From positions 1 through 37,701 of the forward strand of contig JAFTGE010000007.1 of assembly GCA_017458085.1 (NCBI GenBank): a stretch of 37,701 nucleotides of DNA. The letters are read 5' to 3'. This DNA comes from Oscillospiraceae bacterium. Lineage in GTDB: Bacteria > Bacillota > Clostridia > Oscillospirales > Oscillospiraceae. Of this stretch, positions 1 through 37,701 are shown piece after piece. Positions within the stretch are counted from its first letter, which is position 1. The number at the start of each line of letters is the position of its first letter. A model generated the notes under the pieces. The model had not been told where the DNA came from and did not search any database. It saw only the letters and a program-made list of their open reading frames with translations. The position numbers and the translations under genes were made by a program.

Positions 1-285
1 CAGATCCTGATAGAAGCCGTCGGCCAGATCCTGGTCGCCCTTGCAGTTTGCGTAGCCGGAGAGCATCTCCAGCCGCACGGACAGCTCGTCGTCCAGCCGC
101 AGGAAAGCCAGCAGCTGTGCCGCGCTCTCGCCCAGCGTGCCGGCATAGGGGGCGATGGTCTCCGGCATGGCCATGAGAGCGTTGTACTCGTCGAGCCACG
201 CCGCGTCACTGGGGAACATATCGGTCAGATCCCAGGTGAATTCTTCGGGAATCTCATTTCTTTCGGGGATTTTGGTAAAGTCCAT
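1..285 (-). CDS. pepF: oligoendopeptidase F, N-terminal part (3' end outside window)
   Basis: Minus-strand reading frame starting at 285 and running off the left edge; 95 codons are visible. The protein begins MDFTKIPERNEIPEEFTWDL and continues with TDMFPSDAAWLDEYNAL, which is the typical start of the M3B oligoendopeptidase F family, zinc metallopeptidases that cut short peptides in the cytoplasm. The HExxH zinc site lies outside the window and cannot be checked. The start is supported by a GGAGG sequence just upstream and by a strong promoter at 317-345. Family assignment rests only on the N-terminal segment. Confidence 0.8.
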   Translation of the reverse strand, partial: MDFTKIPERNEIPEEFTWDLTDMFPSDAAWLDEYNALMAMPETIAPYAGTLGESAAQLLAFLRLDDELSVRLEMLSGYANCKGDQDLADGFYQDL

Positions 286-316
286 GGTTACCTCCGGGTA
301 ATTGATTTATGCGGCC

Positions 317-345
317 ATTATAGCACAGCCTCCGCCGGTCTGCAA
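317..345 (-). promoter_or_regulatory. SigA-type promoter of pepF
   Basis: On the minus strand TTGCAG (345-340), 17 bp spacer, perfect TATAAT (322-317) preceded by TGC (extended -10). It lies about 30 bp upstream of the pepF start codon. Confidence 0.7.
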
Positions 346-408
346 TCGCGGCCTGTCCTTGGAATAGAATGGGTTGCCATGATTATGCTACCCATGAAAG
401 GAGACGCT

Positions 409-1542
409 ATGCAAATCTATGAGGTACGCGCCGGGGATACGCTCTATTCGCTCGCCCGGCGCAACGGCACCACGGTGGAAACGCTTGCCCGGCTCAACCA
501 GCTCAATGACCCCGCGCGGCTGGTCATCGGCCAGAGTCTCGTGATCCCGGACGGCCGCGAGGGGCCTAGGGAGGAGATCGAGGTCAACGCCTATGTCTAC
601 CCCAATGTGACGCAGGCGACACTGGAGGAGACGCTGCCCTATCTGACCACGCTCTGCCCCTTTTCCTACAGCGCGACCATGGAGGGAAACCTCCGTCCCA
701 TCCCGGATGAACGCCTGATCGAAAGCGCCTATCGGGAGGGGGTGGCGCCGCTTTTGACGGTGACGAACCTGAGCGAGAACGCGGGCTTTTCTTCAGCCAT
801 TGGCCACGCGGTGTTGACCGACGAGGCGGTGCAGAACCGGGTGCTGGATGAGATCGTCGACCTCATCCGGGAAAAGGACTACTACGGCCTGAACATCAAC
901 TTCGAGTACTTATATCCCTTCGACCGGGACGCGTACAGCAACTTTGTGCGCCGCGCGGCCGACCGCCTGCACCCGCTGGGCTGCCCGGTGTCCACGGCCA
1001 TTGCGCCCAAGGAGAGCGCGGGGCAGAGCGGCCTGCTGTACACCGCCCACGATTACGAGGCCCACGGCCGCTATGCCGACCGGGTCATCCTCATGACCTA
1101 TGAATGGGGCTATCTGTACGGCGCGCCGCAGGCGGTCTCGCCGGTCAACCGCATCCGCCGGGTGCTGGACTACGCTGTGACGGCGATCCCTCCCGGAAAG
1201 ATCCTCATGGGCTTTTCCAACTACGCCTATGACTGGACGCTGCCCTGGAAACAGGGCGATGCGGCGCGGCTGCTGTCCAACGCCGGGGCAATCAACCTGG
1301 CCATCTCGCGCGGCGCGCCCATCCGCTATGATACCGTGGCCCAGGCGCCGTGGTTTAACTATGTCGATGCCGCGGGCCGGACGCATGTGGTTTGGTTTGA
1401 GGATGCGCGCAGCGCCCGCGCGAGGCTCCGCCTGGTGGAGGAGTACGGTCTGGCGGGCATCAGCATCTGGACAGCCGACCAGCTCAACCGCCCGATGCTG
1501 GCGGTGCTGGAGAGCATGTACAGCGTGGAAAAGATCTTGTAA
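409..1542 (+). CDS. LysM domain plus GH18-type hydrolase, spore cortex-lytic/germination type (YaaH/SleL-like)
   Basis: 377 aa. Residues about 1-47 form one LysM peptidoglycan-binding module (YEVRAGDTLYSLARRNGTTV, ending LVIGQSLVIP). The rest is a GH18-like TIM barrel resembling the spore proteins YaaH and SleL, which act on cortex peptidoglycan during germination. There is no signal peptide, as is usual for spore-localised members. ATG 409 was chosen because AAAGGAG sits 5 bp upstream; ATG 379 and 394 lack a ribosome site. The GH18 motif reads YYGLNINFEY (about 158-167): the catalytic Glu is kept, but the usual Asp two residues before it is Asn, so activity may be altered. A weak SigG-like pair (GGAATA at 361, TATGCTA at 384) lies upstream but would leave a very short leader. 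Confidence 0.8.
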   Translation: MQIYEVRAGDTLYSLARRNGTTVETLARLNQLNDPARLVIGQSLVIPDGREGPREEIEVNAYVYPNVTQATLEETLPYLTTLCPFSYSATMEGNLRPIPDERLIESAYREGVAPLLTVTNLSENAGFSSAIGHAVLTDEAVQNRVLDEIVDLIREKDYYGLNINFEYLYPFDRDAYSNFVRRAADRLHPLGCPVSTAIAPKESAGQSGLLYTAHDYEAHGRYADRVILMTYEWGYLYGAPQAVSPVNRIRRVLDYAVTAIPPGKILMGFSNYAYDWTLPWKQGDAARLLSNAGAINLAISRGAPIRYDTVAQAPWFNYVDAAGRTHVVWFEDARSARARLRLVEEYGLAGISIWTADQLNRPMLAVLESMYSVEKIL

Positions 1543-1565
1543 TTACCAAACGGAATCGCTATAAT
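1537..1565 (+). promoter_or_regulatory. promoter of the AAA+ ATPase gene
   Basis: TTGTAA (1537-1542), 17 bp spacer, TATAAT (1560-1565). The -35 box contains the stop codon of the preceding gene, so the two genes are packed together but separately transcribable. Confidence 0.65.
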
Positions 1566-1597
1566 AAAACAGTACGAAAGATAAAGGAGATGGCCCT

Positions 1598-3025
1598 ATG
1601 CCCACCACATGGACCCGCACCCCGGAGGAATTTCATAAAATTTACACCGCCAACACCGACGCGTTCTATCGTCTGGGCGGCTCATCCATGGCCAAGGAGC
1701 TGGATGAGTTCATGACCAACTGCGCCCTGAGCCTGTGGAGCAAGGCCGGCGGCATTACCCAGCGCCATGTGGATATGGCAAACCAGCTCTATTCCCGGGG
1801 CCAGCCGAAGCCCTCGTGGATGCTCTGGTCCCTGACCGGCTCCGTGTGTGAGAGCGAGGTGTTCCTGCCCCCGGTGTTCTACTGGAACCTGGCCGAGAGC
1901 GACGCCAAGCGCGGCACCGAAGCCTCGCGCACCTTCATCCGCATGCTGACCAATATTCTGCTGTATCTGGCCGCGGTGGACGACGATGTGACCTATGAGG
2001 AGGCCGCCTTCATCACCGAGTGCACCGATAAGCTCAGCGCGATCTGCGACACCACCGGCGTGCGCAAGAGCAAGGAGGGGCTCAACCCCCTGGATTTTGT
2101 CACCAGCAGCGAGCCCAGCTTCATCGAAAAGCACAAGGTCCAGACCCAGACCTCCGGCGGCGAACAGAGCAGTGAGCAGAAGGAGGAGACCGCCGATAAG
2201 CCGGACTTCGACGAGCTCATGGCCCAGCTTGACGCGCTGGTTGGCCTGACGGAGGTCAAGAAGGATATCAAGAACCTGGTCAATCTCATGAAGGTGCGTA
2301 AGCTCCGGCAGGCCAATGACCTGCCTGTGCCGCCGATGAGCCTGCACATGGTGTTCATGGGCAACCCCGGCACCGGCAAGACCACGGTCGCCCGCATTGT
2401 CAGCGGCCTGTACGCCGCCATCGGCGTGCTCGAAAAGGGCCAGCTGGTGGAGGTTGACCGCTCCGGTCTCGTGGCGGGCTATGTGGGCCAGACGGCACTG
2501 AAGACGCAGGAGGTCATCAAGAAGGCCATCGGCGGCGTGCTGTTCATCGACGAGGCCTATTCCCTCTCCTCCGGCGGCGAGAACGACTTCGGCCGCGAGG
2601 CCATCGAGACCATCCTCAAGGCCATGGAGGATCACCGCGACGAGCTGATCGTCATTGTGGCGGGCTACACTGGACCGATGGAGAAATTCCTCAGCTCTAA
2701 CCCCGGTCTGGAATCGCGCTTCAACAAATACTTCTTCTTCCCCGATTACGATGGGGAGCAGCTGATGGCGATCTTCCGCAAGCAGTGTGAGAAGAACGGT
2801 TATACGCTGACCGAGGACGCGGAGAAGGCGGCGGTGGCAATGTTCACGGAGCTCTACGAGAACCGCAACGACAACTTCGGCAACGGCCGCGATGTGCGCA
2901 ACTGCTTTGAGGATATGATCGTGCGCCAGTCCAACCGTGTGGCAAAGCTGGAGGCGCCCACCAAGGAGGATCTGATGGCCGTGCTGCCGGAGGATCTGGA
3001 GGAAGAGGACGAGGACAAAGAATAA
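1598..3025 (+). CDS. AAA+ ATPase, SpoVK/CbbX-like, with N-terminal helical extension
   Basis: 475 aa. The C-terminal 270 residues are an AAA+ module of the CbbX/SpoVK group: Walker A GNPGTGKTT at about 255-263, Walker B VLFIDEAYS at 314-322, sensor-1 region IVIVAGY near 351, an arginine-finger candidate in LESRFNKYFF (about 371-380), and a sensor-2 type GNGRDVRN near 428. Residues 1-190 are a mostly helical domain, possibly TerB-like, followed by a charged linker; B. subtilis SpoVK (about 320 aa) lacks this extension. ATG 1598 follows AAAGGAG. The end is acidic (EDLEEEDEDKE). Context with a spore-lytic type gene fits a sporulation role, but the substrate is unknown. Confidence 0.8.
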   Translation: MPTTWTRTPEEFHKIYTANTDAFYRLGGSSMAKELDEFMTNCALSLWSKAGGITQRHVDMANQLYSRGQPKPSWMLWSLTGSVCESEVFLPPVFYWNLAESDAKRGTEASRTFIRMLTNILLYLAAVDDDVTYEEAAFITECTDKLSAICDTTGVRKSKEGLNPLDFVTSSEPSFIEKHKVQTQTSGGEQSSEQKEETADKPDFDELMAQLDALVGLTEVKKDIKNLVNLMKVRKLRQANDLPVPPMSLHMVFMGNPGTGKTTVARIVSGLYAAIGVLEKGQLVEVDRSGLVAGYVGQTALKTQEVIKKAIGGVLFIDEAYSLSSGGENDFGREAIETILKAMEDHRDELIVIVAGYTGPMEKFLSSNPGLESRFNKYFFFPDYDGEQLMAIFRKQCEKNGYTLTEDAEKAAVAMFTELYENRNDNFGNGRDVRNCFEDMIVRQSNRVAKLEAPTKEDLMAVLPEDLEEEDEDKE

Positions 3026-3037
3026 AAGACTGAACGG

Positions 3038-3260
3038 GGCTGTGAAAGAAGTCCGAAGCTGGATGTAGGGGCTGACGCCCTCGGCAGCCCGCGCAGCACA
3101 AAGAAAAATGATAGGGAAGTCTCCGGCGAAAACGGTAAAATGTCCGAATTCGCCGGAGATTGCTGTTTTATTTTGTTTCTCCTGCCGGGCCGCCGAGGGC
3201 GTCGGCCCCTACAAACTAGTGTTTAAGCTGGTTCTTTGTAAATCGACTTTTTCACAGTCT
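3038..3260. repeat. nested inverted-repeat element, MITE-like
   Basis: Three concentric inverted repeats in a gene-free stretch. Outer arms: GGCTGTGAAAGAAGTC (3038-3053) against GACTTTTTCACAGTC (3245-3259), one mismatch and one gap. Middle arms: 21 bp at 3065-3085 and 3192-3212, one mismatch, continuing inward with partial pairing to about 37 bp. Inner arms: TCTCCGGCGAA (3120-3130) against TTCGCCGGAGA (3149-3159), perfect. No credible gene lies inside. Such palindromic non-coding elements are typical of non-autonomous mobile repeats. No clear target-site duplication was found, and copy number in the genome is unknown. Confidence 0.7.
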
Positions 3261-3294
3261 CTTTTTATCTTAACATTTTCTTCTGAAAAAAGAC

Positions 3295-3323
3295 TTGACA
3301 GAACGCCTCCTTTGTGTTATTGT
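3295..3323 (+). promoter_or_regulatory. promoter of the GntR-ABC operon
   Basis: Consensus TTGACA (3295-3300), 17 bp spacer, TATTGT (3318-3323). The -10 box lies inside the left arm of the palindrome at 3306-3355. Confidence 0.7.
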
Positions 3324-3355
3324 ACTAATCGCTTAATACAATAACACAAAGGAGG
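3306..3355. promoter_or_regulatory. 50-bp palindromic operator over -10 box and ribosome site
   Basis: Arms 3306-3324 and 3337-3355 are perfect 19-bp inverted repeats (left arm begins CCTCCTTTGTGTTATTG). With one mismatch the symmetry continues inward to 3328/3333, leaving a 4-bp centre. The left arm carries the -10 box and the right arm ends in the GGAGG ribosome site. With a start point near 3330 only the right arm would be transcribed, so the symmetry should act as a DNA operator rather than as an RNA hairpin. The natural ligand is the GntR protein encoded immediately downstream. Confidence 0.7.
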
Positions 3356-3362
3356 TGCTGGT

Positions 3363-3737
3363 TTGAAATGGCAGTTTGACAACGACATGCCCATCTACAC
3401 CCAGTTGGTGGGGCAGATCAAGTTCGCCATCGTCTCCGGTGCGCTTTTGCCCGGCTCACGGATGATGACGGTGCGGGATCTGGCGCTGGAGGCGGGGGTC
3501 AACCCCAACACCATGCAGCGCGCTTTGCAGCAGCTGGAGCGGGAGGGCCTGGTCTATTCCCAGCGCAGCAGCGGCCGCTTCGTCACCGAGGACGTGGGCG
3601 TGATCGACCGGGCCAAGGCGGCGCTGGCAGCGGAGCATATCCGGCGCTTTCGCGCATCCATGGGCAGCCTCGGCTACAGCCGGGAGGAAATGATTCAGCT
3701 GCTTGAGGGCAGCGGTGAGGAGGAAGAGAATGGATAA
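3363..3737 (+). CDS. GntR-family regulator, YtrA type
   Basis: 124 aa, the size of YtrA-subfamily GntR regulators: an N-terminal winged helix-turn-helix (PIYTQLVGQIKFAIVSGALL ... RDLALEAGVNPNTMQRALQQLEREGLV, about 10-65) and a short helical tail instead of a large effector domain. The start is TTG at 3363, 7 bp after GGAGG; the only nearby ATG (3368) is in another frame. The family normally represses its own operon with a linked ABC transporter. The stop overlaps the start of the ATPase gene, so the two are translationally coupled. The large palindrome at 3306-3355 is the probable autoregulatory operator. Confidence 0.85.
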   Translation: MKWQFDNDMPIYTQLVGQIKFAIVSGALLPGSRMMTVRDLALEAGVNPNTMQRALQQLEREGLVYSQRSSGRFVTEDVGVIDRAKAALAAEHIRRFRASMGSLGYSREEMIQLLEGSGEEEENG

Positions 3738-4428
3738 TTGCCTGGAATGCAGGGGCCTGACCAAACGCTTTGGCAGCGTGCGGGCTCTGGACAATGTGAA
3801 TCTTACGGTCAGACCGGGCCGTGTGGTGGGCCTGCTGGGACCCAACGGCAGCGGTAAGACCACCCTGATCAAGCTTTGCAACGGCCTGCTGACCCCGTCA
3901 GACGGCGCCATCACCGTCTGCGGAGAAGCGCCGGGTAAACGGTCGAAGGCGCTGGTGAGCTATCTGCCGGATCGCTGCTGCCTGCCGGAGTGGATGAGCG
4001 CCAAGCAGCTGATGGATATGTACGCCGACTTTTACGCGGACTTTGACCGCGCCCGTGCCGAGGACATGATGGCGCGGCTGAACCTGAGCGATAAGCTGCT
4101 GGTGGGTCAGATGTCCAAGGGCACCAAGGAAAAGGTGCAGCTGATTTTGGTCATGAGCCGCCGGGCCAGGCTCTATCTGCTCGACGAGCCCATCGGCGGC
4201 GTCGACCCCGCGACACGGGATTATATTTTGGAAACGATCATCCGCAACTATGACGAGGACGCCAGCGTCATCATCTCCACCCATCTGATCAGCGATGTGG
4301 AGAACGTGCTGGACGACGTCGTCTTCATCCGCGACGGCCAGGTGACGCTCCAGGCCAGCGTGGACGATCTGCGCGAGCAATATGGCAAGAGTGTGGACGC
4401 GCTGTTCAGGGAGGTGTTCAGATGCTAG
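3730..4428 (+). CDS. ABC transporter ATP-binding protein
   Basis: 232 aa single nucleotide-binding domain: Walker A GPNGSGKT (37-44), Walker B LYLLDEP (148-154), D-loop GGVDP and H-loop His185. The signature is unusual, MSKGTKEK (128-135) in place of LSGGQ; this variant is common in YtrB/BcrA-like exporters. ATG 3730 is preceded by AGGAGG within the end of the GntR gene. It ends inside the permease gene (7-bp overlap), so regulator, ATPase and permease are one coupled operon. Substrate unknown; YtrA-type systems often respond to cell-envelope stress or peptide antibiotics. Confidence 0.85.
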   Translation: MDNCLECRGLTKRFGSVRALDNVNLTVRPGRVVGLLGPNGSGKTTLIKLCNGLLTPSDGAITVCGEAPGKRSKALVSYLPDRCCLPEWMSAKQLMDMYADFYADFDRARAEDMMARLNLSDKLLVGQMSKGTKEKVQLILVMSRRARLYLLDEPIGGVDPATRDYILETIIRNYDEDASVIISTHLISDVENVLDDVVFIRDGQVTLQASVDDLREQYGKSVDALFREVFRC

Positions 4429-5258
4429 GGAAACTGATAAAACATGAATTTCGGGCTACGCGGCGCATCATGCTGCCGCTGATCGGCGGCGTGCTGCTAT
4501 TGTCGGTGCTGGCGGGTCTGTCGATCCGCGGCCTGGACCGCATCCAGAATTTCGGCTTTCTCGGCGTCATGTACAGCCTGACCCTCACCGCGTTTTTCCT
4601 GGCGCTGTTTGCGCTGGGCGTGGTGGCCCTGGTGCTGATGATCCAGCGCTTTTACAAGAACCTGCTGCGGGATGAGGGCTATCTGGCCATGACCCTGCCC
4701 GTGAGCGTGGACGAACATATCTGGGCCAAGCTCCTGGTTTCCTTCGTGTGGTTTGCCATTGTGACGCTGCTGAGCGTGGCGGCGATGCTCATTATGCTCT
4801 CCATCGGGACGCGGATGAACTTCCTGCGCGGCCTCATCGGTGGAGAAGAACTGCGCAAGATTTTGCGGGAGACGCTCCGCTATATCGGCGGCGGAAACAT
4901 CGCGGCCTTTGCCCTTGAGTGCCTGGTCCTGCTCTTCCTCGGCTCCTGCGCGACCTGCCTGCGCTGCTATGCGTCGCTGGCCATCGGCTGCTCGGCGGCC
5001 AACCACAAGCTGGCCTGGTCCTTCCTGGCCTTCATCGGCATCGGCTTTGTGCTGAGCCTGCTGCAGAACACGATCTCCTTCGGCGTGCTGCCCAACCTGG
5101 ACTTTTCCTTCGTGGAAAACAGCATGGAGAGCGTGGAGACTGCCGTGCAGCTGTTCCACGGGGCCATGTGGACGGGCTCGGCGCTGGCGCTGATCCACTG
5201 TGCGATCTTTTATTTTGTGACGCGGTGGTTCCTCAAGCACCGGCTGAACCTGGCATAA
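4422..5258 (+). CDS. ABC-2-like membrane permease subunit
   Basis: 278 aa hydrophobic protein with about six membrane segments (around residues 16-36, 46-76, 108-130, 155-185, 192-215 and 250-270). The first cytoplasmic stretch MLGKLIKHEFRATRR and the loop YLAMTLPVSVDEHIWAKLL are typical of small ABC permeases paired with YtrB/BcrA-like ATPases. ATG 4422 overlaps the ATPase stop by 7 bp. Probably dimerises and works with the upstream ATPase to export a small molecule or peptide; no substrate can be read from the sequence. Confidence 0.75.
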   Translation: MLGKLIKHEFRATRRIMLPLIGGVLLLSVLAGLSIRGLDRIQNFGFLGVMYSLTLTAFFLALFALGVVALVLMIQRFYKNLLRDEGYLAMTLPVSVDEHIWAKLLVSFVWFAIVTLLSVAAMLIMLSIGTRMNFLRGLIGGEELRKILRETLRYIGGGNIAAFALECLVLLFLGSCATCLRCYASLAIGCSAANHKLAWSFLAFIGIGFVLSLLQNTISFGVLPNLDFSFVENSMESVETAVQLFHGAMWTGSALALIHCAIFYFVTRWFLKHRLNLA

Positions 5259-5260
5259 GG

Positions 5261-5291
5261 AAAACGCCACCGCTTTTGCGGTGGCGTTTTT
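5261..5291. terminator. bidirectional terminator
   Basis: Hairpin ACGCCACCGC / GCGGTGGCGT with a TTTT loop, flanked by AAAA on the left and TTTTT on the right. It closes the GntR-ABC operon on the plus strand and rqcP on the minus strand. Confidence 0.85.
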
Positions 5292-5533
5292 CATTCCAGC
5301 TCCCGGTACATGGCCGGGGCGTCGGATTTGGATACGTTGTCGGCCACCTGTGTGACCTCGACCTTCAGCGTGCGCTGGCCAAAGGCGATCTCGATCACGT
5401 CGCCGACCTTGACCTGGTAGCTCGCCTTGGCGAGCTTGCCGTTGACCAGAATGCGGTCGCCGTCGCAGGCGTCGTTGGCCACGGTGCGCCGCTTAATGAG
5501 CCGTGAAACCTTGAGATATTTATCCAGCCTCAT
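5291..5533 (-). CDS. rqcP: S4-domain RNA-binding protein RqcP (YabO)
   Basis: 80 aa, almost entirely an S4 domain: MRLDKYLKVSRLIKRRTVAN followed by the LVNGKLAKASYQVKVGDVIEI core. This is the ribosome quality-control factor RqcP/YabO, which binds stalled 50S subunits and helps RqcH add alanine tails. Start 5533 was chosen because AGGAG precedes it; the longer upstream frame has no ribosome site. It lies downstream of hup on the same strand, an order conserved in Firmicutes (hup-yabO). A hairpin between the genes may limit read-through from hup. Confidence 0.85.
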   Translation of the reverse strand: MRLDKYLKVSRLIKRRTVANDACDGDRILVNGKLAKASYQVKVGDVIEIAFGQRTLKVEVTQVADNVSKSDAPAMYRELE

Positions 5534-5554
5534 ATGGTTCTCCTTTAATAAAAT

Positions 5555-5585
5555 GACCGCCCTTCCCAAAAGAGGAAAGGCGGTC
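5555..5585 (-). terminator. hairpin between hup and rqcP
   Basis: On the minus strand GACCGCCTTTCC pairs with GGGAAGGGCGGTC, followed by ATTTTATT. The T-tract is imperfect, so this is probably a partial terminator that lets some transcription reach rqcP. Confidence 0.6.
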
Positions 5586-5601
5586 GTTTTCGCAAATGCA
5601 A

Positions 5602-5877
5602 TTACTTTGCGACAGCGTCCTTGAGAGCCTTGCCGGCCTTGAAGGTGGGAACGCGGCTCGCGGGGATCTCGATCTCTTCCTTGGTTCTGGGGTTGCGGCC
5701 AACGCGCGCGTTGCGCTCCTTGGTCTCAAAAGAACCGAAGCCGACGAGCTGGACCTTGCCGCCCTCGGCGAGAGCTGCGGAAATGGCGTCGAACGTGGCG
5801 TTGACGGCCTTCTCGCTGTCCTTCTTGGAAAGAGCGGTCTTCTCTGCGACGGCCGCGACTAATTCTGCCTTATTCAT
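5602..5877 (-). CDS. hup: HU-family DNA-binding protein
   Basis: 91 aa, the standard HU length: [20 protein letters not shown], then the conserved [20 protein letters not shown] beta-arm, ending [15 protein letters not shown] is the abundant nucleoid protein that bends DNA without sequence preference. AGGAGG lies upstream of the start. Its leader (5878 to about 5993) contains two small hairpins, CCGCA-TT-TGCGG and ATGGCA-GCA-TGCCAT, just before the ribosome site. Neighbours spoVB upstream and rqcP downstream match the usual Firmicute cluster, although mazG is absent. Confidence 0.95.
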
Positions 5878-5999
5878 TGTATAATCCTCCTAAGAATGAT
5901 ATGGCATGCTGCCATGATATGATGAGTTTTCCCGCAAATGCGGAACTTTACTCAGCTTTTGACGCGACTTAAAATCAAGATGCGCGCGCAAGCAAATAG

Positions 6000-6028
6000 A
6001 ATTTACCATACTTCTGTACAAGAAGCAA
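6000..6028 (-). promoter_or_regulatory. candidate promoter of hup
   Basis: Minus strand TTGCTT (6028-6023), 17 bp spacer, TAAATT (6005-6000), preceded by TGG. The match is moderate; it is the best promoter candidate in the hup upstream region and predicts a leader of about 115 nt. Confidence 0.4.
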
Positions 6029-6065
6029 GACCTATTTGCAATTTTTTAGAAAAATGTGCCGGTTT

Positions 6066-7724
6066 TTATCGCATATGCAGGATTCGTGCGATTTTTTCCC
6101 CGCCCGGAATGAGCGACATATCTGCCTTCGTGATGGAACGGGAGACGATGGCGGCCACGGCGTACACGATTACCGCGGCGACAATCGCGCAGCCCATATG
6201 CAGGATCAGACCAAAGCGGCCGCCCATACGCAGCGCATGCTCGGCCACGCCGTAGACCGCCCAGGCCGTGACGCCCATGAGCGCGCTGGAGAGGATGGGG
6301 CCGCCGAAGGCCCGCAGGAGCCGGGGCCGGTAGTCCAGCGTGGTGCACATGAAGACATAGTTCATCACCGCCATCACGAGATAGCTGACCAGCGTGCCGA
6401 TGGGCGCGCCGTAGATGTTGATGGGCCGCTGGGCAACGAGAAACCAGTTGATCACGATTTTGACCACGCCGCCGGTAATCAGCGTGACCATGGTCAGCTT
6501 CTCCCGGCCGGAAGCCTGGAGAATGGCGTTTTCCATCAGCACGATGCACACGAAGAAGGAGGCGATGCCCATCACGCGCAGCAGGCCGGGACCCGCCAGA
6601 TGGCTGCCCGGATAGAGCAGGCGCATGATCGGCCCCGAGAGCACTGACAGGCCCACGCCCATGGGGATGCTGATGGCGGCGGCCACACGCATGGAATCCT
6701 CGGAGATGGCGCCGGCCTCCTGCCGCTTGCCCTTGGCGATGGCGCCGGAGATGGCCGGAACGATGGAGATGGTCAGGGGGGTGATGAAGGCGGCGGGGAG
6801 ATTGAAGAGCGTCTGCGCCTTGCCGTAGACGCCGTAGAGCACCTTGGCCTGCTGGTAGCTGAAGCCGGCCGCGCTTTGCAGGCGGTTCATGCACAGCTTG
6901 GAGTCGACGCTGTTGAGCAGGGCGAGGATGCAGGCGCCGGTGGCGATGGGGATGCCGATGGAGAGAATGTTTTTGACGATGGTCAGGGCCGAGTCCACCA
7001 GGTTGTCATCGTCGGGAGTGTCGTTGGGATCGACGATGCCGGCGGTGTAGGGCGCCGCGAGCAGATCATAGTGCCGGTGCTTGTAGATGATCATGTACAT
7101 CAGCGACACGGCCGAGCCGATCGACACGCCGAAGATCGCGCCGGCCGAGCCCATGGGCAGGGCCAGGGGGGTGCCCCGGTAGCGGCGCAGCACCACCACC
7201 GCCAGCACAAGACCGGAGACGACCTTGAACAGCACCTCCAGCACCTCGTCCACCGTGGTGGGCAGCATGTTGCCGTTGCCCTGGCAGTAGCCGCGGTAGG
7301 CCGATACCACGCACACCAGCAAAATCGCCGGGGCCATGGCCCGGATGCTGGGCCCGGCGTCAGGGTTTTCCAAGTACACCGCGGCCAGCCACTGGGGGAA
7401 GAAGAACATGATCGCGAAGAACACCAGGCCGATCACCGTGAAGGTGGCCAGGGCCACGCGGAAGATCTTCTGCTCCTGCTTTGCGCGGCCGTTGGCGTCG
7501 GCCTCGGCCACCATGCGCGACAGCGCCACGGGCAAGCCCGCCGTGGCCAGCGTGAAGAAAATGTAATAGATGTTGTAGGCTCCCATGAACATGGAATAGC
7601 CTTCATCACCCAGAATGTTCCCCAGCGGGATCTTGTAGAAGAAGCCGAGGATCTTCATGACGATGACGCCAACGGTGAGGATGGCGGCCCCATGCATATA
7701 GTTTTGTCCTTTTACTTTCGCCAT
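6066..7724 (-). CDS. spoVB: SpoVB/YabM-type polysaccharide (lipid II-like) flippase
   Basis: 552 aa polytopic membrane protein of the MOP superfamily with about 14 predicted membrane segments. Diagnostic stretches are GFFYKIPLGNILGDEGYSMF near the N-terminus and the GLPVALSRMVAE motif. SpoVB-type proteins are thought to move lipid-linked cell-wall precursors across the membrane, notably for spore cortex; a more general wall or polysaccharide role is possible. ATG 7724 follows GGGAGG. It has its own promoter (7757-7785) although it follows the dehydrogenase gene by only 72 bp. Position next to hup and rqcP supports the yabM identity. Confidence 0.85.
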   Translation of the reverse strand: MAKVKGQNYMHGAAILTVGVIVMKILGFFYKIPLGNILGDEGYSMFMGAYNIYYIFFTLATAGLPVALSRMVAEADANGRAKQEQKIFRVALATFTVIGLVFFAIMFFFPQWLAAVYLENPDAGPSIRAMAPAILLVCVVSAYRGYCQGNGNMLPTTVDEVLEVLFKVVSGLVLAVVVLRRYRGTPLALPMGSAGAIFGVSIGSAVSLMYMIIYKHRHYDLLAAPYTAGIVDPNDTPDDDNLVDSALTIVKNILSIGIPIATGACILALLNSVDSKLCMNRLQSAAGFSYQQAKVLYGVYGKAQTLFNLPAAFITPLTISIVPAISGAIAKGKRQEAGAISEDSMRVAAAISIPMGVGLSVLSGPIMRLLYPGSHLAGPGLLRVMGIASFFVCIVLMENAILQASGREKLTMVTLITGGVVKIVINWFLVAQRPINIYGAPIGTLVSYLVMAVMNYVFMCTTLDYRPRLLRAFGGPILSSALMGVTAWAVYGVAEHALRMGGRFGLILHMGCAIVAAVIVYAVAAIVSRSITKADMSLIPGGEKIARILHMR

Positions 7725-7756
7725 GCGAACCTCCCGGAGCTTTGCTTTGTTAGGAT

Positions 7757-7785
7757 ACTATACAGCGCGACACGGAAAAATGCAA
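7757..7785 (-). promoter_or_regulatory. promoter of spoVB
   Basis: Minus strand TTGCAT (7785-7780), 17 bp spacer, TATAGT (7762-7757), in the 72-bp gap behind the FAD-dehydrogenase gene. Confidence 0.6.
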
Positions 7786-7796
7786 GGGAAGACGGA

Positions 7797-9167
7797 TCAA
7801 AGCTCCTCGAGAACGCACCGGGCGGCAAAGACGCCGCTGGCCGAGGCGTGGGACAGCGAGTGCGTCACGCCGGAGCAGTCGCCAATGACGAACAGGCCGG
7901 GACTGCAGGTTTCCAGGCGCTCGTTGATCTCGACCTCCATGTTGTAGAACTTGACCTCCACGCCGTAGAGGAGCGTGTCGTCGTTGGCGGTGCCCGGGGC
8001 AATTTTATCCAGCGCGTAGATCATCTCGATAATGCCGTCGAGGATGCGCTTGGGGATGACCAGACTCAGGTCGCCGGGAGTGGCGGCCAGGGTCGGGGTC
8101 ACAAAGCTCTCGCGGATGCGGGCCTCGGTACTGCGCCGACCGCGCACCAGGTCCCCGAAGCGCTGCACCATGACGCCGCCGCCCAGCATGTTACTGAGAC
8201 GCGCAATGCTCTCGCCGTAGCCGTTGGAATCCTTGAAGGGCTCAGAGAAGTGCTTGGACACCAGCAGGGCGAAGTTGGTGTTCTCGGTGTGCTTGGCGGG
8301 GTCCTCGTAGCTGTGGCCGTTGACGGTGACGATACCGTTGGTGTTCTCATTGACCACCACGCCGTGGGGGTTCATGCAGAAGGTGCGCACCATGTCCTCA
8401 AACTTCTCCGTGCGATAGACGATCTTGCTCTCATACAGCTCGTCGGTCAGGTGGGAGAAGATCTCCGCCGGCAGCTCCACGCGCAAGCCGATGTCCACGC
8501 GGTTGGACTTGGTGGGAATGTTCAGCGAGGAGCAGACCGACTCCATCCACTTGCTGCCGCTGCGACCGACGGAAATGATGCATTTCCGGCACGTCAGCTT
8601 CTCCTCACCGCAGAAGACCTCATAGCCCTCCTCCGTGCGGCGGATCTCCGTGACGGCGGCGCCAAAGCGGAATTCCACCTTGTCTTTAAGCTCGGCATAG
8701 AGGTTTTCCAGCACCACATAGTTTTTGTCCGTGCCGAGATGACGCACCTGCGCGTCCAGCAGGTGCAGCCCGTTTTCCAGGCACATGCGCTTGATGCGGG
8801 TGTTGGCGGTGGAGTAGAGCTTGGTGCCCTCGCCGCCGTGACTCATGTTGATTTTGTCCACGTACTGCATCAGCTCGATGGCCTGGGCCTTGCCGATGTG
8901 CTCGTAGAGCGTGCCGCCGAACTGGTTGGTGATGTTGTACTTGCCGTCGGAAAATGCGCCCGCGCCGCCGAAGCCGCTCATGATGCTGCAGGTCTGGCAG
9001 TGCACACAGGACTTGATTTTCTTGCCGTCGATGGGACAGCGGCGCCGATCCAGGGGCTTGCCCAGCTCCAGCACGGCGACCCGGACATCCCGGCCCGCGT
9101 GGGCCAGCTCATAGGCGGAGAAGATACCGCCGGGGCCCGCGCCGACAATGATGACATCGTAATCCAT
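7797..9167 (-). CDS. FAD-dependent dehydrogenase (COG2509-type)
   Basis: 456 aa. N-terminal FAD Rossmann motif VIIVGAGPGGIFSAYELA (5-22), a cysteine-rich stretch CPIDGKKIKSCVHCQTCSIM (about 44-63), and a C-terminal FAD-contact motif GLFVIGDCSGVTHSLSHASA. This is the uncharacterised FAD-dependent dehydrogenase family common in Firmicutes; the four clustered cysteines suggest a metal or Fe-S contact. The electron partner and substrate are unknown. AAAGGAAGG precedes the ATG. Transcription starts at a strong promoter (9257-9286), but the leader contains a terminator-like hairpin (9188-9231). Confidence 0.8.
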   Translation of the reverse strand: MDYDVIIVGAGPGGIFSAYELAHAGRDVRVAVLELGKPLDRRRCPIDGKKIKSCVHCQTCSIMSGFGGAGAFSDGKYNITNQFGGTLYEHIGKAQAIELMQYVDKINMSHGGEGTKLYSTANTRIKRMCLENGLHLLDAQVRHLGTDKNYVVLENLYAELKDKVEFRFGAAVTEIRRTEEGYEVFCGEEKLTCRKCIISVGRSGSKWMESVCSSLNIPTKSNRVDIGLRVELPAEIFSHLTDELYESKIVYRTEKFEDMVRTFCMNPHGVVVNENTNGIVTVNGHSYEDPAKHTENTNFALLVSKHFSEPFKDSNGYGESIARLSNMLGGGVMVQRFGDLVRGRRSTEARIRESFVTPTLAATPGDLSLVIPKRILDGIIEMIYALDKIAPGTANDDTLLYGVEVKFYNMEVEINERLETCSPGLFVIGDCSGVTHSLSHASASGVFAARCVLEEL

Positions 9168-9187
9168 AATTAGCCTTCCTTTCGGGA

Positions 9188-9231
9188 GAAAAAAATAAAC
9201 CTCAGATTCCCAAAAAATGGGGAAAATGAGG
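9188..9231 (-). promoter_or_regulatory. attenuator-like hairpin in the dehydrogenase leader
   Basis: Minus strand: CCTCATTTTCCCC pairs with GGGAATCTGAGG around a T-rich loop, followed directly by TTTATTTTTTT. It lies between the promoter (9257-9286) and the start codon (9167), so it can stop transcription before the gene. The leader contains no ATG upstream of the hairpin, so peptide-based attenuation is unlikely. Confidence 0.6.
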
Positions 9232-9256
9232 CGAATTGCAAAATAGTTCCTCGCAA

Positions 9257-9286
9257 ATCATACCACAAAGAGCAAGACGCTGTCAA
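9257..9286 (-). promoter_or_regulatory. promoter of the FAD dehydrogenase gene
   Basis: Minus strand consensus TTGACA (9286-9281), 18 bp spacer, TATGAT (9262-9257) with TGG before it (extended -10). The predicted start is near 9250, giving an 80-nt leader. Confidence 0.75.
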
Positions 9287-9307
9287 GGGGAGGGACATGC
9301 CCTCCCC
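9287..9307 (-). terminator. hairpin downstream of the zinc-ribbon protein gene
   Basis: GGGGAGGG / CCCTCCCC with a 5-nt loop, directly abutting the next promoter's -35 box. It lacks a good T-tract, so termination here may be weak. Confidence 0.4.
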
Positions 9308-9324
9308 ATTCTGTCGCTTGGATT

Positions 9325-11055
9325 TCAGCTTTCCGCGCCGGGCAGATAGACCAGACCGTAGCTGTAAGTGGTGGTGATCGTGGCGGAGGCGCCGGGCGTC
9401 AGGAAGCTCATGCGCTTGAGGCGGCCCTGCTCGTCATAGTCGAAGGTCGTGCGGTCAAGCATGGTGCCGTCTTGCGCGTAGCTCTCCTGCTTGACAAGCC
9501 GCTCCCCGTCGTATTCGTTGCGCAGCGTGGTGGCGGTCCCGTCCTCATGCTCGACGCGCACGCGGTTCCCGTGTTCATCGTATGCCATGGAGCTGCGGTA
9601 ATCCTCCGTTGCGGCGTCGCTGGCAATGCTGTAGCGCAGCGTGCCATCGTCATAGAAGCCGTACTCGTAGCTGTAGAGCGTGACTTCCCCCTGGCCGAGA
9701 TAGCTGCCGTAGGCGTCATAGCGCTTTTCCGTCTGCCCCTCGGTGACGCTGTAGCTGCCGTCGTCCTGATAGACGTAGGCGCTGACGCGGTCGGTCATCT
9801 TTTCGTAGGCGGAAAACAGCTCCGTCTTCGTTGCGATGCGGCCCTGCTCGTCGTAGGTGTATACGGTGGTCAGCGGGCCCTGGCAATCATCCTGGAAGCT
9901 GATCTCCTCCGTCAGCAGGCGGTCAAAGAAGTGGGCGGCGTAGTCGGCGGCGTCCCGGTAAGCGCCAAGCTCGGTGAAAATGTCCCTGGCCTCGGCCGCC
10001 TCACCGCTCTCCAGAAGCTCAAGCCCCTGACGGTAGCGCGCTTCCAGCGCCATGCTCTGGGCGTCCTGATAATCGCCCAGGGAGAGATAGAGCTCGCGCG
10101 CGTCGTCATAGCGGCCGTTTTCCAGCAGCTTGCCCGCACGGGTATAGTCGGAGGCGAGGGCGTCCGCCGTCCGGGAGCGGGAGAGATAGTCCGCGCTGTC
10201 GCGGTAGGAGCCGAGCTTGTCAAAGGCGGCGGCGGCCTCGCTGTAGCTTCCCGCGTCATAGAGGGCGACGGCGGCGTTGTAAGCGCTCTGCCGCCGGGCG
10301 GACAGATAATAGGCGCCGGCAGCAATCGCCGCGATCAGCAGCAGGGGAATGACGATCAGGGCGAGACGCCGGAGCTTGTAGGACCGGCTCTGGCGGCGCT
10401 GCTCTTCACGGCGGGCCTGTTCCGCCTCGGCCTTGAGACGCAGGCTCTTATTTTCCCGCAGCAGCTCTACGTCCAGCAGGGCCTTGACGTCATCGAGCGC
10501 CTGACCGCAGCGGAAGCAGCTTTCGCCGTTGTGGTTGATTTCCCCGCAGGTGCACAGCCACAGATCCTCGGTCTCCAGCGGCACAAAGCGGCTGCGCTCT
10601 GTGGTTTCCAGCCGGTACTGACGGATCAGCTCCGCGTCAAAGAGCCGGTTTAAAAGCTCCTTTTGCTCCGGCAGCGGCTCCCAGACGGCAGCTGTGCCGT
10701 CGTAGCTGTCGCCGTCGTCAAAGTAGACGGCGGTGACCTGCGCCGTAAAGGAGCGCACCGCGCTGTCGCGCAGCAAAACGGCCTCCTTGGAGCCGAACAT
10801 CCGGTCGCGGGCAACCTTCATATCGAGATACTGGTGCTCCTCCCGGCAGATCTCGGCCCTGGCCACGTCGTAGCCGACGACCAGCACCTTGACCGCGGTG
10901 ATGACACGGTCGGAAATGCTGCGCATTTTCAGTTGAGCGAGGACCCGCCCCGTTTGATTGTCCTTGAGCAGGGCTCCCGCGGCGATCACCAGCGGTGCGC
11001 CGGGGGTGTACAGATCGGCGGGCAGGGAATAGAGGCGTGTATAGCGTTCTGCCAT
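9325..11055 (-). CDS. zinc-ribbon, single-membrane-span protein with TPR-like and YD-like repeats
   Basis: 576 aa, function unknown. Order seen: residues 1-160 are a beta-rich domain without a recognised family; a zinc ribbon C-T-C-GEINHNGES-C-FR-C lies near 168-184; then a charged helix (AEAEQARREEQRRQSRSYKLRR) and one membrane segment (LALIVIPLLLIAAIAAGAYYL, about 230-250). After it come at least three TPR-like units with the pattern YxxAxxxFxxLGxYxDA (about 258-370), then a beta-rich tail with repeated YDEQGR / YDEHGNR / YDDGTLRYS motifs like YD/RHS or MORN-type repeats. The basic stop-transfer side suggests that the N-terminal domain is cytoplasmic and the repeats are outside. A clear promoter is present at 11101-11129. 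Confidence 0.7.
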   Translation of the reverse strand: MAERYTRLYSLPADLYTPGAPLVIAAGALLKDNQTGRVLAQLKMRSISDRVITAVKVLVVGYDVARAEICREEHQYLDMKVARDRMFGSKEAVLLRDSAVRSFTAQVTAVYFDDGDSYDGTAAVWEPLPEQKELLNRLFDAELIRQYRLETTERSRFVPLETEDLWLCTCGEINHNGESCFRCGQALDDVKALLDVELLRENKSLRLKAEAEQARREEQRRQSRSYKLRRLALIVIPLLLIAAIAAGAYYLSARRQSAYNAAVALYDAGSYSEAAAAFDKLGSYRDSADYLSRSRTADALASDYTRAGKLLENGRYDDARELYLSLGDYQDAQSMALEARYRQGLELLESGEAAEARDIFTELGAYRDAADYAAHFFDRLLTEEISFQDDCQGPLTTVYTYDEQGRIATKTELFSAYEKMTDRVSAYVYQDDGSYSVTEGQTEKRYDAYGSYLGQGEVTLYSYEYGFYDDGTLRYSIASDAATEDYRSSMAYDEHGNRVRVEHEDGTATTLRNEYDGERLVKQESYAQDGTMLDRTTFDYDEQGRLKRMSFLTPGASATITTTYSYGLVYLPGAES

Positions 11056-11100
11056 GAGTTGTCACCTCTTTCAAAAAAACAGGGTTACATAACACATCTA

Positions 11101-11129
11101 AGTATAGCATCGATGTGCGCTGTTTTCAA
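11101..11129 (-). promoter_or_regulatory. promoter of the zinc-ribbon protein gene
   Basis: Minus strand TTGAAA (11129-11124), 17 bp spacer, TATACT (11106-11101) with TGC before it (extended -10). Confidence 0.75.
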
Positions 11130-11147
11130 TAAGCATTTTTCCCCAAT

Positions 11148-11182
11148 GGCTGATTTTTCGCGTTTTTTTCAAAAAATCGGCC
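11148..11182. repeat. inverted repeat between divergent genes
   Basis: GGCTGATTTTT (11148-11158) and AAAAAATCGGCC (11171-11182) are complementary with one G-T type mismatch. It lies between the zinc-ribbon protein gene (minus) and spoIIP (plus) and could be an operator or an insulator hairpin. A weak SigE-like pair (CCATTTTT at 11181, GGCATAAT at 11204) follows for spoIIP. Confidence 0.4.
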
Positions 11183-11269
11183 ATTTTTCTTTCCGGCGGA
11201 AGGGGCATAATCCCGGCCTCCGGCGCGTAGGAATAGCCCAGAGAGGATGAAACGGGAGGGCGAGGAGAC

Positions 11270-12343
11270 ATGCACAGGATAAACAGGCTCATCATCAGTC
11301 TACTGACCACGGCGGGACTTGCGCTGATGTCGGCGGGCGGACTGCACGGCGCGTGGGACCGGGTGGTGGCCGACCGGCTGGAGACAGAACGGATGAAGAA
11401 TGTGGTGGTGCGCGCGCAGGCAGCAGAGCGCCCGGCGCTGCAGCCGGTGTCGGCCGTCCGCACGGCGGCGGAGACGGCGGCGCCCATGCCGGAGCCTGCG
11501 TCCACGCCCACGCCCACGCCGCCGCCGGTACCGGAGCTGGAGGTCTATGCCGCCCCGGTGACAAACCCCGCCCTGGACGATATCCGGGAGACCACTATCT
11601 CCGGCGGCATGCGCATCAAAAACCAGACCGCGTATTATGTGGACATCGGCGCGCTGCTCAATGAGGGGCCGGGTCTGACCCTTCCCCAGGGAGAGCCGCA
11701 GATCCTCATCATCCACACCCATGCCAGCGAGGCTTACACCCAGGCGGGGCTGGACCGCTACGTAGCCAGCGACAGCTACCGCACGGAGGACACGCAGTTC
11801 AACATCGTGCGCATCGGCGACGAGCTGACCGAGATCCTGACCCAGGCGGGACTGAATGTGATCCACGACAGGGGCATCTATGACTACCCCAGCTATACCG
11901 GCTCCTATACGCGCTCGGGCGAGGCGGTGGAGCAGTATCTGGACAGCTTCCCCAGCATCCGCATGGTGCTGGACATCCACCGGGACGCCCTCGGCAGCGA
12001 GGGCGTGGTGTACAAGACCATGGCCGAGGAGGACGGCACCGTGGCCAGTCAGGTGATGCTGCTGGTCGGAACGGACGAGAGCGGCCTGCCCCATCCGAAC
12101 TGGCGCGGAAATCTCGCCCTGGCGCTGTACCTGCAAAGCGCCGTGGTCGGCGCAAACCCCACGCTCATGCGTCCGGTGGAGCTGGTCTCGCAGCGCTATA
12201 ACCAGCACCTGACGCCGGGCTCGCTGATCGTTGAGGTGGGCAGCAGCGGCAACACCCTGCGCGAGGCGCTCTCCGCCGTCCGGCTGTTCGGCAACGCCAT
12301 TGCCCCGGCGCTGCTGGCGCTGGTGGAGACGGACGCGGAATAG
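11270..12343 (+). CDS. spoIIP: stage II sporulation protein P
   Basis: 357 aa. N-terminal signal anchor (RLIISLLTTAGLALMSAGG, 6-24), a Pro/Thr-rich linker around residues 72-90, then the SpoIIP amidase/endopeptidase domain. Catalytic and zinc-site candidates are His149/His151 in LIIHTHASEAYT, His237 in VLDIHRDALG and Glu322 in LIVEVGSSGNT, in the order known for the family. SpoIIP works with SpoIID and SpoIIM to thin septal peptidoglycan during engulfment, so the organism should form endospores. The linker is encoded by a short CCCACG-type repeat near 11505-11520. Confidence 0.92.
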   Translation: MHRINRLIISLLTTAGLALMSAGGLHGAWDRVVADRLETERMKNVVVRAQAAERPALQPVSAVRTAAETAAPMPEPASTPTPTPPPVPELEVYAAPVTNPALDDIRETTISGGMRIKNQTAYYVDIGALLNEGPGLTLPQGEPQILIIHTHASEAYTQAGLDRYVASDSYRTEDTQFNIVRIGDELTEILTQAGLNVIHDRGIYDYPSYTGSYTRSGEAVEQYLDSFPSIRMVLDIHRDALGSEGVVYKTMAEEDGTVASQVMLLVGTDESGLPHPNWRGNLALALYLQSAVVGANPTLMRPVELVSQRYNQHLTPGSLIVEVGSSGNTLREALSAVRLFGNAIAPALLALVETDAE

Positions 12344-12346
12344 CTC

Positions 12347-12375
12347 TTTACTTTGAAACAAAATTATGGTATGTT
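12347..12375 (+). promoter_or_regulatory. candidate promoter of the rubrerythrin operon
   Basis: TTTACT (12347-12352), 17 bp spacer, TATGTT (12370-12375) preceded by TGG. No convincing PerR box was found. Confidence 0.45.
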
Positions 12376-12422
12376 AGCAGCAGAAGCCATCTTCAAATTT
12401 ATACTGTCAGGAGGCTATTCCA

Positions 12423-12992
12423 ATGAAAAAATGGGTATGTCCCGTATGTGGTTATGTTCATGAGGGCGACACGCCCCCCGAGAAGTGCCCTGTCTGCAAG
12501 GTTCCCGGCAGCAAGTTCACCCTGCAGGCTGAGGAGCTGAGCTGGGCCGCCGAGCATGTGGTCGGCGTCGGCAAGGTCTTCAGCGACGAGGTTCCCGAGG
12601 AAGTTCGCGAGGAAATCATTGCCGGTCTGCGCTCCAACTTTGAGGGCGAGTGCTCTGAGGTCGGCATGTATCTGGCCATGGCCAGAGTCGCCGAGCGCGA
12701 GGGGTATCCCGAAATCGGCGAATACTGGAAGAAGGCCGGCCTGGAGGAGGCCGAGCATGCCGCCAAGTTTGCCGAGCTGCTGGGCGAGGTGCTGACCGAC
12801 AGCACCAAGAAGAACCTGCAGATGCGTGTCGACGCCGAGAACGGCGCGACCGCCGGCAAGACCGACCTTGCCAAGCTCTGCAAGAAGTACAATCTCGACG
12901 CCCTGCACGACACCATCCATGAGATGGCCCGCGACGAGGCGCGTCACGGCAAGGCGTTCAAGGGCCTGCTGGAGCGTTACTTCGGCAAGTGA
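12423..12992 (+). CDS. reverse rubrerythrin (rubredoxin domain first)
   Basis: 189 aa. The rubredoxin-type Fe(Cys)4 site is at the N-terminus (Cys6, Cys9, Cys22, Cys25), followed by a ferritin-like four-helix diiron domain with EGE near 53-55, EEAEH near 112-116 and the second ExxH in DEARHGKAF (about 171-179). The domain order is that of reverse rubrerythrins, NADH-dependent peroxidases that remove hydrogen peroxide in clostridia. A good AGGAGG precedes the ATG. The rubredoxin gene 33 bp downstream is probably its electron donor and shares the transcript. Confidence 0.93.
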
Positions 12993-13025
12993 TCAAAACC
13001 CATAATACAGAGGAGGAAACAACAC

Positions 13026-13160
13026 ATGAAGTATGTCTGCAATGTCTGCGGCTGGGTCTATGATGAGGACGAGGCCGGCGTGAAGTGGGAAGATCTGCCC
13101 GACGATTTCGCCTGCGAGCTGTGCGGCGTCGGCAAGGAGGACTTCTCCCCCGAGGAGTAA
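13026..13160 (+). CDS. short rubredoxin
   Basis: 44 aa: MKYVCNVCGWVYDEDEAGVK, then WEDLPDDFACELCGVGKEDF and a short acidic end. Both CxxCG knuckles are present (Cys5/8 and Cys30/33), giving a complete Fe(Cys)4 site. Typical rubredoxins have 52-54 residues; the missing residues are in the loop between the YD turn and the WEDLP segment. GAGGAGG lies about 10 bp upstream. It follows the rubrerythrin gene on the same strand and probably delivers electrons to it. Confidence 0.92.
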   Translation: MKYVCNVCGWVYDEDEAGVKWEDLPDDFACELCGVGKEDFSPEE

Positions 13161-13174
13161 GCGCAACAGGAATC

Positions 13175-13206
13175 AAAAAGCGCCATGGATTTCCATGGCG
13201 CTTTTT
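13175..13206. terminator. bidirectional terminator
   Basis: Near-perfect 15-bp palindrome AAAAAGCGCCATGGA / TCCATGGCGCTTTTT with a 2-nt centre, between the convergent rubredoxin and acyltransferase genes. Confidence 0.9.
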
Positions 13207-13208
13207 CG

Positions 13209-14330
13209 TTATGTTGTCGGCCGCGTGAACAGAAGACGCTTGACGCGGTCGACCAGCTTCTGCATCAGAATGGGGACAGCCAGGCCCGCCGCCACGTAGA
13301 ACAGCGTAAACAGCTTCCCGCCGGGGAGGTAGAAGTAAACCAGGTCGGAGCGGAACAGCTCCATGTCGAAGGCCTGACAGTGGGAGGTCGTGCGCTTGAG
13401 GAAGGCAAAGCCCGCCTTGACCAGCATGAAGCCCAGAAAGTGGTTGGTCATGATGGAAAAGGTGTTGTCCGCGATGGCGTTGAAGCATTTATCGCGCGCG
13501 AGCGTCGACTCCACCAGCCGGGCCACCCGCAGCCAGAACGCGATGCCGAGCGCGCCGGTGATAAAGGGCGTGAGCAAGCCGTCGTTAAAGTTGTCGCAGA
13601 GTGAGATCGTATAGGCGGGGACATGGCCGACGACGATAATCAGCACGTACTGCAGCAAAAGGACAACGGCGAAGTAGACCGCGTGGGGCAGCGTGTCGTA
13701 GCGTTCAAGCACACGGCGGTAAAGGAGGCCGAGCCCGTAGAAGGGGAGAAAATAGAGCGAACGGACAAGGGTCTGCTCCCAGCCGCGGCGAAATCCGCTT
13801 CGCGCCAGATAGATGCCGAGCACACCGAGCAGCAGATACGCCGCAAAGGCCGCAAGCTCCCGCCTGCGTGAGCCGGCGACCCGAAAGACCCGGCGGAACA
13901 GGACGTTGAAAAGCTCCAAAAAGAAAAGCGGCGCGACGAACCAGGAGCCGAGGTTATACTCAAACTGAGAGCCTTCATACAGCGGCATGAGCACCAGCGT
14001 CCGAAAAGACGGAGCCAGGCCGATCGAAAAGCCAAGCGGCCTTAAAACCAGCACGAGCAGCGCGTAGAAGCAGTTCCAGAGGTACAGCGGCACGAGCAGC
14101 CGTTTGACCTTGCGCAGAAGATAGGCGCCCAGGTCCGTCTCGCTGCCGTCGCGGTAGAAATACCCGGAGCAGAAGACAAACAGGGCCAGCACGTACGCAT
14201 AGGGGGAAAACCAGTCATAGAACAGATTGAGGCCGCCGCCGTCACTGTGACAGCATACGACGATGATCATGCCGATGGCGTATAAAAATTTGAACCGGTA
14301 ATCCACGGCGCGTTCTGTCTGCACGCTCAT
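13209..14330 (-). CDS. membrane acyltransferase (acyltransferase 3-like)
   Basis: 373 aa with about ten membrane segments. The start region RFKFLYAIGMIIVVCCHSDG resembles the first helix of the acyltransferase-3 family, where a conserved His sits at its end; here CCHSDG. The segment VFCSGYFYRDG matches the second helix (F-SGYF). These enzymes O-acetylate or otherwise acylate cell-surface carbohydrates. Start 14330 was chosen because AAAGGAG lies 7 bp upstream; the longer reading frame to 14444 overlaps the promoter. No sugar-transferase gene is adjacent, so the acceptor is unknown. Confidence 0.75.
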   Translation of the reverse strand: MSVQTERAVDYRFKFLYAIGMIIVVCCHSDGGGLNLFYDWFSPYAYVLALFVFCSGYFYRDGSETDLGAYLLRKVKRLLVPLYLWNCFYALLVLVLRPLGFSIGLAPSFRTLVLMPLYEGSQFEYNLGSWFVAPLFFLELFNVLFRRVFRVAGSRRRELAAFAAYLLLGVLGIYLARSGFRRGWEQTLVRSLYFLPFYGLGLLYRRVLERYDTLPHAVYFAVVLLLQYVLIIVVGHVPAYTISLCDNFNDGLLTPFITGALGIAFWLRVARLVESTLARDKCFNAIADNTFSIMTNHFLGFMLVKAGFAFLKRTTSHCQAFDMELFRSDLVYFYLPGGKLFTLFYVAAGLAVPILMQKLVDRVKRLLFTRPTT

Positions 14331-14375
14331 GCTTCCACTCCTTTCAACGCGGGAGGACTGCGTTGTCGTATCCGT

Positions 14376-14404
14376 ATTGTACATGGAAAACGGCGGCATT
14401 GCAA
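14376..14404 (-). promoter_or_regulatory. promoter of the acyltransferase gene
   Basis: Minus strand TTGCAA (14404-14399), 17 bp spacer, TACAAT (14381-14376). Confidence 0.6.
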
Positions 14405-14479
14405 GCGCGGGCGAAAAAGAGATGGACAAAAGGTGCCGTTTCATGTATGGCGAACGCCCCGGAACTTTTCAAACGATAC

Positions 14480-14572
14480 GGGAGGAAACATCTGCTATAG
14501 GGTCCGGCATTTACACCGCGGCCTTGAGGCCGCGGGCCTTCAGCAGCCGGTGACAAAGATGTGTTTGCACAT
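14480..14572 (-). pseudogene. possible remnant of a CTP synthase (pyrG) 5' end
   Basis: Reading the minus strand from 14572: MCKHIFVTG, then in another frame LLKARGLKAAV, a stop, and MPDPI. CTP synthase starts with K-(Y/H)-IFVTGG...SLGRLLKARGLKVTIQKFDP, so both blocks occur in the right order, with about 17 codons missing between them and stops after. A perfect 8-bp-stem palindrome (14516-14535) lies within the second block. Such short matches could be coincidental, and the stretch may instead belong to a repeat family. It is certainly not a working gene. Confidence 0.35.
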
Positions 14573-14856
14573 TGCGTTTATTCCCACTCGCCAACCAAAT
14601 CCCTGCTTTAACTGTTTTTGTTTAGGAGATTTGTCTCGACGTGACTCCATTTGATTCCCATTATCCTCAACCCGTGGGGTCTACGGACTTTTGTTATCAA
14701 AAAGCTAGCAAAGCTTCTATCACAGGCCCGAATTGTTGGGCTTGAACGATTAACAGGATTGTTTCACCAGTTTGATACGAGCTCTTTGATGTAATTGCTA
14801 TAGCATGAAAATGGCCAGATTTCAATACTTTCATTGTTGAAAACTGGACAAAACTG
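14573..14856. other. gene-poor, lower-GC stretch
   Basis: This segment is visibly more AT-rich than its surroundings and holds no gene of normal size. Only one short minus-strand ORF (14697-14834) is seen. The composition and broken coding pieces suggest old foreign or mobile-element DNA, but no transposase, integrase, terminal repeats or target duplication could be recognised. Confidence 0.5.
14697..14834 (-). CDS. short ORF of unknown function, possibly a gene fragment
   Basis: 45 codons: MKVLKSGHFHAIAITSKSSY, then a hydrophobic second half ending EALLAF. There is no recognisable ribosome site before the ATG. The amino-acid composition looks like real protein rather than random translation, so it may be the C-terminal piece of a former gene. 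No family is recognised. Confidence 0.25.
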   Translation of the reverse strand: MKVLKSGHFHAIAITSKSSYQTGETILLIVQAQQFGPVIEALLAF

Positions 14857-14882
14857 CCCGCCGCTCCGGGAGGAACGGCGGG
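14857..14882 (-). terminator. terminator of the sigma/anti-sigma operon
   Basis: CCCGCCG / CGGCGGG stem with an inner TCC/GGA extension. On the minus strand it is followed by CAGTTTTGTCCAGTTTTC. It lies 30 bp beyond the stop of the anti-sigma gene. Confidence 0.55.
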
Positions 14883-14912
14883 GTATTAATGGGGCATTTT
14901 AAAGGCCGGGAG

Positions 14913-15998
14913 TCAGCGCAGGACAGTATCAATTGTATGGTTCCCCTGTTCCCCTGCGGCATACCAGTGACTCTGGAGGCGAAGCTCTGTAACTGCCTCG
15001 GTATCGCACAGACGATTGAAGCAGTAGTACAGCGTCCTCTGATCCGGGCTGCGGGAGGCCACAGCGAAATTGACCAGGTCATCGCCCTTGATCGTATAGA
15101 TGCTTCCGTCCGAAAAAACGAGTTCCATGCTGTCGTCAATGACCTCCTGCGCACTCGGAATATCATAGCAGAGTGTCAGGCCAACGGGAGAAATCTTTGC
15201 TGTGATCCCATCGCCGGTTAGCTCGCGGCTTGGGAGTTTTTCCTGTGCAGGAATGGTCAGCTCTGCTGTAGGCCAATCGGGTGGATCTATGCCATCCTTA
15301 TAAGTCATAATTTTCAGCGTCAGACCTGTGTCGGACGGAAGCGGCGTAAAAGGCGTGATATAGAGAACGAAATCTGCGTCTGTGTCGCTGAACGAGGCGG
15401 GGAGAATATAGTCGCGCATATCCATCATGTGCATTTCATCGCCCTGCGGATAGACTGTCCATCCAAAGCACGGTCTCTCGCCGTTCTCATAATGGCCGCT
15501 CTGCTTGAGCCCATGACCATCGGGATTTGAAACATGCACCGTCAAAGCGCCAATGCCGTTGTCGTCCAGCAGTGCCTCCTGGATGGTGAAGGTAAATCCA
15601 TCCAGTTCAACGCTTTGACCAACAGATGCAATATAATCACCGGTCAAGTTTTCTGCCAATTCCTCATCAACATCTACTCGCTCAATAGCGGGATAGTGCT
15701 CAGTCTTTACGGTGTTCCCATTATCATCTGAAATAATAACGTCAAACGCTTCCCGCCCTTTCAGGCCGGTTCCAAAAACTGAAGTAAAGAAGCCGGTATG
15801 CACGCCGATGGCATACGCCGTCACACTCAGCGCCAGAATCAGCGCCGCAGCCAGGACGAAAGTAATGATCCGTTTCTTTTTCATGTGTACGATCCTTTCC
15901 GAGGAGCCGGATGAAGCCTCGGTCACAGGACGGTACGCTTCGGCGATAAAGCTCTCGTCGATTTCGCAGAGCGCCTTCGATAACAGTTCCCGATTCAT
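14913..15998 (-). CDS. membrane-anchored anti-sigma/DUF4179-like protein
   Basis: 361 aa. A short cytoplasmic N-terminus (1-38, beginning MNRELLSKALCEIDESFIAE) is followed by KKKR and one membrane helix (IITFVLAAALILALSVTAYAI, about 44-64), then a large extracellular beta-rich domain. This layout is that of anti-sigma factors coded beside ECF sigma genes in Clostridia, with the N-terminus holding the sigma factor and the outer domain sensing a signal. The start codon overlaps the sigma-factor stop (ATGA), so translation is coupled. GC content is lower than in surrounding genes, which may indicate acquisition. The signal is unknown. Confidence 0.7.
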   Translation of the reverse strand: MNRELLSKALCEIDESFIAEAYRPVTEASSGSSERIVHMKKKRIITFVLAAALILALSVTAYAIGVHTGFFTSVFGTGLKGREAFDVIISDDNGNTVKTEHYPAIERVDVDEELAENLTGDYIASVGQSVELDGFTFTIQEALLDDNGIGALTVHVSNPDGHGLKQSGHYENGERPCFGWTVYPQGDEMHMMDMRDYILPASFSDTDADFVLYITPFTPLPSDTGLTLKIMTYKDGIDPPDWPTAELTIPAQEKLPSRELTGDGITAKISPVGLTLCYDIPSAQEVIDDSMELVFSDGSIYTIKGDDLVNFAVASRSPDQRTLYYCFNRLCDTEAVTELRLQSHWYAAGEQGNHTIDTVLR

Positions 15999-16552
15999 AC
16001 AAGCAAGCCCTCCTTCGTCAAAGTATTCCGCAATTTCTCACGGAGGCGGAAAAGACGAACGGAGATCCGGTTGGGACTGCCGTTTGTCATGGCGGCCAAC
16101 TCCCGGACAGAATCCGCGTACCAGTAGCGCCGGACGAACAAAAAGCGGTCTTCCTTGCTCAGACTGCGCAGAAAACGGTTGATAGAAGCGCCGAGTTCTT
16201 TCGCATCCAGCTCCGTTTCCACGTTCATGCCGGATGGGATACATTCCTCAATCTCATCCAGCACGAGATCATACTTGCTGTTTCGCTTTTCAGCTGTGTT
16301 GGCATGGTAGCGATCTATGGCCAAATTGTGGGCGATGCGGCAAACGTAGCTTGCCAGAGGATTTGGAGTCTGAGGCGGAATACTGTTCCAAGTCCTGAGA
16401 TAAGTATCGTTTACGCACTCTTCCACATCCAGTCGGTCTTTCAGGATATTGGCCGCCGTTCTCTTCACGGCAGGCCCATGTTTGCGGTTCAGTTCCTCAA
16501 TAGCCTGTTCTGAGCGCTCAAAAAACAGGCTGATGATTTTACTGTCCTCCAT
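15995..16552 (-). CDS. ECF-type RNA polymerase sigma factor
   Basis: 185 aa. Region 2 is seen in DRLDVEECVNDTYLRTWNSI followed by NPLASYVCRIAHNLAIDRYH, and region 4 in LSKEDRFLFVRRYWYADSVR followed by ELAAMTNGSPNRISVRLFRLREKL. ATG 16552 was chosen: AAAGGAAG sits 8 bp upstream, whereas the GTG at 16561 overlaps that site. It overlaps the membrane anti-sigma gene by 4 bp. Autoregulation is likely from the promoter at 16581-16610. Confidence 0.9.
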   Translation of the reverse strand: MEDSKIISLFFERSEQAIEELNRKHGPAVKRTAANILKDRLDVEECVNDTYLRTWNSIPPQTPNPLASYVCRIAHNLAIDRYHANTAEKRNSKYDLVLDEIEECIPSGMNVETELDAKELGASINRFLRSLSKEDRFLFVRRYWYADSVRELAAMTNGSPNRISVRLFRLREKLRNTLTKEGLLV

Positions 16553-16580
16553 TCGCGTCACTTCCTTTCCGCCTCACCCT

Positions 16581-16610
16581 ATATCACGGGATGGAGGAGC
16601 AAATCTTACA
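16581..16610 (-). promoter_or_regulatory. candidate autoregulated ECF promoter
   Basis: Minus strand TGTAAG (16610-16605), 16 bp spacer, CGTGATAT (16588-16581). A TGTAA-type -35 and a CGT-type -10 at 16-bp spacing are usual for ECF sigma factors, and no SigA-type pair is evident here. Confidence 0.5.
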
Positions 16611-16642
16611 GGATTTCGGAAAATCTTTTTTATTGTAATATG

Positions 16643-16686
16643 ACAGCACAAGACCCGTCGAATTTACCTGGCGGGCCTTGTGCTGT
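16643..16686 (-). terminator. hairpin downstream of guaA
   Basis: ACAGCACAAGaCCCG (16643-16657) and CGGGcCTTGTGCTGT (16672-16686) form a 14-15 bp stem with one mismatch. The T-tract after it on the minus strand is broken (TCATATTAC), so it may terminate moderately; it separates guaA from the sigma operon. Confidence 0.6.
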
Positions 16687-16705
16687 TTGAGTTATATCTT
16701 CTTAT

Positions 16706-18238
16706 TTATTCCCACTCCACGGTGGCGGGCGGCTTGCTGGTGATGTCGTAGACCACGCGGCCCACGCCGGCCACCTCGCCGGTAATGCGGCCGGAGACCT
16801 TCGCCAGCAGCTCCCAGGGAAGGCGTGTCCAGTCGGCGGTCATGAAATCGTCGGTGGTTACCGCGCGCAGGGCTACGGTCCGACCGTAGGTTCTGGCGTC
16901 GCCCATGACGCCGACGGCGCGGGTATCGGTGAGCACGGCAAAGTACTGACCGGCCTCACGGTCAAGACCGGCGGCCTCCAGCTCGGCGCGGAAGATGGCA
17001 TCGGCCTCGCGCACGATGGCGAGCTTCTCGGCCGTGATCTCCCCCATCACGCGTACGGCCAGACCCGGACCCGGGAAGGGCTGGCGCCATACGAGGGCGC
17101 GGGGGATGCCCAGCTCCTCGCCCACGGCGCGCACCTCGTCCTTGAACAGCTCCCGCAGCGGCTCCACCAGCTCGTCAAAGTCGATGACGTCCGGCAGGCC
17201 GCCCACGTTGTGATGGCTCTTGATGGTGGCCGCGTCGCCGAGTCCGCTTTCGATCACATCGGGATAGATCGTACCCTGTACCAGCACATGCATATGGCCG
17301 AGCTTTCTGGCCTCGTGCTCAAAGACGCGGATGAATTCCGCGCCGATGATCTTGCGCTTCTGCTCCGGGTCGGACACACCGCGCAGAGCGCCCAGAAAGC
17401 GGTCGGCGGCGTCAACGCGGATCAGGTCGATGCCCAGCATGCCGCGGAAAACCTGTTCCACGGCGTCGGCTTCTCCCTTGCGCAGAAGGCCGGTGTCCAC
17501 GAACACGCACGTCAGAGCCTCCCCGATCGCCCGATGCAGCAGGACCGCGGCCACGGTGGAGTCCACCCCGCCGGAGAGCGCGCAGAGCACCCTTTTACCG
17601 CTCAGTTCCCGGCGGTAGCGCTCAATGGCTCCGGCGGCGAAGCTGTCCATGGTCCAGTCCCCGCGGCAGCCGCAGAGATCGTACAAAAAATTGTGAAGCA
17701 GCTGCCTTCCGCAGGCGGTGTGGGTCACCTCCGGGTGAAACTGTACACCGTAGACGCGGCGCCTGTCATCGCCCATGGCGGCGCAGGGGCAATTGGGCGT
17801 GTGCGCCAGCACACGAAAGCCCGGCGGCACAGTGCGGATATAATCCGTATGACTCATCCAGCAGACGCTTTCTTCCGGGATACCGTGAAACAGGGCGCCC
17901 GGCCCGGCGGTCAGGCGGCTTTCACCGTACTCGCTGGCGCTGTCGGCCGAGCAGATTTCGCCGCCTGCCATCCAGGCGATCAACTGACAGCCGTAGCAGA
18001 TGCCCAGCACCGGGATGCCCAGCTCCAGCAGCGCGGCGCTGTAATGAGGCGAGGCGGGATCATAGACGCTGTTCGGACCGCCGGTGAGGATGACGCCGAC
18101 ATAGCCCGCGTCCCGGATTTCATCGGGCGTGATACGGTTATAGGGCACGATTTCGGCGTAGACATGCTGCTCACGCACCCGGCGCGCGATAAGCTGGTTA
18201 TACTGTCCGCCGAAATCCAGGACTAAAATCTTTTCCAT
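16706..18238 (-). CDS. guaA: GMP synthase (glutamine-hydrolysing)
   Basis: 510 aa, full length. The class I glutamine amidotransferase domain carries the nucleophile in [11 protein letters not shown] and the His-Glu pair in [10 protein letters not shown]. Next come the ATP pyrophosphatase P-loop [15 protein letters not shown] and the C-terminal dimerisation domain ending in KPPATVEWE. It converts XMP to GMP, the last step of guanine nucleotide synthesis, in the cytoplasm. It lies 4 bp behind glmS; its ribosome site GTGGAG is inside the end of glmS, so the two are cotranscribed and probably coupled. Confidence 0.97.
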
Positions 18239-18242
18239 GGCT

Positions 18243-20069
18243 TTACTCCACTGTGACGGACTTGGCCAGGTTCCGGGGCTTGTCGATATCCCGGCCGTTG
18301 GCCTTGGCCGTGTAGTAAGCCAGCAGCTGCATCGGGATCACCGCCAGCAGGGGGGTGAACAGCTGCTCCGTCGGCGGGATGCAGACCACGTCGTCAGCCA
18401 CGGAGAAGATCTGCCGGTTGCCCTGCACGGCCACGGACAGGACCTTGGCCCCGCGGGCCTTGACCTCGATGATATTGCTCATGGTCTTTTCGCTCAGCTT
18501 CTCGTTGCAGCAGACGGCGATGACCGGCTGGCCCTCGACGATGAGGGCGATGGTGCCGTGCTTGAGCTCACCGGCGGCGTAGGACTCGGCGTGGACGTAG
18601 GAGATCTCCTTCATTTTCAGCGCACCCTCCAGGGCTACGGCATAGTCGGTGTTGCGCCCGATAAAGAACAGGGAGGGCGCCTTGTGGACCTTTTGGGCCA
18701 GCTTCTCGGTGCTGTGCGCCATGTCGATGGCCTGCTGGATCTTTTTGGGCAGTTCCTTGAGCTGCCTAAGCAGGGCGCGGTACTGCGCGTCCTCGATGCG
18801 GCCGAGCTTACGCGCGGCATAAAGGGCAAAGAGGAACAGCACGGCCAGCTGGGTGGTGTAGCCCTTGGTGGTGGCAACGGCGATCTCCGGCCCCGCGTAG
18901 GTATAGAGCGTATGGTCGGCCATCTTGGCAATGGTGCTGCCCACGACGTTCACAATGGCGAGGGTGGAGGCGCCCCGACGCTTGCACTCCTTCATGGCGG
19001 CGATGGTGTCCGCCGTCTCGCCGGACTGGGACAGCACGATCAGCAGTGTCCCATCGTCGATGATCGGATCGTCATAGCGCAGCTCGCTGGCCAGCACGGT
19101 GGTGACCGGAATGCGGCTGAGCCTTTCGATGGCGTAGCGCCCGGCGCAGCCCGCGTAATAGGCCGAGCCGCAGGCGGTGATGACAATGCGGCTGACGCCC
19201 CGGAGCAGGGAGCCGTCGGGGTCAAAGTCGTCCAGCACGATCTCGCCGTTTTTGATGCGGGGAGTCAGGGCGGACTTGACGGCGGCGGGCTGCTCCATGA
19301 TCTCCTTGAGCATGAAGTGCTCGTAGCCGCCCTTCTCCGCGGCCTCCAGATCCCAGGTGATGCGGTTGACGCTCTTTTTGATCTCCTGCCCGGCGCAGTC
19401 GTAGACCTTCACGGACTCCGGTGACAGCTCCGCCAGCTCCCCGTCGTCGAGATAGATGCAGTTTTTGGTGTGGGCCACCAGCGCCGTCACGTCGGAGGCG
19501 AAGAAGTTCTCGCCCGCGCCGATGCCGAGGATCAGGGGACTGGCCTGCCGCACGGCAAAGAGCGTGTCGGGGTAGTCGGTGCAGACGATGCCCAGCGCGT
19601 AGGAGCCCTCCAGCCGGGACACGGTCTTCATCACGGCGGTCTTGAGATTGCCGCGGTAGTACATCTCGATCAGGTGCACCACGACCTCGGTGTCGGTTTC
19701 GCTGACAAAGCTGTAGCCCTTTTGGGTCAGCTCATCGCGCAGGGAGGCGAAGTTTTCAATGATGCCGTTGTGCACCACGGCAAAGCGTCCGTCGTTGGAC
19801 AGGTGCGGATGGGCGTTGATGTCCGTGGGCGCGCCGTGGGTGGCCCAGCGGGTGTGCCCGATGCCGGTGCAGCCGGGGACGGCCTGGCCGTCACGGGTCT
19901 TCTCGCAGAGATTAGCGATGCGCCCGCTGACCTTTTCCAGGCGGATGCTGCCGCCGTCCATGACTGCGACGCCTGCCGAGTCATAGCCCCGGTATTCCAA
20001 CGCTTTCAAGCCCTGCAAGAGGATGGGCGCCGCGCTCTGCGGTCCCGTAAAGCCAACAATGCCGCACAT
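18243..20069 (-). CDS. glmS: glutamine-fructose-6-phosphate aminotransferase (isomerising)
   Basis: 608 aa. It starts [11 protein letters not shown], where the Cys after the initiator Met is the glutaminase nucleophile; SIS-domain sugar-binding stretches include [11 protein letters not shown] and [14 protein letters not shown], and the end [13 protein letters not shown] is canonical. It makes glucosamine-6-phosphate, the entry point to peptidoglycan synthesis. Start 20069 is fixed by MCGIVG and GGGAGG upstream; the longer reading frame is not used. No glmS ribozyme fits: the predicted leader is only about 78 nt and contains a GC-rich hairpin instead. Confidence 0.97.
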
Positions 20070-20091
20070 AGATAAAACCTCCCATTTATTT

Positions 20092-20132
20092 CCAAATACA
20101 AAACGAAACAGGGCGCGGCACCTGCCGCGCCC
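20092..20132 (-). promoter_or_regulatory. GC-rich hairpin in the glmS leader
   Basis: Perfect 10-bp stem GGGCGCGGCA / TGCCGCGCCC (20111-20132) with a 2-nt centre. On the minus strand it is followed by TGTTTCGTTTTGTATTT. It lies between the promoter and the ribosome site, a position suited to attenuation. Confidence 0.5.
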
Positions 20133-20153
20133 TTGAGGCAATTTCCGGAATTG

Positions 20154-20181
20154 ATTATAGCACGATCCGCCAAAATGTCAA
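20154..20181 (-). promoter_or_regulatory. strong promoter of glmS-guaA
   Basis: Minus strand consensus TTGACA (20181-20176), 16 bp spacer, consensus TATAAT (20159-20154) with TGC before it. It is one of the strongest-looking promoters in the window. Its -35 box abuts the terminator of the upstream BCCT gene. Confidence 0.85.
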
Positions 20182-20182
20182 A

Positions 20183-20214
20183 CCCCGCGGCCTGTTAAGC
20201 TTCAGGCCGCGGGG
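20183..20214 (-). terminator. terminator of the BCCT transporter operon
   Basis: CCCCGCGGCCTG / CAGGCCGCGGGG, a perfect 12-bp stem with an 8-nt loop, followed on the minus strand by TTTGACATTTT; that T-rich tail contains the glmS -35 box. Confidence 0.85.
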
Positions 20215-20219
20215 CAGTT

Positions 20220-21749
20220 TTATTTGTCTTCGCGCAGATACTGGCGGGCGTCCTTGATAAAGCTGGCGATGATCAGGATGATGACCAGCGCGATGGGGAA
20301 GGCCGCGATGATCGAGACGGTTTGCAGGTTGTTCATCGAGCCCTCGGAGAAGATCAGCGCGATGGGCAGCAGGATCAGCGCGATAGCCCAGAACAGCTTC
20401 ATGCGGGAGCTGGCCTCCTGATCCCGCTCGATCTGCTTGTAGCTGTAGGCCGAGGCCACCAGTGTAATGGAGTCGAAGGAGGTGGCATAAAAGGCGATCA
20501 TGGAGAAGATGATCAGCACCAGCACGATCTGATAGGCGGGCAGGTTGGAGATCACGGCGATGACCGTCTGGTACAGATTTCCGCAGGACTCGTAAAAGGC
20601 GATGGCGTCGAAGCGGCCGGTCATCTGCAGGCCGAGTCCGTAGTTGCCGAGGATGATAAACGAGATGAGCGTGCTGGCCACGCCGAAGATATAGGCGCCC
20701 AGGATGACCTGCTTGACGGTGCGGCCGCGGCTGATGCTGCCCATGAAGAAGGGCGCGGCCACGCACCAGACCATCCAGTAGGCCCAGTAGAAGATCGTCC
20801 AGTTCTGCGGGAAGCTGGAGGAACGCAGCGCGTCGGTCCAGGTGCTGAGCACAATGAAGTTCTGCACCATGTTGCCCAGGGCGGAAAAGCCGGTCTCGAC
20901 GATGTATTTGGCCTGGCCGCCGAAGATCAGCACAAACAACAGCAGCGCCCCGAAAATGTACATGCAGACATTGGCAAGCCACGAAACACCCTTGATGCCG
21001 CGCATGACGCAGACCGTGTAGACAACGCAGGTGACGACCAGAATGCCGATGGTGACAAACTTTGAGTCCGGCAGACCCAGCATGTGCGTCAGCGACAGGG
21101 ACAGCAGCGGCGTCGCCACGGAGAAGGTGGTGGCGGTGCCGGCGATGAGCGCGATCACGGCCAGCACGTCAATGATTTTGCCGGGCAGCTTGTCGGTCTT
21201 ATCGCCCAAAATGGGGCGGCAGGCCTCGGAGTATTTCTGCTTGTGGCGGCCGCGCACATGCAGCATGAAGCCGAAGCAGGCCGCCAGGGTTGCGTAAAAA
21301 CTCCAGGGGATGGGGCCCCAGTGGAACAGCGGGTAGGTAGAGGCCCAGTCCTGAATGGAGCCGAGCTCGGCCACGTGCGGCTCCTGCGCATAGTAGATCC
21401 ACTCGCACAAAGAGTAGAACAGAATGTCCGCGGCCAGACCGCAGGTGAACACCATCGCACCCCAGGTGAAGAAGCCGTACTGCGGTTTCTCGCCGGGCTT
21501 GCCCAGGGTGATTTTGCCCAGGTCGGAAAAGGCAATGTACAGGGAGACGACCAGGGTCCCCAGGCCAACCAGCAGATAGTAGGTGCCGAACTCATCGCCC
21601 AGGAAGGTGCGGATGGCGGACAGTGCGTTGGTGGAGCCGTCCGGGTCGATCACGAAGAAGGCACACAGCACCAGCACGATGCCAAAGGGGATAAAGGTCG
21701 TCGCGGGGTCAATGTTGCGCAGGGTATGGGGATTTTTTCTCTCGTTCAT
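20220..21749 (-). CDS. BCCT-family transporter (betaine/choline/carnitine)
   Basis: 509 aa with about 12 membrane segments. The family signature is seen around NWTIFYWAYWMVWCVAAPFF followed by MGSISRGRTVKQVI, the aromatic box region and cytoplasmic loop of BCCT carriers. These carriers import quaternary amines such as choline, betaine or carnitine, by ion symport or exchange. Start 21749 was chosen because AAAGGAGG precedes it; the upstream GTG would include that site. It lies 18 bp behind the LicC-LicA-type gene in one operon, so choline is the best substrate guess. Confidence 0.9.
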   Translation of the reverse strand: MNERKNPHTLRNIDPATTFIPFGIVLVLCAFFVIDPDGSTNALSAIRTFLGDEFGTYYLLVGLGTLVVSLYIAFSDLGKITLGKPGEKPQYGFFTWGAMVFTCGLAADILFYSLCEWIYYAQEPHVAELGSIQDWASTYPLFHWGPIPWSFYATLAACFGFMLHVRGRHKQKYSEACRPILGDKTDKLPGKIIDVLAVIALIAGTATTFSVATPLLSLSLTHMLGLPDSKFVTIGILVVTCVVYTVCVMRGIKGVSWLANVCMYIFGALLLFVLIFGGQAKYIVETGFSALGNMVQNFIVLSTWTDALRSSSFPQNWTIFYWAYWMVWCVAAPFFMGSISRGRTVKQVILGAYIFGVASTLISFIILGNYGLGLQMTGRFDAIAFYESCGNLYQTVIAVISNLPAYQIVLVLIIFSMIAFYATSFDSITLVASAYSYKQIERDQEASSRMKLFWAIALILLPIALIFSEGSMNNLQTVSIIAAFPIALVIILIIASFIKDARQYLREDK

Positions 21750-21767
21750 GGGGCCTCCTTTCACTCG

Positions 21768-23540
21768 TTACAGGCTGAGGCCCTCCGCCTCCATCAGCTC
21801 GCGGGCCAGCTTATAGTATTCCTTGGCGTAGCGGTACTGCCGCAGGGCGTAGTCGCCAAACTCCACGCCCAGCGCGCGCTTGTACTCGCACCAGTTGCTC
21901 CACAGCAGGCCGCAGGTCGCGACGTAGCAGTAGATCTTGATGCGGGTTTCAATGGAGCAGGCATCTTCAAAGTAGAGATCGATCAGGTGGTCGATCTGCT
22001 TGCGGTCATAGGCCGAGTAGATGCAGAACATCGCAATGTCCACATGGGGGTCCTGCAGGCCGGCGTATTCCCAGTCCGTCAGCTGCAGCAGCTCCGTGCC
22101 GTCCGGCCCCTGATAGAACAGGAAGTTGTCGGGCACGGCGTCGATGTGGGTCAGGCAGCGGGTCTCAACATGGGCGTCGATGTAGGGCCGGAGGGAGAAG
22201 ATATTCTCCTGCGTCTTGGCGTGATCCTTGAAGATCGAGGGCAGCTCACCCCAGAGCTTCTGGTAGTTGAGGATCTCACCCCAGATATCAAAATCATGCG
22301 GCACCTGTAGCGCCATCTCGTGGAACTGGCGCAGAAGCTTCATGCAGCGGTGCAGGTCGTCTTCGCTCTGCGGGTCGCAGTTTCTGACGCCGTCGAGGAA
22401 GGCGGTGATCTTGTAGCCGGTTTCGGGGTTAATGTATACCGGGTCGTCGCACAGGCCGCGGCCCTCAAGCGCCTCAAAAACGGCGGCCTCGTGGTAGCGG
22501 TCGACCAGCTCCTCGGTGCCCTCGCCGGGGATGCGCATGATGTACTTCTTTCCCCGGCAGGTGAAGCGGAAGGAGCGGTTGGTCATGCCCTTTTTCAGTA
22601 CGTCGATCTCCTTGACCTCGTTGGGCGTAACGCCCAGCACCTCCGCAATGACGGCAATCACGTCCGAATGCAGATGGGTCGAGCCGCTGTCCAGCTCACG
22701 CAGCTGCTCAAAGGTGTTGATGTTGAAGGCGTCGTCCGGGCCCAGTACCCGCGCGTAGACAAACATGCGGTCGCTGTCGCGCAGGGTCTTCTCCCAGCGG
22801 GCGTCCTCATATTTGCGGCTGCGGTCCATCATCACCAGCTGGCCGCGCACCAGCACCGCCTGCTCCTCGGAGAGGTACGCCGCGCCGAGAATGGCGTTGC
22901 CCGCCTCGTCCTCTGGAATGTAGACCAGCTCCTGCTTGCGGTTGACGCGGATGGCGCTGTCGATGTCGTGGAGGCTGGAGACCATGAACCAGGAATACAG
23001 CTCGTGATGCCGGAAGGGGTTCTCCTTAAACCACAGGTCGCCGGGTACTACGTAGGTGTTGGAGACCTCGTGGGCAATCAGGGCCAGGGAGTGCAGATTG
23101 TTGCGCCCGGCGTAGTCGGTGTTGAGCACCAGCTCCACGCCGAACTCGTCGATCAGATACTCAAAGCGCTCCATCATAAAGCCCACGACCACATAGATGT
23201 CCTTGATGCCGGCCTCGTTGAGCTGGCGGATCAGCCGCTCGATGAGCACCTCGCCCTTGACCTCCAGCAGGGCCTTGGGCGTCTCCATGCCGATGGGGGC
23301 CATGCGCATGCCGTAGCCGGCGGCGAGAATCACCGCGTTGCGGGGCCGGTGCTGCTCAAACTCCGCCATGGCCTTCTCCGTGGGGGCGTTGTGAATGTCA
23401 AGATACCCGTTGAGCACCAGACGCCGCAGGGAACGGTTGATGATGCCGAGGGAAAAGCCGGTGGCCTCCGACAGCTCCCGCTGACTGACATAGGGTACGT
23501 CTCTCAGATATTGCAAAATGTCCGCTTCGTGTCTGTTCAT
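21768..23540 (-). CDS. fusion: winged helix + choline-phosphate cytidylyltransferase (LicC) + choline kinase (LicA)
   Basis: 590 aa with three domains. Residues 1-50: winged helix-turn-helix (YVSQRELSEATGFSLGIINR, then SLRRLVLNGYLD). About 65-300: nucleotidyltransferase with NAVILAAGYGMRMAPIGMET (68-87) and LicC-like YVVVGFMMERFEYLIDEFGV. About 305-590: choline kinase/APH fold with KKGMTNRSFRF, IMRIPGEGTEELVDRY, catalytic loop LTHIDAVPDNF (463-473) and LTDWEYAGLQD (497-507). Together they would phosphorylate choline and activate it to CDP-choline for decoration of surface polymers. ATG 23540 follows GGGAG; longer starts run into the promoter. The DNA-binding domain suggests that the enzyme also regulates its operon. 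No LicD transferase gene is in the window. Confidence 0.85.
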   Translation of the reverse strand: MNRHEADILQYLRDVPYVSQRELSEATGFSLGIINRSLRRLVLNGYLDIHNAPTEKAMAEFEQHRPRNAVILAAGYGMRMAPIGMETPKALLEVKGEVLIERLIRQLNEAGIKDIYVVVGFMMERFEYLIDEFGVELVLNTDYAGRNNLHSLALIAHEVSNTYVVPGDLWFKENPFRHHELYSWFMVSSLHDIDSAIRVNRKQELVYIPEDEAGNAILGAAYLSEEQAVLVRGQLVMMDRSRKYEDARWEKTLRDSDRMFVYARVLGPDDAFNINTFEQLRELDSGSTHLHSDVIAVIAEVLGVTPNEVKEIDVLKKGMTNRSFRFTCRGKKYIMRIPGEGTEELVDRYHEAAVFEALEGRGLCDDPVYINPETGYKITAFLDGVRNCDPQSEDDLHRCMKLLRQFHEMALQVPHDFDIWGEILNYQKLWGELPSIFKDHAKTQENIFSLRPYIDAHVETRCLTHIDAVPDNFLFYQGPDGTELLQLTDWEYAGLQDPHVDIAMFCIYSAYDRKQIDHLIDLYFEDACSIETRIKIYCYVATCGLLWSNWCEYKRALGVEFGDYALRQYRYAKEYYKLARELMEAEGLSL

Positions 23541-23555
23541 AAGCACACTCCCGTG

Positions 23556-23616
23556 ACGACATAACAAATCGTTATCGTCCCATAAAAATTCAAAAACGCG
23601 AATCTGGCAGATTTCG
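23556..23616. promoter_or_regulatory. inverted repeats in the leader of the choline operon
   Basis: Two symmetries: GACGACATAAC (23556-23566) against GTTATCGTC (23571-23579), and AATCTG-G-CAGATT within 23599-23616. Both lie downstream of the predicted start point (about 23621) and before the ATG, so they could be RNA hairpins or operators. Confidence 0.35.
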
Positions 23617-23627
23617 TGAACAAGGCC

Positions 23628-23656
23628 AGTATAACACACTGACTATAAAATTGCAA
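23628..23656 (-). promoter_or_regulatory. promoter of the choline operon
   Basis: Minus strand TTGCAA (23656-23651), 17 bp spacer, TATACT (23633-23628). Confidence 0.7.
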
Positions 23657-23695
23657 CAATTTCTTTAAATATTGCCGCGCAAAATTGTACAACTT
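23648..23695. promoter_or_regulatory. two similar palindromes between divergent promoters
   Basis: AAATTG-CAA-CAATTT (23648-23662) overlaps the -35 box of the choline operon; AAATTGTACAACTT (23682-23695) lies further out, with a perfect TTGTACAA core. Their likeness suggests two binding sites for one regulator, possibly the winged-helix domain of the fusion protein. Confidence 0.4.
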
Positions 23696-23740
23696 GACAA
23701 GAATGTGGATTTATGTCTAAGTTTGTAAGTGACGCCGGGC

Positions 23741-23769
23741 TTGATTTCCAGGGGCGTTCGTGGTATGAT
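23741..23769 (+). promoter_or_regulatory. promoter of the phosphodiesterase gene
   Basis: TTGATT (23741-23746), 17 bp spacer, TATGAT (23764-23769) preceded by TGG. Confidence 0.65.
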
Positions 23770-23816
23770 TTAACAGGCAAATTCGGACAAACATTTGATG
23801 AAGGAGTACCAAAACC

Positions 23817-24554
23817 ATGAAAATTCTGGGACATCGCGGCTATTCCGGCAAGTATCCTGAAAACACCATGTTATCCTTCCAGAAGGCGATCGACGCGGGC
23901 GCCGACGGCATTGAGCTGGACGTGCACGCTACGAAAGACGGCGCGCTGGTCGTCATTCATGACGAGACTGTCGACCGCACGACCGACGGCACCGGCGCGA
24001 TCTTTGATCTGACCCTGGACGAGATCAAAGCCCTTAACGCGAACCTGCGCTTCCCTGAGTACGGCCCGCAGGCCGTCCCCACCTTTGAGGAGTACTGCGC
24101 CTGGGCCGCCGAAAACGGGGTCTATACCAATGTGGAGATCAAGACCGACAACACCTGCTATCCCGACCTGGAGAAGAAGGTCTGGGATGTTATCGTCAAG
24201 TACGGTCTGGAGGACAAGGTGATCTTCTCCTCCTTTAACCATGTGAGCATGCTGCACATGCGCGCCTTCCTGCCGGCGTCTGTCCCGGTGGGCGCTCTGG
24301 TCTGGATCGAGAGCGGTGTGCGTGTGCTGCCGGGCCGCTTCTGCAAGGAGGCTGGATTCCAGGCCTACCATCCGGAGACCAAAATGCTCAATGAGAGCAA
24401 TATGAAGGATCTGAAGGATAACGGCATTCAGGTCAACGTCTGGTCTGTGGACGATGCGGAGTCGCTCAAGAAGCTCTACGATTTCGGCTGCGACGCGATC
24501 ATCACCGACTATCCCCTGGAGGCGCAGGACTGGCTCCGCGCCGCGAAGGAATAA
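23817..24554 (+). CDS. glycerophosphodiester phosphodiesterase, cytoplasmic (UgpQ-like)
   Basis: 245 aa GDPD domain with ILGHRGYSGKYPENTMLSFQ at the N-terminus, the metal-site motif GADGIELDVHATKDGALVVI followed by HDETVDRTTDGTG, and a C-terminal VNVWSVDD. There is no signal peptide, so it acts inside the cell, hydrolysing glycerophosphodiesters to glycerol-3-phosphate and an alcohol such as choline. It is divergent from the choline uptake/activation operon and convergent with an MFS transporter, which makes glycerophosphocholine a plausible substrate (inference). AAGGAG precedes the ATG. Confidence 0.92.
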   Translation: MKILGHRGYSGKYPENTMLSFQKAIDAGADGIELDVHATKDGALVVIHDETVDRTTDGTGAIFDLTLDEIKALNANLRFPEYGPQAVPTFEEYCAWAAENGVYTNVEIKTDNTCYPDLEKKVWDVIVKYGLEDKVIFSSFNHVSMLHMRAFLPASVPVGALVWIESGVRVLPGRFCKEAGFQAYHPETKMLNESNMKDLKDNGIQVNVWSVDDAESLKKLYDFGCDAIITDYPLEAQDWLRAAKE

Positions 24555-24567
24555 GAGAAACGCAACA

Positions 24568-24600
24568 AAAAAACACGGCTGCGAAAGCAGCCGTGTTTTT
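24568..24600. terminator. bidirectional terminator
   Basis: AACACGGCTGC-GAAA-GCAGCCGTGTT with an A-run on the left and TTTTT on the right, between the convergent phosphodiesterase and MFS genes. Confidence 0.9.
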
Positions 24601-24619
24601 ATATGTAGGATTAAGCGGA

Positions 24620-25909
24620 TCAGGCTTCAGCAGCCTTGGCCTCTGCCAGGGCCTTCTTGTTCATGCGCATGAGCACGAAGGCGGCGATAAAGCCGATGGC
24701 GGACAGGACGGCCATGGCGATGAAGCAGTTGTGGTAGCCCTTGAGCGGGGTAGCGGTGCCGGCGTACTTGTCAACCATGTTGCCGGAGAGGGTGTACAGG
24801 AACATCTCAGGCGCGTAGGTGACCAGAGAGATCACGCCGGAGGCGGTGCCGGCCAGACGCTTGGGAACCAGAACCTCATCGATGGTGGAGAAGTACAGGG
24901 CCTTGATGCCGTACAGGCACAGACCGTAGACGATGAAGTTGACGATGACCAGGGAGACGCCTGCGCCGTTGGTCGGGATCAGGACGTACAGGGAGGCGAA
25001 GACAGCCATGCCGATGAAGGCGTACTTCATGAACTTGATGCGGCTGCCCATCTTGTCGGCCACGAAGCCGGCGACGAAGGCGCCAACCATCATCATGAAG
25101 TAGGTACGCACGACGCTGAGGTTGGCAACCGTGGTGGCGCTCATGCCGAAGCCCTCGGAGAGGTAGCCGGTGATGTAGCCGTGGAAGATCAGGGCGGAGT
25201 AGTTGCAGATGCCGAGCACGCCGCACAGCCACACGCGGGGCATTTTCGCGACTTCCAGGAAGTCCTTCATCTTCAGGCCGCTGTCGGCCTTGGCAGCCTT
25301 GTCGGTGCCGGTGGGCTTGTCGTTCTCCATGAAGATCCAGGCCAGGATGCCCGCGACCGCCAGGAGAATGCTGTAGTAGAGGATGGCGTTCTTCATGCCG
25401 CCGATCTCGTCGGCAGCCCAGCCGAACACGGCCACGGAGCCGAACGCCGCCAGCGTACCGATCAGGCCGCGGCCGCCTTCCAGCAGACCGAACAGACGGC
25501 CCTGTTCATCGCCGTCGCCCAGACGGTTGATGGACTTGACCATGGCAGCCCAGAAGGTGAACACGGTGGTGATGGCGAAGATGGCGTGGATGACGACCAG
25601 CCAGATAAAGCCGGGCATGGTCCAGAACCAGAGGCCGGCGATCGCGGTGCCGAAGCAGGACACGACGATCAGGGATTTGCAGCTAAACTTATCTGCCAGC
25701 ACGCCGCCGGGGAAGTAGCAGATGAAGTTGACGATGCCGTAAGCACTCATCAAAATACCCAGCTGGGTTTTGGTGGCGCCGGTCGCCTGCTGCAGGGGGA
25801 TCATGTAGGTCTCGCGCAGGTAGGGCAGCTTGGTGATCAGGCCGCCTGCAAATGCGACGATGATCAGCGTAAGCCATTTTGTCACATTTGACTTTTTGGT
25901 GTTTGCCAT
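24620..25909 (-). CDS. MFS transporter
   Basis: 429 aa with 12 membrane segments in two halves. The loop between helices 2 and 3 carries GGVLADKFSCKSL, the MFS motif A position. Start 25909 is supported by AGGAGGAG. The substrate cannot be read from the sequence. The neighbouring phosphodiesterase suggests a glycerophosphodiester or related organophosphate (as in GlpT/UhpT relatives), but an organic-acid carrier is equally possible. It has its own strong promoter. Confidence 0.8.
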   Translation of the reverse strand: MANTKKSNVTKWLTLIIVAFAGGLITKLPYLRETYMIPLQQATGATKTQLGILMSAYGIVNFICYFPGGVLADKFSCKSLIVVSCFGTAIAGLWFWTMPGFIWLVVIHAIFAITTVFTFWAAMVKSINRLGDGDEQGRLFGLLEGGRGLIGTLAAFGSVAVFGWAADEIGGMKNAILYYSILLAVAGILAWIFMENDKPTGTDKAAKADSGLKMKDFLEVAKMPRVWLCGVLGICNYSALIFHGYITGYLSEGFGMSATTVANLSVVRTYFMMMVGAFVAGFVADKMGSRIKFMKYAFIGMAVFASLYVLIPTNGAGVSLVIVNFIVYGLCLYGIKALYFSTIDEVLVPKRLAGTASGVISLVTYAPEMFLYTLSGNMVDKYAGTATPLKGYHNCFIAMAVLSAIGFIAAFVLMRMNKKALAEAKAAEA

Positions 25910-25977
25910 GTTGGCTCCTCCTGATAATAAAAATTGCATAGATTTGAGGGATATGCAGCCCTTGCTTTTGTGTATTA

Positions 25978-26006
25978 TTTATACCATCTTTCGCTGTACT
26001 TGTCAA
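25978..26006 (-). promoter_or_regulatory. promoter of the MFS gene
   Basis: Minus strand consensus TTGACA (26006-26001), 17 bp spacer, TATAAA (25983-25978) with TGG before it. Confidence 0.8.
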
Positions 26007-26051
26007 ACCCTTTTCTTAACAAAATATTCATACACTTTCTTCCAAATGTAC

Positions 26052-26082
26052 AAAAGCGCGCCGAATTCCCGGCGTGCTTTTT
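26052..26082. terminator. terminator of the sugar operon
   Basis: AAAGCGCGCCG / CGGCGTGCTTT stem with a short loop and T/A runs on both sides. On the minus strand it lies 50 bp beyond the ROK gene. Confidence 0.7.
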
Positions 26083-26131
26083 GTGCATTATGATTTCTTA
26101 TGGGACGCTTCTTGCCCGGAAAAAGGTGCGT

Positions 26132-27352
26132 TTACAGGAGCCCACCGCATAGAAAGAAGTCCTCCACTGCCAGCAGACCGGCCGCGCAGCTTTCCAATTG
26201 ATGATTATAGCGACTCTTTTCAATGACGACGCTGTGCCTTGCGTCCACACCCTCCTGCATTTCGCTGAGCAGGCGCGAGAGGAAGTAGGGGTGGTCAAAC
26301 ATATGCCCGTAGAGCAAGATCCGTCCGGGATCGGCCAGATAGATGACCGCCTTGAGTGCGCTGCCCAGAGCGATCACGGCCCGGTCTACAATGGCGGCCA
26401 CGGCCGCGTCGCCGCCCTGGGCGGCGGAGAGCACATCGTCGATGGTCAGCGCCCCCGGCGCCTTCTCCTGACACAGACGCCAAAGCAGCGGCGTCCCGTC
26501 TTGGGAGAGGAGCGCCAGCGCGTCCTCGCGGATGGCGGCGGGGGAGGCAATGGTCTCAAGACACCCGCATTTGCCGCAGGAGCAGGGCTTACCGCCGCGA
26601 CGGATCACGGGGATGTGTCCAAGCTCGGCACACTGGCGGCTGACGCCTTGCCAGATCTGCCCATTTACGGACAGTGAAGCGCCGATGCCGTACTCACAGC
26701 GCAGAAAGAACTGGGAATCGGGCGCGCTGTCCCGGTCGAAGAAGTTTTGTGCGGCAAAAAGAGCGCGCACATTGTTGGCCATGTGGACGGGAAGCCCGGT
26801 CAGTGCCTCCAGGCGGTCACAGAGGGGGAAGTCCGCCTCGTCCAGCGCGCCGAAGCTGTCGGTCAGCGTGCGGCCGTCCTGCGAGAGAATGCCGCGCACG
26901 GCGACGCCGAGGCCAAGGATCTCCTCCCGCGTTAAGCCGTGCTCGGCGGCAAGAGCGCGCAGCGTCTCGGCCAACATGCGCACCGTGTTCTCCGCCGGGG
27001 CGCGGGCCTCCAGCTCAAACTGGCGCGAAAAGATGACCGTCCCGTCCAGCCGGACAGCGGAGACATTCGCCTGCCGGAGGTTCAAAAGCACCCCCAGCGC
27101 GCAGCGGCGGCCCGGCTCCAGCGCCACCAGGATCTCCCGCCGTCCGGCGCTGCCGCTGGCAACGGCGCCTTCCTCCCGGAGCAGACCCTCCCGGAGCAGC
27201 TCGGCGACGATCTTGGTGATGGCCGCGGGCGTCAGACTCGTCGTCTCGGCCAGCCTTTTGCGGGACATGGCGCCCTTCTCCCGCAGAATGCGCAGGACCG
27301 CGCTGCGGTTGGTGCGCTTGACATCCATCATGTTGTCGCCCGTATAGGACAT
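26132..27352 (-). CDS. ROK-family transcriptional repressor (NagC/XylR type)
   Basis: 406 aa. N-terminal winged helix (RTNRSAVLRILREKGAMSRK, then RLAETTSLTPAAITKIVAEL), followed by a ROK domain with the zinc motif CSCGKCGCLE (about 261-270) and GHIPV. NagC/XylR-type members bind palindromic operators and release them on binding a sugar or sugar phosphate. It is the last gene of the operon, 57 bp after the dehydrogenase. Start choice is uncertain: ATG 27352 or ATG 27331, neither with a strong ribosome site. The palindrome at 30761-30789 is its probable operator. Confidence 0.88.
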   Translation of the reverse strand: MSYTGDNMMDVKRTNRSAVLRILREKGAMSRKRLAETTSLTPAAITKIVAELLREGLLREEGAVASGSAGRREILVALEPGRRCALGVLLNLRQANVSAVRLDGTVIFSRQFELEARAPAENTVRMLAETLRALAAEHGLTREEILGLGVAVRGILSQDGRTLTDSFGALDEADFPLCDRLEALTGLPVHMANNVRALFAAQNFFDRDSAPDSQFFLRCEYGIGASLSVNGQIWQGVSRQCAELGHIPVIRRGGKPCSCGKCGCLETIASPAAIREDALALLSQDGTPLLWRLCQEKAPGALTIDDVLSAAQGGDAAVAAIVDRAVIALGSALKAVIYLADPGRILLYGHMFDHPYFLSRLLSEMQEGVDARHSVVIEKSRYNHQLESCAAGLLAVEDFFLCGGLL

Positions 27353-27408
27353 GGGATCACGCTCATTTCCGATAGAGATCAGGGACCGGCCCTGGGGGAT
27401 GAAGGCGC

Positions 27409-28506
27409 TTAGCGCAGCTGCTCAAAGAAAGCGCGCATGGCGGCCGCGTCCATGGGGACGGGGTTAAAGCTCATGAGCACATGCGCGGCGCTCTCGCGGG
27501 CGAGGACGTCAATGTCCACATGGTCGCCCAGATCAGCAAGCCTTGTGCGCAGTCCGGCCATCTGCTTATAGGCCGCGATCCGGTCGGCAAGCTCCGCTGT
27601 GCCGCTCAAGCCCACGCGGCGGCACAGCTCCTCCAGCCGGGCGTCAGCGTTGAGCCGGACAAAGTGGTCCAGCGTGAAGGCGCAGGCCTCGCCGTGGGGC
27701 AGGTGGTAATGCTCACTTAAAGGGTAGCTTGCCGCGTGGCAGCCGGCGGTACGGGGCTGGGAGAAGGCCAGGCCCGCGATGGTGGAGGCCAGGGCCATAT
27801 TGGCCCGCGCCTCGCGGTTTTCGCCGTCGCGGAAGGCGGTCTCCAGATTGCCCAGAATCAGGCGCACAGCCTCCACGGCCATAATGTCGCAGATAGGCTG
27901 GTGGTTGATATTCCAGTAGCCCTCCAGCGCGTGGGCCATGGCGTCGAGACCGGTGTTCATGGTGGTGCGCGGCGGCACGGACAGCATGAGCAGCGGGTCG
28001 ACGATGGCGGCCTTCGGCATGAAGGCCGGCTGGTTGATCGAACGCTTTTCGTCGCCGTGGCTGATGACGGCGACTTGGGTCACCTCGCTGCCGGTCCCGG
28101 CGGTGGTGGGCACGGCGATGACGGCCAGGGGATCGGAGGGCAGGGGCAGCTCGCCCCGGTAGTAGGCAAGGGGATCGCCGTCGCCGCGGGCAATGGCCGC
28201 GGCAAACTTGGCCGTGTCGAGTGAGCTGCCGCCGCCGACACCGATGACGGCGTCCGCGTCAAACGCGCGGGCCAGCTTCGCGGTTTCGATCGCGCCGGAA
28301 AGCTGCGGGTTCTGCTCCACCTCGCCGTACACGGCGGCAAGGCGCGGCTCGGTTTCCATCAGCGCCCTGGCTGCCGGGGCAAAGTGCCGGCCGCAGGCGA
28401 TGACGCAGCGCTGCAGCCCCAGCTCGTCGAGCACGGCGCCGAGCGCTTCAAACTTTCCCTCTCCAAACCAGATTTTGACCGGCTGGGCATAGACAAATTC
28501 ATTCAC
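27409..28506 (-). CDS. iron-type (group III) alcohol/aldehyde dehydrogenase
   Basis: 365 aa. Cofactor loop VIGVGGGSSLDTAK, then TTAGTGSEVTQVAV and the metal-site segments TGLDAMAHALEGY and SEHYHLPHGEACA, with the His ligands of the Fe-ADH family. It probably reduces an aldehyde with NAD(P)H. The start is GTG 28506 within the end of the isomerase gene (8-bp overlap, GAGGAGG upstream); a longer frame to 28728 would be a shadow of that gene. Metal-dependent sulfoacetaldehyde reductases (SarD, TauF) are in this superfamily, which matters for the pathway proposed here, but many other substrates are possible. Confidence 0.88.
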   Translation of the reverse strand: MNEFVYAQPVKIWFGEGKFEALGAVLDELGLQRCVIACGRHFAPAARALMETEPRLAAVYGEVEQNPQLSGAIETAKLARAFDADAVIGVGGGSSLDTAKFAAAIARGDGDPLAYYRGELPLPSDPLAVIAVPTTAGTGSEVTQVAVISHGDEKRSINQPAFMPKAAIVDPLLMLSVPPRTTMNTGLDAMAHALEGYWNINHQPICDIMAVEAVRLILGNLETAFRDGENREARANMALASTIAGLAFSQPRTAGCHAASYPLSEHYHLPHGEACAFTLDHFVRLNADARLEELCRRVGLSGTAELADRIAAYKQMAGLRTRLADLGDHVDIDVLARESAAHVLMSFNPVPMDAAAMRAFFEQLR

Positions 28507-28975
28507 CGTAAATTCCCTCCTCGATGGCATCGATCTGCCTGGCAAATTTGTGCATGTTCTCCGCACGCCAGTCCTCCAGATCCTGGCACCAGTCGGTGGC
28601 CAGGAAGGTCCTGACCATCTCCACGGCCATTTCGGGGCCGACGATCCAGCCGCCCATGCACAGGACGTTGGCGTTGTTAATGGCGCGGGCCATTTTCGCC
28701 GCGTACACACCCTCGCAGGCGACGGCATACACGCCCTTGAACTTGTTGGCTACCACGCACATCCCGGCGCCGGTGCCGCAGATCAAAACGGCGCGGTCAT
28801 AGCATCCCTCCTGTACCAGCGGGGCCACCTCGGAGGCGACCTGATAGTAAGGGTGGACATCGTTTAAATCCACGGTGCCGAGGTCGTCAAAGTCCGCGCC
28901 GCATTCCGTCAGATAGGCTTTGACGGCCTCCTTGACCGGGAAGCCGGATTTATCGCTGCCGATGGCAATTTTCAT
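28499..28975 (-). CDS. RpiB/LacAB-family sugar-phosphate isomerase
   Basis: 158 aa, full length for RpiB. MKIAIGSDKSGFPVKEAVKA aligns with the RpiB start (usual GSDHAG; here the His is Lys), and the catalytic Cys lies in LICGTGAGMCVVANK. The family interconverts aldose and ketose phosphates (ribose-5-P/ribulose-5-P and relatives, also tetrose phosphates). The His-to-Lys change in the first motif suggests a substrate other than ribose-5-phosphate. It is coupled to the dehydrogenase by an 8-bp overlap and follows the transketolase genes by 18 bp. Confidence 0.85.
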   Translation of the reverse strand: MKIAIGSDKSGFPVKEAVKAYLTECGADFDDLGTVDLNDVHPYYQVASEVAPLVQEGCYDRAVLICGTGAGMCVVANKFKGVYAVACEGVYAAKMARAINNANVLCMGGWIVGPEMAVEMVRTFLATDWCQDLEDWRAENMHKFARQIDAIEEGIYGE

Positions 28976-28993
28976 GGGTAACTCCTCCGAATC

Positions 28994-29917
28994 TTATTTT
29001 AATGCGATTGCTTTTTTCGCGCTTGTTACAATGTTCTCCACCGTCAGACCCAACGCCTGGCGCAGATAGGGCATCATGCCCACCTCACCGAAGCGGTCCT
29101 GTACGCCGACGGCGCAGGCGGGGATCTTCTCCGCGGCCAAGGCTTCCAGCACCGCCGCGTGCAGGCCGCCGATGACGTTGTGGTTCTCCACGGTCAGCAC
29201 CGCGCCGGTCTTTCTCGCGGAGGCGGTTACCGTCTCGCGGTCGATGGGCTTGATGGTGTGGACGTTGACGATCTCGGCGTCGATCCCTTCCGCGGCAAGG
29301 AGCTCTCCCGCGCCCAGCACGTCCTTTGTCAGAAAGCCGGAAACAAAGATGCTTACATCCCGGCCTTCCTTTATGACGTCAGCCTTGAACAGGTCAAAGG
29401 TATAGTCGTCGCGGAAGATCCGGGGCAGCTCCTTGCGGAACAGCCGCACATACACGCAGCCGTCGTAGGCGTTCAGCACCGGCATGGCCGCGCGCAGCTG
29501 CACCTCGTCGGCGGGCTCAAAGATCACCACACCCGGGATCGAGCGCAGCACGCCGATGTCCTCCATGCTCATGTGGGTGCCGCCGTTGAGCTCGGCGGAG
29601 ATACCGGGATCGGTGCCGACGATCTTGACGTTACGCTTGGCATAGGCGATGGAAATGGCGATCTGGTCGCAGATGCGGCGCGTGGCAAAGGGCGTGAAGC
29701 TCTCGATCCAGGGCTTAAAGCCGTAGCTGGAAAGCCCCGCCGCAAGGGAGGCCATGTTCTGCTCGGCCACACCGCAGTCGAACATCTGCTTCGGGAAACG
29801 CTCATATAATCCGCGGGTGCCGCTGGCCTTGGCCAGATCCGCGTCGAGGACGACCACATGGCGGTCAGCCTCCATCAGCTTTGCCAGGCATTCGGCGTAA
29901 GCAGCTCTCATTTCCAT
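28994..29917 (-). CDS. transketolase, C-terminal subunit
   Basis: 307 aa: the pyrimidine-binding domain (MFDCGVAEQNMASLAAGLSS with the catalytic Glu) and the C-terminal transketolase domain (NVHTIKPIDRETV, VENHNVIGGL). With the N-terminal subunit it forms a split transketolase that moves C2 units between sugars. ATG 29917 overlaps the end of the N-subunit gene by 10 bp. The only ribosome-site-like sequence is an unbroken run of eight G (29926-29933). Confidence 0.92.
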   Translation of the reverse strand: MEMRAAYAECLAKLMEADRHVVVLDADLAKASGTRGLYERFPKQMFDCGVAEQNMASLAAGLSSYGFKPWIESFTPFATRRICDQIAISIAYAKRNVKIVGTDPGISAELNGGTHMSMEDIGVLRSIPGVVIFEPADEVQLRAAMPVLNAYDGCVYVRLFRKELPRIFRDDYTFDLFKADVIKEGRDVSIFVSGFLTKDVLGAGELLAAEGIDAEIVNVHTIKPIDRETVTASARKTGAVLTVENHNVIGGLHAAVLEALAAEKIPACAVGVQDRFGEVGMMPYLRQALGLTVENIVTSAKKAIALK

Positions 29918-30747
29918 TGCTTATTCCCCCCCCTGATTGCACGGATGGCGGCCATGGCCTTCTCTTCCGGGACGGGGCAGTTATGATTGCCCGCGCCCAG
30001 CGCCACGACCCACGGCACGCCGCAGCCTTTGACCGTGTTGAGGATCACCATGGTGGGCTTGCCGCTGCCGCGGTTGGCTTTGGCCATGACGACCGCCGTG
30101 AGCACCTGGTCGACATCGTTGCCGTCCTGCACCTCGATCACGTTCCAGCCAAAGGCCTTCCATTTCAGGGCCAGAGGCTCGATGTCGTTGACCTGCCGGA
30201 CGGTCCCGTCGATCTGGAGCTTGTTATAGTCGGTAAAGCCGATGAGGTTATCCAGACCCTTGGCCGCGGCGAACATGGCCGCCTCCCAGATCTGACCCTC
30301 CTGACTCTCCCCGTCGCCGATCAGGGTGTAGATCGTGGCCCCGTCCTCCTCGAGTCGGGAGCCGAGGGCGGCGCCCACCGCGCAGGAGAAGCCCTGCCCC
30401 AGGGAGCCGGTGGTCATGTCGATGCCCGGGGTGCGGTTCATGTCGCAGTGGCTGGGCAGATCGGTGCCGCCCTGGTTGAGCGTCAGCAGCAGGGAGCGGT
30501 CAAAGTAGCCGCGGTTGGCAAGCGCGGCGTAGACCGCGGGACCGGCGTGCCCCTTGGAGCAGATAAAGCGGTCGCGCCCGGCCATCTGCGGGTCCTTGGG
30601 GTCAATATTCATCTGTGAGAAATACAGCACCGCCAGCAGCTCCGTCACCGAAAGGCAGCCGCCGATGTGACCTACGCCGAGGTGCCCGATGCTTTGCAGA
30701 ATGTCGCAGCGCAGCGCCTTGCAGACTTCCCTGAGATCGTAGTTCAA
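29908..30747 (-). CDS. transketolase, N-terminal subunit
   Basis: 279 aa thiamine-diphosphate domain: ICSKGHAGPAVYAAL near 62, TTGSLGQGFSCAVGAALGSR near 112, and the TPP motif LIGDGESQEGQIWEAAMF (142-159) with the closing Asn in FTDYNK. The start is TTG 30747, 8 bp after AGGAGG; no better ATG exists. It is the first gene of the operon transketolase N, transketolase C, RpiB-type isomerase, Fe-ADH, ROK repressor. The 3' end contains the G8 run. Confidence 0.92.
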   Translation of the reverse strand: MNYDLREVCKALRCDILQSIGHLGVGHIGGCLSVTELLAVLYFSQMNIDPKDPQMAGRDRFICSKGHAGPAVYAALANRGYFDRSLLLTLNQGGTDLPSHCDMNRTPGIDMTTGSLGQGFSCAVGAALGSRLEEDGATIYTLIGDGESQEGQIWEAAMFAAAKGLDNLIGFTDYNKLQIDGTVRQVNDIEPLALKWKAFGWNVIEVQDGNDVDQVLTAVVMAKANRGSGKPTMVILNTVKGCGVPWVVALGAGNHNCPVPEEKAMAAIRAIRGGNKQWK

Positions 30748-30760
30748 GCTTGCGTCCTCC

Positions 30761-30789
30761 TTATTTGATTAAAAGGATTAATCAAATAA
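30761..30789. promoter_or_regulatory. palindromic operator, probable ROK-repressor site
   Basis: TTATTTGATTAA (30761-30772), 5-bp centre, TTAATCAAATAA (30778-30789): perfect 12-bp arms. It starts directly after the -10 box and covers the predicted start point, so a bound protein would block initiation. AT-rich palindromes ending in TTATTT/AAATAA are typical of NagC/Mlc-type ROK regulators. Confidence 0.75.
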
Positions 30790-30818
30790 ATGATAATCCC
30801 GGCGCTGCTGCTTGTCAA
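30790..30818 (-). promoter_or_regulatory. promoter of the transketolase operon
   Basis: Minus strand TTGACA (30818-30813), 17 bp spacer, TATCAT (30795-30790). Confidence 0.85.
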
Positions 30819-30852
30819 TCCCCCGCGCAAAAGAAAGCGCGGGGGATTGACA
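30813..30852. repeat. perfect 16-bp inverted repeat holding both divergent -35 boxes
   Basis: TGTCAATCCCCCGCGC (30813-30828) and GCGCGGGGGATTGACA (30837-30852), 8-bp spacer AAAAGAAA. Each arm ends in the TTGACA of one of the two divergent promoters, so the promoters are mirror images around one centre. It may bind a regulator, act as a hairpin isolating the two transcripts, or both. Confidence 0.8.
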
Positions 30853-30875
30853 GTGCGGGAAGGGAAGATTATGAT
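30847..30875 (+). promoter_or_regulatory. promoter of the isomerase-like gene
   Basis: TTGACA (30847-30852), 17 bp spacer, TATGAT (30870-30875). Just downstream TTAATCAA (30887-30894) matches a half-site of the operator at 30761-30789, which suggests shared control. Confidence 0.85.
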
Positions 30876-30908
30876 AATTTACACCGTTAATCAATGTGAG
30901 GGATCGAT

Positions 30909-32249
30909 ATGAAAGAATTCGTGCCCGTGTATGTTCCGGTCGGCGTGCCGACCTTCCATCTGGAGAGCGCCCAGGATCAGTTCGACCGTTCGGTGAGCAT
31001 GCTCCGCTCGGTGGACGAGCGCTTTGTCTGCCCGGATCAGATGCTGCTGACGCTGGACGCGCTGCGTGCTTTTCTGGACACGGTGCAGCCCGATTTGATC
31101 GTGTTTCAAAACCTGACCTTCGCCAACGCCGCTTATATGGCCGAGGTGCTGCGCCGCTTTGACTGTCCGCTGCTGCTGTGGACGCTGCGCGAGCCGGTCA
31201 TCGACGGCGGCCGCCTGCGCCTCAACTCCCTGACCGGGGCCTATTCCGCGGCCAACACGCTCCGCGCTTTTGATCACCGGCCCTTCGGCTATGTTTTCGG
31301 CGCACCCGGGGAGGACGCCGTCACCGCCGCCGTGACCGCCTGGGTCAGGGCCGCCGCGGTCAAGCACGCGATGCGCTCGCTGCGCATGGCCGCCGTGGGC
31401 CATACGCCCCAGGGCTTCGGCTTCGGCCGCGCGCTGGACAGCGAGCTGATGCAGGTCTTCGGCGTGGAGCTGGAGGCTATCGAGGCGCGGGAGCTGATCG
31501 ATATGGCCAAGCGCTATACGGACGAGGAATGCGCCGACTATCTGCGCGAGACCGAGCAGGCCACCTGCGGCTTCGATAAGACCCCGGAGGCCAATCGCCT
31601 GGATCACGCCCGGCTGTATAAGGCGTACACCGACTATGTCAAGTCCCACGGCATCGGCGCGCTGGCCTCCCGCTGCTGGCCGGATTTCTTCACCGCCTTC
31701 GGCACGCCCGTGTGCACGGTGCTGTCGCTTCTCAACGATCTGGGTGTGGCGGCGGCCTGCGAGGCGGATATCTACGGCGCCCTCTCCATGTGGGTGGGCA
31801 TGTTCCTGAGCGGAGAGCCTGTCTTCTTCGGGGACCCCGTCTCCCTTGACGAGGGGGAGAATACCGTCACCTTCTGGCACTGCGGGGCGGCGGCCTGTTC
31901 ACTGGCGCGGCACGATACCGGCGCGGTGGTGGGCGTGCACCCCAACCGTAAGATCGGCCCGGCCATGGACTTTGGGTGCGAGGCGTTTCCCGCGGCCACG
32001 ATCTTCCGCATCGGGCGCGAACCGGACGGCTCCTTCCGCTTTTTCATTGCCGAGGGCGAGGCGCTGGATAAGCCCAAGCAGTTTATCGGCACGTCCGTCG
32101 TTGTGCGCACCGACGCCGACAGCCGCCGGCTCGTGGAGCAGAGCGTGCGCGCCGGGTTTGAGCCGCACTTTGCGGTCATCAAGGGCCGCTGGGGTGACAG
32201 TCTCGCGGCGCTGGCCGAGATGCTCGGCTTCCCGGTGTGCCGCTATTAA
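30909..32249 (+). CDS. fucose/arabinose-isomerase-fold sugar isomerase
   Basis: 446 aa. The C-terminal half matches the L-fucose/L-arabinose isomerase superfamily: metal-ligand candidates Glu285 in ACEADIYGALS, Asp309 in FFGDP and His324 in VTFWHCGAAACSLA. The N-terminal half has the Rossmann-like PDLIVFQNLTFANAAYMAEV region (61-80). Its length is closer to short isomerase-family members than to FucI (about 590 aa), so it is probably not fucose isomerase itself. Sulfoquinovose isomerases are reported from this superfamily. It is divergent from the transketolase operon with mirror-image promoters. GAGGG precedes ATG 30909. Confidence 0.75.
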   Translation: MKEFVPVYVPVGVPTFHLESAQDQFDRSVSMLRSVDERFVCPDQMLLTLDALRAFLDTVQPDLIVFQNLTFANAAYMAEVLRRFDCPLLLWTLREPVIDGGRLRLNSLTGAYSAANTLRAFDHRPFGYVFGAPGEDAVTAAVTAWVRAAAVKHAMRSLRMAAVGHTPQGFGFGRALDSELMQVFGVELEAIEARELIDMAKRYTDEECADYLRETEQATCGFDKTPEANRLDHARLYKAYTDYVKSHGIGALASRCWPDFFTAFGTPVCTVLSLLNDLGVAAACEADIYGALSMWVGMFLSGEPVFFGDPVSLDEGENTVTFWHCGAAACSLARHDTGAVVGVHPNRKIGPAMDFGCEAFPAATIFRIGREPDGSFRFFIAEGEALDKPKQFIGTSVVVRTDADSRRLVEQSVRAGFEPHFAVIKGRWGDSLAALAEMLGFPVCRY

Positions 32250-32291
32250 CCGACAAAACCCCCGGACGTAAGTCCGGGGGTTTTGTCGGTT
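32248..32291. terminator. strong bidirectional terminator
   Basis: Perfect 20-bp stem (32248-32267 with 32272-32291), loop GTAA, with AAAA and TTTT inside the arms around a CCCCCGGAC/GTCCGGGGG core. The left arm begins within the stop codon of the isomerase gene. Confidence 0.92.
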
Positions 32292-32297
32292 ATGGGG

Positions 32298-33671
32298 TTA
32301 ATCTACAACTTCGCTCAGGCGCCGATCCATTCCCTTGAGAGCGCTGCGCAGGAAGAAGAAGCTGGCGATGAGGGAGACGATCTCCGCAATGGGGAAGCAC
32401 CACCAGACATTGTCCACATTGCCCGTCTGAGCCAGCAGCCAGGCCGAGGGAATCAGCGCCACGACCTGACGCAGGATGGAGACGAACAGGGAGTACAGAC
32501 TCTTATCCAGCGCCTGGCACACGGAGCCTGCGATGATGCAGAAGCCCGCGAACAGGAAGGAGATGCTGATGCGCCGCAGGGCGGGCACGCCGATGGCCAG
32601 CATCGTGGGCGAGGGGTTGAAGATCCCCAGCAGCAGGCCGGGGAAGAGCTGGAAGCAGATCAGCCCCAGCACCGTAAAGCAGGAGGCGTAGAGCACGCCG
32701 TAGCGGATCGTGCGGTAAATGCGCTCCTTTTTCCGCGCGCCGTAGTTGTAGCCGATAATGGGAATCAGGCCGTTGTTGAGACCGAAGACGGGCATGAAGA
32801 AGAAGCTCTGTACCTTGAAGTAGGCCCCGTAGACGGCAACGGCGGTGGAGGTAAAGCCGATGAGGATGATGTTCATCAGGTAGTTGGTAACGGAGCCGAT
32901 GCACATCATCAGGATGGACGGGAAGCCGATGCGGTAGATGTCCCGGATGATCCGGCCGAAGGGTCGGATGTCGGACAGGCGGATGGGAATCTCCCGGTTG
33001 CGCTTGAGCTGGAAGAACAGACCGACCCCTGCGCCCACGGCCTGGCCGATCACGGTGGCAATGGCGGCGCCGGCGGTGCCCATGGCGGGCAGACCCAGCC
33101 AGCCGTAGATGAAGAAGGGGTCGAGGATGATGTTGGTCACCGCGCCGATCATCTGCGTCCACATGGACAGCTTCGTCAGTCCCGTGGACTGGAGCAGGCG
33201 CTCCATGCCGATCTCAAAATATACGAACAAGGAGCCGATGGTCACGATGCGCAGGTAAGAGTCGGCGGAGCTGCGGATGCTTTCGATATTCGTCTGAGAG
33301 TGGACAAAAGCGTCGGCGGCAAAAATGCCGAACAGGGCCATCAGCGCCCAGCAGCAGAAGCTCAGGAAGATGGCGGTGCCGGCCACGCGGCTGGCCTCGG
33401 CCTGATCACGGCGGCCCAGCGCGCGGGAGACCAGGGTGCTCACGCCGACGCCGGTGCCGGTGCCGAGGCCGATCATGATATTCTGCGCCGGGAAGGCCAG
33501 CGACAGCGCCGACAGGCAGTCCTCCGAAACCTGCGCCACATAGATGCTGTCCACCACGTTGTACAGCGCCTGCACCAGCATGGACAGAATCATCGGCACC
33601 GCCATCGTCAGCAGCAGCCGACCCTCGGGCATCTCGCCCATACGCCGGGAATCCAATTTTTGCATTGCCAT
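32298..33671 (-). CDS. MATE-family efflux transporter
   Basis: 457 aa with 12 membrane segments. The first helix region LLLTMAVPMILSMLVQALYN, then VVDSIYVAQVSEDCLSALSL is characteristic of the DinF/NorM-like MATE branch, which exports drugs or metabolites by Na+ or H+ antiport. The ribosome site is weak (AGGTGAT). It is convergent with the isomerase gene and has its own promoter, so nothing ties it to the sugar cluster. Substrate unknown. Confidence 0.92.
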   Translation of the reverse strand: MAMQKLDSRRMGEMPEGRLLLTMAVPMILSMLVQALYNVVDSIYVAQVSEDCLSALSLAFPAQNIMIGLGTGTGVGVSTLVSRALGRRDQAEASRVAGTAIFLSFCCWALMALFGIFAADAFVHSQTNIESIRSSADSYLRIVTIGSLFVYFEIGMERLLQSTGLTKLSMWTQMIGAVTNIILDPFFIYGWLGLPAMGTAGAAIATVIGQAVGAGVGLFFQLKRNREIPIRLSDIRPFGRIIRDIYRIGFPSILMMCIGSVTNYLMNIILIGFTSTAVAVYGAYFKVQSFFFMPVFGLNNGLIPIIGYNYGARKKERIYRTIRYGVLYASCFTVLGLICFQLFPGLLLGIFNPSPTMLAIGVPALRRISISFLFAGFCIIAGSVCQALDKSLYSLFVSILRQVVALIPSAWLLAQTGNVDNVWWCFPIAEIVSLIASFFFLRSALKGMDRRLSEVVD

Positions 33672-33705
33672 GATATATCACCTGTTTTTCTATAGCTAAA
33701 TGAAT

Positions 33706-33734
33706 ACTATATCAGAAACTGCGGCTTTCGACAA
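33706..33734 (-). promoter_or_regulatory. promoter of the MATE gene
   Basis: Minus strand TTGTCG (33734-33729), 17 bp spacer, TATAGT (33711-33706). Confidence 0.6.
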
Positions 33735-33798
33735 GGGCTTTTCCGCAGGAAAAGCATATGCCGCTATAGTTTTCACGTTTTTTACCATGCCGGACGTG

Positions 33799-33827
33799 TT
33801 GACTTGATGCTGCTTTTGCGGTAAAAT
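33799..33827 (+). promoter_or_regulatory. promoter of holB-ricT
   Basis: TTGACT (33799-33804), 17 bp spacer, TAAAAT (33822-33827), about 30 bp before the holB start. Confidence 0.7.
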
Positions 33828-33859
33828 ATATTGATATCGTGCGGAAAGGCGGGGTGAAG

Positions 33860-34672
33860 ATGGCGCAGTTCGACAGAGCCGAGGCCGGTCGGATTCCCCA
33901 TGCCTGCCTGATCTGCGCGCCCACGGAGGAGACCGCCCTGCAAAAGGCGCGCTCTCTTGCCGCCGCCGCGGTGTGCAGCGGCACGGGGAAAAAGCCCTGC
34001 GGCCTCTGCCGCGATTGCCGCAAAGCCGCCGCGGATGTCCACCCGGACATCATTACCGTCCGGCGTCTGACAGACGACAAGGGTAAGCTCCGGCAGAATA
34101 TCACGGTGGACCAGGTCCGTGAGATGATTGCCGACGCGAGCCTGCTGCCCAACGAGGCCGCCCAAAAGGTCTACATCATCCGCGAGGCGGAGACCATGAA
34201 CCCCAGCGCCCAGAACGCGGCGCTGAAATTGCTGGAGGAACCGCCCGCCGGTGTGAGCTTTCTGCTGTGCACGGTCAATACCCAGCTGCTGCTGGCCACC
34301 GTTCGCTCCCGCTGTGAGCAGATCACCGTGGCCGGGGAGGGTGAGGACGGCGACGAGGAAGTGCGCGCACTGGCGTCGGCCTACCTCAAGGCGGTTTCTA
34401 CCGGGGATGCGGCCCAGCTGCTGCGCTGGTGCGCGGCGAACGACGGCGTGGATCTGCGCACGGCGTCGGCCTTCATTGAGCAGGTCAGGCTCCTTTTGGC
34501 GGACATGCTCTGCGGCCGGCGGAAAAGCGGCGGCCTGTCCAAGGCGGATATGCTGCGGCTCGTGGCGCTGATGGATCGATGCGCACGGTATGGCAAGGTC
34601 AACACAGGCGTCAGGCATTTATTCGGGCTGCTGGCAGTACAGTCGCTGCCGGACAGCGGAAACAGAGGATAG
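33860..34672 (+). CDS. holB: DNA polymerase III delta' subunit
   Basis: 270 aa clamp-loader AAA+ protein. It carries the zinc-site cysteines CSGTGKKPCGLCRDC (about 41-55), the delta'-type NITVDQVREMI, KVYIIREAETMNPSAQNAAL and KLLEEPP motifs, and SRC in VRSRCEQI. The Walker A position has no GxxGxGK, as expected for the non-ATPase delta' subunit. ATG 33860 was preferred to GTG 33839 because of the AAAGGCGGGG stretch before it. ricT follows by 5 bp, an order conserved in Firmicutes. Confidence 0.88.
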   Translation: MAQFDRAEAGRIPHACLICAPTEETALQKARSLAAAAVCSGTGKKPCGLCRDCRKAAADVHPDIITVRRLTDDKGKLRQNITVDQVREMIADASLLPNEAAQKVYIIREAETMNPSAQNAALKLLEEPPAGVSFLLCTVNTQLLLATVRSRCEQITVAGEGEDGDEEVRALASAYLKAVSTGDAAQLLRWCAANDGVDLRTASAFIEQVRLLLADMLCGRRKSGGLSKADMLRLVALMDRCARYGKVNTGVRHLFGLLAVQSLPDSGNRG

Positions 34673-34677
34673 ATATT

Positions 34678-36018
34678 TTGATCGAAGTAGTAAGCATTAA
34701 ATTCAAAAACCGGGGGAAGTGTTATTTCTTTTCTCCCAACGGCCTGGATGTGCGCACCGGCGACAAGGTCATCGTCGAGACCGCCAAGGGTCTTGAGATC
34801 GCCGATTGCTCCCGCGGCAACCATACCGTCATGGATACCGCCGTGGTGCAGCCGCTGCGCCCGGTGCTGCGCATTGCGACAAAGGACGATCTGCGCGTGG
34901 CGCAGCTGAACGTTCAGCGCGAAAAGGAAGCCTTTGAAATCTGCCAGAAGAAGATCGCCGAGCATGGGCTGGATATGAAGCTGGTGGATGTGGAGTGCAA
35001 TTTTGAGGGCACGAAGACGATGTTCTTCTTTACCTCCGACGGCCGCGTGGACTTTCGCGAGCTGGTCAAGGATCTGGCTGGCATCTTCCGCAACCGCATC
35101 GAGCTTCGGCAGATCGGCGTGCGCGACGAGGCCAAAATGATCGGCGGCATCGGCATCTGCGGCCGCCCCTATTGCTGCAGCCAGTTTTTGGACGATTTCC
35201 AGCCGGTGTCCACCAAGATGGCCAAGGTGCAGTCGCTGTCCCTCAACCCCACCAAGATCTCCGGCAGCTGCGGCAGGCTGATGTGCTGCCTGCGCTATGA
35301 GCAGGAGGCTTATGAGGACCTGGTCAAGAAGGTGCCCAAGCAGGGCAGCTTTGTGGAAACCAAGGATGGCTTCGGCACCGCGGTGTCCGTCAATGTCCTG
35401 CGCTCCACGGTCAAGGTGCGTCTGGACGGGGAGAACGATGAGCTGCACACCTACAAGGCCAATGAGCTGATCGCCGTGCCCGGCGGCCGCCCCAAGGACG
35501 GGGAGCAGCCGGTTTCCACCTTCCACTATGTCCCGGAACCGGAGGAGCCGGAGGAGACCGAGGACCCCTGGCTGGTGGAGCCGCAGTTTAACAGCGTGGA
35601 GCTGGCGCCGGAGACCCCGGCGGAACCCAGGAAGACCGGCCGCCGGCGCAGCCGCAGATCCCGGCAGGGAGAAGCCAAGGTCGAGGTCAAGGCCGAGGGG
35701 AAGGGCGAAGGAAAGACCGTGGTAAAGCGCGAGGCGCGCCCCGAGGCCAAGCCGGAATCCGGCGAGGCGAAAGAGGGGGCACCCGCCCGTTCCCGCAGAG
35801 GAGGACGGGGCCGCGCCAAGGGAACAAAGGTCGAGGTCAGGGCACACAGCCAGGAGACTTCCCAGCAGCAGCCCAAGCAGAAGAAGGAGGCGCCCAAGCC
35901 CGCCGCCAAGGAGGAGGCCGCCGGCGCGAAGGAGGGCAGCGCCCGCAAGAGCAATCGCCGCCGCTATTATCACGGCAAACCGAAAGCCTCCGGCGGACAG
36001 CCCAAGGCAAATCCGTAA
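34678..36018 (+). CDS. ricT: PSP1-domain regulator RicT (YaaT) with a long disordered tail
   Basis: 446 aa. Residues 1-270 are RicT: start (M)IEVVSIKFKNRGKCYFFSPN, then the cysteine-rich core ICGRPYCCSQFLDDFQPVST and KISGSCGRLMCCLRYEQEAY. RicT with RicA and RicF forms an Fe-S containing complex that adjusts RNase Y and affects sporulation and competence. The start is TTG 34678, with AGAGGA 8 bp upstream, matching family N-termini. Residues from about 275 on are a Lys/Arg/Glu/Pro/Ala-rich tail (e.g. KTGRRRSRRSRQGE), absent from the 275-aa B. subtilis protein; it is probably unstructured and may bind RNA. Confidence 0.9.
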   Translation: MIEVVSIKFKNRGKCYFFSPNGLDVRTGDKVIVETAKGLEIADCSRGNHTVMDTAVVQPLRPVLRIATKDDLRVAQLNVQREKEAFEICQKKIAEHGLDMKLVDVECNFEGTKTMFFFTSDGRVDFRELVKDLAGIFRNRIELRQIGVRDEAKMIGGIGICGRPYCCSQFLDDFQPVSTKMAKVQSLSLNPTKISGSCGRLMCCLRYEQEAYEDLVKKVPKQGSFVETKDGFGTAVSVNVLRSTVKVRLDGENDELHTYKANELIAVPGGRPKDGEQPVSTFHYVPEPEEPEETEDPWLVEPQFNSVELAPETPAEPRKTGRRRSRRSRQGEAKVEVKAEGKGEGKTVVKREARPEAKPESGEAKEGAPARSRRGGRGRAKGTKVEVRAHSQETSQQQPKQKKEAPKPAAKEEAAGAKEGSARKSNRRRYYHGKPKASGGQPKANP

Positions 36019-36073
36019 GAAAAAGAGACGGTCTTAAAATATTGAAATCCTTTCAAAAACAGGAGGAAAAACC

Positions 36074-37111
36074 ATGAGCACCAGCAAAGCGGTTGCCGGC
36101 AAGGACGGCAACATGTATGTCCCCTTCGACGAGCGCACGGGCGGGAGCTCCGTGGTGTTCTTCACCCGCGATCTGTCAGAGGACGGGCTGAAAAAGATTT
36201 ATGACAAGGTCAGCTCTGTGCTGACGGGCAAGGTGGCGATCAAGCTGCACACCGGCGAGGCCGAGGGACCCAACATTATCCCGCGTCCCTGGGTGAAGGC
36301 GCTGGTCGAGTCCCGGCTGCCGGAGGCCACCATCGTAGAGACCAACACCTACTATGAGGGCACCCGCTACACCACCGAGGATCACCGCAAGACCCTGGAG
36401 GTCAACGGCTGGACCTTCTGCCCGGTCGACATCACCGACGCCGAGGGCGTGACCACGCTGCCGGTCAAGGGCGGCAAGTGGTTTGAGGAAATGCACGTCG
36501 GCCAGAGCCTGCCCAGCTATGATTCCCTGCTGGTGCTGACCCACTTCAAGGGCCACACCATGGGCGGCTTCGGCGGCTCCAACAAGAATATCGGCATCGG
36601 CTGCGCCGACGGCAGGATCGGCAAGAAGGAGATCCACACCTATCCCGACGGCGATATGTGGAGCATCGCGGAGGAAGAGCTGATGGAGCGCATCAGCGAG
36701 AGCACCAAGGCCACGGTGGATCATTTCGCGCCCCATGTCTGCTTTATCAACACCATGCGCAATATGTCCGTGGACTGCGACTGCGCCGGACCCGATGCCG
36801 AGCCTGTCGTCACGCCGGACGTGGGCATCCTCGCCTCGCTGGATATCCTGGCGGTGGACAACGCCTGCATCGACCTGCTGTACAATCTCCCGGAAGATGG
36901 CGGCAAGGAGCTGATCGAACGCGTGGAGACCCGCCATGGCCTGCGTCAGCTGAGCTATATGAAGGAGCTCGGCATGGGCAATGACCGCTACACGCTGATC
37001 GATATTGACAACGGCGACGCGGTCATCACCGCCGCCGAGGCCGTCAAAGACGTCAAGTCCGGGTGGAGGCCGGATCGCTATAACACCTTCTGGGGCCGCA
37101 ACAGGCATTAA
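36074..37111 (+). CDS. DUF362-domain protein (COG2768-like)
   Basis: 345 aa. Family features: VVFFTRDLSEDGLKKIYDKV, the HTGEAEGPNIIPRPWVKAL segment, LVLTHFKGHTMGGFGGSNKN and CADGRIGKKEIHT, then DVGILASLDILAVDNACIDL. Many members end in a ferredoxin-like 2[4Fe-4S] domain; this one stops without it, although CDCAGPD remains in the core. Function unknown; a redox or Fe-S role is generally supposed. GGAGG precedes ATG 36074. A small symmetry TTGAAA-TCC-TTTCAA lies upstream; no clear separate promoter was found, so it may be read through from ricT. Confidence 0.85.
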   Translation: MSTSKAVAGKDGNMYVPFDERTGGSSVVFFTRDLSEDGLKKIYDKVSSVLTGKVAIKLHTGEAEGPNIIPRPWVKALVESRLPEATIVETNTYYEGTRYTTEDHRKTLEVNGWTFCPVDITDAEGVTTLPVKGGKWFEEMHVGQSLPSYDSLLVLTHFKGHTMGGFGGSNKNIGIGCADGRIGKKEIHTYPDGDMWSIAEEELMERISESTKATVDHFAPHVCFINTMRNMSVDCDCAGPDAEPVVTPDVGILASLDILAVDNACIDLLYNLPEDGGKELIERVETRHGLRQLSYMKELGMGNDRYTLIDIDNGDAVITAAEAVKDVKSGWRPDRYNTFWGRNRH

Positions 37112-37128
37112 TTCATACCATGCATGAG

Positions 37129-37159
37129 AAAACCGCACCGGTTTGACCGGTGCGGTTTT
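37129..37159. terminator. bidirectional terminator
   Basis: AAAACCGCACCGGT-TTG-ACCGGTGCGGTTTT, a perfect 14-bp stem between the convergent DUF362 and beta-galactosidase genes. Confidence 0.92.
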
Positions 37160-37168
37160 GCTTTTTAT

Positions 37169-37701
37169 TTATATTCCCTTGAAGCGGAACGTAAATTTCA
37201 GATCCTGCCCGGCGGGAAGCAGATACTCGGGGTGCGTTCTGGCACCCCAGGTGTCGTCTCCGCCTATGCCCATCTGCTGCATGGCCACGCGCACAACGCT
37301 GTAGTGCACCGGGGGCAGCTCATAGGCGTGCGCCGCGTTTTCCAGCTCGTGGGGCGTATAGGGAAGGACATTGACGTTCATCGCGTCGCCCGAAAAGAGC
37401 AGGCCGCGCCCTCTGCGGTCCACCACCCTGGCCCAGCGAACATCGCACTTGTTGCCGGATTCCTGCGGCACCAGGTAGCGCGCCAGATTTTCGGCCACCG
37501 GCTTTTCATAGACGCCCAGCTTCCCGCCGCGCCTGCGGTCGGCATAGGTCTCCTCGGGGCCGAGACCGTACCAGATGACCCGGTCATAATCGGCGCTGAG
37601 CTTGAAGAGCATGCCGAATTCCGGCATGTCGGGAAGACCCTCGACCGCGGCATAGGAGAGCGTCGTCTCCACAGTGCCGTCGCCGAAGACCTCATAGGAG
37701 A
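37169..37701 (-). CDS. GH2 beta-galactosidase, C-terminal part (5' end outside window)
   Basis: About 177 codons from the right edge to the stop at 37169. The text matches the C-terminal beta-galactosidase small-chain domain of LacZ-type GH2 enzymes: VIWYGLGPEETYADRRRGGK, then YLVPQESGNKCDVRW and MGIGGDDTWGARTHPEYLLP. This domain shapes the active site and is normally the end of a protein of about 1000 residues. The catalytic residues are outside the window. The frame stays open to 37701, so the gene starts further right. Confidence 0.85.
   Translation of the reverse strand, partial: SYEVFGDGTVETTLSYAAVEGLPDMPEFGMLFKLSADYDRVIWYGLGPEETYADRRRGGKLGVYEKPVAENLARYLVPQESGNKCDVRWARVVDRRGRGLLFSGDAMNVNVLPYTPHELENAAHAYELPPVHYSVVRVAMQQMGIGGDDTWGARTHPEYLLPAGQDLKFTFRFKGI

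Follow-up and report, generated by a model that had tools for sequence, protein, structure and literature searches.

A probable sulfoglycolytic transketolase operon in an Oscillospiraceae genome that also carries an altered YihQ-family glycosidase

A six-gene cluster in the 37,701-nucleotide stretch of Oscillospiraceae DNA analysed here (the window) very probably encodes the reductive, isethionate-forming sulfoglycolytic transketolase (sulfo-TK) pathway. The identity, order and conservation of the genes and their active-site residues are observed, and the substrate and products are inferred. The substrate would be sulfoquinovose (SQ), a sulfur-containing sugar found in the lipids of plant leaves, and the operon would be another carrier of the branch of sulfoglycolysis in which four of the sugar's six carbons are used. 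Extracts of PMC11659671 and PMC13219744 count SQ as one of the most abundant organosulfur compounds and describe SQ-derived isethionate as feeding sulfite-respiring, sulfide-producing gut bacteria. The novelty that an earlier note implied for the pathway is not borne out: extracts of PMC11659671, PMC13219744 and PMC9594981 describe it for Clostridium sp. MSTE9, Faecalicatena, Caproiciproducens and the rumen bacterium Ca. Limivicinus (Oscillospiraceae), which is reported to transcribe it on SQ (PMC13219744, extract). With the pathway already described and its transcription reported for rumen Oscillospiraceae, the operon adds a member to a known pathway. The oddest part is an altered GH31 protein encoded elsewhere in the genome, which may have a role in release of the sugar.

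The TktN, TktC, RpiB, Fe-ADH and ROK genes form a single minus-strand operon, and the isomerase gene is divergent. The six genes span 26132-32249 and each is assigned to a named Pfam family by profile matches, which confirms the split transketolase, RpiB-type isomerase, Fe-ADH and ROK operon described from the letters alone, as well as the divergent enzyme of fucose/arabinose-isomerase fold (Fucose_iso_C, 37 bits, 30909-32249, plus strand). No sugar kinase gene was seen within the cluster (26132-32249), again in agreement with the earlier note; the ROK protein carries a DNA-binding domain, and its score falls far short of all listed ROK-kinase cut-offs. The features are as follows.

24620..25939, minus: MFS transporter adjoining the operon, membership uncertain (PF07690, 102 bits)
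26132..27352, minus: ROK-family transcriptional regulator, last operon gene (PF00480, 120 bits, plus N-terminal winged HTH)
27409..28506, minus: Fe-type alcohol dehydrogenase, candidate SqwF, sulfoacetaldehyde reductase (PF00465/PF25137; BkTauF residues)
28499..28975, minus: RpiB-type isomerase, candidate SqwI (PF02502, LacAB_rpiB, 141 bits; GSDKSG)
28994..29917, minus: split transketolase C-terminal subunit (TktC), candidate SqwH (PF02779/PF02780, Transket_pyr + Transketolase_C)
29908..30747, minus: split transketolase N-terminal (ThDP) subunit (TktN), candidate SqwG (PF00456, Transketolase_N, 166 bits)
30761..30789: candidate operator, 12-bp inverted repeat TTATTTGATTAA-N5-TTAATCAAATAA, between the minus promoter and the TktN start
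30790..30818, minus: transketolase-operon promoter, TTGACA-17-TATCAT (11 of 12)
30813..30852: perfect inverted repeat of 16 bp containing both -35 boxes (repeat search)
30847..30875, plus: isomerase-gene promoter, TTGACA-17-TATGAT (11 of 12)
30887..30894: third TTAATCAA half-site, after the plus promoter and before the isomerase start
30909..32249, plus: sugar isomerase of fucose-isomerase fold, candidate SftI/SqvD, SQ to sulfofructose (NF048012 match)

In the proposed pathway SftI would convert SQ to 6-deoxy-6-sulfofructose. SqwGH would then transfer a C2 ketol unit from this product onto glyceraldehyde-3-phosphate, so that xylulose-5-phosphate and 4-deoxy-4-sulfoerythrose are formed. SqwI, the RpiB homologue, would isomerize the latter to 4-deoxy-4-sulfoerythrulose, and removal of a second C2 unit by SqwGH would leave sulfoacetaldehyde. 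This would be reduced with NADH by SqwF, the Fe-ADH, and the resulting isethionate would leave the cell through a putative transporter. The match of the enzyme set to sulfo-TK, first proposed in the earlier note, is supported by the SftI family, the RAFDR motif, the BkTauF residues, the His losses of SqwI and a recurrent gene neighbourhood. The features that mark a sulfo-TK cluster are present as an SQ isomerase of the fucose-isomerase family, a split transketolase with RAFDR instead of RSFHR, an RpiB-family SqwI beside SqwGH and, judged by family and active-site residues, a putative Fe-ADH reductase; the sulfonate exporter SqwE, an accessory rather than catalytic feature, is missing from the cluster.

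The isomerase matches the NCBIfam model for sulfoquinovose isomerase SftI (NF048012) over positions 5-441 of 443 with 386.8 bits (E 1.2e-115). This is below the 700-bit equivalog cut-off of the model, which was passed by none of 300 and none of 391 genomes searched. It is 63% and 61% identical to the isomerases of loci L152 and L153, each of which holds an FSA-type transaldolase, a HIBADH-type reductase and a YihQ-type GH31 (sulfo-TAL-type clusters), and 55% identical to that of L154, which has the transketolase set plus a transaldolase. It falls within a 19-member clade (support 100/100) that also holds isomerases from transaldolase and from bifurcated clusters. The candidate metal ligands E285, D309 and H420 are invariant in the isomerase sequences compared.

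The SqwG candidate starts at TTG, with GGAGG upstream, and has 6yak as its best PDB match (E 3.6e-72); that of the SqwH candidate is 6yaj, a split transketolase. Relative to 6yaj, the phosphate-orienting His of SqwH is Asp and a Ser is Ala. SqwH carries R-A-F-D-R, the same as the motif published for sulfofructose transketolases, which is found in 67 of 70 SqwH sequences (the window's own counted) and in four more distantly related clusters sharing this gene set, two of which are near-identical. RAFDR is also carried by a second split transketolase of the genome, encoded on contig C133 in a cluster that has neither SftI nor GH31; because the own-genome paralogue L052 shares it, the motif is not specific for sulfofructose transketolase. 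The altered first motif of the RpiB-type isomerase, GSDKSG, is real and occurs in all 67 RpiB sequences counted, the window's included, followed by F in 65 and Y in two. Relative to solved RpiBs, the first-motif His is Lys and the ring-opening His is Ile in 67/67, and the phosphate-contact His is missing from the candidate; two other RpiBs of the genome retain both the first-motif and the ring-opening His. Loss of the phosphate-contact and ring-opening His is expected for an acyclic C4 sulfosugar, a fit that can be tested directly. The activity of SqwI had not been directly measured according to a 2022 review (PMC9594981, extract).

For the Fe-ADH the most likely start is GTG 28506, which overlaps the stop of RpiB, rather than the mechanically listed 28728; the form used in the database searches began at 28443 and had 344 aa. 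Its best PDB match and best solved relative is BkTauF of Bifidobacterium kashiwanohense (6JKO, E 1.3e-65; PMC6616044). At the seven active-site positions the residues are D, H, F, T, H, Y, H, the same as in BkTauF except for F265Y and Q196H, natural changes inside the variation reported by its authors, and the set is present in 58/58 SqwF sequences, the window's included. The score against NCBIfam SarD (169 bits) is below the cut-off of 700. The role proposed for BkTauF is taurine nitrogen assimilation, not sulfoglycolysis (PMC6616044).

The recurrence of this arrangement exceeds what chance would give. Linked transketolase genes are present in 13 of 15 same-family relatives with an isomerase above 300 bits. 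In 80 public loci, SftI and TktN are on opposite strands in 78 and the order FeADH-RpiB-TktC-TktN-divergent SftI is complete in 56; the contig end is reached in 15 of the remaining 24. Linkage of Fe-ADH is not constant, as five public loci show no Fe-ADH match in the sequence beyond RpiB, which in each exceeds 5 kb, and locus L134 has SftI with 5.3 kb upstream from which transketolase is absent. Relatives of the operon recur near YihQ-type GH31, DUF4867 and sugar ABC genes. Many public loci with SftI and transketolase come from ruminant-gut MAGs; the nearest named relatives of the isomerase are Oscillospiraceae/Ruminococcaceae MAGs, with a ruminant host named in the title of 18/80. The carrier of the operon is a gut-type bacterium, probably from a ruminant.

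The earlier note listed the SQ glycosidase and the sulfonate importer and exporter as outside the window. A YihQ-family GH31 with altered contact residues is present elsewhere, on contig C71 and followed by a GPH-type symporter homologue. It is the sole GH31 found in the genome, scores 599.9 bits against PRK10426 (cut-off 553) and has both catalytic Asp residues; it is probably the SQ-releasing glycosidase. It reads QQQWF rather than QQRWY/KERWY, the substrate-contact set of YihQ, so that Gln and Phe replace the Arg and Tyr that contact the sulfonate. The QQQWF class, which is the least-explained part, accounts for 29 of 63 non-redundant GH31s, this one included, and has new conserved basic residues (own numbering): R121 and H348 in 29/29 and a basic position 350 in 28/29. 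By best match, 59/80 loci have a YihQ-family GH31 in the fetched stretch (31 canonical-like, 30 variant-like, two both). About half of the non-redundant GH31s examined near such operons are without residues thought to define a sulfoquinovosidase, a point directly open to testing. The QQQWF GH31 might be a second, unrecognised YihQ-family type, either with a new mode of sulfonate recognition or with another acidic sugar as the product that it releases, a suggestion we offer tentatively and hold rather doubtful; if true, sulfo-TK operons carrying one would process an additional substrate.

A rival reading is that the same chemistry acts on another acidic sugar, such as a hexuronate (ketol transfers leading to glyoxylate and then glycolate) or another sulfosugar. 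Kinase-free transketolase/isomerase/ADH logic would suit any C6 acid, hexuronides are also carried by GPH symporters, RAFDR occurs outside an SQ cluster, the RpiB Lys and Ile cannot tell sulfonate from carboxylate, and the GH31 here and in 28 other non-redundant cases has lost the Arg and Tyr and has new conserved basic residues. We nevertheless consider this improbable, since SftI belongs to the SQ isomerase family at 61-63% identity to isomerases of transaldolase-type clusters, the Fe-ADH active site matches a sulfoacetaldehyde reductase, residue-checked QQRWY GH31s lie near the same operon in 26/80 public loci, and QQQWY GH31s, with the same Arg-to-Gln change, occur at L047 and L152, both of which are transaldolase/reductase clusters. 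Ordinary phosphosugar enzymes, namely a second pentose-phosphate-type split transketolase and an RpiB for ribose or allose phosphates, would share the Pfam families, and the RpiB candidate passes TIGR00689 (119 vs 88 bits); the changed phosphate-orienting residues, the His lost here and kept by two other RpiBs of the genome, the kinase-free cluster, the SftI linkage in 78/80 loci and the nearby YihQ-family GH31 in 59/80 make this very unlikely. A bifurcated sulfo-TK/sulfo-TAL system with both arms fed by SftI, as in Faecalicatena and Caproiciproducens, whose SftI, SqwGHI and SqwF are common to the window (PMC11659671, PMC13219744, extracts), would fit the 19-member clade that the window's isomerase shares with isomerases of transaldolase-containing clusters; it is scarcely probable given that a search for the PF00923 transaldolase (SftT) found none in this genome and matched 10/14 control genomes, an absence that is not proven because the genome is 93.5% complete.

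The sulfo-TK reading compares with the reductive pathway of MSTE9 (SqvD/SftI, SqwGH, SqwI, SqwF), whose enzyme families are common to the window in extracts of PMC9594981, PMC12890257 and PMC11659671; likened by family and motif, both have a RAFDR split transketolase, an RpiB-family isomerase and an Fe-ADH reductase and are kinase-free. Unlike MSTE9, as far as these extracts go, the window's cluster has no exporter gene, its genome has no detected DUF4867 mutarotase, and its GH31 is on a separate contig with altered contact residues. The mutarotase (SqvB/SftX) is said to be present in the majority of sulfo-TK clusters (PMC9594981, extract); DUF4867 is found in the fetched stretch of 31/80 public loci, and the search that gave no match in this 93.5%-complete genome matched no control genome either. 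Ca. Limivicinus and other Oscillospiraceae clusters have the same pathway in rumen Clostridia (PMC13219744, extract), and in this comparison the window operon is without the EamA gene of many relatives, presumably an exporter. That gene lies between ROK and FeADH in 38/38 public loci with both and in 52/58 with FeADH; the best EamA homologue in this genome is 22% identical. One TauE protein is encoded on contig C62, unlinked to the operon. The adjoining MFS transporter has weak organophosphate-transporter similarity and could possibly be a sulfonate transporter or the partner of the adjacent GDPD gene. Of 60 genomes searched for it at E<=1e-60, none of the other 59 gave a match, and the 80 public loci gave none either. 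A terminator-like stem (11 such stems found vs 6.1 expected) and a promoter-like TTGACA...TATAAA lie between the MFS and ROK genes.

The ROK protein is NagC/Mlc-like, yet under the NagC and Mlc cut-offs, and has homologues in the same position in many relatives; it is likely a sulfosugar-responsive repressor. The mirror-image promoters seen earlier are real, with two TTGACA-17-TATxAT sites on opposite strands (each 11/12); the region has six promoter-like sites of >=9/12 against a shuffle mean of 2.1. Their -35 boxes are the outer ends of the 16-bp inverted repeat (30813-30852). The ROK protein would probably repress both divergent promoters through the TTAATCAA palindrome, in response to a presumed ligand. 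The three copies of TTAATCAA in the window are all within the TktN-isomerase gap. Compared with 1.6% of 4000 random stretches, TTAATCAA is present upstream of SftI/TktN in 38/80 public loci, and it also precedes the ABC binding-protein gene in 10/18.

The stretch 26132-32249 of this 37,701-base contig (C88), part of a 2.67-Mb genome in 135 contigs that is 93.5% complete, carries six genes, five on the minus strand and one on the plus strand. With high confidence they encode the sulfoglycolytic transketolase (sulfo-TK) pathway from sulfoquinovose to isethionate, as the earlier note proposed. That reading is carried by the SftI family match of the isomerase, the RAFDR motif of the transketolase, the BkTauF-type active site of the reductase, the residue changes in the SqwI candidate and the recurrent gene order. 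The pathway itself has been described before, and for rumen Oscillospiraceae its transcription is documented as well (PMC13219744). What merits a second look here is a missing accessory gene and a glycosidase that is both unlinked and altered.

Genes of the cluster at 26132-32249
minus strand, ROK regulator
minus strand, Fe-ADH (SqwF candidate)
minus strand, RpiB-type isomerase (SqwI candidate)
minus strand, transketolase C-terminal subunit (TktC, SqwH candidate)
minus strand, transketolase N-terminal subunit (TktN, SqwG candidate)
30909-32249, plus strand, divergent, 446-aa protein with a fucose-isomerase C-terminal domain (SftI candidate)

TktN and TktC overlap, as do RpiB and Fe-ADH, whose start was read from the sequence as GTG 28506. 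The 161-bp divergent gap contains two outward-facing sigma-70-like promoters, each matching at 11/12 positions, and a perfect 16-bp inverted repeat with C+G-rich arms (30813-30852), the ends of which are the two -35 boxes. The promoters had therefore been correctly described as mirror images. Several relatives have shorter repeats around TTGTCAA/TTGACAA. A second palindrome, TTATTTGATTAA-N5-TTAATCAAATAA, is present at 30761-30789. In the palindrome scan of the genome the window copy was exact and three others had two mismatches (control, 1).

NF048012 (sulfoquinovose isomerase SftI) is the only NCBIfam model that the isomerase matches, over its full length and at 386.8 bits (E 1.2e-115). That score is below the 700-bit equivalog cut-off, which says little here because it was reached by none of 300 same-family genomes and none of 391 genomes of the class. 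Of the 300 same-family genomes, 40 gave a match at E<=1e-20; 16 of these, counting this one, scored above 300 bits, and below them the highest score was 186. A maximum-likelihood tree of 31 isomerases, with a tool warning on long branches outside the window's clade, placed it in a 19-member clade with support of 100/100. The same clade includes sequences from other families of the class, at loci L152, L153 and L154 (63%, 61% and 55% identical). L152 and L153 each have an FSA-type transaldolase, a HIBADH-type reductase and a YihQ-type GH31, and L154 has the transketolase set plus an FSA-type transaldolase. Glu285, Asp309 and His420, presumably the positions of a FucI-type metal site, are invariant in a 15-row alignment and in 81/81 isomerases, window included. 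Residue counts here and below cover only ORFs matching more than 90% of the query (85% for out-of-family rows), with identity floors of at least 60% for TktC and SftI and 45% for Fe-ADH. The best hit in a solved-structure search had an E of 0.086, so the isomerase has no solved relative by sequence, and a search of viral contigs with it found none. Four loci (L160, L161, L162 and L049) combine sulfo-TK-type gene sets, GSDKSG RpiB included, with an SftI-family isomerase that differs strongly from that of the window (about 25% identity). The first enzyme seems to have been swapped between such clusters.

In sulfofructose transketolases the RSFHR of phosphosugar transketolases is reportedly replaced by RAFDR (PMC11659671). 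Compared with the split transketolase 6yaj, the window C subunit carries Ala in place of Ser and Asp in place of His, giving RAFDR. The motif is present in 67 of the 70 C-subunit sequences counted, window included, the remaining three having KSFDR, and also in four more distant clusters (L154, L160, L161, L162; the last two near-identical). L155, a locus without the gene set and outside the count, has RAFNS. Is the motif then proof of the role? The genome has three split transketolase C paralogues, with RAFHR (L053), RNFMR (L054) and, on contig C133, RAFDR (L052). Because this last protein shares it, the motif was rejected as stand-alone proof; as a sequence feature it supports a sulfofructose transketolase role. 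The first 20,000 bases of C133 (L163) hold a second cluster with two split transketolase pairs, one of them RAFDR, and an RpiB. It also contains an Asp/Glu-racemase-like protein, SDR and Zn-ADH dehydrogenases, a CoA-transferase III, a lactonase-type protein, an ABC transporter and a GntR regulator, and by its gene content looks geared to a non-phosphorylated sugar or acid.

In RpiB the first His is a phosphate contact and His99/102 serves furanose ring opening (PMC4783025, PMC3755991). Against the solved 3he8, 2vvr and 6fxs, the window protein has Lys for the first-motif His and Ile for the His99-equivalent. GSDKSG replaces GSDH.G in 67/67 RpiB sequences; Ile is found in 67/67, and the four more distant clusters have it too. 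Both His are retained in two other RpiBs of this genome; a third, distant paralogue (L174, 28% identical) has neither and was excluded as a control. On chemical grounds the proposed substrate, 4-deoxy-4-sulfoerythrose, without a C4 hydroxyl, could not close to a furanose, and loss of the ring-opening His would be expected for that reason. Other acyclic C4 substrates would also be compatible with the Lys/Ile signature. An ordinary pentose-phosphate role was rejected on the residue changes in the SqwH and SqwI candidates together with the within-genome controls.

The best solved relative of the Fe-ADH is 6JKO (E 1.3e-65; second best 1e-43), the sulfoacetaldehyde reductase BkTauF (PMC6616044). 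Where the BkTauF active site has D192, Q196, F252, T257, H261, F265 and H275, mapped with a 5-residue chain offset taken from the alignment, the window enzyme has D, H, F, T, H, Y and H. Both changes, Gln to His and Phe to Tyr, are reported in natural BkTauF homologues (PMC6616044). The window set is constant in 58/58 Fe-ADH sequences; the L152 enzyme, outside the gene set and the count, has DHLDHHH.

Thirteen of 15 same-family relatives with an isomerase above 300 bits have a linked transketolase set; of the exceptions, the L041 sequence stops directly upstream of the isomerase, and 14 kb at L033 contain none. From 467 confirmed public loci the best 80 were kept; at least seven of these 80 are probably the same contigs as loci of same-family relatives, and two (L110 and L116) derive from a single MAG. 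SftI and TktN are on opposite strands in 78 of these best 80, and the complete FeADH-RpiB-TktC-TktN order is found in 56; of the other 24, 15 reach a contig end. Five more (L092, L096, L100, L126 and L129/L042) have SftI, TktN, TktC and RpiB and lack Fe-ADH although the sequence extends by more than 5 kb past RpiB, and reductase linkage is therefore usual, not constant. L087 has no Fe-ADH within 1.6 kb and L134 no transketolase within 5.3 kb; in L075 and L121 TktN was displaced by the ORF filter. A ruminant host is named in 18 titles among the best 80, and many others have RUG isolate names, which we take to mean rumen.

The stretches fetched for these best 80 loci contain EamA (52), ROK (39), DUF4867 mutarotase (31) and ABC binding-protein (18) genes, and GH31 genes closest to the canonical (31) or variant (30) class. 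EamA, a putative exporter gene, is present in 52 of the 58 loci with Fe-ADH and lies between Fe-ADH and ROK in 38/38 loci holding both; five loci without EamA or a ROK match have more than 6 kb of room. In the window, Fe-ADH and ROK are only 56 bases apart, and the genome's closest EamA homologue shows 22% identity. The earlier note had suggested looking for a TauE-type exporter gene elsewhere: there is one TauE protein, on contig C62, unlinked to the operon. Neither DUF4867 nor a PF00923 transaldolase was found in the 93.5% complete genome, and a bifurcated pathway was rejected for lack of the latter.

For the GH31 sulfoquinovosidase, likewise to be sought elsewhere, there is a candidate. The sole GH31 found in the genome, on contig C71 (L048:1531-3522), passes the PRK10426 (YihQ) cut-off, but its contact Arg and Tyr are altered. 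We assume the contact-residue roles and the E. coli numbering 262/288/301/304/508 for the five positions, QQRWY in YihQ. Aligned with sulfoquinovosidase PDB 5ohs/5ohy, the C71 enzyme has Gln for the sulfonate-contact Arg and Phe for the Tyr (QQQWF). From 71 sequences, once those at least 99.5% identical had been removed, there remained 29 QQQWF, 32 QQRWY and 2 QQQWY enzymes, all with both catalytic Asp; before de-duplication, the best 80 public loci gave 27 QQQWF and 26 QQRWY genes. The QQQWF class comprises the C71 enzyme, those at L035, L036, L039, L040, L042, L043 and L044, and 21 more, near sulfo-TK operons or in genomes with them. Its conserved basic residues include R121 and H348 (29/29) and position 350 (28/29). 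The two QQQWY intermediates are in transaldolase and reductase clusters (L047, L152). Two yihQ copies in Ca. Limivicinus species and several yihQ clades are described in PMC13219744, in the main text of which the word "residue" does not occur. Among the titles and abstracts listed in a literature search for the QQQWF variant, none dealt with it; in GH188, a different family of sulfoquinovosidases, an altered sulfonate-binding residue has been reported (PMC11465081). Directly after the C71 gene come a GPH-symporter homologue and an 830-aa protein (L048:4964-7456) that has no Pfam match; homologues of this protein occur in L036/L099 and L047.

The candidate operator half-site TTAATCAA precedes SftI/TktN in 38 of the best 80 public loci (background 1.6%) and the ABC binding-protein gene in 10/18. 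It was found upstream of 0/31 canonical GH31, 0/52 EamA and 0/31 DUF4867 genes. An operator shared with the GH31 variant was rejected, as the half-site precedes 0/29 variant genes and has no copy on C71. It is commoner in canonical-GH31 loci (22/29) than in variant-GH31 loci (6/28), loci with both classes excluded.

After the ROK gene comes an MFS gene (24620-25939); of 60 genomes searched with it, the 59 others gave no match at E<=1e-60. A firm exporter role was rejected for it on three grounds: a terminator-like stem and its own promoter-like sequence separate it from the operon, it weakly resembles organophosphate transporters, and on its other side lies a glycerophosphodiesterase gene. It could be a replacement exporter or a partner of the adjacent glycerophosphodiesterase and choline genes. 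A defence-gene search of four window proteins found none. The choline module (20220-24554) comprises a BCCT transporter, an HTH/nucleotidyltransferase/choline-kinase fusion, presumably LicC-LicA-like, and the glycerophosphodiesterase, and suggests phosphocholine handling beside the sulfosugar operon.
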